Shown: positions 1 to 45,777 of the stretch, piece after piece
How the letters are laid out: each line of letters starts with the position of its first letter
Position numbering within the stretch: position 1 is the first letter of the stretch
From: Deltaproteobacteria bacterium
GTDB taxonomy: Bacteria; Myxococcota_A; Polyangia; Haliangiales; J016
DNA length: 45,777 nucleotides
Assembly (NCBI GenBank): GCA_003696105.1
Contig: RFGE01000101.1
Coordinates: 1 to 45,777 of the forward strand
Reading direction: 5' to 3'
The notes under the pieces: model-generated
Seen by the model: the letters and a program-made list of their open reading frames with translations, nothing else
Databases searched by the model: none
Told to the model about the DNA's origin: nothing
Position numbers and translations under genes: made by a program

Positions 1-1644
1 CGCTCCGCCGCCGCGCCGCGCCCCGTCTGCACGCGCCCCGCCGCTCGACGCCCGGTCTCCGTCGGGGCCGCCGCCGCCCGCGACCGCCGCATCCGCTGCG
101 GGTCCCGCCCCCGTGGCGCCGCCGGCCGCCTCGTCCGCGGCGCCGCCCCGTACAGCCGCCGGCTCCACGGCGGCCGCGGCCCCGGCGCGCGCGCTCCCCG
201 CATCCGCGTCGCCCGCCGCTGCCCCTCGGCCGAGCGCCATCGCCACCGCGATCCCCAGCGCCGCGACCGCCACCGCGGCACCGCCGAGCCACACCAAGCG
301 ACGCCGCCCCTCGTATTCGTCCTCATACGATACGAGCCCCGCGTCGCTCGCCCCGAGCGACGCGCCGCCCAGCCGCTGGCGAATCTGGCTGACCGATGCG
401 CCGTCCTCGACCGCCTCGGACATCGCCTCGCCGTCCGCGTACCACGCCTGCGAGATCCCCGACGACGTCGGCCCGCGCACCGCGCCGCTCTTGCCGCGCG
501 CGATCGGAGTCGTCGTGCGCGCGTCGTCGGCATCGGGCTCGGGCTCGCGATCGGACTCGACCACGAACGGCTCCGACGGCGCTCGCTCGCGTTCCAGTCC
601 GAACCGCGCGAGCGTCGCCGACACCGACGGTGGCGGCAGCGTCTCCTTGCGCCGCGCGACCTCCCCCTCCATGATGCGCCCCGTCGACGCGCCCTCCTGC
701 AGCGCCTGCAAGAACCGATACGCCGTGACGAAGCGATCTTCGGGGCGCTTGGCGAGAGCGCGCAGGATCGCGGCGTTCAGCCAGGGCGGACAGTCGGGCC
801 GCCTGTCGATCGGCGCGACCGGCGGCCGCTCGATGTGCTGCGTGAGCACGTCGAACACCTTCGGCGCGAGAAACGGCGGATCGCCGACGACCATCTCGTA
901 CAAGATGCAGCCGAGGGAGTAGATGTCGGCGCGCCGGTCCACGCGGTCGCCGCGCGCCTGTTCCGGAGACATGTAGCGCGGGTCGCCGAACGTCATCCCG
1001 AGGCTCGTCGACGCCGCCTCTCCCTCCTTTTCGACGAGCTTGGCGAGACCGAAGTCGAGGATCTTGACGTAGTGGGCACATCCGCGCCGGCGCGCGAGAA
1101 AGATGTTGCGCGGGCGCAGGTCGCGATGGACGTAGCCGACGGCGTGGGCTTCCATCAGCGCCTCCGCGAGTTGGCCGGCGATATCCACGGCGAGATCGAT
1201 CGGCAGCTGCCCCTCGCGCTCCAGTCGGTCGTGCAGCGTCTCCCCCTCGAGCAGCTCCATCGCCAGATACAGCCGCCCGTCCGCAGTTCGACCGAAATCG
1301 TGGATCGCGACGATGTGGTCGTTGTCGATCTCTCCGACGGTGGTCGCGGCGCGCCGAAACCGCTCAATCGCAAGGTCGTCGCGCGACAGCTCGTCGTGCA
1401 GCACCTTGATCGCGACCTTGCGTCGAAGCGTCGTGTGCTCGGCCGCGTAAATCGTGCCCGACGCACCGTGGCCGATGCGCTCCGTGAGCAGGTAGCGGTC
1501 GCCGACGACCGTACCGAGCAGGGGATCCCCGTCGAAGTCGCGCGCCTTCGCGGTGCCGCACATCGGGCAGAACAGCGCGTCGCCCGGATATTCTTGGCGG
1601 CATTTGCCGCAGGCGACCGTGGGCGGGGAAGTCGAAGCGTCCAA
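1..1644 (-). CDS. Ser/Thr protein kinase with N-terminal zinc ribbon and one membrane segment (3' end cut off)
   Basis: Hanks-type kinase expected to phosphorylate Ser/Thr on signalling partners at the inner membrane. Reading from a TTG at 1644 the frame stays open to the window edge (548 codons). Residues 12-30 form a zinc-ribbon pattern (CGKC then CPMC). The kinase domain follows (about 51-310): glycine loop IGHGASGTIY, catalytic Lys in VAIKVL, VHRDLRPRN with catalytic Asp, DFGLA, and SPEQARGD. A 140-residue charged linker leads to a hydrophobic helix near 450-470 (WLGGAAVAVAALGIAVAMAL), then an Ala/Gly/Asp-rich extracytoplasmic tail that runs off the window. The TTG start is chosen because it precedes the zinc ribbon. 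No Shine-Dalgarno is seen, but TATAGT lies 7 nt upstream. An active kinase is likely because all catalytic residues are present. The missing C-terminus may hold a sensor or PEGA-type domain. Confidence 0.9.
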   Translation of the reverse strand, partial: MDASTSPPTVACGKCRQEYPGDALFCPMCGTAKARDFDGDPLLGTVVGDRYLLTERIGHGASGTIYAAEHTTLRRKVAIKVLHDELSRDDLAIERFRRAATTVGEIDNDHIVAIHDFGRTADGRLYLAMELLEGETLHDRLEREGQLPIDLAVDIAGQLAEALMEAHAVGYVHRDLRPRNIFLARRRGCAHYVKILDFGLAKLVEKEGEAASTSLGMTFGDPRYMSPEQARGDRVDRRADIYSLGCILYEMVVGDPPFLAPKVFDVLTQHIERPPVAPIDRRPDCPPWLNAAILRALAKRPEDRFVTAYRFLQALQEGASTGRIMEGEVARRKETLPPPSVSATLARFGLERERAPSEPFVVESDREPEPDADDARTTTPIARGKSGAVRGPTSSGISQAWYADGEAMSEAVEDGASVSQIRQRLGGASLGASDAGLVSYEDEYEGRRRLVWLGGAAVAVAALGIAVAMALGRGAAAGDADAGSARAGAAAAVEPAAVRGGAADEAAGGATGAGPAADAAVAGGGGPDGDRASSGGARADGARRGGGA

Positions 1645-1992
1645 CGCGAAAACTATAGCTCAGCGGCCGTGTGGCGGCCGGCGACCGGCATCACGCGACG
1701 CCCCGCACGCCATATCGGCGCGCCGCGAGCCCGGCCGGCGACGGCCCGCGGCCCGTCGCCGCCGCGCCCCGCGCGACCGGCCGGACCGGCGCCGACTGGG
1801 TGGCTGTTGCGTATGGGCGCGCCCGCGAGGTCGCGAGCTGCGAGGCGAGGTTCGGCGCACGCCCGCAGCGCACGAGGGCGCGTATAACCATATGGAACCG
1901 AAGGGCGCGAGGACGTGCGCCGAAGATCGCCCGCAGATCGCGACCGCAGCCAGTGGCGATGCGCAACAGCCACCTGGCGCGCGGGCGCCGGC
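1645..1992. other. Intergenic stretch without a supported gene
   Basis: About 350 bases between two minus-strand genes. Open frames here are shadows of high GC and resemble nothing known. The only AT-rich patch, near 1882-1895, contains the 8-bp palindrome CCATATGG. No convincing promoter, hairpin or RNA gene is seen. Confidence 0.5.
1652..1657 (-). promoter_or_regulatory. -10-like hexamer (TATAGT) just upstream of the kinase start
   Basis: TATAGT on the minus strand ends 7 nt before the TTG start at 1644. No recognisable -35 lies 17 nt upstream. If used, the transcript would begin at or next to the start codon (leaderless). Confidence 0.3.
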
Positions 1993-2634
1993 TCAGTCGC
2001 CGCCGCGCCGCAGCAGCGCCCGCACGGCCTCGTCGATGTCGGCCTCCGACACGATGCCTTTGGCGACGAGCAGCTGCTCCAGCGCGCGCAGCCGCGTGGC
2101 CGTGTCGGCTTCGTCCGCAACCCGGTGAAACGGCGTGGTCGTCGGCTTCTGCCCGCCCGCCTCGCCGCCCTGCCGCCTCATCACCTGCGTGACGAACCCG
2201 CGGTATCCCGTCTCGATGAGTTCCTCGATCGCGGACAGCGGCATGAGCGTCGGCGACACCCGACAGCCGCTCACGTGCTCCACCTCGGCGATCGCGACGT
2301 GGTCGGTCGGGTCCGCCATGGCGAGCAGCAGCGCCCGCGGCCCGCCGCCGAACGTCTGGACCGCCAGCGGCAGCACCCGACGGCGGCGGCACACCTCGCG
2401 CGGCACCTCGCGCAGCGCGTCCGCGTCGATCTCGACCGTCGCCGGATCCGTCACCGGCACGCGCACTTGACGGCGCAGGGCGGCCACCAGGGCAACCTCG
2501 CCGACGCCGGCCTGCCGCACGAGCGCGACGACGAGCGGCTCGCCATCGCGCTCGGCCCGACGGGCCGCCTCCTCGAGCACGGCGGGGGCGGCGAGGCGTT
2601 CGTCGAGCGCTATTTCGGTGAGAGTTTTGGCCAA
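1993..2634 (-). CDS. Stand-alone MshEN / GspE-PilB N-terminal domain protein
   Basis: This 213-residue soluble protein resembles the N-terminal domain of type II secretion and type IV pilus ATPases (GspE/PilB/MshE). It contains the typical segments AALRRQVRVPVTDPATVEI, CRRRRVLPLAVQ, and LLLAMADPTDHVAIAEVE followed by GYRGFVTQV. No Walker A or B motif is present, so it lacks the ATPase. The C-terminal 60 residues form a helical tail (LRALEQLLVAKGIVSEADID). MshEN domains in other proteins bind cyclic-di-GMP, so a c-di-GMP effector or adaptor role is possible but unproven. The start codon is TTG at 2634, preceded by a G-rich stretch (GGGGGTAAGGC) that could serve as ribosome binding site. It stands alone between a kinase gene and a tRNA. 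Confidence 0.8.
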   Translation of the reverse strand: MAKTLTEIALDERLAAPAVLEEAARRAERDGEPLVVALVRQAGVGEVALVAALRRQVRVPVTDPATVEIDADALREVPREVCRRRRVLPLAVQTFGGGPRALLLAMADPTDHVAIAEVEHVSGCRVSPTLMPLSAIEELIETGYRGFVTQVMRRQGGEAGGQKPTTTPFHRVADEADTATRLRALEQLLVAKGIVSEADIDEAVRALLRRGGD

Positions 2635-2665
2635 GCCTTACCCCCGCGACCGGCCGATACGAGCA

Positions 2666-2740
<75 letters not shown>

Positions 2741-2751
2741 CGAATTGACCG

Positions 2752-2780
2752 CGTATATAGCGCAAAAACGACCGGGGCAA
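2752..2780 (-). promoter_or_regulatory. Putative sigma70 promoter of tRNA-Arg
   Basis: TTGCCC (2775-2780) and TATACG (2752-2757) on the minus strand are separated by 17 nt, in the overlapping AT-rich motif CTATATACG. Transcription would start near 2745, a few bases before the mature tRNA 5' end. Confidence 0.5.
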
Positions 2781-2950
2781 CACCCTTCCCGCACACCGCC
2801 TGCGTGTGGCAGGCTATCCGTTGGCTTGGCCCTGGACAGACGTAGTCGCTCCGCTTGCGTTTCCGGCGCCCATTCAATAGGGTGCAGGCGCTTTTTCTCC
2901 GCGGCGAACGCGTTACCTCCGCCGCGCCTTTCGAATCAAAGATCCGTGGT

Positions 2951-4786
2951 ATGAACCAGACAAACGCTGTTCAACAGGTGGATCACGTCGTGATCCGGTT
3001 CGCCGGCGACTCCGGCGACGGGATGCAACTCACCGGGACCGAGTTTACCCGGGCTGCCGCCAACGCCGGCAACGACATCGCGACGTTCCCCGATTTCCCC
3101 GCTGAGATTCGCGCGCCCGCCGGCACCCTCGCCGGCGTGTCGGGATTCCAGCTCCACTTTTCCTCGGAGGACATCTCCACGCCGGGCGACTCGCCGGACG
3201 TGTTGGTCGCGATGAATCCGGCCGCGCTCAAGGCGAACCTCGGCGACTTGATCCCGGGCGGAACGATCATCGTCAACACGGGCGCGTTCACGCCGGCCAA
3301 CCTGCAGAAGGCCGGCTACGAACAAAACCCGCTCGAGGACGGCTCGCTCGACCATTTCCGTGTCATCCCGGTGGACCTCAACAAGCTCACCAACGAGGCG
3401 CTGGCGGACATGGACCTGTCGACCAAGGCCAAACAGCGCTGCAAGAACTTCTTCGCGCTCGGGCTGATGTTCTGGATCTACAGCCGCGACGTCGAACCCG
3501 AGATTCGCGCCATCCAGAGCAAGTTTGCTCGCAAGCCGGAGCTGGCCGAGGCCAACGTCAAGGCGTTCAAAGCCGGGTACCACTACGGCGAGACGACGGA
3601 GATCTTCCAGTCCCGCTACGAGGTGAAGCCCGCGTCGCTACAGCCGGGCACGTATCGCAACATTACCGGCAACGAGGCGATCGCGCTCGGCTTCGTGACC
3701 GCTGCGCGGCTCGCGGACAAGCCGCTGTTTCTGGGCGCGTACCCGATCACGCCCGCGTCGGACATCCTCCACTACATGGCGCGGTACAAAAACTACGACG
3801 TCACCACGTTCCAGGCGGAGGACGAGATCGCCGGCATCTGCTCGGCAATCGGCGCCGCGTTCGGCGGTTCGATCGCGGTGACGACGTCGTCCGGGCCGGG
3901 CATCGCGCTCAAGACCGAAGCGATCGGCCTCGCCGCGATGATCGAGTTGCCGTTGGTGATCGTCAACATCCAGCGCGGCGGTCCGTCGACGGGGCTGCCC
4001 ACCAAGACGGAGCAGGCGGACCTGTTGCAGGCTTTGTACGGCCGCAACGGCGAAGCGCCGCTGCCGGTACTCGCGGCCAAGACCCCGTCGGACGCGTTCG
4101 ACGTGGCCGTCGAGGCGGTGCGGATCGCCGTCAAGTACATGACGCCGGTGTTTTTGCTCAGCGACGGCTACCTCGCCAACGGCTCCGAGCCGTGGCGCTT
4201 GCCGGAGTTGGACAACCTGCCTCGCATCGAGGTCCGGCACCGCACCGACCCCGACGGGTACTTCGTGTACGCGCGCAACGCCGAGACGCTCGCGCGCGAG
4301 TGGGTCATCCCCGGCACGCCCGGACTCGAGCACCGCGTCGGCGGCCTCGAAAAGGACTACCTCACCGGCAACGTCTCCTACGACCCGGAGAATCACCATC
4401 GCCAGACGTTGATGCGCCACGCGCGGATCGAGCGCATCGCCTCCGAGTGCGGCGAGTTGGACATGGTGGGCGACCCGGAGGGCGACGTGCTCGTCCTCGG
4501 CTGGGGCGGCACCTACGGCGCGCTGCTGCAAGCCACGCGCCGGATGCGCGCTCTGGGCAACAAGGTCACCCACGTCCACCTCCGCTACCTCAACCCGATC
4601 AACCCGAAGCTCGGCGACATCATCCACAACTTCAAGAAGGTGCTCGTCCCCGAGTTGAACATGGGGCAGCTCCGCACGGTCATCCGCGCCAAGTACCTCG
4701 TCGACGCGGTCGGCTACAACAAAGTGCAGGGCCGTCCTTTCACCGTGGCCGAACTGTGCACGGCCATCAGCGAGCAGCTGTCATGA
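2951..4786 (+). CDS. korA: 2-oxoacid:ferredoxin oxidoreductase, gamma-alpha fusion subunit
   Basis: Cytoplasmic subunit of the enzyme that converts 2-oxoglutarate (or a similar 2-oxoacid) plus CoA to the acyl-CoA, CO2 and reduced ferredoxin. The 611-residue protein has an N-terminal gamma domain (about 10-190, starting VVIRFAGDSGDGMQLTG) fused to the alpha/pyrimidine domain (from about 230, with GAYPITPASDILHYM, TTSSGPG and QRGGPSTGLPTKTEQ). A C-terminal transketolase-like domain contains LGWGGTYGALLQA. The ATG at 2951 is preferred over an upstream in-frame ATG at 2855, because the conserved family start lies only ten residues inside and the upstream extension has no similarity. The stop overlaps the korB start (ATGA), so the two are translationally coupled. 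Substrate is inferred from the Kor-like gamma-alpha arrangement. Closely related 2-oxoacid enzymes cannot be excluded. Confidence 0.92.
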   Translation: MNQTNAVQQVDHVVIRFAGDSGDGMQLTGTEFTRAAANAGNDIATFPDFPAEIRAPAGTLAGVSGFQLHFSSEDISTPGDSPDVLVAMNPAALKANLGDLIPGGTIIVNTGAFTPANLQKAGYEQNPLEDGSLDHFRVIPVDLNKLTNEALADMDLSTKAKQRCKNFFALGLMFWIYSRDVEPEIRAIQSKFARKPELAEANVKAFKAGYHYGETTEIFQSRYEVKPASLQPGTYRNITGNEAIALGFVTAARLADKPLFLGAYPITPASDILHYMARYKNYDVTTFQAEDEIAGICSAIGAAFGGSIAVTTSSGPGIALKTEAIGLAAMIELPLVIVNIQRGGPSTGLPTKTEQADLLQALYGRNGEAPLPVLAAKTPSDAFDVAVEAVRIAVKYMTPVFLLSDGYLANGSEPWRLPELDNLPRIEVRHRTDPDGYFVYARNAETLAREWVIPGTPGLEHRVGGLEKDYLTGNVSYDPENHHRQTLMRHARIERIASECGELDMVGDPEGDVLVLGWGGTYGALLQATRRMRALGNKVTHVHLRYLNPINPKLGDIIHNFKKVLVPELNMGQLRTVIRAKYLVDAVGYNKVQGRPFTVAELCTAISEQLS

Positions 4787-5817
4787 CCACAAACGCAAGC
4801 AGTAACGGAAAGCTCACCCGCAAGGACTTCGTCAGCGACCAGGAGGTCCGCTGGTGCCCGGGGTGCGGTGACTACGCCATCCTCAAGGCGGTTCAATCGG
4901 TCATGCCGGAGATCGACGTTCCGCGCGAAAACATCGTGTTCGTATCCGGAATCGGCTGTTCGAGTCGGTTCCCGTACTACATGAACACGTACGGCATGCA
5001 CACGATCCACGGCCGCGCGCCCGCCATCGCAACCGGACTCAAGCTCGCGCGCCCGGATCTGTCGGTCTGGGTCGTCACCGGCGACGGCGACGGGCTCAGC
5101 ATTGGCGGCAACCACTTGTTGCACGCACTGCGGCGCAACATCGACATCAACATCCTGCTGTTCAACAACCGCATTTACGGCCTCACGAAGGGCCAGTATT
5201 CGCCGACGTCGGAGCTCGGCAAGATCAACAAGTCCGCGCCGATGGGATCGATCGACCGGCCGGTCAACCCGCTGGCGTTCGCGCTCGGCGCATCCGCCAC
5301 GTTCGTCGCGCGATGCGTCGACGTCGAGGTCAAGGTTCTGCAGAGCGTGCTGCAACGGGCCGCCGCGCACAAAGGCGGTGCGTTCATCGAAATCTTGCAG
5401 AACTGCAACGTGTTCAACGACGGCGCGTTCGTGCCGATCACGGATCGAGCCGTTCGCGACGACCGCCAGCTACGGCTCGAACACGGCAAACCGCTGCTGT
5501 TCGGCAAGGACAAGTCGCGCGGAATTCGGGTCCGCCCGGACCTGACCCCCGAGGTCGTCGAGGTCGGCGACGGCCCCGGGCAAGTGCCTGTGTCCGAGAT
5601 CGCGGTACACGACGAGCGCGGCAGCGCGGCGTACGCATTCATGCTCGCCCAGATGGACTACCCGGAATTCCCGGCTCCGATGGGCGTGCTGCACGCCGTC
5701 GACGCCCCAGCGTACGAGCAGCTGTCGGCCGCCCAGATCGCCGCCGCCAAGCAGAAGAACGGCGCGGGCGATCTCAAGTCGCTGCTGCACGCCGGAACGA
5801 CCTGGGACGTGCACTGA
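4783..5817 (+). CDS. korB: 2-oxoacid:ferredoxin oxidoreductase, beta (thiamine diphosphate) subunit
   Basis: Partner of KorA, carrying thiamine diphosphate and one [4Fe-4S] cluster that passes electrons to ferredoxin. The protein has 344 residues. Likely cluster cysteines are C25 and C28 (WCPGCGDYAIL), C59 (GIGCSSR) and C208 (QNCNVFND). The ThDP/Mg motif runs from GDGDGLSIGGN (100-110) to NN (128-129), followed by IYGLTKGQYSPTS, which is typical of the family. The C-terminal 100 residues are a KorB-type tail. It overlaps korA by four bases. No ferredoxin or KorC/KorD gene is nearby, so the electron acceptor is encoded elsewhere. The nearest candidate sink is the complex I operon on the opposite strand. 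Confidence 0.93.
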   Translation: MTTNASSNGKLTRKDFVSDQEVRWCPGCGDYAILKAVQSVMPEIDVPRENIVFVSGIGCSSRFPYYMNTYGMHTIHGRAPAIATGLKLARPDLSVWVVTGDGDGLSIGGNHLLHALRRNIDINILLFNNRIYGLTKGQYSPTSELGKINKSAPMGSIDRPVNPLAFALGASATFVARCVDVEVKVLQSVLQRAAAHKGGAFIEILQNCNVFNDGAFVPITDRAVRDDRQLRLEHGKPLLFGKDKSRGIRVRPDLTPEVVEVGDGPGQVPVSEIAVHDERGSAAYAFMLAQMDYPEFPAPMGVLHAVDAPAYEQLSAAQIAAAKQKNGAGDLKSLLHAGTTWDVH

Positions 5818-5827
5818 CGGCGGCGCG

Positions 5828-5852
5828 CGGCGTACCTCTGGCCGAGGTGCCG
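5828..5852 (+). terminator. Possible hairpin after korB
   Basis: CGGC-GT-ACCTC pairs with GAGGT-GCCG around the loop TGGCC, leaving a 2-nt bulge, 11 bases after the korB stop. There is no T-run, so this would be an imperfect terminator or a transcript-end stabilising hairpin. Confidence 0.3.
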
Positions 5853-5894
5853 CGGGCAACTACCGACGAATCCCCCTCGGTCGCGCCACCGCGG

Positions 5895-5900
5895 TACAGT
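5895..5900 (+). promoter_or_regulatory. -10-like hexamer (TACAGT) upstream of the MBL gene
   Basis: TACAGT ends 11 nt before the ATG at 5912, and no Shine-Dalgarno lies between. No good -35 is seen. It fits the leaderless-start pattern noted elsewhere in the window. Confidence 0.25.
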
Positions 5901-5911
5901 AGCGCCCGGTC

Positions 5912-6721
5912 ATGCGCGTCCACCACGTCAACTGCGGCACATTCTGTCCGCCGGCCGCCCGCCTCGCCATCGGCCAGCCGCATCTGGTCTGTCACTGCCT
6001 GATCTTGGAGACCGATCGCGACGGGCTCGTGCTCGTCGACACCGGCATCGGCGCGCTCGACGTCGCCAACCCGGACCGCCTCGGCCGGGCAACGCGCGCC
6101 TTGCTCGGGCCATCGCTCGATCCCGCCGAGGCCGCCATCGAGCGGGTCCGCGCGCTCGGGTTCGACCGCGACGACGTGCGCCACATCGTCGTCACACACC
6201 TCGACCTCGACCACGCCGGCGGGCTGCCCGATTTTCCGCGCGCACACGTCCACGCCCACGCCGCCGAGGTGTACGCGGCGACCCGCGGGCCGACGGCCGC
6301 CGAGCGGTACCGCTACGTGCCCGCCCATTGGGCCCATCAGCCACGGTGGGAGACGTACCCGGACGCGGGCGACACCTGGTTCGGGTTCGACGCGGTCCGC
6401 CGTCTCCGCGGCGTCGATGCGGACATCGCGCTCGTGCCACTCATCGGGCATACCCGCGGCCACACCGGCGTCGCGGTGCGCGAAGACGGCGGCTGGCTGC
6501 TCCACGCGGGCGACGCCTATTTTCACCGCGGCGCGCTCGCGGACCCGCCGCACGTCCCCACCGGGCTTCGCGTGTTCGAGGCCATGAACGCAATCGACGC
6601 GGCCATGCGCGCGTACAACGTCGCACGCCTCGGCGAACTCGCGCGCGTGCGCGCCGCCGAGGTCGACGTGTTCTGCTCGCACGACCCGGTCGAACTAGAA
6701 CGCTACGCCGAGCCCGAGTAA
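5912..6721 (+). CDS. MBL-fold metallo-hydrolase
   Basis: Metallo-beta-lactamase-fold hydrolase of 269 residues, probably cytoplasmic because no signal peptide is visible. The metal motif reads VVTHLDLDHAGG (about residues 91-102), so the usual second His of HxHxDH is Asp. Other metal-site elements are PLIGHTRGHTGV and HAGDAYF. The C-terminal SHDPVE supplies a likely last ligand. This HxDxDH variant is seen in lactonase-like and glyoxalase II-like MBL branches, so the substrate (lactone, thioester or other ester) cannot be assigned. It is monocistronic between korB and a convergent aldehyde dehydrogenase gene. Confidence 0.85.
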   Translation: MRVHHVNCGTFCPPAARLAIGQPHLVCHCLILETDRDGLVLVDTGIGALDVANPDRLGRATRALLGPSLDPAEAAIERVRALGFDRDDVRHIVVTHLDLDHAGGLPDFPRAHVHAHAAEVYAATRGPTAAERYRYVPAHWAHQPRWETYPDAGDTWFGFDAVRRLRGVDADIALVPLIGHTRGHTGVAVREDGGWLLHAGDAYFHRGALADPPHVPTGLRVFEAMNAIDAAMRAYNVARLGELARVRAAEVDVFCSHDPVELERYAEPE

Positions 6722-6730
6722 CCGACCGCG

Positions 6731-6754
6731 GTCGCCGGCGCACAGCCCGGCGAC
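6731..6754. terminator. GC-rich inverted repeat between convergent genes
   Basis: GTCGCCGG (6731-6738) and CCGGCGAC (6747-6754) form a perfect 8-bp stem with an 8-nt loop. It lies between the convergent stops at 6721 and 6786, so it could end transcription from both sides. No T-tract is present. Confidence 0.35.
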
Positions 6755-6785
6755 GCGGCCCCGGTGCCGCACGCGGCCGACGCCG

Positions 6786-8184
6786 TTACAGCAGCCGCCG
6801 CAACCAGCGTTCCTTCGTATCGTCGTACGGCGGGTAGCGAAGCGGTACGTCGAGCCGACTCGACTTGTCGAGCACGCTCTTGCGGTGGCTGAACGTCTCG
6901 AACGTGGCGCGGCCATGGTATGCGCCCATTCCGCTCTCTCCGACTCCGCCGAACGGCAAGTCGGGAACGGACAGGTGTGCGACGACGTCATTGACGCACG
7001 CGCCGCCGGAACTCGTCTCGCGCAAGACGCGGTCCGCGACCGCGCGGTCCTCGGTGAACACGTACAGCGCCAGCGGCTTGTCGCGCCCGGTGACGATCGC
7101 GAGCGCGTCGTCGATCGCGTCGTACGCGATGACCGGGAGAATCGGGCCGAAGATCTCGTCCGCCATCACCGGGCTGTCCAACGCAACGTCGCGCAAGATC
7201 GTCGGAGCGATGTACCGCGCATCGCGATCGACCTCGCCGCCGCACACGATGGCCCCCGACGACAGCAACTTCTCGAGCCGGTCGACGTGTCGCTCGTTGA
7301 TGATGCGCGCGTAGTCGCGGCTTTGCTTCGGATCGTCGCCGTAGAACTGGCGCACGGCGGCCACGAGGTTAGATAGCAACGCGTCGTGAATCGCGCGGTC
7401 GGCGAGCACGTAATCCGGGGCGACGCAGGTCTGGCCCGCGTTGAAGAACTTGCCCCACACGATGCGTCGCGCCGCAACCGCGAGATCCGCGGTGCGATCG
7501 ACGATCGTCGGGCTCTTGCCGCCGAGTTCCAACGTGACCGGCGTGAGATGCTTGGCGGCCGCGGCCATGACGATCCGCCCGACGCGCCCGTTGCCCGTGT
7601 AGAAGATATGGTCGAAGCGCTGTTCGAGCAGTGCCGTCGTCTCCGGCACGCCGCCCTCCACGACGGCGACCGCATCCGGGTCGAGGTAGCGCGGCACGAG
7701 ATCGGCCAGGACGCGCGACGTGTTGGCGGACACCTCCGACGGCTTGACGACCGCACAGTTGCCCGCGGCCAGCGCGCCGACGAGCGGCGCGAGCGCAAGT
7801 TGGACGGGGTAGTTCCCACGGCGCGATGATGAGAGCGACGCCCAGCGGCTCGCGCACGACGCGACAGCGCGCCGGCTGCAGTGCGATCGGGGCGCGCACG
7901 CGCTCCGGCCGCATCCACCGCCGCAGGTGCCGCCGGGTGTGGTCGATCTCGTTGAGCGTGATCGCGATCTCCGCCATGAAGCCCTCGAAGCGCGACTTGC
8001 CGAGATCGGCCTCGAGTGCGGCCAGCAGGTCGTCCTGGCGCTCGGTCAACAGCGCGCGCAGCCGGCCGATCTGGCGCATGCGCCACTCGTACGAACGCGT
8101 GACTCCGCTGCGAAAGGTGGCGCGCAGTCGGTCGATGCGATCGGCCACGGAAATGTCGTCGCGAATAGGCACCACAGCAGTCAT
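6786..8184 (-). pseudogene. Class-3 aldehyde dehydrogenase, reading frame broken by one extra base
   Basis: NAD(P)-dependent oxidation of an aldehyde to the acid; the family includes fatty-aldehyde and coniferyl-aldehyde dehydrogenases. Translation starts at ATG 8184, supported by AGGAGGT at 8191-8197 with 6-nt spacing. It runs about 122 residues to LGVALIIAPW, then shifts frame. The family continues with NYPVQLALAPLVGALAAG in the next frame. Removing one G from the GGG run at 7815-7817 restores a protein of about 465 residues, the normal family length. Catalytic Glu (TLELGGKSP) and Cys (FFNAGQTCVAP) are intact, as is the C-terminal VNDVVAHLSVPDLPFGGVGESG. The otherwise perfect conservation suggests either a very recent mutation or a sequencing/assembly error. 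It follows nuoN by 74 bases on the same strand and may be read from the nuo transcript. Confidence 0.85.
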
Positions 8185-8258
8185 CGGCAGACCTCCTGGC
8201 GGGGCGGCGCGTGCGCCGCAGATTCCCCGGCAGCGTAGCGGCAAACCCGAGTGGGCGT

Positions 8259-9773
8259 CTACCAGAACGAGAGGTGGGCGGCCGCGAGGTCCAGCAGTGG
8301 CGACCAGTACACGCCCAACAGAATGAGCGGTACGGTCATCGCGACGATCAGCGCGGTGTGCGGGCGGTGGATGGCAACCGGCGAGTCGTCCCCGGCGGGA
8401 GCCCCCTCGTAGCCGAAGTACATCGCCTTGAGGATCTTGGCGTAGTAGAACAGGCTGATCGCACTGTTCAGCACGCCGATCAGGGCGATCGCCCACAGAA
8501 GCGCACCGCCCTCGCGGATGAGCGCCGCGAACAGCAGGAACTTGCCCGCGAAGCCCGCCGTGGGCGGCAGGCCGGTGAGGCTCACCAGGAATACCGCCAT
8601 GCACGCGGCGACGAGCGGCGCGCGATAACCGAGGCGATGGAACGCCCGCAGATCCTCCCCGAGTCCGCGCTCGGCCACGGCGCACACGACGCCGAACGCG
8701 CCGAGGTTCATGAACAAGTACACCGCGAGATAGAACATCATCGCGGTCATGCCGTCGTCTCCGGTGACGAGCATCCCCATCATGACGTAGCCGGCGTGGG
8801 CGATCGAGGAGTACGCGAGCAGCCGCTTGACGTTGGTCTGGACCAGCGCAACCAAGTTGCCGTACGTCATCGTCATTACGGCGACGGCGCCGAGCAGCAT
8901 CGGCCACGGATGGCTCCCGAACAGGCTGTCGGCATCGGCGAACACCTCGTCCGGCACCGCCGCCACGAAAAACCGCGCGAGTAGTGCGAAGCCAGCCGCC
9001 TTGGGGCCGACCGACAAGAACGCGGTGACCGGCGTCGGCGCGCCCTCGTAGACGTCCGGGCACCACTGGTGGAACGGAACGACCGCGATCTTGTAGCCGA
9101 AGCCGGCGAGCGTCAGCGCCACGCCGATCGTCAGGGTCATCGGATTGTGCGCCGTCAGCTCGGCGGCCGCGATCCCAGCGAGCGAAGTCGTGCCGGTGAG
9201 CCCGTACAGCAGGGACAGACCGTACAGCATGCATCCCGACGCGACGCCGCCGTAGATCGCGTACTTGAGCGCGGCTTCCGACGACTTGCGATCGCGGTGC
9301 TTGAAGCCGGCGAGCGCGAACGACAGGATGGACACGGTCTCCAAGCTCAGATACGCGAGCAGCAAATCCGTCGCCGACGCCATGACGAACATGCCGAGGC
9401 ACACGGTGAGCGTCAGCGCGTAGAACTCGGCGGCGTCGCGATCGTTCTGATCGTAGTCGACGGCGTCCCTTGCGCGCGTCGCCATCACGCCCACCACGAC
9501 GGTGGCCACGACGAACAACATCTTCCAGAAGTCGCCGTACGGATCGCGCGCGATCAGTCCGCCAAACAGTCCCTCCGCGCCACCGGCTCCGGGCGCGGTC
9601 GCGACCAGCGCGAGCGCGGCCCCGATGCTCGCCGCGGTCGCAATGCCCCCGGCGACCATCCGGCTCGACCCGCGCTGGACCAGGTCGACGACGAGCAGGG
9701 CGATCACGCCCGCGCCGAGCACGAGTTCCGGTGCAAACGACCGGAGGGAGTCGATATTGCTGAGGGCGTTCAT
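8259..9773 (-). CDS. nuoN: NADH-quinone oxidoreductase subunit N (antiporter-like)
   Basis: Membrane proton-pumping subunit of complex I, last gene of the operon. The 504-residue polytopic protein has about 14 hydrophobic segments. Conserved pieces are LAYLSLETVSILSFALAGF, the helix-7-region Lys in AALKYAIYGGVASG, and PFHQWCPDVYEGAPTPVTAF. LLAYSSIAHAGYVMMGM and GLPPTAGFAGKFLLF are also present. It begins 9 bases after the nuoM stop. No added domain is apparent, unlike several upstream subunits. Confidence 0.95.
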   Translation of the reverse strand: MNALSNIDSLRSFAPELVLGAGVIALLVVDLVQRGSSRMVAGGIATAASIGAALALVATAPGAGGAEGLFGGLIARDPYGDFWKMLFVVATVVVGVMATRARDAVDYDQNDRDAAEFYALTLTVCLGMFVMASATDLLLAYLSLETVSILSFALAGFKHRDRKSSEAALKYAIYGGVASGCMLYGLSLLYGLTGTTSLAGIAAAELTAHNPMTLTIGVALTLAGFGYKIAVVPFHQWCPDVYEGAPTPVTAFLSVGPKAAGFALLARFFVAAVPDEVFADADSLFGSHPWPMLLGAVAVMTMTYGNLVALVQTNVKRLLAYSSIAHAGYVMMGMLVTGDDGMTAMMFYLAVYLFMNLGAFGVVCAVAERGLGEDLRAFHRLGYRAPLVAACMAVFLVSLTGLPPTAGFAGKFLLFAALIREGGALLWAIALIGVLNSAISLFYYAKILKAMYFGYEGAPAGDDSPVAIHRPHTALIVAMTVPLILLGVYWSPLLDLAAAHLSFW

Positions 9774-9782
9774 GGCGGTCGG

Positions 9783-11858
9783 CTACCCGGCGACGGAGAG
9801 GACGATGTCCCGCAGATCCGCGAGCCCCGTGTGGATGAGGTTGAGCGCCGGCATCGGATAGAAGCCGAGGACGAACACGATCACGGCGAGCGGCACGAGC
9901 ATCAGCAACTCGCGCTTGGTCAAGTCCTGGCGCAGCGCCTCGGACCACTTCGTATTGAACTGTCCGAGCATGATCCGCTGCATCGCCCACAAGTGGTAGG
10001 CCGCCGTGACCACCACGCCGGTCGCGGCCAGGATCACCAACAGCTGGTACCGATTGAACGCGCCGAGGAACACCAGCGCCTCCCCGATGAATCCCGACAG
10101 GCCGGGCAGGCCGAGGGACGCCATGAACGCGAACCCAAAGAACGCCGCGTAGACCGGCATCTTGCTCGCGACGCCGCCGAATGCGTTGATGTCGCGCGTG
10201 TGGGCGCGGTCGTAGATGACGCCGACGAGTAGGAACAGCATCGACGTGATCGTCCCGTGGTTGAACATCTGCATCATCGCGCCGGATAGCCCCTGGCTCG
10301 TGAATGCCGCCATGCCGAGCAACACGAAGCCCATGTGCGACACGGACGAGTAGGCGACCATCTTCTTGAGGTCCGTCTGGGCGAACGCGCAGAACGCGCC
10401 GTACAGGATGTTGATGACACCAAACATGGCGATGGCGCCGGCCGCCCACACGGTCGCGTCGGGCAGGATCGCGTAGTTCATGCGGAACATGCCGTACGTG
10501 CCCATCTTCAGCAGCACGCCGGCCAAGATCACGGAGATCGCCGTAGGCGCCTCGACGTGCGCATCGGGAAGCCACGTGTGGAACGGGAACATGGGCACTT
10601 TGATCGCGAACCCGATGAACAGCGCAATCCATACGATGTGCGTGAACTTCACGCCCAGGATGGGACCGGCCGCCGCGTAGTCGTTGAGGTGGGCCATCTT
10701 CATCAGGTCGAACGTGTGCGCCGTCGGCGTGCCGTCGATCAGCGCGAGCGGTTGGCCGTGGGCGAGAGCAACTCCGGGGTCGCCAGACGTGTAGTACAGC
10801 GCGATCAGCGCCAACAGCATCAACACGGAGCCCGCCAACGTGTACAGGAAGAACTTGATCGCGGCGTACTCCTTGCGCGGCCCGCCCCAAATGCCGATGA
10901 GGAAGTACATCGGCAACAGCATCACTTCCCAGAACACGTAGAACAGGAAGAAGTCGAGGGCGACGAACGTGCCCATCATGCCGGTCTCGAGCAGCAGGAA
11001 CATCATCATGTAGCCGCGGACGTGCTTGGAAATCGTCCACGACGAGATGCAGGCGATGAACGACACGAGCGCCGTCAGCAGCACCATGAGGATGGAGATC
11101 CCGTCGACACCGAAGAAGAACTCGATGTTGAACGACTCGATCCACGTGGTGTGCGCGACGAACTGAAGGCCCCAGTTGCCGTCCGCAAGGCCAATCGATG
11201 GATCGAACTGCCGCCAGACGTATACGGCGAGCACGAGCGGCACCGAGACGAACGCGAGCGTGGTCCAGCGCACGAGGTCGTCGCGGCCCTTCGGCAGGAA
11301 CATCAAAACGAACATCCCGAGCAGTGGGATGAAGGTCATCAGCACGAGCACGTGCCGGTACAGCCAACTTCCGCCGGCCTGTAGCCGCACCGCGGCGACG
11401 TGCGCGTCACCGCCGGCATCCGAGCTGGTCGCCGGCAGACTCGCGTCGTTCGTCAGAATCTGCAGGGCGCCGAACCACTGGCGCTGTCGGCTGTCCTTGG
11501 GTGGCGCAAACTGCACGGTGAACGAAGCCGACTGCCCCGGCTCGAGCGCGTCGGGCACGCCGTCGACCGAGAACACCGGCCGCACCGGCTCGCCCGCCGG
11601 GTTGCCCGCGGCCGCTTCCACGCGCTTGACGAATCCCTCCTCGATCGCGCGAACGCCGAAGATGCGTAGCGTCGCGTCGCCGGCGTTCGTGATCGTCACC
11701 GCGGCAGCCCCGGACGCATCACCGAAATCGATGGTGCGCGTCGACAGGTGGACGCGCGGAGCGGCGTCGTACGCATCGCCGGCGACGGCTCCGGCCGGAA
11801 CGAGAGCGATCGCGGCCGCGACGGCGGCAGACCAACGGGTACGGTGCGTCTTTGTCAT
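9783..11858 (-). CDS. nuoM: NADH-quinone oxidoreductase subunit M with N-terminal signal peptide and ASH-like beta domain
   Basis: Antiporter-like proton-pumping subunit. The 691-residue length exceeds the usual 490-520. Residues 1-27 read as a Sec signal or anchor helix (SAAVAAAIALVPAGAVAG). Residues 33-160 resemble a choice-of-anchor D / ASPM-SPD2-Hydin beta-sandwich: STRTIDFGD, AAVTITNAGDATLRIFGV, LEPGQSASFTVQFAPP and GALQILTNDAS. The NuoM core starts near 167 (LYRHVLVLMTFIPLLGMF) and has MLLPMYFLIGIWGG, PFHTWLPDAHVEAPTAISVI and KKMVAYSSVSHMGFVLLG. The ATG at 11858 lies 10 bases after the nuoL stop and opens the signal peptide. There is no stop or frameshift between extension and core, so the fusion is real in this sequence. 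The extension should lie in the periplasm. Its role is unknown. Confidence 0.93.
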   Translation of the reverse strand: MTKTHRTRWSAAVAAAIALVPAGAVAGDAYDAAPRVHLSTRTIDFGDASGAAAVTITNAGDATLRIFGVRAIEEGFVKRVEAAAGNPAGEPVRPVFSVDGVPDALEPGQSASFTVQFAPPKDSRQRQWFGALQILTNDASLPATSSDAGGDAHVAAVRLQAGGSWLYRHVLVLMTFIPLLGMFVLMFLPKGRDDLVRWTTLAFVSVPLVLAVYVWRQFDPSIGLADGNWGLQFVAHTTWIESFNIEFFFGVDGISILMVLLTALVSFIACISSWTISKHVRGYMMMFLLLETGMMGTFVALDFFLFYVFWEVMLLPMYFLIGIWGGPRKEYAAIKFFLYTLAGSVLMLLALIALYYTSGDPGVALAHGQPLALIDGTPTAHTFDLMKMAHLNDYAAAGPILGVKFTHIVWIALFIGFAIKVPMFPFHTWLPDAHVEAPTAISVILAGVLLKMGTYGMFRMNYAILPDATVWAAGAIAMFGVINILYGAFCAFAQTDLKKMVAYSSVSHMGFVLLGMAAFTSQGLSGAMMQMFNHGTITSMLFLLVGVIYDRAHTRDINAFGGVASKMPVYAAFFGFAFMASLGLPGLSGFIGEALVFLGAFNRYQLLVILAATGVVVTAAYHLWAMQRIMLGQFNTKWSEALRQDLTKRELLMLVPLAVIVFVLGFYPMPALNLIHTGLADLRDIVLSVAG

Positions 11859-11868
11859 CGTGAAGTCT

Positions 11869-14220
11869 CTAGTTGGCGAAATGCCCCAAGATAGCCAGCA
11901 GGACGACGCCGACGGCGATGCCGAGGGCGTAGTTGTTGATTCGGCCGGTCTGTATCCGTCGCGCCTGGCGCCCGAGTGCCAGCAGCCCGTGCGCGACACC
12001 GTTGACCGCGCCATCCACGAACATGCGGTCGATGAACCCGCCCAGCCATGCAGCGGCTCGACCGACTGCGCCGACGAAGTTGACCGCCCAGTCGATGATG
12101 TGGGCGTCGAACCATGCGAGCCACCGCGCGGTCGCCTTGAAACCGCGGACGAATGTCGCCTGATACAGTTCGTCGACCCAGTACTTGTTGTACAGCAGCT
12201 CGTGGACGCGGTCATAGCGGGCCTTGAGCGCTGCCATGCGCGCCGCCGTTCGCCGCTCGTCGAAGTAGAAGTAACGCGCGAGCAGGAACCCGGCCGTGGC
12301 GATTGCGATGGACGCAAACACGAGCGCGTACTCGAGCGCGTGCGAGCTGAACACGCCCTCGGCTTCGCGGAAGGGCCCATTGGCCATCACGGGCTCCAGC
12401 CACGCCTCGAAAATTGGGTGGAAGCCGAGATAGTGCGGCAGTCCGAGCGCGCCGGTGACGACGGCGAGGACGGCGAGGACCCATAGCACGCCCGTCATGT
12501 TGAGCGGCGACTCGTGACAGTGCTTGCGGATGTCCTCCGTCGGCTCGCGCCGGTGGAACGTCATGTAGTAGCTGCGGAACATGTAAAAGGCGGTGCAGCC
12601 CGCCGCGAGGAAGCCGATCGCCCAGATCAACCACCCGGGCACGAGGGTCGCCCCGTTCGACATCGCCTTCCACAGGATCTCGTCTTTGGAGTAGAAGCCC
12701 GCGGCGATCGGGAAGCCGGCGATCGAGATGCACGCGATCAGGTACGTGAGCCGCGTCTTCGGCATGACCGAGGCGAGACCGCCCATGTTGCGCATGTCCT
12801 GGGGGTCGTGCGGATCGGGTGCGTTGCGCAGCGCGCTGTGTGGCGTCGGCCCGTCGTCGTGATCGCCGTCGCCGTGTCCGTGGTGCTCGAGGAAGTGCAT
12901 CCCGTGGATCACGCTGCCCGAACCGAGGAACAGGCACGCCTTGAAGCAGGCGTGCGTGAGCAGGTGAAACACGCCGACCCACCACGCGCCGACGCCGACG
13001 CCGATGAACATGAAGCCGAGCTGAGAAACCGTCGAGTACGCGAGCACTTTCTTGATGTCGTACTGAAACAGCGCCATCGTCGCGGCGAACAGGGAGGTCG
13101 CCGCGCCGACGAACGCAACGATCGACATCGCGCCGGGCGACAAGAAGTACAGGAAATTCAAGCGCGCGATCATGTACACACCGGCGGTGACCATGGTCGC
13201 GGCGTGGATGAGGGCCGACACCGGCGTGGGGCCGGCCATTGCGTCCGGCAGCCACACGTACAACGGGATTTGCGCGGATTTGCCGGTCGCGCCGACGAAA
13301 AAGAACAGACAGATGAGGAACACGACCGGGATGCCGGCGATGTCCATCGCCAGCAGGCGGTCGACCACCGGGCGCGTCGTCGTCCCGTCGACCGCGCGCT
13401 CCGTGAGCGCCAACTGCTGCTGCAGTTCGCCGAAGTGAACGGTGCCGCCGAGCCGGACCTCGGCAGGCCCGGCCGGCTCCGGCTCCTCGGCGGCCGGGTC
13501 GAGACGCGTTACCTGCGCGTAGCGATCGCCCCTATCGTCGACGCGATCCGCCTTCACGGCGGTCGACGCGGCCGACACGGACCAGAACAGCAGGAACAGG
13601 CCGCACACGAACGCGAAGTCGCCCACGCGGTTGACGACGAACGCCTTCATGCCGGCCGTCGCCTTGGCGAAGTCCTGATACCAGAAGCCGATGAGCAGGT
13701 AGGAACACAGGCCGACGCCCTCCCAGCCGAAGAACATCAGCACGAACGTGTCGCCGAGGACGAGCAGGAGCATGGCGAACACGAACAGGTTCAGGTAACA
13801 GAAGAACCGCCAGTACGCCTTCTCCTCGGCCATGTATCCGGTCGAGTAGATGTGGATCAGCGTGCCGATGCCGGTGATGATCAGAGCCATCGTCCCCGAC
13901 AGTTGATCCATCACGAACGAGAAGTGGACGCGGAAGTCACCGACCTCGAACATGGGAAACAAGTCGGTGCGCAGGGTCCGTTCGCCCGCCGGCAATCCGA
14001 GCAGCCGGACGAACGCGACACAGGCGACGGCGAACGCCGCGAGCATCGCGCCGATGGCGATCGTGTGGTTGGCCTTCTTGCCGATCGCATCTTGCAGCTT
14101 CTTGCCCAAAATGCCGTTGATCGCCGCGCCGACGAACGGGAACAGGGCGATCAGCCACAGGTAGGGCACGTCCGTAACGGACTGAAATGCGGCCGCGCGG
14201 AGAATGTCTGTGGTCTCCAT
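11869..14220 (-). CDS. nuoL: NADH-quinone oxidoreductase subunit L, with hydrophilic insertions
   Basis: Distal antiporter-like subunit with the lateral helix, 783 residues from the ATG at 14220 (usual length 610-650). Conserved motifs are MDQLSGTMALIITGIG, FFGWEGVGLCSYLLIGFW, YVWLPDAMAGPTPVSALIHA and KKVLAYSTVSQLGFMFIG. An unusually long hydrophilic loop (about 217-292, rich in Asp/Arg/Glu) separates two core helices. A His/Asp-rich loop (HFLEHHGHGDGDHDD, about 442-456) follows the conserved SVIHGMH. The C-terminal region carries the long traverse helix plus a Trp-rich tail. A GTG at 14232, directly after the nuoK stop, would add four residues. I prefer the ATG because GGGA sits about 7 nt before it. 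Confidence 0.93.
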   Translation of the reverse strand: METTDILRAAAFQSVTDVPYLWLIALFPFVGAAINGILGKKLQDAIGKKANHTIAIGAMLAAFAVACVAFVRLLGLPAGERTLRTDLFPMFEVGDFRVHFSFVMDQLSGTMALIITGIGTLIHIYSTGYMAEEKAYWRFFCYLNLFVFAMLLLVLGDTFVLMFFGWEGVGLCSYLLIGFWYQDFAKATAGMKAFVVNRVGDFAFVCGLFLLFWSVSAASTAVKADRVDDRGDRYAQVTRLDPAAEEPEPAGPAEVRLGGTVHFGELQQQLALTERAVDGTTTRPVVDRLLAMDIAGIPVVFLICLFFFVGATGKSAQIPLYVWLPDAMAGPTPVSALIHAATMVTAGVYMIARLNFLYFLSPGAMSIVAFVGAATSLFAATMALFQYDIKKVLAYSTVSQLGFMFIGVGVGAWWVGVFHLLTHACFKACLFLGSGSVIHGMHFLEHHGHGDGDHDDGPTPHSALRNAPDPHDPQDMRNMGGLASVMPKTRLTYLIACISIAGFPIAAGFYSKDEILWKAMSNGATLVPGWLIWAIGFLAAGCTAFYMFRSYYMTFHRREPTEDIRKHCHESPLNMTGVLWVLAVLAVVTGALGLPHYLGFHPIFEAWLEPVMANGPFREAEGVFSSHALEYALVFASIAIATAGFLLARYFYFDERRTAARMAALKARYDRVHELLYNKYWVDELYQATFVRGFKATARWLAWFDAHIIDWAVNFVGAVGRAAAWLGGFIDRMFVDGAVNGVAHGLLALGRQARRIQTGRINNYALGIAVGVVLLAILGHFAN

Positions 14221-14232
14221 TGGTGATCCCAC

Positions 14233-14553
14233 TCAGTCGTGGAGCATCGTGGTGTCGTCGGCGTCGATCGACCGAAAGTGGCGATACACCGCGAGCACAA
14301 TTGCGAGCGCGACCGCCGCTTCCGCCGCGGCGAGCACGATGATGAACACGGAGAACACCTGGCCGCCAATGCCGCCCTCGACGAAGTGCGAAAACGCGAC
14401 GAAGTTGATCGACGCGGCATTGAGCAGCAGTTCGACCCCCATGAGAATCGCCACGGCACTGGTGCGCGTTGCGACGGTGAACAGCCCGATCGCGAACAGC
14501 GCGGCGGAAACGACGAGGTAGTGGGTCAAGCCCACGTCCATGATGGCATCCAT
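14233..14553 (-). CDS. nuoK: NADH-quinone oxidoreductase subunit K
   Basis: Small membrane subunit of 106 residues with three transmembrane helices. The family motif ILMGVELLLNAASINFVAFSH contains the conserved membrane Glu of helix 2, and AAAEAAVALAIVLAVYR contains the second. It begins 6 bases after the nuoJ stop and ends against nuoL. Length and motifs are ordinary. Confidence 0.95.
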   Translation of the reverse strand: MDAIMDVGLTHYLVVSAALFAIGLFTVATRTSAVAILMGVELLLNAASINFVAFSHFVEGGIGGQVFSVFIIVLAAAEAAVALAIVLAVYRHFRSIDADDTTMLHD

Positions 14554-14559
14554 GCTGCG

Positions 14560-15285
14560 TTACTCCAGTCGATCGAGTCCGGGCGCCTCAGCGGGGTCGG
14601 CCGGCGGGTCCTTGGCTGCGCGGCGGGCGATGACCATGGCGCCGACGAGCGCCATCAACAGCACCACGGAAATCAACTCGAACGGCAGCAGATACTCGCG
14701 CAGGAGCGCATCGCCGAGGCGCGCCGTCGTCGGAGTCGCGACCGCCTCGACAACGGCCCAGTCGGTGTCGAGCGCGACCATCGCCAACAACAGCGCGACG
14801 AGCACGGCCGCACCGGCACCCGCTCCGCGTTGAACCGCCCGGTTCGTGAGCTGAATCGCGGAGATGCGATTGGTCAGCAAGACGGCGAACAGGATCAGAA
14901 CCAGGATCCCGCCGATGTAGATGACCAGTTGCGCAATCCCGAGGAAGTCCGCGCCGATGAACAGGTACAGCCCGGCCACGCCGACGAGCGTCCCCATCAG
15001 GAAGAACCCCGAATACAGGATGTTCGTGGACATCGCGACCCCGCCCGCCGAGGCGATGACCAGCGTCGCCAACGCGCCGAAAACGAGGCCGCCGACCTGC
15101 AGGTGCAGCGTCGTGATCACGACGACGGACACGTACGCCAGGCCGGCAGCGACGCCCACGACCAGCGGCAGCACGACCAGGCCGGCGATGAGGCTGTGGC
15201 GGCGATCGACGCCGAACAGGCGCAGCAACGCGCTCAGGCCGAGCCCGACCAGAGCGACGATTGCGATGACTATGAGCGCACGCAT
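14560..15285 (-). CDS. nuoJ: NADH-quinone oxidoreductase subunit J with extra N-terminal helices
   Basis: Membrane subunit of complex I, 241 residues against the usual 165-200. The NuoJ core begins near residue 66 (VFGALATLVIASAGGVAMS) and continues with GLYLFIGADFLGIAQLVIYIGGILVLILF, the helix-3 region involved in active/resting transitions. Residues 1-65 form two additional hydrophobic stretches (ALIVIAIVALVGLGLSAL and AGLVVLPLVVGVAAGLAYV) with no counterpart in standard NuoJ. The start is supported by GAGGAG 7 nt upstream of the ATG at 15285, so the extension is likely translated. The gap to nuoI is 27 bases. Confidence 0.92.
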   Translation of the reverse strand: MRALIVIAIVALVGLGLSALLRLFGVDRRHSLIAGLVVLPLVVGVAAGLAYVSVVVITTLHLQVGGLVFGALATLVIASAGGVAMSTNILYSGFFLMGTLVGVAGLYLFIGADFLGIAQLVIYIGGILVLILFAVLLTNRISAIQLTNRAVQRGAGAGAAVLVALLLAMVALDTDWAVVEAVATPTTARLGDALLREYLLPFELISVVLLMALVGAMVIARRAAKDPPADPAEAPGLDRLE

Positions 15286-15312
15286 CGGGAAACTCCTCGC
15301 GTCGGTTGGCGG

Positions 15313-16278
15313 TCAGCTCGCGTGAGCCTTCTTGACGATCTCGATCGCCTCGCGCGCGGCCTCGGCCGGCGGCTTGCCCTTGCGGATCGTCAGGATCAAC
15401 GCGGTGTCGCGCGTCGCCTGTGCACCGCCGGGTTCACACTTGAAGATGTCGGGATCCTTGCCCTCGAGCATCGCGTCGGCGTAGGCGCGACACGTCGGCC
15501 AACCGCACGCCTCGCAGTCCGTCTGCGCGAGCGCCTGATCGTAGAGGAGGTCTTCGAACTTCTTGAGGTCGTCGCCGGCCTGCTGGACGAGCGGGGCGAG
15601 TTCTTCGGCGCGCTTGACGACGACCTCCTCGGCAATGATCTCGTCGATGCCGCTGTCGGCCGGGGCGCCGCCGAGGCCGTGGTCCAGCCCCCATTGAATC
15701 GCGATCGGATTGTATTGCCGCGCCTTGAGCCGGACCTCGCGCGCGATCTCGCCGCGGCGGCGAGTGTCGACCACCTCTCCCTTGGTCGGCTTGTAGGGGA
15801 CGACGTAGTCGCCGGGGCGAATGAAGCGGAACGTGAGCGACGGAAACGACTCGGTCGCCGCCTCGAACTCGCGAGTGAACCGGATGCACTTGGTCTGCTC
15901 CTCGTCCCCCGGCGCCTTCGCGTCCGTCGGACAGGACTCCACGCAGATGCCGCAGTACATGCACTTGCCGAGATCGATATCGAACCGCGTCATGACGCGG
16001 ACGCCGTCGACCTTTTCGATGTCGATGGTGATGCAGTCGATCGGACAGTCGCGCTCACACGCCTTGCAGGCGGTGCAAATGTCCATGTCGACTTCGAGGA
16101 AGCCGCGATAGCGCTCCGGCAGCGAGTCGACGACCGGTACCGATGTGCGGTCCGGATACTGCACGGTCACCGGCTTGCGGAAGTAGTACGTGGCGGTGAC
16201 GGCCATGCCGTCGAGCACCGACCGCGCACTGTCGAGAATCTGGCTGAAGTAGCCGGTCTTTCGCTGTTTCTCGGCCAT
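15313..16278 (-). CDS. nuoI: NuoI-like 2x[4Fe-4S] subunit fused to an RnfB-type Fe-S domain
   Basis: Peripheral-arm subunit that relays electrons toward the quinone site. It has 321 residues against the usual 160-180. The NuoI part has two ferredoxin motifs, CTACKACERDCP (C68, C71, C74, C78) and CMYCGICVESCP (C106, C109, C112, C116), each binding one [4Fe-4S] cluster. After a basic and helical linker (about 160-250) comes a third motif, C255-x2-C258-x4-C263-x17-C281 (CEACGWPTCRAYADAM then FKCEPGG). This matches the Fe-S domain of RnfB and CO-dehydrogenase/ACS proteins. The last 30 residues (ILTIRKGKPPAEAAREA) are helical. The gene abuts nuoH directly. The extra cluster could be a ferredoxin docking or entry site, which is inference. 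Confidence 0.92.
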   Translation of the reverse strand: MAEKQRKTGYFSQILDSARSVLDGMAVTATYYFRKPVTVQYPDRTSVPVVDSLPERYRGFLEVDMDICTACKACERDCPIDCITIDIEKVDGVRVMTRFDIDLGKCMYCGICVESCPTDAKAPGDEEQTKCIRFTREFEAATESFPSLTFRFIRPGDYVVPYKPTKGEVVDTRRRGEIAREVRLKARQYNPIAIQWGLDHGLGGAPADSGIDEIIAEEVVVKRAEELAPLVQQAGDDLKKFEDLLYDQALAQTDCEACGWPTCRAYADAMLEGKDPDIFKCEPGGAQATRDTALILTIRKGKPPAEAAREAIEIVKKAHAS

Positions 16279-18375
16279 TTACGCGCCTCGCAGTTCCCAG
16301 ACGGTCGTCGTCTTGCGGACGTGGTTCACGCGGGCGAGGAACGCCGTGAAGATGCCGAGACCGCCGACGACGAACAGCAGGACGCGAGCGACCGTCTGGG
16401 CGATATCGGGGAGCAACCAGGTCCACAGCGCGGCGCCGATGAGCGACGCCAGCGCGATCGGCAAAAAGTACTTCCAGCACATGTTCATCATGTGGTCCAC
16501 GCGGAACCGGGGCAGGGTCCACCGGATCCAGATGCACACGAAGATCATCGCGATCACCTTGATGGCGAACACGCCGAACGCCAGCAAGTGCAACACGCGC
16601 GAGTTCTCGATCTCGATCGGGTCGGCAAATGGGATGTTCCACCCGCCCAGGAAGACGGTGGTCGTCACGGCGCCGATGACGATCAGGTTCACCCACTCGG
16701 CGAGAGCAAAGATCGAGAACCGGAACCCGGAATATTCGGTGTTGTAGCCGGACACGAGTTCCGATTCCGCCTCGGGCAGGTCGAACGGCGTGCGGTTGCC
16801 CTCCGCCAGGGCGCTGATGAAGAAGATGAAGAAGCACGCGAACGAAAACGGGCTCGCGAACAGGTTCCACTCCCACGGCATGGCGCCCTGCGACTTGACG
16901 AGGTCTTGCATCGACAGGCTGCCGACGCCGATGACGACGGACAGCACCGCGATCGACGCGGGCAGCTCGTAGCTGATGATCTGCGCCGCGGACCGCATGC
17001 CGCCGAGCAGCGACCACTTCGAATTCGACGCCCACCCGCCCATGATCACGCCGACGACGACGATCGACGTGACCGACAGGATGTACAGGATGCCCACGTT
17101 GAAGTCAGCCACCTGCAAGATCGGCGAAAACGGCAGCACGACGAACGTCAGAAAGACGCCGGAGAACACGAGCAGGGGCGATGCGCGAAACAGCACCGGG
17201 TCGGCCTCGCGCGGAATGACGTCTTCTTTCACGATGAGCTTGAGCCCGTCTGCGAGCCACTGCAGCCAGCCGTTGGGCCCCACGCGGTTCGGCCCCGGGC
17301 GAGACTGCATCCGCCCCGAGATCTTGCGCTCCCATACGACGATCAAACCGCCGAGCACGGGAACCGGCAGCACGACGAGCAGCCCCACCGCCACGAGGAT
17401 GAGCGCGTACAAAAACCCGGTCGGAATCGGCTGCGGGCCAGCGTACCGCGGGATTTCGACGCTCACACGACCGCCGTCGCGAATGATCGTGACCGCCGCC
17501 TTCGCCGCGTCGCTCGCGTGCCACACGCGATACAGCGCGACGAACGTTGGCGTCGGCTTGCCGTCGACTTCGGCGAGGATGTCTCCGGCGCGCACGCCGG
17601 CCGCGGCAGCCGGCGACGGAGGCAACCGCGAGTCCTCGTGGGTGTCCACGCCGTTTTGCTCGAGAAAGTCGAGGATCTCGTGGCGCGTGAGCACGCCGTC
17701 GCCGTCGAGATCGGCCCAGCGAAACGTGTCCTCGTCGGTGAACCCGCGGGCCTTGGCTTCGTCGAGGTGCACCTTGCCGTCGGGGCCGCCGACACACTTG
17801 CCGTCGCGCCACCGGCCGCAGTCGTAGCGGCGCAAGAAGCCGATACCCTCGAAGCCTCCGCGCACCCTGCGCACCAAGAGCCCCGATCCGTCCGGCGCGA
17901 GTTCGGCGTCGACGCCGAGCCACGCGGCGAGCCCGCGGCCCTCGCGCTCGCCGAACAGGTGGTGAGCGAGGCGTCGCGCGGTCGGCCGGAACATTTCGAT
18001 GTGCACCGGGTAGTCGCCGGTCGTCGCGATGGTCTCGTATGCGTCGCCGCGGCGCTGGTCGACGCGGACCTGTCCGTCGAACACCATGCGGCCGCCGATC
18101 ACCTGCGCCACGTGGTCGTCGACGTCGACGAGCGCCCTGTGTTTGGATATGCGCGCCGTCAGTTCCACGTCGCGGCCGCCGTCGGCCGCCCCGACGAGAA
18201 CCACGCGGGTGGGCGCGTCCGGATCGGGTTCGACTTCCGGGGCGAGTTCGACGACCAGCACGTCGCCGACCTCCAGGCTCGTCGGCCGCACGTCGCGAAC
18301 CGAGGGGAACTGCGGGTTGCTCTGGCACGCGGCGGCCAGGGCGGCGGCCGCGACCGCGAAGCCGACGGCTTTCAT
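16279..18375 (-). CDS. nuoH: NuoH with N-terminal lipoprotein signal, beta domain, PDZ domain and EF-hand
   Basis: Membrane subunit that forms the quinone-binding boundary. It has 698 residues against the usual 320-400. The NuoH core begins near 318 with [18 protein letters not shown] and carries [54 protein letters not shown] and SGYNTEYSG. Residues 1-17 form a lipoprotein signal with lipobox LAAAC (Cys17). Residues 24-130 look like an IPT/TIG-type beta domain ([16 protein letters not shown]). Residues 149-310 look like [12 protein letters not shown] opens it and [17 protein letters not shown] closes it. Between them lies a canonical EF-hand loop, [12 protein letters not shown] (222-233). 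C186 and C194 may form a disulfide. The stop of nuoD overlaps the ATG, so the signal peptide start is firm. The NuoH N-terminus is normally periplasmic, which fits. Confidence 0.92.
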
Positions 18376-19508
18376 CGATCGATCTCCGGCGCAACGATGT
18401 CGAGGGAAGCGATCAGCGCGACGAGATCCGCGACCATGAGCCCGGCGGACTTGTCGCGGATGACCTGCATCGCGTTGAAGCTGCCGGTGCGGAACCGCGC
18501 GCGGTACGCATTGGTCGTGCCGTCACCGATCACGTAACACAGCATGTCGCCGCGCGCGGCCTCGACCCGGCTGTGCGCCTCTCCCTTGGGTTTGAGCTTC
18601 TTCGGCTTGTTCCAGAACTCGCCCTTCGGGGTCGTCTGAATCAGGTCGAGCGCCTGCCGCAAGATGCGCACCGACTGGCGCCACTCCTCCACGCGGACCC
18701 AGAAGCGATCCCACGAGTCGCCGGTCGTGCCATGCTCGCCGCGCCCGACCGGCACGTCGAACTCGAGCTTCGGATAGACCGAGTAGGGCTCGTCGCGGCG
18801 CACGTCGAAGTCGACGCCCGACGCCCGCAAGTTCGGCCCGACGAGGCCGTAGTCGATCGCCTCCTCGCGCGTGATCACGGCCATGTTGGCGAGCCGCTTG
18901 ATGAAAATTGGGTTGCCGGTGATCAGCCGGTTGAACTCGTCGATGATCGGTTCGAACCGGTCGAGGAAACGCAGCGCCTTGTCGCGCCACGCATCGGTCA
19001 TGTCCCAGCCGACGCCGCCGATGCGGTGATAGTTGTACGTAAGTCGGGCGCCGCACAGCTCCTCGAGCAGGTCGTTGACGTACTCGCGCTCGCGCAACGC
19101 ATACGGGAACGGCGTGATGGCGCCGATGTCCATCGCCATGGCGCCCAAGGCGATGCAGTGCGACGAGATCCGGTTGAACTCGTCCGAGATGACCCGCAGG
19201 TACTCGGCGCGCTCCGGTACTTCGATGTCCGCCAGTTTTTCGACGGCGGTCGCCCACGCATGGTTCGCCGTCATCGCGCAGACGTAGTCGACGCGATCGG
19301 TGTAGGGCATGAAGCCCTCGTACGTGCATTTCTCGGCGATGTGCTCGATCGACCGGTGCAGGTAGCCGACGTCGGGGTCCGCCTCGGCCATGATCTCGCC
19401 GTCGGTGCGCACGATGAACCGGATCACGCCGTGCGTGGAGGGGTGCTGCGGCCCCATGTTCACCGTGATCTCGTCGCCGGTGTCGTATTGCAGGATCAGG
19501 TCGGACAT
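18372..19508 (-). CDS. nuoD: NADH-quinone oxidoreductase subunit D (49-kDa type)
   Basis: Peripheral subunit lining the quinone pocket, 378 residues. The N-terminus has [13 protein letters not shown] with the quinone-site His, followed by [29 protein letters not shown] and [20 protein letters not shown]. The C-terminus has [26 protein letters not shown] and [13 protein letters not shown], corresponding to the family end. It starts one base after the nuoC stop and overlaps nuoH by four bases. NuoB, its direct partner carrying cluster N2, is not encoded between nuoA and nuoC as usual. Confidence 0.95.
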
Positions 19509-19509
19509 G

Positions 19510-20097
19510 TCACTTGTCCTCCTCGGCGTCCACGACGCGCGGCCGCATCCCCTCAGTCTGCGGATGCTCCTTGTCGTACGCGGCGAGCAGTTCGAGCACC
19601 GAGTAGCGCGTGGTCGGCATCGTCCGGTAGCGGTCGGCCTCCTGGTAGTCCTTGCGCATCGGATGGCCGACCCAGTCGTCCGGCATCAACAGGCGCCGCA
19701 GGTCTGGATGGCCGACGTATTGGAGGCCGAGCAGGTCGTACTGCTCGCGCTCGTTCCAGTTCGCGGACCGCCACACGCCGCACACCGACGGCACCACGGG
19801 GCGATCCCGCGGCACCTCCACCTTAATTACGAAGGTGTGATGGTGCTCGTACGAGTACAGGTGGTAGACCGACACCAGCTTGTCGTCGCGCGGATAGTCG
19901 ACCCCGGTGATGCACTGCAGGAAGTCGAACCGAAGCCGCGGGTCGGTCTTGAGGAACGTGCACACGTCGACGAGCTTGTCGGCCGCCACCAGGCAGAACG
20001 CATCCTTGATGCCACCCTCGGCCGGCGTGAACCCGGTCACGGCGTCGCCGAACTCGGTCGCGAGGGCCTCGTAGATCTCGGCCGGTTCCATCGTCAC
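19510..20097 (-). CDS. nuoC: NADH-quinone oxidoreductase subunit C (30-kDa type)
   Basis: Peripheral scaffold subunit, 195 residues. The 30-kDa family signature is [29 protein letters not shown], followed by GHPMRKDY. Two starts are possible: GTG at 20097, overlapping the nuoA stop (GTGA), or ATG at 20091. AGGAGG at 20102-20107 is 4 nt from the GTG and 10 nt from the ATG, so it does not settle the choice. The gene is not fused to nuoD or nuoB. Confidence 0.94.
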
Positions 20098-20531
20098 TTC
20101 GCCTCCTGCGCCGCTCGCGCCGGCGCATCATCGGGCATCAGCGGCTTGCCTTCCGGCCCCCGCACCCAGTCGAGATCGCCCTTGACCCACACGTACGCGA
20201 GCCCGAGCGCGAGAATCGCCACGAACAGGCCGAGTTCGGCGAACGCGATGCCGCCGACGCCGGCGGCCACCCACCGCTTGAACACGACCGCCACCGGATA
20301 GGTGAAGGCGACCTCGACGTCGAACACGAGGAACACCAGCGCGACGATGTAGAAGCGCGGGTTGAAGTTGAACCAGGCCTGGCGCAGCGGCGTCTCGCCG
20401 CACTCGTAGATCTCGAGCTTGGTCTCCTCGTCGACCTTGGGCCGCAGCAGCCAGCCGACGAACAGCGTGATCGCGAGGAAGCCGACGCCGAGGCCGAGGA
20501 AAACCAGGATGTTCGCAAACTCGAATTGCAT
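20094..20531 (-). CDS. nuoA: NADH-quinone oxidoreductase subunit A
   Basis: First gene of the complex I operon. The 145-residue membrane protein has three helices. The conserved matrix loop reads [20 protein letters not shown] (family ExYECGxxP), followed by [16 protein letters not shown]. The C-terminal tail after residue 125 is hydrophilic and slightly long. nuoC follows with a 4-bp overlap, leaving no room for nuoB. Confidence 0.95.
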
Positions 20532-20584
20532 GGCACCGCCCGTGAAGAACCCCGAAGCGCGCTAGGCCTTGAAAATCCGCAGGG

Positions 20585-20614
20585 TTTGTACATAACGGGA
20601 TCGCTGCGGGTCAA
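20585..20614 (-). promoter_or_regulatory. Putative sigma70 promoter of the nuo operon
   Basis: On the minus strand TTGACC (20609-20614) and TACAAA (20585-20590) are separated by 18 nt. Transcription would start about 45-50 nt before the nuoA ATG at 20531. This lies in a 177-bp divergent intergenic region. The divergent gene at 20709 has no equally clear promoter, though TTGACC occurs at 20660-20665. Confidence 0.45.
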
Positions 20615-20708
20615 GGCGGAAGGGCGGCCCTGGGGGCCAACGCCTATCGTTATCAGAAGTTGACCGCGGGAAGTGGACTCCGGGCCGATTGTTCGTAGGA
20701 TGCGCGCC

Positions 20709-22190
20709 ATGCCGAAACGCCTTCTCCTGAACGCGATCGTGCCGGCCCTCGCCGCGGCCTGCGTCGTGGGCGCGCCGCCCGGCTTCAGCTCCGGCGACCG
20801 GTGGTCGGCGCCGCTGGCGGCCCCGCTCGAGGGAGGGCCGGCCCTCGTGCCCGTCTCGATCAACGGCAAGGGTCCGTTTTTATTTATGATCGATCCGGAT
20901 TCCGACGTGTCGTCGATCGAGGAACGCATCGCCGCGGCCCTCGACCTGTACACGGTCCAGGCGGGCGACGTCGCGGACGAAAGCGACACGATGCGCACCG
21001 TGCGGACCGCCGAAGTGCGCGAGATCACGGTGGGCACGCTCAAGGTGGCGAATCGGGTCGTGCGGCTCCACAGAAACGGCTCGTTCGGGTTCAACGGCCG
21101 TCCCATCGACGGGTTGCTCGGCCGCGACGTGGTCAGCGACTCCCTGATCCTGCACATCGACCGCGATCGCGGCCAGATGATCCTGGCGACGCAGGGCCAC
21201 CTGGATCCGCCGCCCGACGCGGTGTCGGCGCCGCTGCGGCGGTTCAACGACCGGTTCCTCGCCCGCGCGCGGATCGGCGGCGAGGAGGTGGAGATGTACC
21301 TCGACTTCGCCGCGCCGGCGTCGCTGCTGTGGCCGGAGGTGATGCAAAAGCTCGGGTTGCGGCGAGCGCGGGTGCGCGCCACCTTGGTCGACCACCTCGG
21401 AACGGCGCGCCAGGTGGACTTCGGCGGCATCGCCCCGACGCTCGCGGTCGGCGACGCGGCCGTCGACAACCACCTGATCCTGCCGTTCGGCGACCGGCGC
21501 TTTCGCCCGCAAGACTACGACGGCGCGCTCGGCGAGAACTTCCTGTCGCGCTTCCTGGTCACGGTGAACTGGCACAAAAAGCGCGTCTACTTGAAGGCGC
21601 GGCAGGCCGACCTCGGCGCGCTTGCGTCCGAGCGCCTCGGCCGATGGGGCGCGACCATGGCCAAGTGCAAGACCCCGGCATGCGTCACCGTGTCCATCGA
21701 ACGCCCCGGCGCCCCCGCGCCGCCGGCGGGCGGTGTTCGCGGCGGCGCGCCCGCGCCGCCCGCGCCTGGCTCCGCGGGCTCCGCCGCGCCCGCGCCGCCC
21801 GCGCCTGGCTCCGGCGAGCCGACCTCCGGCGGCGAGGCGACCGCGGCCGCCGACGGGGCAGCGACCGCGCCCGCGGCGGCCTCCCCGCCGGCCGGCGCGC
21901 CCCCGCCCGCCGGTCCGATCGCGCTGGTGGCGACGCGCGAGCCGTGGACGCGCGACCTCACGTACGAGGTCGTCCTCGAGGCGCTCAACCCGGACGGCTC
22001 GCCGATCGGCCTGCCGCTGCTGCTCGTGACCTTCCCGAAGGGCGCCGAGACGATCACCGCCCGCGCCGGCATCGCCCCCTACGCCGCGGCCGCGTCGTTC
22101 CGCGTGGTCGACATGAGCCCGTTCCCGCGACCGTGCGACGAGGGGGGCGGCGTACGGCGATGCGTGTGGCCGATCCGGCCGCTCCGGTAG
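20709..22190 (+). CDS. Retropepsin-like aspartic protease-fold lipoprotein with degenerate catalytic sites
   Basis: Secreted or lipid-anchored protein of 493 residues. The signal NAIVPALAAACVVG gives a probable lipobox. Two segments look like the halves of an aspartyl-protease (retropepsin-like) fold. Residues around 45-140 run from VPVSINGKGPFLFMIDPDSD to DGLLGRDVVSDS. Residues around 180-300 run from EVEMYLDFAAPASLLWP to LGENFLSRFLVTVNW. The usual catalytic DTG(S/A) is DPDS in the first and DFAA in the second, so proteolytic activity is doubtful. A Pro/Ala/Gly-rich linker (about 335-410) precedes a C-terminal beta domain (DLTYEVVLEALNPDGSPIG). ATG 20709 is chosen for the TAGGA 8 nt upstream. 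An ATG at 20700 is possible. Confidence 0.7.
   Translation: MPKRLLLNAIVPALAAACVVGAPPGFSSGDRWSAPLAAPLEGGPALVPVSINGKGPFLFMIDPDSDVSSIEERIAAALDLYTVQAGDVADESDTMRTVRTAEVREITVGTLKVANRVVRLHRNGSFGFNGRPIDGLLGRDVVSDSLILHIDRDRGQMILATQGHLDPPPDAVSAPLRRFNDRFLARARIGGEEVEMYLDFAAPASLLWPEVMQKLGLRRARVRATLVDHLGTARQVDFGGIAPTLAVGDAAVDNHLILPFGDRRFRPQDYDGALGENFLSRFLVTVNWHKKRVYLKARQADLGALASERLGRWGATMAKCKTPACVTVSIERPGAPAPPAGGVRGGAPAPPAPGSAGSAAPAPPAPGSGEPTSGGEATAAADGAATAPAAASPPAGAPPPAGPIALVATREPWTRDLTYEVVLEALNPDGSPIGLPLLLVTFPKGAETITARAGIAPYAAAASFRVVDMSPFPRPCDEGGGVRRCVWPIRPLR
21747..21813 (+). repeat. Two copies of a 28-bp direct repeat inside the Pro/Ala-rich linker
   Basis: The same 28 bases occur at 21747-21774 and 21786-21813 (period 39, a multiple of 3). 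They encode a repeated APAPPAPGS unit in frame. This points to repeat expansion in the linker of the retropepsin-like protein. Confidence 0.85.
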
Positions 22191-22265
22191 GCCCCCCACG
22201 TCGAGCGGCGGCGGCCGGCGGTTTCCCGACTTGCGCTGAAGCCGGATCGCCCCCAGGCTCGCCGC

Positions 22266-22796
22266 ATGCACATCGAGCGCCGCGACGTCATCGACGAGCC
22301 GATCGATCGGGTGTACGCGCTGCTGCGCGACGAGTTGCCGCGCCTCGCCGCGCACTTGCCGAGCGTCCAGCGGATCGACCGCGTATCGGCGCACGAGACC
22401 GCCGATGGCGTCGACGTCGTCAACCACTGGTACGCGATCGCCGACATCCCCGGCCCACTCGCGCGGTTCGTCAAACCGGAACTGTTCGCGTGGCGGGACA
22501 CGGCCCGCTGGCACGACGCCGACCGCGCGGTCGACTACACGCTCGAATCGTTCGTCGCCGCCGACCTGTACGATGCGCGCGGACGCAATCAATTACTTGC
22601 GCTCGGCCCCCGCCGCACCGAACTGCGCGTGTCGTGCGCGGTCGCCATCTGGGCCGATCGCATACCGGGGGTTCCGGCGACGGTCGCCCGCCGCGCGGTG
22701 CCGTTGGTCGAAACGCTCGTCGAACAACTGCTGTCGGCCAACCTGCGCTCGGTAGCCCGCGCGGTCGCCGCGTACTGCAGAGCCCACCCCGAGTGA
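22266..22796 (+). CDS. SRPBCC/START-like small-ligand-binding protein (probable)
   Basis: Soluble protein of 176 residues. The start MHIERRDVIDEPIDRVYALL and the pattern of beta strands (DVVNHWYAIADIPG, ADRAVDYTLESFV, RTELRVSCAVAIW) with a long C-terminal helix fit a helix-grip SRPBCC or polyketide cyclase-like fold. No catalytic motif is recognised. It is co-directional with the retropepsin-like gene, 75 bases downstream, and may share its transcript. The specific family is uncertain. No function is assigned. Confidence 0.65.
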   Translation: MHIERRDVIDEPIDRVYALLRDELPRLAAHLPSVQRIDRVSAHETADGVDVVNHWYAIADIPGPLARFVKPELFAWRDTARWHDADRAVDYTLESFVAADLYDARGRNQLLALGPRRTELRVSCAVAIWADRIPGVPATVARRAVPLVETLVEQLLSANLRSVARAVAAYCRAHPE

Positions 22797-22832
22797 CGCG
22801 ACCGGCGGCGACGGGATGCGGCACGCCGCGGC

Positions 22833-24305
22833 TCAATCCGCCGCGACGCCGGCCTGTTGCAGCCGGGCGATCTCGCCGGCGAGTTGGTGCGCCGCCTCGC
22901 CCACCCGGTCGAGGTGCACCGCGAGGTCGTCGGTGCGAGCGACCGCGGCGTCGACGCCGCGCTGAATCCCGTCGAGTTGCCGGCGCGCGTCGCGCTGGAG
23001 CCGCCCGAGCCGCCCGACCTCGGCGGCTACCGCGCCCAACGCGGTCGCGCCGGTGTCGGCCGCGCCGCGCTGCCGATCGGCCAGCTCGCGCAGCCGGCCG
23101 GCGGACGCGACCAGCTCGGCCGCCACGGTCGATAGCCGCTCGCCGGTCTGGGAACGGGCCGCCGCCGCGAACGCCTGGGCGCGCTCGGCAAGCCTGCCAG
23201 CGAGGTCGACGACCTGCCGCGTCGCGCCCGACTGTTGCCGGTAGGCGCGCGTCATCGACTGCACCTTCCGCTGCGCCGTCTGCGCGCTCTCGCGGATCGC
23301 GGTGAGGGCATCGCCGGCGGCGACGGCCACCTGGAAGCCCTGTTCCACCGCCTGCGCCCCGTGCGTGATCGCGGCGGTCGCCCGCTCCGACTCCTCCTGT
23401 ACGCCGCGGATCTGCTCGCTGATCTCCTTGGTCGACGCGGCGGTGCGCTGCGCCAGCGCCTTGATCTCGCGCGCCACCACGGAAAAGCTGCGCCCGTGCT
23501 GGCCGGCCTGCGCGGCGATGATCGATGCGTTGAGCGCGAGCAGGTTGGTCTTCTCGGTGATCTCTTGGATCACGCGAACAACGTCGCCGATGCCATCGAC
23601 GCGCACGTTCAACGAATCGATGCGCTCGCGCGCAACTTGTGTCACTTCCCGAATGCGTTCGATTTCGTCGAGCGTCCGGTGCACCGCGCGGTAGCCGCGT
23701 TCGGCCTCAGCCGTGGTCCTGGCGGACAGCTCGGCGGTCTCCGCCGCCCGATCCTGCACCCGCTGGATCGCCGCGTCCATGGCGTCGGCCGCCGCGATCG
23801 TCTCGGCCGCGGCGTCGCTCAGCGCCGCCGCATCCTCCGTACCGCGCCGCTCGGACTCGACCGCATCGATCAGATCCGTGAGCAGCGTCGCGGCGCGTTC
23901 GAGCGCCGACACCTCGCCGTCGAGCGCGCGCGCCGCATCGACCAGCTCGACGCCGGCGCCCTCGGCGCGCCGCATCAGCCGGTCGACCTCGTCGCCATCG
24001 ACGACGTCGCCGGCCAGCGCCGCGAGCGCCTCGCGCCAGCGGTGCTCGGCCGCCCGGCGGTCGGCCACCGCCTGCGCCGCAGCCCGCCGCGCCGCGTCGA
24101 TCCGCCTGGCCGCCGCGTCGAACACTCCCGCCGTTTCGGTCGTCAGCTCCACGAGCCGCCGCCGCGCGTCCTCCGCGTCGGCCCGGGCGCGGCCCGCCGC
24201 GGCGCGCGCCGCCACCAGCCGCGGTCGCACTCGCAGCCACGCGAGGGCCGCCCCCGCGATCCCGCCCGCGATCACCCCGACCAATAGCGCGTGCGTCGTC
24301 TCCAC
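22833..24305 (-). CDS. Methyl-accepting chemotaxis-like signalling protein without sensor domain
   Basis: Chemoreceptor-type coiled-coil protein of 490 residues from GTG 24305. An N-terminal membrane helix (ALLVGVIAGGIAGAALAWL, residues 6-24) is followed at once by cytoplasmic helices. No periplasmic, PAS or HAMP domain is seen. The receptor hairpin tip is recognisable (TEKTNLLALNASIIAAQAGQ then GRSFSVVAREIKALAQRT). At the positions usually reading EAARAGE it has IAAQAGQ, so charged contact residues for CheA/CheW are changed. Flanking helices are Ala/Arg/Glu-rich. No che genes are nearby. An upstream in-frame ATG at 24470 would add 55 residues lacking similarity and would run into the next gene's promoter, so GTG is preferred. 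Confidence 0.75.
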   Translation of the reverse strand: METTHALLVGVIAGGIAGAALAWLRVRPRLVAARAAAGRARADAEDARRRLVELTTETAGVFDAAARRIDAARRAAAQAVADRRAAEHRWREALAALAGDVVDGDEVDRLMRRAEGAGVELVDAARALDGEVSALERAATLLTDLIDAVESERRGTEDAAALSDAAAETIAAADAMDAAIQRVQDRAAETAELSARTTAEAERGYRAVHRTLDEIERIREVTQVARERIDSLNVRVDGIGDVVRVIQEITEKTNLLALNASIIAAQAGQHGRSFSVVAREIKALAQRTAASTKEISEQIRGVQEESERATAAITHGAQAVEQGFQVAVAAGDALTAIRESAQTAQRKVQSMTRAYRQQSGATRQVVDLAGRLAERAQAFAAAARSQTGERLSTVAAELVASAGRLRELADRQRGAADTGATALGAVAAEVGRLGRLQRDARRQLDGIQRGVDAAVARTDDLAVHLDRVGEAAHQLAGEIARLQQAGVAAD

Positions 24306-24462
24306 GGCAGATCGCTCGCAGCGATCACACCACGGCCGGCTCACGCGCGTCAAACGCGCGCGCCAGCGGACGTGCGGCCATCCGGCGGCAGGGAACGCGC
24401 GCCCGCCGCGCACGCCACCGATCGACCGGCGGTCGGCCCGACGTCCCGTCCCGGCGCGCGCC

Positions 24463-24492
24463 TTGGTCAAACGGGCGCGGCTGAGCTATACC
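24463..24492 (+). promoter_or_regulatory. Putative promoter of the peptide-transporter operon, suggesting a leaderless mRNA
   Basis: TTGGTC (24463-24468) and TATACC (24487-24492) are separated by 18 nt. The predicted start of transcription is about 24499-24501, at the ATG itself. No Shine-Dalgarno lies between the -10 and the ATG. Confidence 0.4.
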
Positions 24493-24500
24493 ACCGGCCC

Positions 24501-26678
24501 ATGTCGCGCGGTTGGGTCTCGCTCGCGGCGCTCGGCGCCGTCGCCGCCGGGTGCGGATTGCCCGAGGGGGATTATTTCGGGTTCGTTCCGGATCCGGACC
24601 CGACGCACATGCGCTACTGCAACTCCGGAGAGCCGGAGTACCTCGACCCCGCGCTCGTCACGTCGACCGCGGGCCTCAAGATCGTCTACGCGATGTTCGC
24701 GGGGCTCACCGACTACGACCTGCAGGGCCTTCCCGAGCCGTCCATCGCGACGAGTTGGGACATCGGCCCCAACCTGCGCACGTTCACGTTCCACCTGCGC
24801 GACGACGCCGTGTGGACAGCCCCGCGCAGCGGCGAGCTGCCGTCGCGGCCGATCACGTCGGAGGACTTCCGCTACTCGCTCGTCCGCGTGCTGAACCCCT
24901 ACACGATGTCGGCCAATGCCGAAACGCTGTGGAAGATCCACAACGGCGAGCTGTACTACGCGAACCGACTGCGGCGCGTCCTGGCCGACCACCCGCCGTT
25001 TTCCGCCGGCGACGTGGTCGAAATCATCGGCGTCGACGGCCAGCGCGAGCGCAAGCGCGGAGCCATGGACATCCCGGACAGCAACACCCGGCGCGCGTCG
25101 CGGCCGCTCGCGCTGCGCGACCTCGGCGCGCCGGAATCGGCCGCCTACGGCTCGGTCCCGCCCGGGGACGACGTGATCGTGATCGAACTCGGCGGCCCCG
25201 ACCGAGCGTGGGCCTACGTGTTCTGGCTCGACGGCAACGATGGCGACGGCATGTACGGGTGGGTTCCCGCGGCCGAACTGACCGAGCAGCCGTTCGGCGA
25301 CCGCGCGTATCTGGTGCGCTCGGTGGACGACCCGCCCAACTACGCCCGAACCGGCGAGGTACCGGGCCGCGACCTGCTGATGCTGCCCGACGACCTCGGC
25401 ATCGACACGCCGGACCCGCACACCCTCGTGCTGCGAACGGACAACCCGGTGCCCTACCTGATCGCGCTGTCGCCGCAGCGCGCGTTTCGCCCGACGCCGC
25501 GCGAAGCCGTGTCGCGGCGGCCGAAGAAGTGGACCCGACCGGATCACATCATGACGTCTGGGCCGTATCACATGACCGACTGGCGGCGCCGCGACAAGAT
25601 TGAACTGGTCAAGTCGGCGACCTACTTCGATGCGGACCGCGTGCGCCTCGACCGGATTACCGTCTACAACAACGACGACCAGGGCGCGTCGGCCAACCTG
25701 TACTACCAGGGCTCCTGCGACGCGATCACGTCCAACAACATCCCCGCATCGTACTTCCCGGTGCTGCGCGGCACGGCGCGCGGCGGGCGCCCGTACAAGG
25801 ACTACCATTCAGCCCCGTACCTTGGCATCTACTTCTATCTCATCCAGACGGAGCGACTGAACAACGTCCACCTGCGGCGCGCGCTCAACTACGCGATCGA
25901 CCGGCGAGACATCCCGAAGATTCTCAAGGGCGGGCAGCTTCCGACCGCGCAGTTTACGCCCGGCCAACCGATCAGCAGCCTGTCAGACGACGACCTCGCC
26001 GCGTGCGGCGTGTCCCGCGACACGCCGGGCGTCGCGCTCGTGATGGAGTCGGGCAAGCTGTGCTACGTGCCGCCGCCCGGTCTCGATTACGACCTCGACA
26101 AGGCGCGCGCGGAACTCGAGATCGCGCGACGCGAGATGGGCGACCGGTTTCCCCGCCGGATCACCGTCAAGTACAACAGTGGCGTCGAGGGACACAAGTT
26201 GATCGCCGAGCGGCTCCAGCAGGTGTGGCAGGACAACCTGGGCATCACCATCGAACTGGCGTCGCAGGAGTGGAAGACCTTTCTCAAAGACACGCGCGAG
26301 GGCAACTACGAGGTTGCTCGTATGGGTTGGATCGGCAACTTTCCCGACACGGAAGCCGAGTTCCTCCCGCCGTTCAAGTGCGACAGCCCCGACAATCGGA
26401 CCAAGTGGTGCAACGAACGGTTCATGGAGTTGTTCCGCGAGGCCGAGGCCACAATGGACCGCAAACAGCGACTGCGTATCGTCTACGAAATGGAAAAACT
26501 GATGATCGAGGAGGCTCCGATCATCCCGCTGTACATCTACACGCAACACCACCTGCAAAAGCCGTACATGCGCGACCTCGCGATCAACTTCCCCGACCAG
26601 CAGCCGTGGCGCTACGCGTGGATCGACCCGGACTGGCGCGCGGCGGCGTCGGCCGCGCCGCAGGGTAACGGCCCGTGA
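24501..26678 (+). CDS. Peptide ABC transporter substrate-binding lipoprotein (SBP family 5) with an inserted SH3-like domain
   Basis: Extracytoplasmic receptor that captures oligopeptides or similar ligands for the permeases encoded downstream. It has 725 residues, against about 500-600 in the family. Lipobox AAGC places the lipidated Cys at 18. Family blocks are EPEYLDPALVTSTAGLKIVY, TFTFHLRDDAVW, SEDFRYSLVRVLNP, SGPYHMTDWRRRDKIELVK, VHLRRALNYAIDR and EEAPIIPLYIYTQHH. Between residues about 160 and 275 an insertion separates blocks that are normally close. Its core (PLALRDLGAPESAAYGSVPP, then AWAYVFW and GWVPAAEL) resembles a bacterial SH3 domain. The 3' end overlaps the first permease by four bases. 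Confidence 0.88.
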   Translation: MSRGWVSLAALGAVAAGCGLPEGDYFGFVPDPDPTHMRYCNSGEPEYLDPALVTSTAGLKIVYAMFAGLTDYDLQGLPEPSIATSWDIGPNLRTFTFHLRDDAVWTAPRSGELPSRPITSEDFRYSLVRVLNPYTMSANAETLWKIHNGELYYANRLRRVLADHPPFSAGDVVEIIGVDGQRERKRGAMDIPDSNTRRASRPLALRDLGAPESAAYGSVPPGDDVIVIELGGPDRAWAYVFWLDGNDGDGMYGWVPAAELTEQPFGDRAYLVRSVDDPPNYARTGEVPGRDLLMLPDDLGIDTPDPHTLVLRTDNPVPYLIALSPQRAFRPTPREAVSRRPKKWTRPDHIMTSGPYHMTDWRRRDKIELVKSATYFDADRVRLDRITVYNNDDQGASANLYYQGSCDAITSNNIPASYFPVLRGTARGGRPYKDYHSAPYLGIYFYLIQTERLNNVHLRRALNYAIDRRDIPKILKGGQLPTAQFTPGQPISSLSDDDLAACGVSRDTPGVALVMESGKLCYVPPPGLDYDLDKARAELEIARREMGDRFPRRITVKYNSGVEGHKLIAERLQQVWQDNLGITIELASQEWKTFLKDTREGNYEVARMGWIGNFPDTEAEFLPPFKCDSPDNRTKWCNERFMELFREAEATMDRKQRLRIVYEMEKLMIEEAPIIPLYIYTQHHLQKPYMRDLAINFPDQQPWRYAWIDPDWRAAASAAPQGNGP

Positions 26679-27649
26679 GCGCGCTGCTCGTCTTGCTCGC
26701 CATCGTCGTCGCACTCGCGGCGGCGCTCGGATTGTGGCGGCTGCTGCTCGCGCGGCTGGCCGGCGGCGTCGTCGTGCTCGTGTGTATCGCGAGCTTCTCG
26801 TTCCTGATGCTCAAGCTCGCGCCCGGCGGTCCGTTCGACGCCGAGCGCAGCCTGCCGGCCGAAACGCAGCGCAACCTCGAACGCCGGTACAACCTGAACC
26901 TACCCGTGGCCCAACAATACCTGCTGTACATGGGCGCCCTCGTGCGCGGCGACCTGGGCCACTCGATGAAACGCAACCAGAGCGTCAAGGAGATCATCGA
27001 CGAGAGCTTCGGGGTGAGCGTGCGCGTCGGGCTGCTCGCGCTCGTGTTTGCCACCGCGTTTGGCATCGCGCTGGGCGTGTTCGCCGCGTCCCGGCAGAAC
27101 ACATGGTGGGACCACGGCGCGATGGCGTTCGCGCTTTTCGGCATCTCCGTGCCGTCGTTCGTGCTCGGCCCGCTGCTGATCATGGTGTTCTCGCTGCAGC
27201 TCGGCTGGCTGCCTCCGGCGCGCATCGACGGTTTGGAGACCTATCTGCTTCCGGCGGCGACCCTCGGCCTCATCTTCATGGGAGTCATCGCGCGGCTCGC
27301 GCGCAGCGGCCTGCTCGAAACTCTGCGCCAGGACTACATCCGCACCGCGCGCGCCAAGGGGTTGTCGGAGCGCCAGGTCGTGTGGAAACACGCCGTGCGC
27401 CTCGGCCTGATGCCGGTGGTCACCTACCTGGGCCCCGCGACCGCCGCGTTGATCACCGGCTCGTTCGTCGTCGAAAAGATCTTCCAGATCCCCGGACTCG
27501 GGTTTTACTTCGTCGCGTCGATTACCGACCGCGACGACCCGGTGCTCACCGGCGTGCTCGTGTTCTACGCCGTGTTCCTCGTCGCCTTGAACCTCATCGT
27601 CGACATCGCGTACGGGATCCTCGATCCGCGCATCCGGGACAAGCGATGA
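26675..27649 (+). CDS. Peptide ABC transporter permease, OppB/DppB type
   Basis: Inner-membrane permease of 324 residues that forms half of the peptide channel. GTG start overlaps the stop of the binding-protein gene. An extra N-terminal hydrophobic helix (ALLVLLAIVVALAAALG) precedes the usual first helix (VVVLVCIASFSFLML). The family pattern APGGPFD is next, then LGLIFMGVIARLARSGLLET and DYIRTARAKGLSERQVVWKH, the EAA-type coupling loop that contacts the ATPase. NPxF-like region FFQIPG is represented by KIFQIPGLGFYF. It overlaps the next permease gene (ATGA). Confidence 0.93.
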   Translation: MSALLVLLAIVVALAAALGLWRLLLARLAGGVVVLVCIASFSFLMLKLAPGGPFDAERSLPAETQRNLERRYNLNLPVAQQYLLYMGALVRGDLGHSMKRNQSVKEIIDESFGVSVRVGLLALVFATAFGIALGVFAASRQNTWWDHGAMAFALFGISVPSFVLGPLLIMVFSLQLGWLPPARIDGLETYLLPAATLGLIFMGVIARLARSGLLETLRQDYIRTARAKGLSERQVVWKHAVRLGLMPVVTYLGPATAALITGSFVVEKIFQIPGLGFYFVASITDRDDPVLTGVLVFYAVFLVALNLIVDIAYGILDPRIRDKR

Positions 27650-28551
27650 CCTCCGCCAAACCGCGATCGAATTCGCTGTGGGCCGACGCCTGGCGGCGGC
27701 TTCGCAAGAACCGCATGGCGATGATATGCGGTTGGACCTTCGTCGCGCTCGTCGTGTTCTCGTTCGTTGGGCCGGTTCTGCTGCACTGGTTGCGCGGCCT
27801 CGACGGCACGACGCAGGACGTCGACCTGGGCGCGTCGCCGCCGTCGTGGCGCCACTGGTTCGGCACCGACTCGCTCGGCCGCGACATGCTCGTCCGCACC
27901 ATGATCGGCGGCCGGCTGGCGATTACCGTCGGCCTCACGGCCACCATCGTCGCCATCGTGATCGGCGTGAGTTGGGGTGCGATTGCCGCGTACGCAGGCG
28001 GTCGCGTCGACGAGGTCATGATGCGCATCGTCGACGTGCTGTACGGGTTTCCGACGGTCGTCTTCGTGATCGTGATCAGCGCAGTGCTGGAGCGGTACTC
28101 GCTGTTTCAGTCACCGTACGCGCGGCTCGGCGTCCTGTTCGGACTCATCGGCGCCATCTCGTGGCTCAACATGGCGCGCATCGTGCGCGGTCAGGTTCTG
28201 TCGCTGCGCAACCAGGAGTTCGTCGAGGCGGCGCGTGCGCTCGGCGCCTCCGGCCGTCGCATCGTGTTCCGTCACATCGTGCCGAACACGCTCGGACCGG
28301 TGATCGTGTACGCCACGCTGTCGCTGCCGAGCGTCATGCTCACCGAGGCGTTCCTGTCGTTCCTCGGCATCGGCGTGCAGGCGCCGCTGGCGTCGTGGGG
28401 CACGCTCGTCACCGAGGGGGCGACGCAGATCGCGGTCTACCCGTGGACGCTGATCGGCCCCGGCATGGTGATGTCCGTGACCATCTTCTCGCTCAACTTC
28501 CTCGGCGACGGCCTGCGCGACGCGCTCGACCCGCAGATGCGCAAGGACTGA
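27646..28551 (+). CDS. Peptide ABC transporter permease, OppC/DppC type
   Basis: Second inner-membrane permease, 301 residues. An N-terminal OppC-N helix (MICGWTFVALVVFSFVGPVL) is followed by HWFGTDSLGRDMLVRTMIGG, the family signature. Next come GVSWGAIAAYAGGRVDEVMMR and the coupling loop NQEFVEAARALGASGRRIVFRH. The end matches LGDGLRDALDPQMRKD. No ATPase (OppD/OppF) gene follows. The next gene is convergent, so the ATPase must come from elsewhere. Confidence 0.93.
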   Translation: MTSAKPRSNSLWADAWRRLRKNRMAMICGWTFVALVVFSFVGPVLLHWLRGLDGTTQDVDLGASPPSWRHWFGTDSLGRDMLVRTMIGGRLAITVGLTATIVAIVIGVSWGAIAAYAGGRVDEVMMRIVDVLYGFPTVVFVIVISAVLERYSLFQSPYARLGVLFGLIGAISWLNMARIVRGQVLSLRNQEFVEAARALGASGRRIVFRHIVPNTLGPVIVYATLSLPSVMLTEAFLSFLGIGVQAPLASWGTLVTEGATQIAVYPWTLIGPGMVMSVTIFSLNFLGDGLRDALDPQMRKD

Positions 28552-28567
28552 CCTTCGCGGGGAGCGC

Positions 28568-28834
28568 CTACGGGCAGGCCAGCACCGCGGCACAGTCGGC
28601 GGCCTGGCGGACGCACCGCGCGTGGGCGGCGACGAGCTCTCGGCCGTCGGCCGTGCGCTCGAGTTCGTTGCACTGGCGGATGCACTCCCCGCGGTCGGGC
28701 CGCGGCTCGACCTCGCGCTCGTCGCCGCAGTCGCGCTCTCGCGTACATACCTCCGCGCACCGGACCGAGCGCTTCTCCGCGCAGCCCACGGCGGCACACG
28801 CCAGCAGCAGACACGCCAGTCGGGTCGCGCTCAT
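28568..28834 (-). CDS. Small Cys-rich lipoprotein
   Basis: The 88-residue protein starts at ATG 28834 with ATRLACLLLACAAVGC, a lipoprotein signal with lipobox AVGC. The mature part contains six further cysteines spaced as three pairs (RCAEVCTRERDC, ECIRQCNE, RCVRQAADC, ACP), likely disulfide-linked in the periplasm or on the outer membrane. It resembles small Cys-rich exported proteins common in myxobacteria-like genomes, with no known function. It ends convergently, 16 bases from the permease stop. Confidence 0.65.
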   Translation of the reverse strand: MSATRLACLLLACAAVGCAEKRSVRCAEVCTRERDCGDEREVEPRPDRGECIRQCNELERTADGRELVAAHARCVRQAADCAAVLACP

Positions 28835-28928
28835 CAGCCGAAGTGTAGCGCGCCGGGCCGCCCCCCGGGGCCGGGCGCGGCCGGTCCGCGCGCCGCGCGG
28901 CATGCTGTGCGCGCGGGCGAGGTTCGCC

Positions 28929-28934
28929 TATACT
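28929..28934 (+). promoter_or_regulatory. -10-like hexamer (TATACT) close to the lipoprotein start
   Basis: TATACT ends 9 nt before the ATG at 28944. No good -35 match lies 16-18 nt upstream. Transcription would start at or next to the ATG. Confidence 0.35.
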
Positions 28935-28943
28935 CGGCGGAGT

Positions 28944-31310
28944 ATGCGATCGACGATGGGGGACCGTTGGGTTGCCGCGTGCGCGCTCGCGCTCGCGGCG
29001 GGGTTGGTCGCCGGCGGCTGCGGCGGCGGCGACGACGACGACGACACGGCGCGCCCGGACGCGTGCGCGGGCGCGTGCGGCGCCGATGCGGGCAGCCCGG
29101 ACGCGGCGCCGGACGCCGGCCCGGCGTGCGGCTGCGGCGACGGAACGTGCGGGGCGGGCGAAAACGAATCCACGTGCCCGGCAGACTGCGCGGCGTGTCC
29201 CGACGGCACGTGCTCGCCGGGTGAGGACGCGGCGAGTTGCCCGGCCGACTGCGACACGTGCGGCGACGGCGTGTGCCAGCAGCACGAAGACGCGGAGTCG
29301 TGCGCCGGAGACTGCGCCGCGTGCGGCAGCACGGTGATGCCGCTGCCGCCGTCGGGTACCGCAACCGGCGACACGACGGACGAGACCGATGACCTCGAGG
29401 CGCCGTGTTTCGAAGCGGGCGCGCCGGACGTCGCGTTCACGCTCACGTCCCCCGGCGATCTGGCGTCGCTGCACATTTCGCTCGCCGGTTCGGACTACGA
29501 CACCGCGCTGCACGTCTACCGCGTCGACTGCGGGACGGATTCCATGATCGCGTGCAACGACGACGGCCCGACGGACTCGACATCCGAGATCGATCTGGTC
29601 GACGTCGCCCGCGGCACCCTGCAGATCGTGGTCGACGGCTACGACGAGTACGGCATCTATCAGCTCGCGGTCGACGGCGAGTTCGTCGACGGCGAGCCGT
29701 GCGACCCATCCATGCCGTTTTTGCATTGCCGTGGATCGTGCCGTCCGACCTGCGACGGCGGCGCGCCGTACGCGTGCGGCGACGCCTACGATTGCGCCGG
29801 AGGCGACGGGATCGACAACGATGGCGACGGCGACATCGACGAGGATACGTGCTCCAGTCCGCCCACGGTCACCTGCCCGCCCGACACCACCGTGCCGGTG
29901 CTGCAGACCGCGGACCTCGCCGCGACGGCCACCGACGATGGCGAAATTCGCCGGTCCGGTTGGCAAATCGTCTCCGCGCCGGCGGGCGCGCGCGCGCGCC
30001 TCGGCGCGACCCGCGGCGACGCGACGTCCATCGCGCCCGACGTGGCTGGCGGTTATACGCTCCGGTACACCGCGTTCGACGACGCCGACCAGCCGGCGAG
30101 CTGCGACGTGGAGGTCACGGCAGTCCAGTTCGACTGCTCCGACGGCATCGACAACGACGGCGACGGCGACATCGACGAAGACGACTGTGCCAGCCCGCCC
30201 GTCGTCGGCTGCCCGGCCGACGTGACGACCACCGTATTGGCCGACGTCGACCTCGCGGCCACGGTGACGGACGACGGCGCCGTCGCTTCGTTGCAGTGGA
30301 CCGTCGTGTCTGCGCCGGCCGGTGCCACCGCGATTCCGATCCCGCCCGACGCGGCCACCGCCGCGTTCGTGCCCGACCGGCCCGGCACCTATCGGCTCCG
30401 GCTCACCGCGATCGACGACGACGGCGAGACGGCGGCCTGCGAGGTGCAAATCGTCGCCAGCGGCGTCGACTGCGCCGATGGCATCGACAACGACGGCGAC
30501 GGCGACACCGACGAAGATGCGTGCGACGGGCCGCCTGCCGTGACCTGCCCGGACGACGGGACCGTGCCGGCGGGCGCGCCGTTTGCGTTTGCGACGACGA
30601 CGACCGCCGGCACGCTGCCGGTGGCCGTGACCCGCTGGACGGCGCCCGTCGCGCCGCCCGGTTCGGTCGCATTGCCGCGGTCGACCGGTACGGACGCATG
30701 GGAGGTCACACCGCTGCTCGCCGGCGCCTACACGTTCCGCTACACGGCGGTCGACGAAGCCGGGCAGATGGTCGCGTGCGAGTTCGACCTGACCGCGACC
30801 GTCGAAGACGCGCTGCGCGTCGAGATCGTGTGGAACCTCGAGGTCCCCGAGCCGTTGGACGCGTCCGACGTCGACCTGCACCTGCTGCACGCCGACGGCG
30901 TCCACTGGTTCGACGCCACGTCAGACTGCTACTACGACAACTGCGTCGGCGGCGGTCCGATGTGGGGTCCCGGCGGCGCCGAGGACGATCCCCGGCTCGA
31001 CATCGACGACACGGAAGGTCGCGGGCCGGAGAACATCAACGTGACGGCGCCCGAGGCCGGCGTGCCATACCGGATCGGCGTCCACTATTACGATCCCGAA
31101 AGCATGGGCGACGCGCAGGTCTTGGTCCACGTGTATTGCGGCGGCTCGCTCGCGCAGACGTTCGGACCCAAACGGCTGCACGCGGTGGGTGACGACGAAC
31201 CCGGCAACGACTTTTGGAAGGTCGCGGACGTGACGTTCGGCGACAGCGGCTGTTCGGTCGACGCGATCGACGAGATCGTGCCAGCGGCGACCGCGCGCAT
31301 TCAACGCTGA
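28944..31310 (+). CDS. Large multidomain lipoprotein with Cys-rich and DGDGD (thrombospondin type 3-like) repeats
   Basis: Exported surface or periplasmic protein of 788 residues, anchored by the lipobox VAGGC. An Asp/Ala-rich stretch is followed by three Cys-rich units (CGDGTCGAGENESTCPADC, CPDGTCSPGEDAASCPADC, CGDGVCQQHEDAESCAGDC). Next is a PPC-like beta domain (TLTSPGDLASLHISLAGSDY to YDEYGIYQLAVDGEF). Three calcium-type repeats DGIDNDGDGD(I/T)DED lie at bases ~29805, 30141 and 30476. Each is followed by an Ig/PKD-like domain beginning VTCP or VGCP. The C-terminal domain (VEIVWNLEVPEPLDASDVDLHLLH) resembles the YfaP/DUF2135-type fold. Adhesion or matrix function is plausible from architecture, but no substrate is indicated. 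Confidence 0.8.
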   Translation: MRSTMGDRWVAACALALAAGLVAGGCGGGDDDDDTARPDACAGACGADAGSPDAAPDAGPACGCGDGTCGAGENESTCPADCAACPDGTCSPGEDAASCPADCDTCGDGVCQQHEDAESCAGDCAACGSTVMPLPPSGTATGDTTDETDDLEAPCFEAGAPDVAFTLTSPGDLASLHISLAGSDYDTALHVYRVDCGTDSMIACNDDGPTDSTSEIDLVDVARGTLQIVVDGYDEYGIYQLAVDGEFVDGEPCDPSMPFLHCRGSCRPTCDGGAPYACGDAYDCAGGDGIDNDGDGDIDEDTCSSPPTVTCPPDTTVPVLQTADLAATATDDGEIRRSGWQIVSAPAGARARLGATRGDATSIAPDVAGGYTLRYTAFDDADQPASCDVEVTAVQFDCSDGIDNDGDGDIDEDDCASPPVVGCPADVTTTVLADVDLAATVTDDGAVASLQWTVVSAPAGATAIPIPPDAATAAFVPDRPGTYRLRLTAIDDDGETAACEVQIVASGVDCADGIDNDGDGDTDEDACDGPPAVTCPDDGTVPAGAPFAFATTTTAGTLPVAVTRWTAPVAPPGSVALPRSTGTDAWEVTPLLAGAYTFRYTAVDEAGQMVACEFDLTATVEDALRVEIVWNLEVPEPLDASDVDLHLLHADGVHWFDATSDCYYDNCVGGGPMWGPGGAEDDPRLDIDDTEGRGPENINVTAPEAGVPYRIGVHYYDPESMGDAQVLVHVYCGGSLAQTFGPKRLHAVGDDEPGNDFWKVADVTFGDSGCSVDAIDEIVPAATARIQR

Positions 31311-31352
31311 CGCGCGAGACGGCGCAGCCGCCGCCGAGCGTCTGGCTTCGGT

Positions 31353-31850
31353 CTACGGCTTGCGCCGTTGCGCAATGTCGTCGGCCGCGTCTTCCTCCTT
31401 GCGCGCGCGGTCGCGCGCCCGCTGCCGGCGATACTGCTCGTAGTGCTTGTCGACCGCCATCCGTTCCCGCGCGGCGTCCGCGAGCGCGGCGCGCGCCTCC
31501 TCCTCGGCCTGCTCGCGCGCGGCGACGATCTTCTCGGCCTCCGCGACCCGCTGTTCGAGCGCTTCGATCTCGGCCTCGAGCCGCGCGCGGTAGCGCCGCG
31601 AGGCGACCAGCGCGTGCGCGGACACCGGGCCGTCGCCGGCCGCCTCGCGCGCGATCGCATCGGCCAGCGTCGCGCGCGCGTCGCGCACGGCCTGTTGGCG
31701 GCGCGCGACCTCCTGGCGCGCCGCCGCGGTCGCGGCGATCGCGTCGGCGAGCGCCTGTTTGCGCTCGCTCTCCTGCTGCTCGCGAATCCGCCTGAGCGCG
31801 TGCAAGCGGTATCCGTCGTCGCCGGCGCCAGCCACGTCCCGATGGTACAC
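31353..31850 (-). CDS. Coiled-coil protein resembling FliJ/YscO
   Basis: Small soluble protein of 165 residues (GTG at 31850) or 160 residues (GTG at 31835). The segment YRLHALRRIREQQESERKQA matches the start of FliJ, the export chaperone-escort stalk protein of flagellar type III secretion, and YscO-like proteins. The rest is one long heptad-rich coiled coil (Ala/Arg/Glu), ending in a basic tail (RRQRARDRARKEEDAADD). No flagellar or type III secretion gene is near. It diverges from the kinase gene, with only 11 bases between starts. Coiled coils of this composition are easily misassigned, so the family call is tentative. Confidence 0.6.
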   Translation of the reverse strand: MYHRDVAGAGDDGYRLHALRRIREQQESERKQALADAIAATAAARQEVARRQQAVRDARATLADAIAREAAGDGPVSAHALVASRRYRARLEAEIEALEQRVAEAEKIVAAREQAEEEARAALADAARERMAVDKHYEQYRRQRARDRARKEEDAADDIAQRRKP

Positions 31851-31851
31851 T
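31846..31851 (+). promoter_or_regulatory. -10-like hexamer (TACACT) upstream of the kinase gene
   Basis: TACACT ends 10 nt before the ATG at 31862. It overlaps the start codon of the divergent coiled-coil gene. No -35 is evident. Confidence 0.25.
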
Positions 31852-31861
31852 GCCGAAATCC

Positions 31862-33433
<1,572 letters not shown>

Positions 33434-33513
33434 CCGGGCGCCGGCGGGCGCAGCCCCCGCCTGGACAGCGACCGGCCCCACCGGGTAGGATTCCTTGCCG
33501 ACTGGCGTCCGTA

Positions 33514-34863
33514 ATGTCTCGGAATGACAAGACCCAAGTAACCGCCCTGATCGACGACATGCCCGCGTTCTCTCGCCAGCGCGCGGGCGGCGTGTTCATC
33601 GTCATCAAGGGACCGGACCGCGGCGAGACCGTCTCGATCAGCGATCAACCCGTCTACTTCGGGTCGGCGCCGGCGTGCGAGATGGTGCTCACCGACAAGA
33701 CGGTGTCGCGGCGGCATCTGCTGGCCGTGCCGAGCGGCCCCAACGTGATCCTCAAAGACCAGGGCTCCACCAACGGCAGCTACGTCCAGGGCTCTCGGTT
33801 CAAGGAGATCACGATCGGGTACGGCGCCGAATTCAAGGTCGGCCGCACGGTCATCAAGTACCTGCCAGAGGAGGAGGTCGTCGAGCCGCAGCCGTCCGAG
33901 GAGTCGTCCTTCGGCCAGCTGATCGGCAGCTCGACGAAAATGCGGCAGTTGTTCAACCTGCTGCAGGACGTCGCCCAGACCGACGCGACCGTGCTGATCG
34001 AGGGCGAGACCGGGACGGGCAAAGAGCTGATCGCCGAGGAGATCCACAACCATTCGAGCCGCCGCGACGGGCCGTTCGTCGTGTTCGACTGTGGTTCGGT
34101 GCCCCGGGAACTGATCGAAAGCGCGCTGTTCGGCCACGTGAAGGGGTCGTTCACCGGCGCCGTCACCGACCGGCGCGGCGCGTTCGCCGAGGCTGACGGC
34201 GGCACGATCTTCCTCGACGAGATCGGCGAAATGCTGCTCGACCTGCAGCCGTCGCTGCTGCGCGTGCTCGACAAGCGCGCGGTTCGCCGCGTCGGCTCGA
34301 ACACGTACGAGAAGGTCGACGTGCGCGTCGTCGCCGCGACGAACCGCGATCTGCGCGCCGAAGTTGCCGCCAAGCGGTTCCGCGAAGACCTGTACTACCG
34401 GCTCGCGGTCATCCGCGTGTCGGTGCCGCCGCTTCGCGAACGCGGAGGCGACATCCCAGTGCTCGTCGAGCACTTCATGCGCCAGTTTACTCCGGAAGGC
34501 AGGCAGCTCTCGATCAGTCCCGAAGACATGGCGCGCCTGCAGCGCCACTCGTGGCCGGGCAATGTGCGCGAGCTGCGCAACGTGATCGAGCGCGCCTGCC
34601 TGCTGTCGCAAGGCGGCATGCTCAACCTCGACGACGCGTTCACCGAGGAAATCGCGCCGGCGCTCGGGATCCGCACCGACTTGCCGTTCAAAGAGGCGAA
34701 GGGACAACTCGTCGAACACTTCGAACGCGAGTACATCGTCGACCTGATGCGGCGCCACAAGATGAACCTGTCGGCCGCCGCACGCGAGGCGCAGATCGAC
34801 CGCAAGCACCTGCGCGAGTTGATCCGCAAGTACGACCTCGACCCGCGCAAGCAGGACGACTGA
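33514..34863 (+). CDS. FHA-domain sigma54-dependent transcriptional activator
   Basis: Enhancer-binding protein of 449 residues that would activate sigma54 RNA polymerase after binding a phosphorylated partner. The N-terminal FHA domain (about 25-118) shows YFGSAPACEMVL, TVSRRHLL and DQGSTNGSYVQG. The AAA+ domain (about 133-370) has Walker A GETGTGKE (164-171), the sigma54-contact loop as GSFTGA (211-216, canonical GAFTGA), Walker B TIFLDEIGE, and RFREDLYYRL. HSWPGNVRELRN follows. The C-terminus is a Fis-type helix-turn-helix (LSAAAREAQIDRKHLRELIR). ATG 33514 is chosen by the FHA boundary. It is 80 bases downstream of the kinase gene on the same strand, so a kinase-to-FHA signalling pair is likely. 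The target promoters are not known. Confidence 0.94.
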   Translation: MSRNDKTQVTALIDDMPAFSRQRAGGVFIVIKGPDRGETVSISDQPVYFGSAPACEMVLTDKTVSRRHLLAVPSGPNVILKDQGSTNGSYVQGSRFKEITIGYGAEFKVGRTVIKYLPEEEVVEPQPSEESSFGQLIGSSTKMRQLFNLLQDVAQTDATVLIEGETGTGKELIAEEIHNHSSRRDGPFVVFDCGSVPRELIESALFGHVKGSFTGAVTDRRGAFAEADGGTIFLDEIGEMLLDLQPSLLRVLDKRAVRRVGSNTYEKVDVRVVAATNRDLRAEVAAKRFREDLYYRLAVIRVSVPPLRERGGDIPVLVEHFMRQFTPEGRQLSISPEDMARLQRHSWPGNVRELRNVIERACLLSQGGMLNLDDAFTEEIAPALGIRTDLPFKEAKGQLVEHFEREYIVDLMRRHKMNLSAAAREAQIDRKHLRELIRKYDLDPRKQDD

Positions 34864-34877
34864 CGGCGGTCGACCGG

Positions 34878-37181
<2,304 letters not shown>

Positions 37182-37299
37182 TCATTGTCACGGTATCTGC
37201 GCGCCGCGGGCCGTGTCAAACCGGACGCGCGCCGTCGCCGAGCCGAGCGCGCCGGCGCAGCGAAATTGCGCTGGCGGCCGCCGCGTCGCACAATGAAGC

Positions 37300-38124
37300 G
37301 TGGCCGACGAACCGAAACACCTTGCGACGTGGTTTCTGCGCTGGGCCGCCGGCGCGCCGCGCCGCTGGCTCGGCCGCCGCAGCGGACTGGGGCAGGACGT
37401 CCTCGGGACGACGCACGGGCTGTCGTACCTGCGCCACCTGGCGCGGGGCAACCGGATCCGCCGGCGCGCGCGGTTCGACCGGGTCGACGACCGACAGCCG
37501 CCGGTGTTGCTGTTGCACGGTTTTCTCGGCACGCGCGGGTCGATGTACCCGCTCGAGCGCCGGCTCACCGAGGACGGGTTCACCGTATTCTCGTTCAATC
37601 TCGGCACGCTCAACAGCCGGGACATCCGCCGGTCGGCGTTTCTCATCCACCGCAAGATCGAGGCGATCCTTGCGCAGACGCCGGTCGACCGGATCGACAT
37701 CGTCGGCCACTCGATGGGCGGACTGATCGGACTGTATTACGTCAAGAAGCTCGGCGGTCACCAGCGGGTTCGCCGGCTCATCATGATGGGCAGCCCCGTG
37801 CGCGGCACGTGGGCCGCACTGCTCGGCGTCGCCACCCTCGGGCTGTGGTCCACGTCCAGCTGGCAACTTCTGCCGCGCAGCAAGTTCCTCGACGAACTCG
37901 CCCAGGGCCCGCTGCCGCCCGACACGGAGGTCTACAGCATCGCCGCGGCCCGCGACTGGGTGTGCCCGCCCCGGTGCACACGCCTGCGCGGCGCCCGGCA
38001 GATCACCGTGCCGATGGGCCATTCGAGCCTCGTGATATCGGACGAGGTCTACCGGCGCATCGTCGCCATCTTGCGGGGCCCGGTTCGCGACGCCGACGCA
38101 CTGGTGCGCGCGGTGGGCGCGTGA
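37300..38124 (+). CDS. Alpha/beta hydrolase, triacylglycerol lipase-like
   Basis: Hydrolase of 274 residues, with the family oxyanion motif VLLLHGFLGTRGSMYPLERR and nucleophile elbow IVGHSMGGLIGLYY (Ser in GHSMGG). A likely acid is Asp in AAARDWVCPP. The catalytic His is in PMGHSSL. This arrangement is typical of secreted or periplasmic lipases/esterases, but no clear signal peptide is visible. The start is GTG 37300. An ATG at 37293 is out of frame. It is divergent from the pseudokinase gene. Substrate chain length cannot be judged. Confidence 0.85.
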   Translation: MADEPKHLATWFLRWAAGAPRRWLGRRSGLGQDVLGTTHGLSYLRHLARGNRIRRRARFDRVDDRQPPVLLLHGFLGTRGSMYPLERRLTEDGFTVFSFNLGTLNSRDIRRSAFLIHRKIEAILAQTPVDRIDIVGHSMGGLIGLYYVKKLGGHQRVRRLIMMGSPVRGTWAALLGVATLGLWSTSSWQLLPRSKFLDELAQGPLPPDTEVYSIAAARDWVCPPRCTRLRGARQITVPMGHSSLVISDEVYRRIVAILRGPVRDADALVRAVGA

Positions 38125-38126
38125 CG

Positions 38127-38155
38127 TTGCGACCCTCTATCTAACACTGTAGAAT
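38127..38155 (+). promoter_or_regulatory. Putative sigma70 promoter of the FHA-PATAN gene
   Basis: TTGCGA (38127-38132) and TAGAAT (38150-38155) have a 17-nt spacer. Transcription would start near 38162. A GGAAGG just before ATG 38171 gives a short leader with a ribosome binding site. Confidence 0.5.
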
Positions 38156-38170
38156 CACAAGCGGAAGGCA

Positions 38171-39097
<927 letters not shown>

Positions 39098-39107
39098 CCG
39101 CCGGCGC

Positions 39108-39959
39108 CTACACGTCGAGTTCGAGTCCCTCCGCCGCGGCGGTGAGCGCGATGTCGCGACCGCCGTGCGCGTCGAGCCATGCGCGGCAGCGATCGCGCAG
39201 CGCGTCGACGTCGTCGTCCGCGTAGTCCTGGTCGTAGTGAAACATCACGAGGTGGCGCGCGCCCGCTCGTATCGCCGCACCGGCGGCATCCTCATACGAC
39301 GAAAACCCGCGGTCGAGCCGCTCGGCGCGGTCTTCGGGGGTGTAGGTGCAATCGTGGATCAGCAGGTCGGCGCCGCGGTACAGCGCAAGGACCGCCTCGC
39401 TCGGGCCACCTGCCGGGTAGCCGACGTCCGGCGCGTACACGAGGCTGCGCCCGCCGCACTCGAGGCGGAATGCCAGCGCCGTGGTCGACCCGTGCGGATT
39501 GGACTGCGCGATCACCCGCACGCCGTCGATGTCGAACGGCACGCCGGGTTCGACCGCGTGCAGTTCGATGTGCGCGCCGAGATTCTTGAGCGTGTAGATC
39601 GGCGAGAAGTGAGGGTTCATCTGACCTTCGAGGATGCCCTCGAGCATCGACGGCGACCGCCCCGCCCCGTAGATAGAAAACGCGTTGCCGTCGACGAACA
39701 CGGGAGGAAAGAACGGGAACCCCTGGATGTGATCCCAGTGAGCGTGCGACAGCAGCACCGCCGCGCGCCCCTGCCCGCGACCGAACTCGGTCGCCATCAG
39801 CGACACGCCCAGGTGCATGAGCCCGGTCCCCATGTCGAGCACGATCGGCCGCGCGCCGTCGGCCGCGACGGACACGCACGAGGTATTTCCGCCGTAGCGG
39901 TTGGTGTCCGGCCCCGGCGCCGGGATCGACCCCCGCACACCCCAAAACCGCACCTTCAT
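39108..39959 (-). CDS. MBL-fold metallo-hydrolase, tandem copy 2
   Basis: Metal-dependent hydrolase of 283 residues. The N-terminus VRFWGVRGSIPAPGPDTNRY and metal motif LLSHAHWDHIQGFPFF are characteristic of the phosphodiesterase-like MBL branch (COG1235-type). Later ligands are in APDVGYPAGG, LLIHDCTYTPED and MFHYDQDYADDD. The ATG overlaps the stop of the upstream paralogue by four bases, so the two are co-translated. N-terminal similarity to the neighbour is high and the metal motifs match, indicating a tandem duplication that has diverged. Substrate unknown; a cyclic nucleotide or phosphodiester is possible. Confidence 0.88.
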   Translation of the reverse strand: MKVRFWGVRGSIPAPGPDTNRYGGNTSCVSVAADGARPIVLDMGTGLMHLGVSLMATEFGRGQGRAAVLLSHAHWDHIQGFPFFPPVFVDGNAFSIYGAGRSPSMLEGILEGQMNPHFSPIYTLKNLGAHIELHAVEPGVPFDIDGVRVIAQSNPHGSTTALAFRLECGGRSLVYAPDVGYPAGGPSEAVLALYRGADLLIHDCTYTPEDRAERLDRGFSSYEDAAGAAIRAGARHLVMFHYDQDYADDDVDALRDRCRAWLDAHGGRDIALTAAAEGLELDV

Positions 39960-40888
39960 GTGTCGTGCTCCCCCAACCCGATTTCGAGCCCCTCGTAGGC
40001 GGCGATCAGTTCGAGGTCGCTGCCGGCCAGACGCCGCCGGTAGGTCGCCAGGATTGCGTCCTGCTCGTCGTCGCTGCGCGCCGGCGCGTGGTGGTACAGC
40101 GCCAGCGTCTTGGCCTTCGCGTCCAGCGCGACGGCGATCGCGTCGTCGGGCGTCGAATGGCCCCAGTGCGGCTTCGCGCGATACTCCTCCGGGGTGAACT
40201 GCGTGTCGTAGATGACCAGGTCGGCGCCGCGGCACAGGTCGACCAGACCGGCGCGCATCGCCTCGAGCTTGGCCCGATGCTCCGGCGACAGCGGCGCGCC
40301 CGGCTCGGGCGGCCGCTCGATGAACTCGTGCTCGAGCAGGATGTCGGTAAACGGAGCCGTATCCGATGCGTAGACGACCGACGCACCGTCGACGTCGACG
40401 CGGTACGCGATCGCGATCCACGGGTGGTTCAGACGCGTGCACGCCACCCGCGCGGCGCCGATCGAAAACGACTCGCCGTCGACCAGCTCGCGAAAGTCGA
40501 CGTCGGCCCGCATCGCGTCGAGCGGCACCGGGAAGTAGGGGTCCTCGGTCTGTTGGGCGAAGACCGCGCGCAGATGCGTGTCATCCCGCTGGCGCGCGTA
40601 GACGTACAGACGGTTGCCCTCGCGATACAGCGGCGAAAAAAACGGCATCCCCTGGATGTGGTCCCAATGCGTGTGGCTGATGAGCAGGTGCGCGACGCCC
40701 CTGCCCTCGCCAAACCGCTCCTGCATGAGTTGTTTGCCGAGCCGGCGAATCCCGGTACCGGCGTCGATGATCAGCGGCGGCCCGTCGTGCGGGCGCACCT
40801 CGACACACGACGTGTTGCCGCCGTAGCGGTTCGTGCTCGGACCCGGGACGGGGATCGATCCCCGGACACCCCAAAACCGAACCCTCAT
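39956..40888 (-). CDS. MBL-fold metallo-hydrolase, tandem copy 1
   Basis: First gene of the two-gene unit, 310 residues. VRFWGVRGSIPVPGPSTNRY and LLISHTHWDHIQGMPFF mirror its neighbour. Remaining ligand regions are YASDTAPF, VIYDTQFTPEEYRAKPHWGHST and LALYHHAPARSD. It has a longer middle region than copy 2 (RPPEPGAPLSPEHRAKLEAM). No signal peptide, so cytoplasmic. Start ATG 40888 is preceded by a G-rich stretch that may be the ribosome binding site. Confidence 0.9.
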   Translation of the reverse strand: MRVRFWGVRGSIPVPGPSTNRYGGNTSCVEVRPHDGPPLIIDAGTGIRRLGKQLMQERFGEGRGVAHLLISHTHWDHIQGMPFFSPLYREGNRLYVYARQRDDTHLRAVFAQQTEDPYFPVPLDAMRADVDFRELVDGESFSIGAARVACTRLNHPWIAIAYRVDVDGASVVYASDTAPFTDILLEHEFIERPPEPGAPLSPEHRAKLEAMRAGLVDLCRGADLVIYDTQFTPEEYRAKPHWGHSTPDDAIAVALDAKAKTLALYHHAPARSDDEQDAILATYRRRLAGSDLELIAAYEGLEIGLGEHDT

Positions 40889-41006
40889 GCGCCCCCGTAT
40901 GTGTGGTCGCCTGCGCGCACGAACGCCCGCGGTCTACGGTAACACAACCGCGCGGCCGCGGGCGCCGGTCGGGCCGGCGGTGACCGCGCGACCGCGGGAG
41001 CCGGCG

Positions 41007-42017
41007 TCACGGGTGGATCGCGGCGGCGATGCGGCCGCGGCCGGCGGACCGCTCCTCGAACAGCAAGATCCCCGACGTGCCGTCGACCACCGCCGCGGGC
41101 GCGGCCGCCGGCGGCCCGAACGAGCGCAGCACCGGGTCGGCGCCGGCGAAGCGTTCCCACGTGTCGGCGTCGAACGATCCCGCGTACCCGATCGCGACGC
41201 GGCCGTCCTCGCCGGGGCGGTCGGCGCCGGCGAAAAACAGCCCGTGCACCGCGCGCCCGGCGGCCGTCCGGCGTACGAGCGGATGCGGATCGGTCACCGC
41301 GTAGGCGTCGAACGCGCCGTCGACGCCGGGGCGCGGCTCGATCGCCGGGCGCTCGGCCGGGGTCCACTGCAGGCCGTCGTCGCTGTCCGCGCGCACGATC
41401 GCGCGGCCGCCGGGCTCGACCGCGTACAACCACCACCGCCCGTCGAGTTGTGCGACACCCGGCGCGCGAACTCCGGCGACGACCGGATTGCCGGCCCACT
41501 TGCGCCAGGTCGCGCCGCCATCGTCGCTGTCCGCGCGGCCGATCGCCGGCTCGTCCGGCGCGCCGCCTTCGTAGAACAGCGCGAGCGCGCCGCCGCCGAG
41601 GTCGACGACCGACGGGGCCGTCACGCGGCCCCGCTCCCACGGCTCGGTCGCCTCGAGGACGACCACCGGGCCGACCGCCGGCAGGTCGTGCAGGCCGGGC
41701 AGCTCGGCGTACGCGATCGCCGCCGCTCCGGTCACCGGGTCCACCCGGCCGAACCACACGCGCACGCCGCCGGCCGCGCGCGGCAGGGCCGTCGGCTGCT
41801 CGAGACTGAACGCGCGGTCGTCGAGCACGTACGGCTCGTTGATCGGAGAATCGAAGTCGAACGGAACGCGGTGGTAGGGACCGGCGGCCGCGGTCGGCAG
41901 ATTCGCCGCGCCGCCGCTGCGCTCGCCGGTCCACCCCAACCCGCACGCTCCCGCGGCCACCGCGGCGCACGCCGCGATCGCCGTACATCGTCCGAACTCG
42001 CCCCTCGCTTTTCGCAC
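41007..42017 (-). CDS. Exported beta-propeller protein with sialidase/GH43-like repeats
   Basis: Probable exported protein of 336 residues, last gene of a five-gene unit. The start GTG 42017 lies just past the upstream stop. The N-terminus reads CTAIAACAAVAAGACGLGW, a signal with a lipobox-like AGAC. The mature part is a series of beta blades: VWFGRVDPVTGAAAIAYAEL, GRADSDDGGATWRKWAGNP, WWLYAVEPGGRAIVRADSDD and GRVAIGYAGSFDADTWERF. The Asp-box-like SDDG(G)ATW motifs resemble sialidases and family 43/32 glycosidases. No catalytic acid could be assigned by eye. An upstream GTG at 42032 is also possible. Function, including whether it is an enzyme, is unknown. Confidence 0.7.
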   Translation of the reverse strand: MRKARGEFGRCTAIAACAAVAAGACGLGWTGERSGGAANLPTAAAGPYHRVPFDFDSPINEPYVLDDRAFSLEQPTALPRAAGGVRVWFGRVDPVTGAAAIAYAELPGLHDLPAVGPVVVLEATEPWERGRVTAPSVVDLGGGALALFYEGGAPDEPAIGRADSDDGGATWRKWAGNPVVAGVRAPGVAQLDGRWWLYAVEPGGRAIVRADSDDGLQWTPAERPAIEPRPGVDGAFDAYAVTDPHPLVRRTAAGRAVHGLFFAGADRPGEDGRVAIGYAGSFDADTWERFAGADPVLRSFGPPAAAPAAVVDGTSGILLFEERSAGRGRIAAAIHP

Positions 42018-42019
42018 GA

Positions 42020-43351
42020 TCAGAACCTCCACCGCGTCGACGCGCCGATGTGCCACAGCCGGCCCGCGGCGCGGTAGTCGCCGACCGGATCGACCGGCGA
42101 GATCTTGCGCGCGACGCGCGGCTCGAGCAGGGTGTAGGCCGCGTACAGATCGACGTCCATCGGCCGCGGCAACACATCCGTGACCCGAGAGAGTTCGACC
42201 CCGACGCCCGCGGCCGCCGTGTGCTTGTCGGCGTCGACGAAGTTGCTGCGACCGGATTGCTCCGGCGCGGGCGACGGCTCGTACGTGTAGCCGGCGCGGA
42301 CGCGCCACACCGCCCGCGCCGTGCGTGCGGCGACCCACTCGACACCGACGTGCGGCACGAGGATGTCGTGAAAGTGCGGCGGCTCGAGCGGCGGCGCGTC
42401 CGGGAGGATGACGAAGTCGTTGAGGTCCTTGAGGTCGTAGTCGATGTCGATGTGCGCGGCGGGGTTTTCGAAGGCCGACCACCGGTGCCACACGGCGTCG
42501 AAGGCGAGCGTCAGCCGCGGCGTGAGCCGGGCGTTCGCGCCGACAGCCCATTGCTCGGGCTGAAACAGATCCTGGAACTGCGTGAACACCTGCAGAAAAC
42601 CGTCCTCGACCGTGTAGGGACCGCCCTCGGGGCCGACGTCGCCTTCGATGCGAAACGCCAGATCGACGTCCAGCACGAAGCCGCCGCGAAACGCGGCGCC
42701 AAGGTCGAGCCACGGCAGCGCGCGCCAGAGCACTCCCGCCTGCGGATAGCGCACCGTTTGGAGATCCACGTCGATCGCGAACGCGAGGTCGGACTCGGCC
42801 GGGATCGTCGGGTGCAGCCGGCCGCGCAGCACGACGGCGCCGGTCGTGCTCGACAGGTAGCCGAGCCCGCCGCCGACGAGCAGCCGGTCGCCGACCGCCA
42901 CGGCGACGTTGGCGCCGAGAAACAGGCGCTGCGGCCGGTTGTCGTACAGCACGAAGCGCGGCTGGTCCGGCGCCAGGGTGCGCGTTCGCGTGACCTGCTC
43001 GTCGGGAAGGAACAGCCCCGCACCGACCGCGACGCGCACGCCGGCGACGGTTCCGGGCACCGCGATGCCGACCGCGAGGCCCCGCGACCGGTTGACCTGT
43101 ACGTCGCGCCCGTCGAGGGTCAGCCGCGGGTCGACGTACTGGTAGCCGAGGTCGATGCGAACGCTGTCGATCGCCGCCAGCAGCGCCGGGTTGTAGTAGT
43201 GGGCGCCGGCATCGGTCGCTGCCGCGGTCTGCGCGTTGCCCATCGCCGGCCCGCGGGCGCCGAAGCCGAACGCGTCGACTGGATTGGCCGCGGCGCCGCG
43301 CGCCAGCGACGCGGCGGCGATGGCGGCGGCCAGCGCCGTGCGCGGCCTCAC
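42020..43351 (-). CDS. FadL/OmpP1-type outer-membrane transporter
   Basis: Outer-membrane beta-barrel of 443 residues. A signal (ALAAAIAAASLARGAAAN) is followed by DAFGFGARGPAMGNAQTAAA and AHYYNPALLAAIDS, the FadL N-terminal hatch pattern. Alternating hydrophobic strands end with the terminal Phe (STRWRF), typical of barrel proteins recognised by the assembly machinery. FadL proteins pass long-chain fatty acids or aromatic hydrocarbons. GTG 43351 overlaps the previous stop by four bases. It is the second of two paralogues in this operon. Confidence 0.85.
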   Translation of the reverse strand: MRPRTALAAAIAAASLARGAAANPVDAFGFGARGPAMGNAQTAAATDAGAHYYNPALLAAIDSVRIDLGYQYVDPRLTLDGRDVQVNRSRGLAVGIAVPGTVAGVRVAVGAGLFLPDEQVTRTRTLAPDQPRFVLYDNRPQRLFLGANVAVAVGDRLLVGGGLGYLSSTTGAVVLRGRLHPTIPAESDLAFAIDVDLQTVRYPQAGVLWRALPWLDLGAAFRGGFVLDVDLAFRIEGDVGPEGGPYTVEDGFLQVFTQFQDLFQPEQWAVGANARLTPRLTLAFDAVWHRWSAFENPAAHIDIDYDLKDLNDFVILPDAPPLEPPHFHDILVPHVGVEWVAARTARAVWRVRAGYTYEPSPAPEQSGRSNFVDADKHTAAAGVGVELSRVTDVLPRPMDVDLYAAYTLLEPRVARKISPVDPVGDYRAAGRLWHIGASTRWRF

Positions 43352-44643
43352 AGGTCCACCCCCACGACGATGCCGGCGGCGACCACGCGGCCGCCGGTGT
43401 CGATCGTGTCGAACGGCGGCGGATCGTCGGCGCCGAACGCCGCCGCATCCTTGGTGTGACGGCGCGGTTGCAGAACGTGCAATTGCAACCATGCGTCGAC
43501 TCGCAGCGGCACGGCCGCAGCCGGCCACGCCGCGCCCAGCCCCGCCGCGACGACGTGGCGATGGTTGTCCAGCAGCGACTGGCGCCCGGTCATCTCCGGG
43601 GCCGGCGACGGCACGAACGCGTAACCGCCGCGCGCCGCCCACTCGGTTCGCCGCGAGCGGCCGGTCCGCTCGACCGCGAGCTTCGGCACGACGATGTCGT
43701 GGAAGCCGGGTGGCGGCTGGGCCGGCGGTTGGCCGACAAGCGGATCCTCCGTCGGCAGCGGGGCGGCACTCCAGCGCTCGTAGCCGAGCTGCGCGGACAG
43801 CGTCCACCGCGGCGCGAGCTGCCACGCCACCTCGGCGACCGCGGTGATCGGGTCGTACTGCGGCGTACCGGCGATGCGCAGCTGCGGGAGTTGCACGGGC
43901 AACGCGTCGCCCAGGTCGCTGCGCACGCCGATGTCGTAATCGGAGCGCGACACGCCGGTCACGGCAACCCCCCAGCGCAGGTCGTCCCGCTGCCGGTACT
44001 GGACGCCGGCGACCGGCGCGAAGTGGGTGATCAGCCGTTGCTCGGACTGCGTCGAGATCCGGCCGGACGCGTCGCCGACGACGTGGATGTCGCCGCGCAG
44101 CGCCGCCAGCACGCGTGTCCCCGCGCCGATCGCGAGCCGGCCGGTGACGCGGACGCCGGCCGCGAGCTGGATGGCGACGACGTGCGCCGACGTCTCGAGG
44201 ATGGCGAACGCGGGCTCCCCCGGAAACGGCGCCTTCGCCTTGTTGAGCGTCGCGTTGGGAATGTACAAGCCGAGCGCGATGCCGGCGCGACCGCGCAGCG
44301 CGCCGCCGAACGCCAGCGGCACCGCGAGCCCGATGACCGTGCCGTGCGCCAGATCGGTGTCGACACGACGGCCGTCGATGCGCAGGTCGAACGCGCCGGC
44401 CGCGCCGCCGAGCGCGACCCGCTTGCGCGCACGCGCCAGCCCCGCCGGATTCAGATAACACGCCTCGTAGTCGTCCGCGGTCGCCGCGCCGGTGCCGGCC
44501 GCGCCCGGCGACCGGCCGCCGAAGCCGAACAGCCGCAGCGGCGACGCCGGCGCCGGCGCCGCGAGCCCGACGAGCGCGCCCGCGAGCAGCCATCCGGCGG
44601 CGCGCCCGCGCGCCCGCGCCGCCCGAGCCGGTCGAAGCCCCAT
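43348..44643 (-). CDS. FadL/OmpP1-type outer-membrane transporter, first copy
   Basis: Outer-membrane barrel of 431 residues. The signal GWLLAGALVGLAAPAPAS is followed by FGFGGRSPGAAGTGAATADD and CYLNPAGLARARK, matching FadL-type proteins. Other family-like segments are GIALGLYIPNATLNKAKAPF, LAAGVRVTGRLAIGAGTRVL and YGYAFVPSPAPEMTGRQSLL-like tracts ending in GIVVGVDL. It shares the SPAPE and HDIVVPK / HDILVPH blocks with its neighbour, so it is a diverged tandem paralogue. The gap to the Rieske gene is 27 bases. Confidence 0.85.
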   Translation of the reverse strand: MGLRPARAARARGRAAGWLLAGALVGLAAPAPASPLRLFGFGGRSPGAAGTGAATADDYEACYLNPAGLARARKRVALGGAAGAFDLRIDGRRVDTDLAHGTVIGLAVPLAFGGALRGRAGIALGLYIPNATLNKAKAPFPGEPAFAILETSAHVVAIQLAAGVRVTGRLAIGAGTRVLAALRGDIHVVGDASGRISTQSEQRLITHFAPVAGVQYRQRDDLRWGVAVTGVSRSDYDIGVRSDLGDALPVQLPQLRIAGTPQYDPITAVAEVAWQLAPRWTLSAQLGYERWSAAPLPTEDPLVGQPPAQPPPGFHDIVVPKLAVERTGRSRRTEWAARGGYAFVPSPAPEMTGRQSLLDNHRHVVAAGLGAAWPAAAVPLRVDAWLQLHVLQPRRHTKDAAAFGADDPPPFDTIDTGGRVVAAGIVVGVDL

Positions 44644-44670
44644 ACCCGCGGCTCAGTATGCCACGCCAGG

Positions 44671-44985
44671 TCAGGCCAGCTCGATATACAACGCGCCGTT
44701 TTCGACGACCGTGCGAAACCGGACGAGCGACAGCGCGCGGTCGTGCGCGCACGCGCCGGTCGCCAGATCGAACTCGTAGGCATGCCCGGGGCACACCACG
44801 CGGCCGCCGCGCAGCTCGCCGCCGAGCAGCGACACGTGTTCGTGCGGGCAGGCGCTCGCGGTCGCGAACAGCTCGCCGCCGACGTTCGCGACGAGCACCG
44901 GGTCGGTGAACCCGGCGACGGAAAACCCGCGCATCTGGCCCGGCGGCGGCAGGGCGTCGACGGAACACACGCGGCGGCGCAGCAT
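44671..44985 (-). CDS. Rieske-type [2Fe-2S] ferredoxin
   Basis: Small soluble electron carrier of 104 residues. The Rieske cluster ligands are CPHEHVSL (C-x-H) and CPGHAYEFD (C-x2-H), 16 residues apart, enclosed by a short beta fold. No membrane helix or oxygenase domain is attached, so it resembles NirD or aromatic-oxygenase ferredoxins. It sits second in a five-gene operon, 6 bases after the lipoprotein stop. A partner oxygenase or reductase is not in the window. Its role with the FadL proteins is inference. Confidence 0.9.
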   Translation of the reverse strand: MLRRRVCSVDALPPPGQMRGFSVAGFTDPVLVANVGGELFATASACPHEHVSLLGGELRGGRVVCPGHAYEFDLATGACAHDRALSLVRFRTVVENGALYIELA

Positions 44986-44991
44986 CGCCGG

Positions 44992-45498
<507 letters not shown>

Positions 45499-45508
45499 GC
45501 GACGGCGT

Positions 45509-45537
45509 ACTCTACCGGGCGTACTGACCGCTGGCAA
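45509..45537 (-). promoter_or_regulatory. Putative sigma70 promoter of the Rieske/FadL operon
   Basis: On the minus strand TTGCCA (45532-45537) and TAGAGT (45509-45514) have a 17-nt spacer. The -10 ends 10 nt before the ATG at 45498, so the mRNA would be almost leaderless. No Shine-Dalgarno is present. Confidence 0.45.
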
Positions 45538-45555
45538 CCGCGGCGGGTTGCCCGC

Positions 45556-45561
45556 TATGCT
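45556..45561 (+). promoter_or_regulatory. -10-like hexamer (TATGCT) upstream of the last gene
   Basis: TATGCT ends 10 nt before the ATG at 45572 and overlaps an in-frame ATG at 45557. This arrangement favours the downstream start. The -35 is not recognisable. Confidence 0.2.
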
Positions 45562-45571
45562 GGCGGCCGCG

Positions 45572-45777
45572 ATGGGCTGGTTCGACCGACTGCGCCGCCG
45601 ACGATACGGCGAGACACCGGACGCGCGCGAGGCCGGCGCTGGCGGCGCCGACGACTTCGACGACGATCCCGACGACGCGGACGCCGACGGCGGCCCGGTC
45701 GTGGCCGTCGCCGTCGTCCGCGAGGGGCACAACGTGCCGACGGAGGAGGACATGCGCGCGCTGCTGGCCGAACAGGC
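45572..45777 (+). CDS. Unidentified gene, 3' end cut off
   Basis: The frame opens with MGWFDRLRRRRYGE, then a long Asp/Gly-rich acidic stretch (DDFDDDPDDADADGG), then VVAVAVVREGHNVPTEEDM and a helical end. About 68 codons are visible before the window edge. An ATG at 45557 would add five residues. No family is recognised. The basic amphipathic start could contact membrane. Confidence 0.45.
   Translation, partial: MGWFDRLRRRRYGETPDAREAGAGGADDFDDDPDDADADGGPVVAVAVVREGHNVPTEEDMRALLAEQ

Follow-up and report, generated by a model that had tools for sequence, protein, structure and literature searches.

The operon nuoA-C-D-H-I-J-K-L-M-N occupies positions 8259..20531 on the minus strand of the window, the whole 45,777-nucleotide stretch of DNA that was analysed, and no nuoB, nuoE, nuoF or nuoG is found inside it. 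Its nuoM gene (9783..11858, minus strand, running from 11858 to 9783), which a sequence-only reading had placed at exactly these positions, encodes a protein of 691 residues composed of a signal peptide, an ASH-like domain and a 14-TM antiporter core, and starts with an ATG located a few bases 3' of the nuoL stop codon. The core, residues 165-691 (9783..11366, minus strand), is as normal as that reading had described it: the NuoM model TIGR01972 matches residues 171-682 with 599.4 bits, which passes its curated cut-off of 263.8, and the four pump residues, the TM5 glutamate (E311), the TM7 lysine (K420), the TM8 lysine (K451) and the TM12 glutamate (E593), are all present. These residues are invariant in the aligned set A1 and in the extended relatives, so that, as judged from its sequence, this NuoM would be a working type of subunit.

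Downstream of nuoN, also on the minus strand, an aldehyde dehydrogenase-like gene (6786-8184) is split between two frames. The break, at about 7740-7830 near the motif IIAPWE, is consistent with a small frameshift, which could be a sequencing error or the mark of a pseudogene.

A second complex I without NuoEFG

The extended NuoM belongs to a second complex I that lacks the NADH module; the sequence-only reading had overlooked this point, as well as the detached nuoB and the single origin of the trait in Polyangia. Contigs C131 and C80 of the same genome separately encode a conventional complex I, whose NuoM and NuoH are plain, and the two NuoF genes of the genome lie one in the conventional operon and the other beside a putative formate dehydrogenase. 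The latter NuoF-like gene (L176 8371-10164, on G000 contig C93) adjoins what appears to be an NAD-dependent formate dehydrogenase, and therefore probably does not supply an NADH module to the complex of the window.

The missing NuoB of this complex is probably encoded by a solitary second nuoB (L174 8003-8767, on G000 contig C293), which lies beside iscU- and erpA-like genes. Outside the Polyangiaceae group, most genomes that have an extended NuoM contain a nuoB that shares 77-89% identity, as the closest match, with the gene on C293, and an erpA-like gene was found near the nuoB homologue in all four such neighbourhoods that were read; the conventional nuoB on C131 shares only 46% identity with the C293 gene. 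Neither G092, nor G074, nor any Polyangiaceae member that was examined yielded a nuoB of the C293 type.

The nuoI gene of the operon (15313..16278, minus strand) encodes 321 residues and carries a C-terminal RnfB-type FeS domain (PF04060, E=4.3e-8) at residues 250-277 (15448-15531), which suggests that this NuoEFG-less complex has an additional site of electron entry. Most operons of the extended clade with a readable nuoI keep this domain, which is absent from L201.

Complex I-like enzymes of 11 subunits that lack NuoEFG are already known, for example in Desulfitobacterium hafniense (PMC11238625). The complex of the window resembles them in that its operon has no NADH module genes and that the Q and P modules are present, but it differs in its detached nuoB, in the RnfB-type FeS domain of NuoI, in the exported domains carried by NuoH and NuoM, and in the presence of a conventional complex I in the same genome.

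An exported Ig-like domain before the NuoM core

Residues 1-26 of NuoM (11781..11858, minus strand) form a Sec-type signal peptide, with an n-region, MTKTHRTRWS, that contains three K/R residues, an h-region, AAVAAAIALVPA, and a c-region that ends in an AVA cleavage-type motif. A positive n-region, a hydrophobic core, an AxA-type site and an N-terminus on the outside, judged by rules rather than by a trained predictor, were found in all 19 aligned members, that is, in the window sequence and in 18 of 18 relatives scanned, which bears out the Sec-type signal that had been proposed.

The signal peptide is followed, at residues ~34-162 (11373..11759, minus strand), by a beta-sandwich resembling ASH and choice-of-anchor D domains, and the motifs on which that assignment had been based, AAVTITNAGDATL, FTVQFAPP and GALQILTNDAS, are all present in NuoM. 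The choice_anch_D model NF012200 matches the domain with E=1.9e-8 and 34.8 bits, under its curated cut-off of 45; the domain is thus, on sequence grounds, clearly related to choice-of-anchor D and is not filed as a formal member, because the score falls short of that cut-off. In Pfam, the window domain alone gives weak matches to DUF4232, HYDIN Ig and ASH, and among the 19 aligned members NF012200 matches 14, the Pfam HYDIN/VesB/CFA65 Ig family likewise 14, and ASH eight. A profile of the family searched against the PDB, the check in which a beta-sandwich match was looked for, found as its best hit an Ig domain of FAP65 (E=1.2e-10), and also Hydin (E=1.9e-5). The AlphaFold2 model of the whole NuoM (pTM 0.88) has eight strands over residues 36-161, followed by TM1 from residue 165; block pLDDT values within the domain are mostly 87-96 and fall to 58-67 in a weak loop around residues 71-90. 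Together, the modelled strands and the match of the family profile to Ig domains of known structure, those of FAP65 and Hydin, place the fold among the Ig-like beta-sandwiches, and the earlier assignment was right as to kind. To our knowledge viruses have no NuoM, and on this ground the whole-NuoM model was also compared with viral models by Foldseek; beta-rich proteins were matched, in results that do not give the matching residues.

With the choice-of-anchor D and ASH (ASPM-SPD2-Hydin) families the domain shares the strand pattern, an N-x-G turn and the matches to the NF012200, HYDIN Ig and FAP65 profiles. It differs in that the scores of the window sequence stay under the curated cut-offs, and in that it occurs here as a single copy fused to a 14-TM pump subunit and not in a secreted or ciliary protein.

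When the N-terminus is placed outside, the loops of the NuoM core contain 16 K/R residues inside and four outside. Residues 232-251 correspond to the TMH2-3 beta-hairpin. Solved structures of bacterial complex I place this hairpin in the periplasm, and it is said to lend stability to the arm in the absence of the mammalian subunits NDUFA8 and NDUFS5 (PMC11522691). Because of the charge pattern and the side on which this hairpin lies, the NuoM N-terminus is assigned to the periplasm. A location of the Ig-like domain on the periplasmic face of the pump, joined to TM1 by a linker of ~3 residues, is strongly supported by the sequence, the model and the charge pattern.

Constraint, distribution and single origin of the extension

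The extension recurs in 18 relatives, with 19-39% identity and a separate signal peptide in every case. Its dN/dS in two same-genus genome pairs is ~0.26 and 0.58, compared with 0.10 and 0.23 for the core, and in close pairs it is 52-64% identical, compared with 86-89% for the core; it is under purifying selection, constrained and yet evolving faster than the core. That the true start lies near residue 165-173 and that the upstream frame is coding only by chance is almost certainly wrong, since, although high GC content yields long spurious open frames and most bacterial NuoMs begin near the core, the extension is conserved as protein in relatives from several families with signal peptides of their own, gives a significant domain match and a high-confidence AlphaFold2 model, has a dN/dS below 1 and begins at an ATG next to the nuoL stop codon. 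A search for a conserved alternative start near residue 165 revealed none in the extended clade, and the nuoM reading frame contains no ATG between residue 1 and residue 173; a start at the core is ruled out by this, together with the conservation, the signal peptides and the dN/dS values. An assembly error is likewise ruled out by the occurrence of the same architecture in independent genomes.

Among the 80 nearest named NuoM homologues that were fetched, the extension occurs in five, and the other 75, which come from many phyla, have no such domain, which excludes the extension as an ordinary trait of NuoM. Most of the non-extended homologues begin no more than ~15 residues from the core; three are truncated, and a few high-GC frames continue upstream of an ATG that lies close to the core. 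The extension was detected in 16 of 193 sampled genomes of the class, probably Polyangia of Myxococcota, with a single-sequence query, and in at least four more through searches with the core.

In a maximum-likelihood tree of 73 NuoM cores, which was obtained in a quick search with SH-aLRT support and without bootstraps, and in which row L158 forms a long branch, all 20 extended sequences group in one clade (SH-aLRT 98) that requires one state change. On this tree, the extension was acquired once, in an ancestor of a Polyangia clade, and then kept. Several separate acquisitions are unneeded, as the tree, based on a short search and SH-aLRT only, requires a single change. Byssovorax, a member of the Polyangiaceae, lies inside the clade.

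Divergent NuoM-like proteins from Polyangia genomes (L245-L248, L252-L256 and L258) keep the exported Ig-like domain while retaining few or none of the pump residues at TM5, TM7, TM8 and TM12. In three of them (L245, L246 and L253) the Ig-like domain lies in the middle of a long open frame, after other membrane sequence.

Few membrane proteins are as conserved as the core subunits of complex I, and extra mass usually comes in the form of separate accessory subunits. The window NuoM shares with NuoM, ND4 and Nqo13 the 14-TM core, all pump residues, the TMH2-3 beta-hairpin and the L-M-N position in the operon, but adds a signal peptide and a ~130-residue exported beta-sandwich before TM1, for which no counterpart exists in the 75 fetched homologues outside the extended group. 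The literature on NuoM and NuoH extensions and on NuoM in Myxococcota, as covered by a search of mainly open-access papers, reports no such domains, and we could not find a description of exported domains added to complex I core subunits. Exported domains on both NuoM and NuoH that were kept through deep divergence amount to a natural experiment on the periplasmic face of the membrane arm, in which the conventional complex I of the same genome serves as an internal control, and to which the divergent paralogues that carry the domain without the pump residues add.

The NuoH extension and a proposed role for both domains

The nuoH gene of the operon (16279..18375, minus strand) encodes 698 residues and begins with an exported N-terminal extension of ~318 residues. 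Residues 33-120 (18016..18279, minus strand), which have no Pfam match, are read by us as an IPT/TIG-like beta domain from the sequence pattern, in which the motif (I/V)RDVRP..(L/I)..GD is conserved in relatives, and from the strands of the AlphaFold2 model. Residues 155-309 (17449..17913, minus strand) resemble a PDZ domain interrupted by an EF-hand-like insert: Pfam PDZ_6 matches with E=1.1e-5 and 25.5 bits against a cut-off of 27, EF-hand_6 matches with E=0.0037, and the elements of the model follow a PDZ-like order. Searched against the PDB, the NuoH model matched complex I cores only, among the matches listed. The EF-hand-like motif lies at residues 216-241 (17653-17730), and similar D-x-(D/N)-x-(D/N) loops, which occur in several relatives, suggest binding of Ca2+. 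The ERK motif after NuoH TM1 lines the cytoplasmic quinone entrance, so the N-terminus of NuoH should be periplasmic, on the same side as that of NuoM.

In each of the 19 genomes that yielded both an extended NuoM and the sequence of its cognate NuoH, the latter carries an exported N-terminal extension, ~125-365 residues long. This extension usually bears a lipobox or signal peptide, has the (I/V)RDVRP..(L/I)..GD motif conserved and in most genomes includes a PDZ domain; in three genomes (L149, L202 and L204) it is shorter and has no PDZ. In related complexes with a plain NuoM, NuoH has an extension of only ~15-35 residues or none. The proposal that the two additions are coordinated is borne out by this co-occurrence, and, because the clade has a single origin, the pairing is to be understood as one coordinated state by descent and not as many gains.

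The NuoM ASH domain and the NuoH extension are given a somewhat better than even chance of having a structural role, proposed largely by analogy, in which they jointly cap or brace the membrane arm at its periplasmic face. In this reading, the NuoM of a NuoEFG-less complex I gained an exported ASH-like Ig domain once, in a Polyangia ancestor; the signal peptide sends its N-terminus to the periplasm, which is its normal side, and the domain sits directly on TM1, behind its ~3-residue linker, at the outer face of the pump. Together with the exported IPT and PDZ domains of NuoH, it may cap or brace the periplasmic side of the arm, and might thereby take on a task that in other complexes I falls to beta-hairpins and to accessory subunits of the intermembrane space. 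Terminal extensions stabilise the peripheral arm of complex I in E. coli (PMC8357420), and extra mass outside the core is also thought to be stabilising in Paracoccus (PMC11522691) and in the intermembrane-space subunits of mitochondria; here, by comparison, the additions are covalent N-terminal domains on core subunits of the membrane arm, at the periplasmic side.

The family and fold of the domain, the signal peptides in 19 of 19 members, the K/R distribution of the loops, the periplasmic TMH2-3 hairpin with its reported stabilising effect, the single origin, the co-occurrence with the NuoH extension, the intact pump residues, the purifying selection and the E. coli precedent argue for a brace. 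Against it, the J/K/A region and NuoN lie between NuoH and NuoM in the membrane arm, so that the two subunits are not adjacent and the NuoH extension would have to span this distance to make contact; that the two extensions touch and form the external layer envisaged earlier is plausible. The extension also evolves faster than the core, at a pace that would fit a peripheral or interaction module as well as it would a brace. Some of the divergent paralogues, moreover, keep the domain yet have lost the pump residues, which indicates that the value of the domain is not tied to pumping.

The main rival to a brace is that both extensions are docking modules for an outside partner, such as a periplasmic electron carrier, another respiratory complex, a lipoprotein, the cell wall or an outer-membrane protein, which would place the complex or form a supercomplex. 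This is possible, though rather unlikely. ASH and PDZ domains usually mediate protein-protein interactions, exported-looking proteins of the phylum often contain related choice-of-anchor-D-like domains, one of them being a 2145-residue open frame in the window genome, and the faster evolution of the extension also speaks for docking. However, the operon holds only Nuo genes, no conserved partner gene was seen beside nuoM or nuoH across the families, and the very short TM1 linker, modelled as rigid, would suit docking on the complex itself. A more elaborate form of the layer, a distinctly unlikely one, would have the NuoH domains (IPT and PDZ with the EF-hand-like insert) and the NuoM ASH domain interact across NuoN on the outer face and control or lock the pump, perhaps under the influence of Ca2+; this lineage of complex I would thus have evolved a periplasmic layer of its own from exported domains covalently fused to two core subunits of the membrane arm, and would receive electrons via the RnfB-like NuoI.

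Very unlikely is a role in biogenesis, in which the signal and the exported domain would recruit the secretion or insertion machinery or an assembly factor, and so separate the building of this complex from that of the conventional one. The isoform with both exported extensions does share the window genome with a conventional complex I, and the detached nuoB adjoins Fe-S assembly genes, but a folded domain conserved across families exceeds the needs of targeting, and nuoL, nuoN and nuoK carry no such signal.
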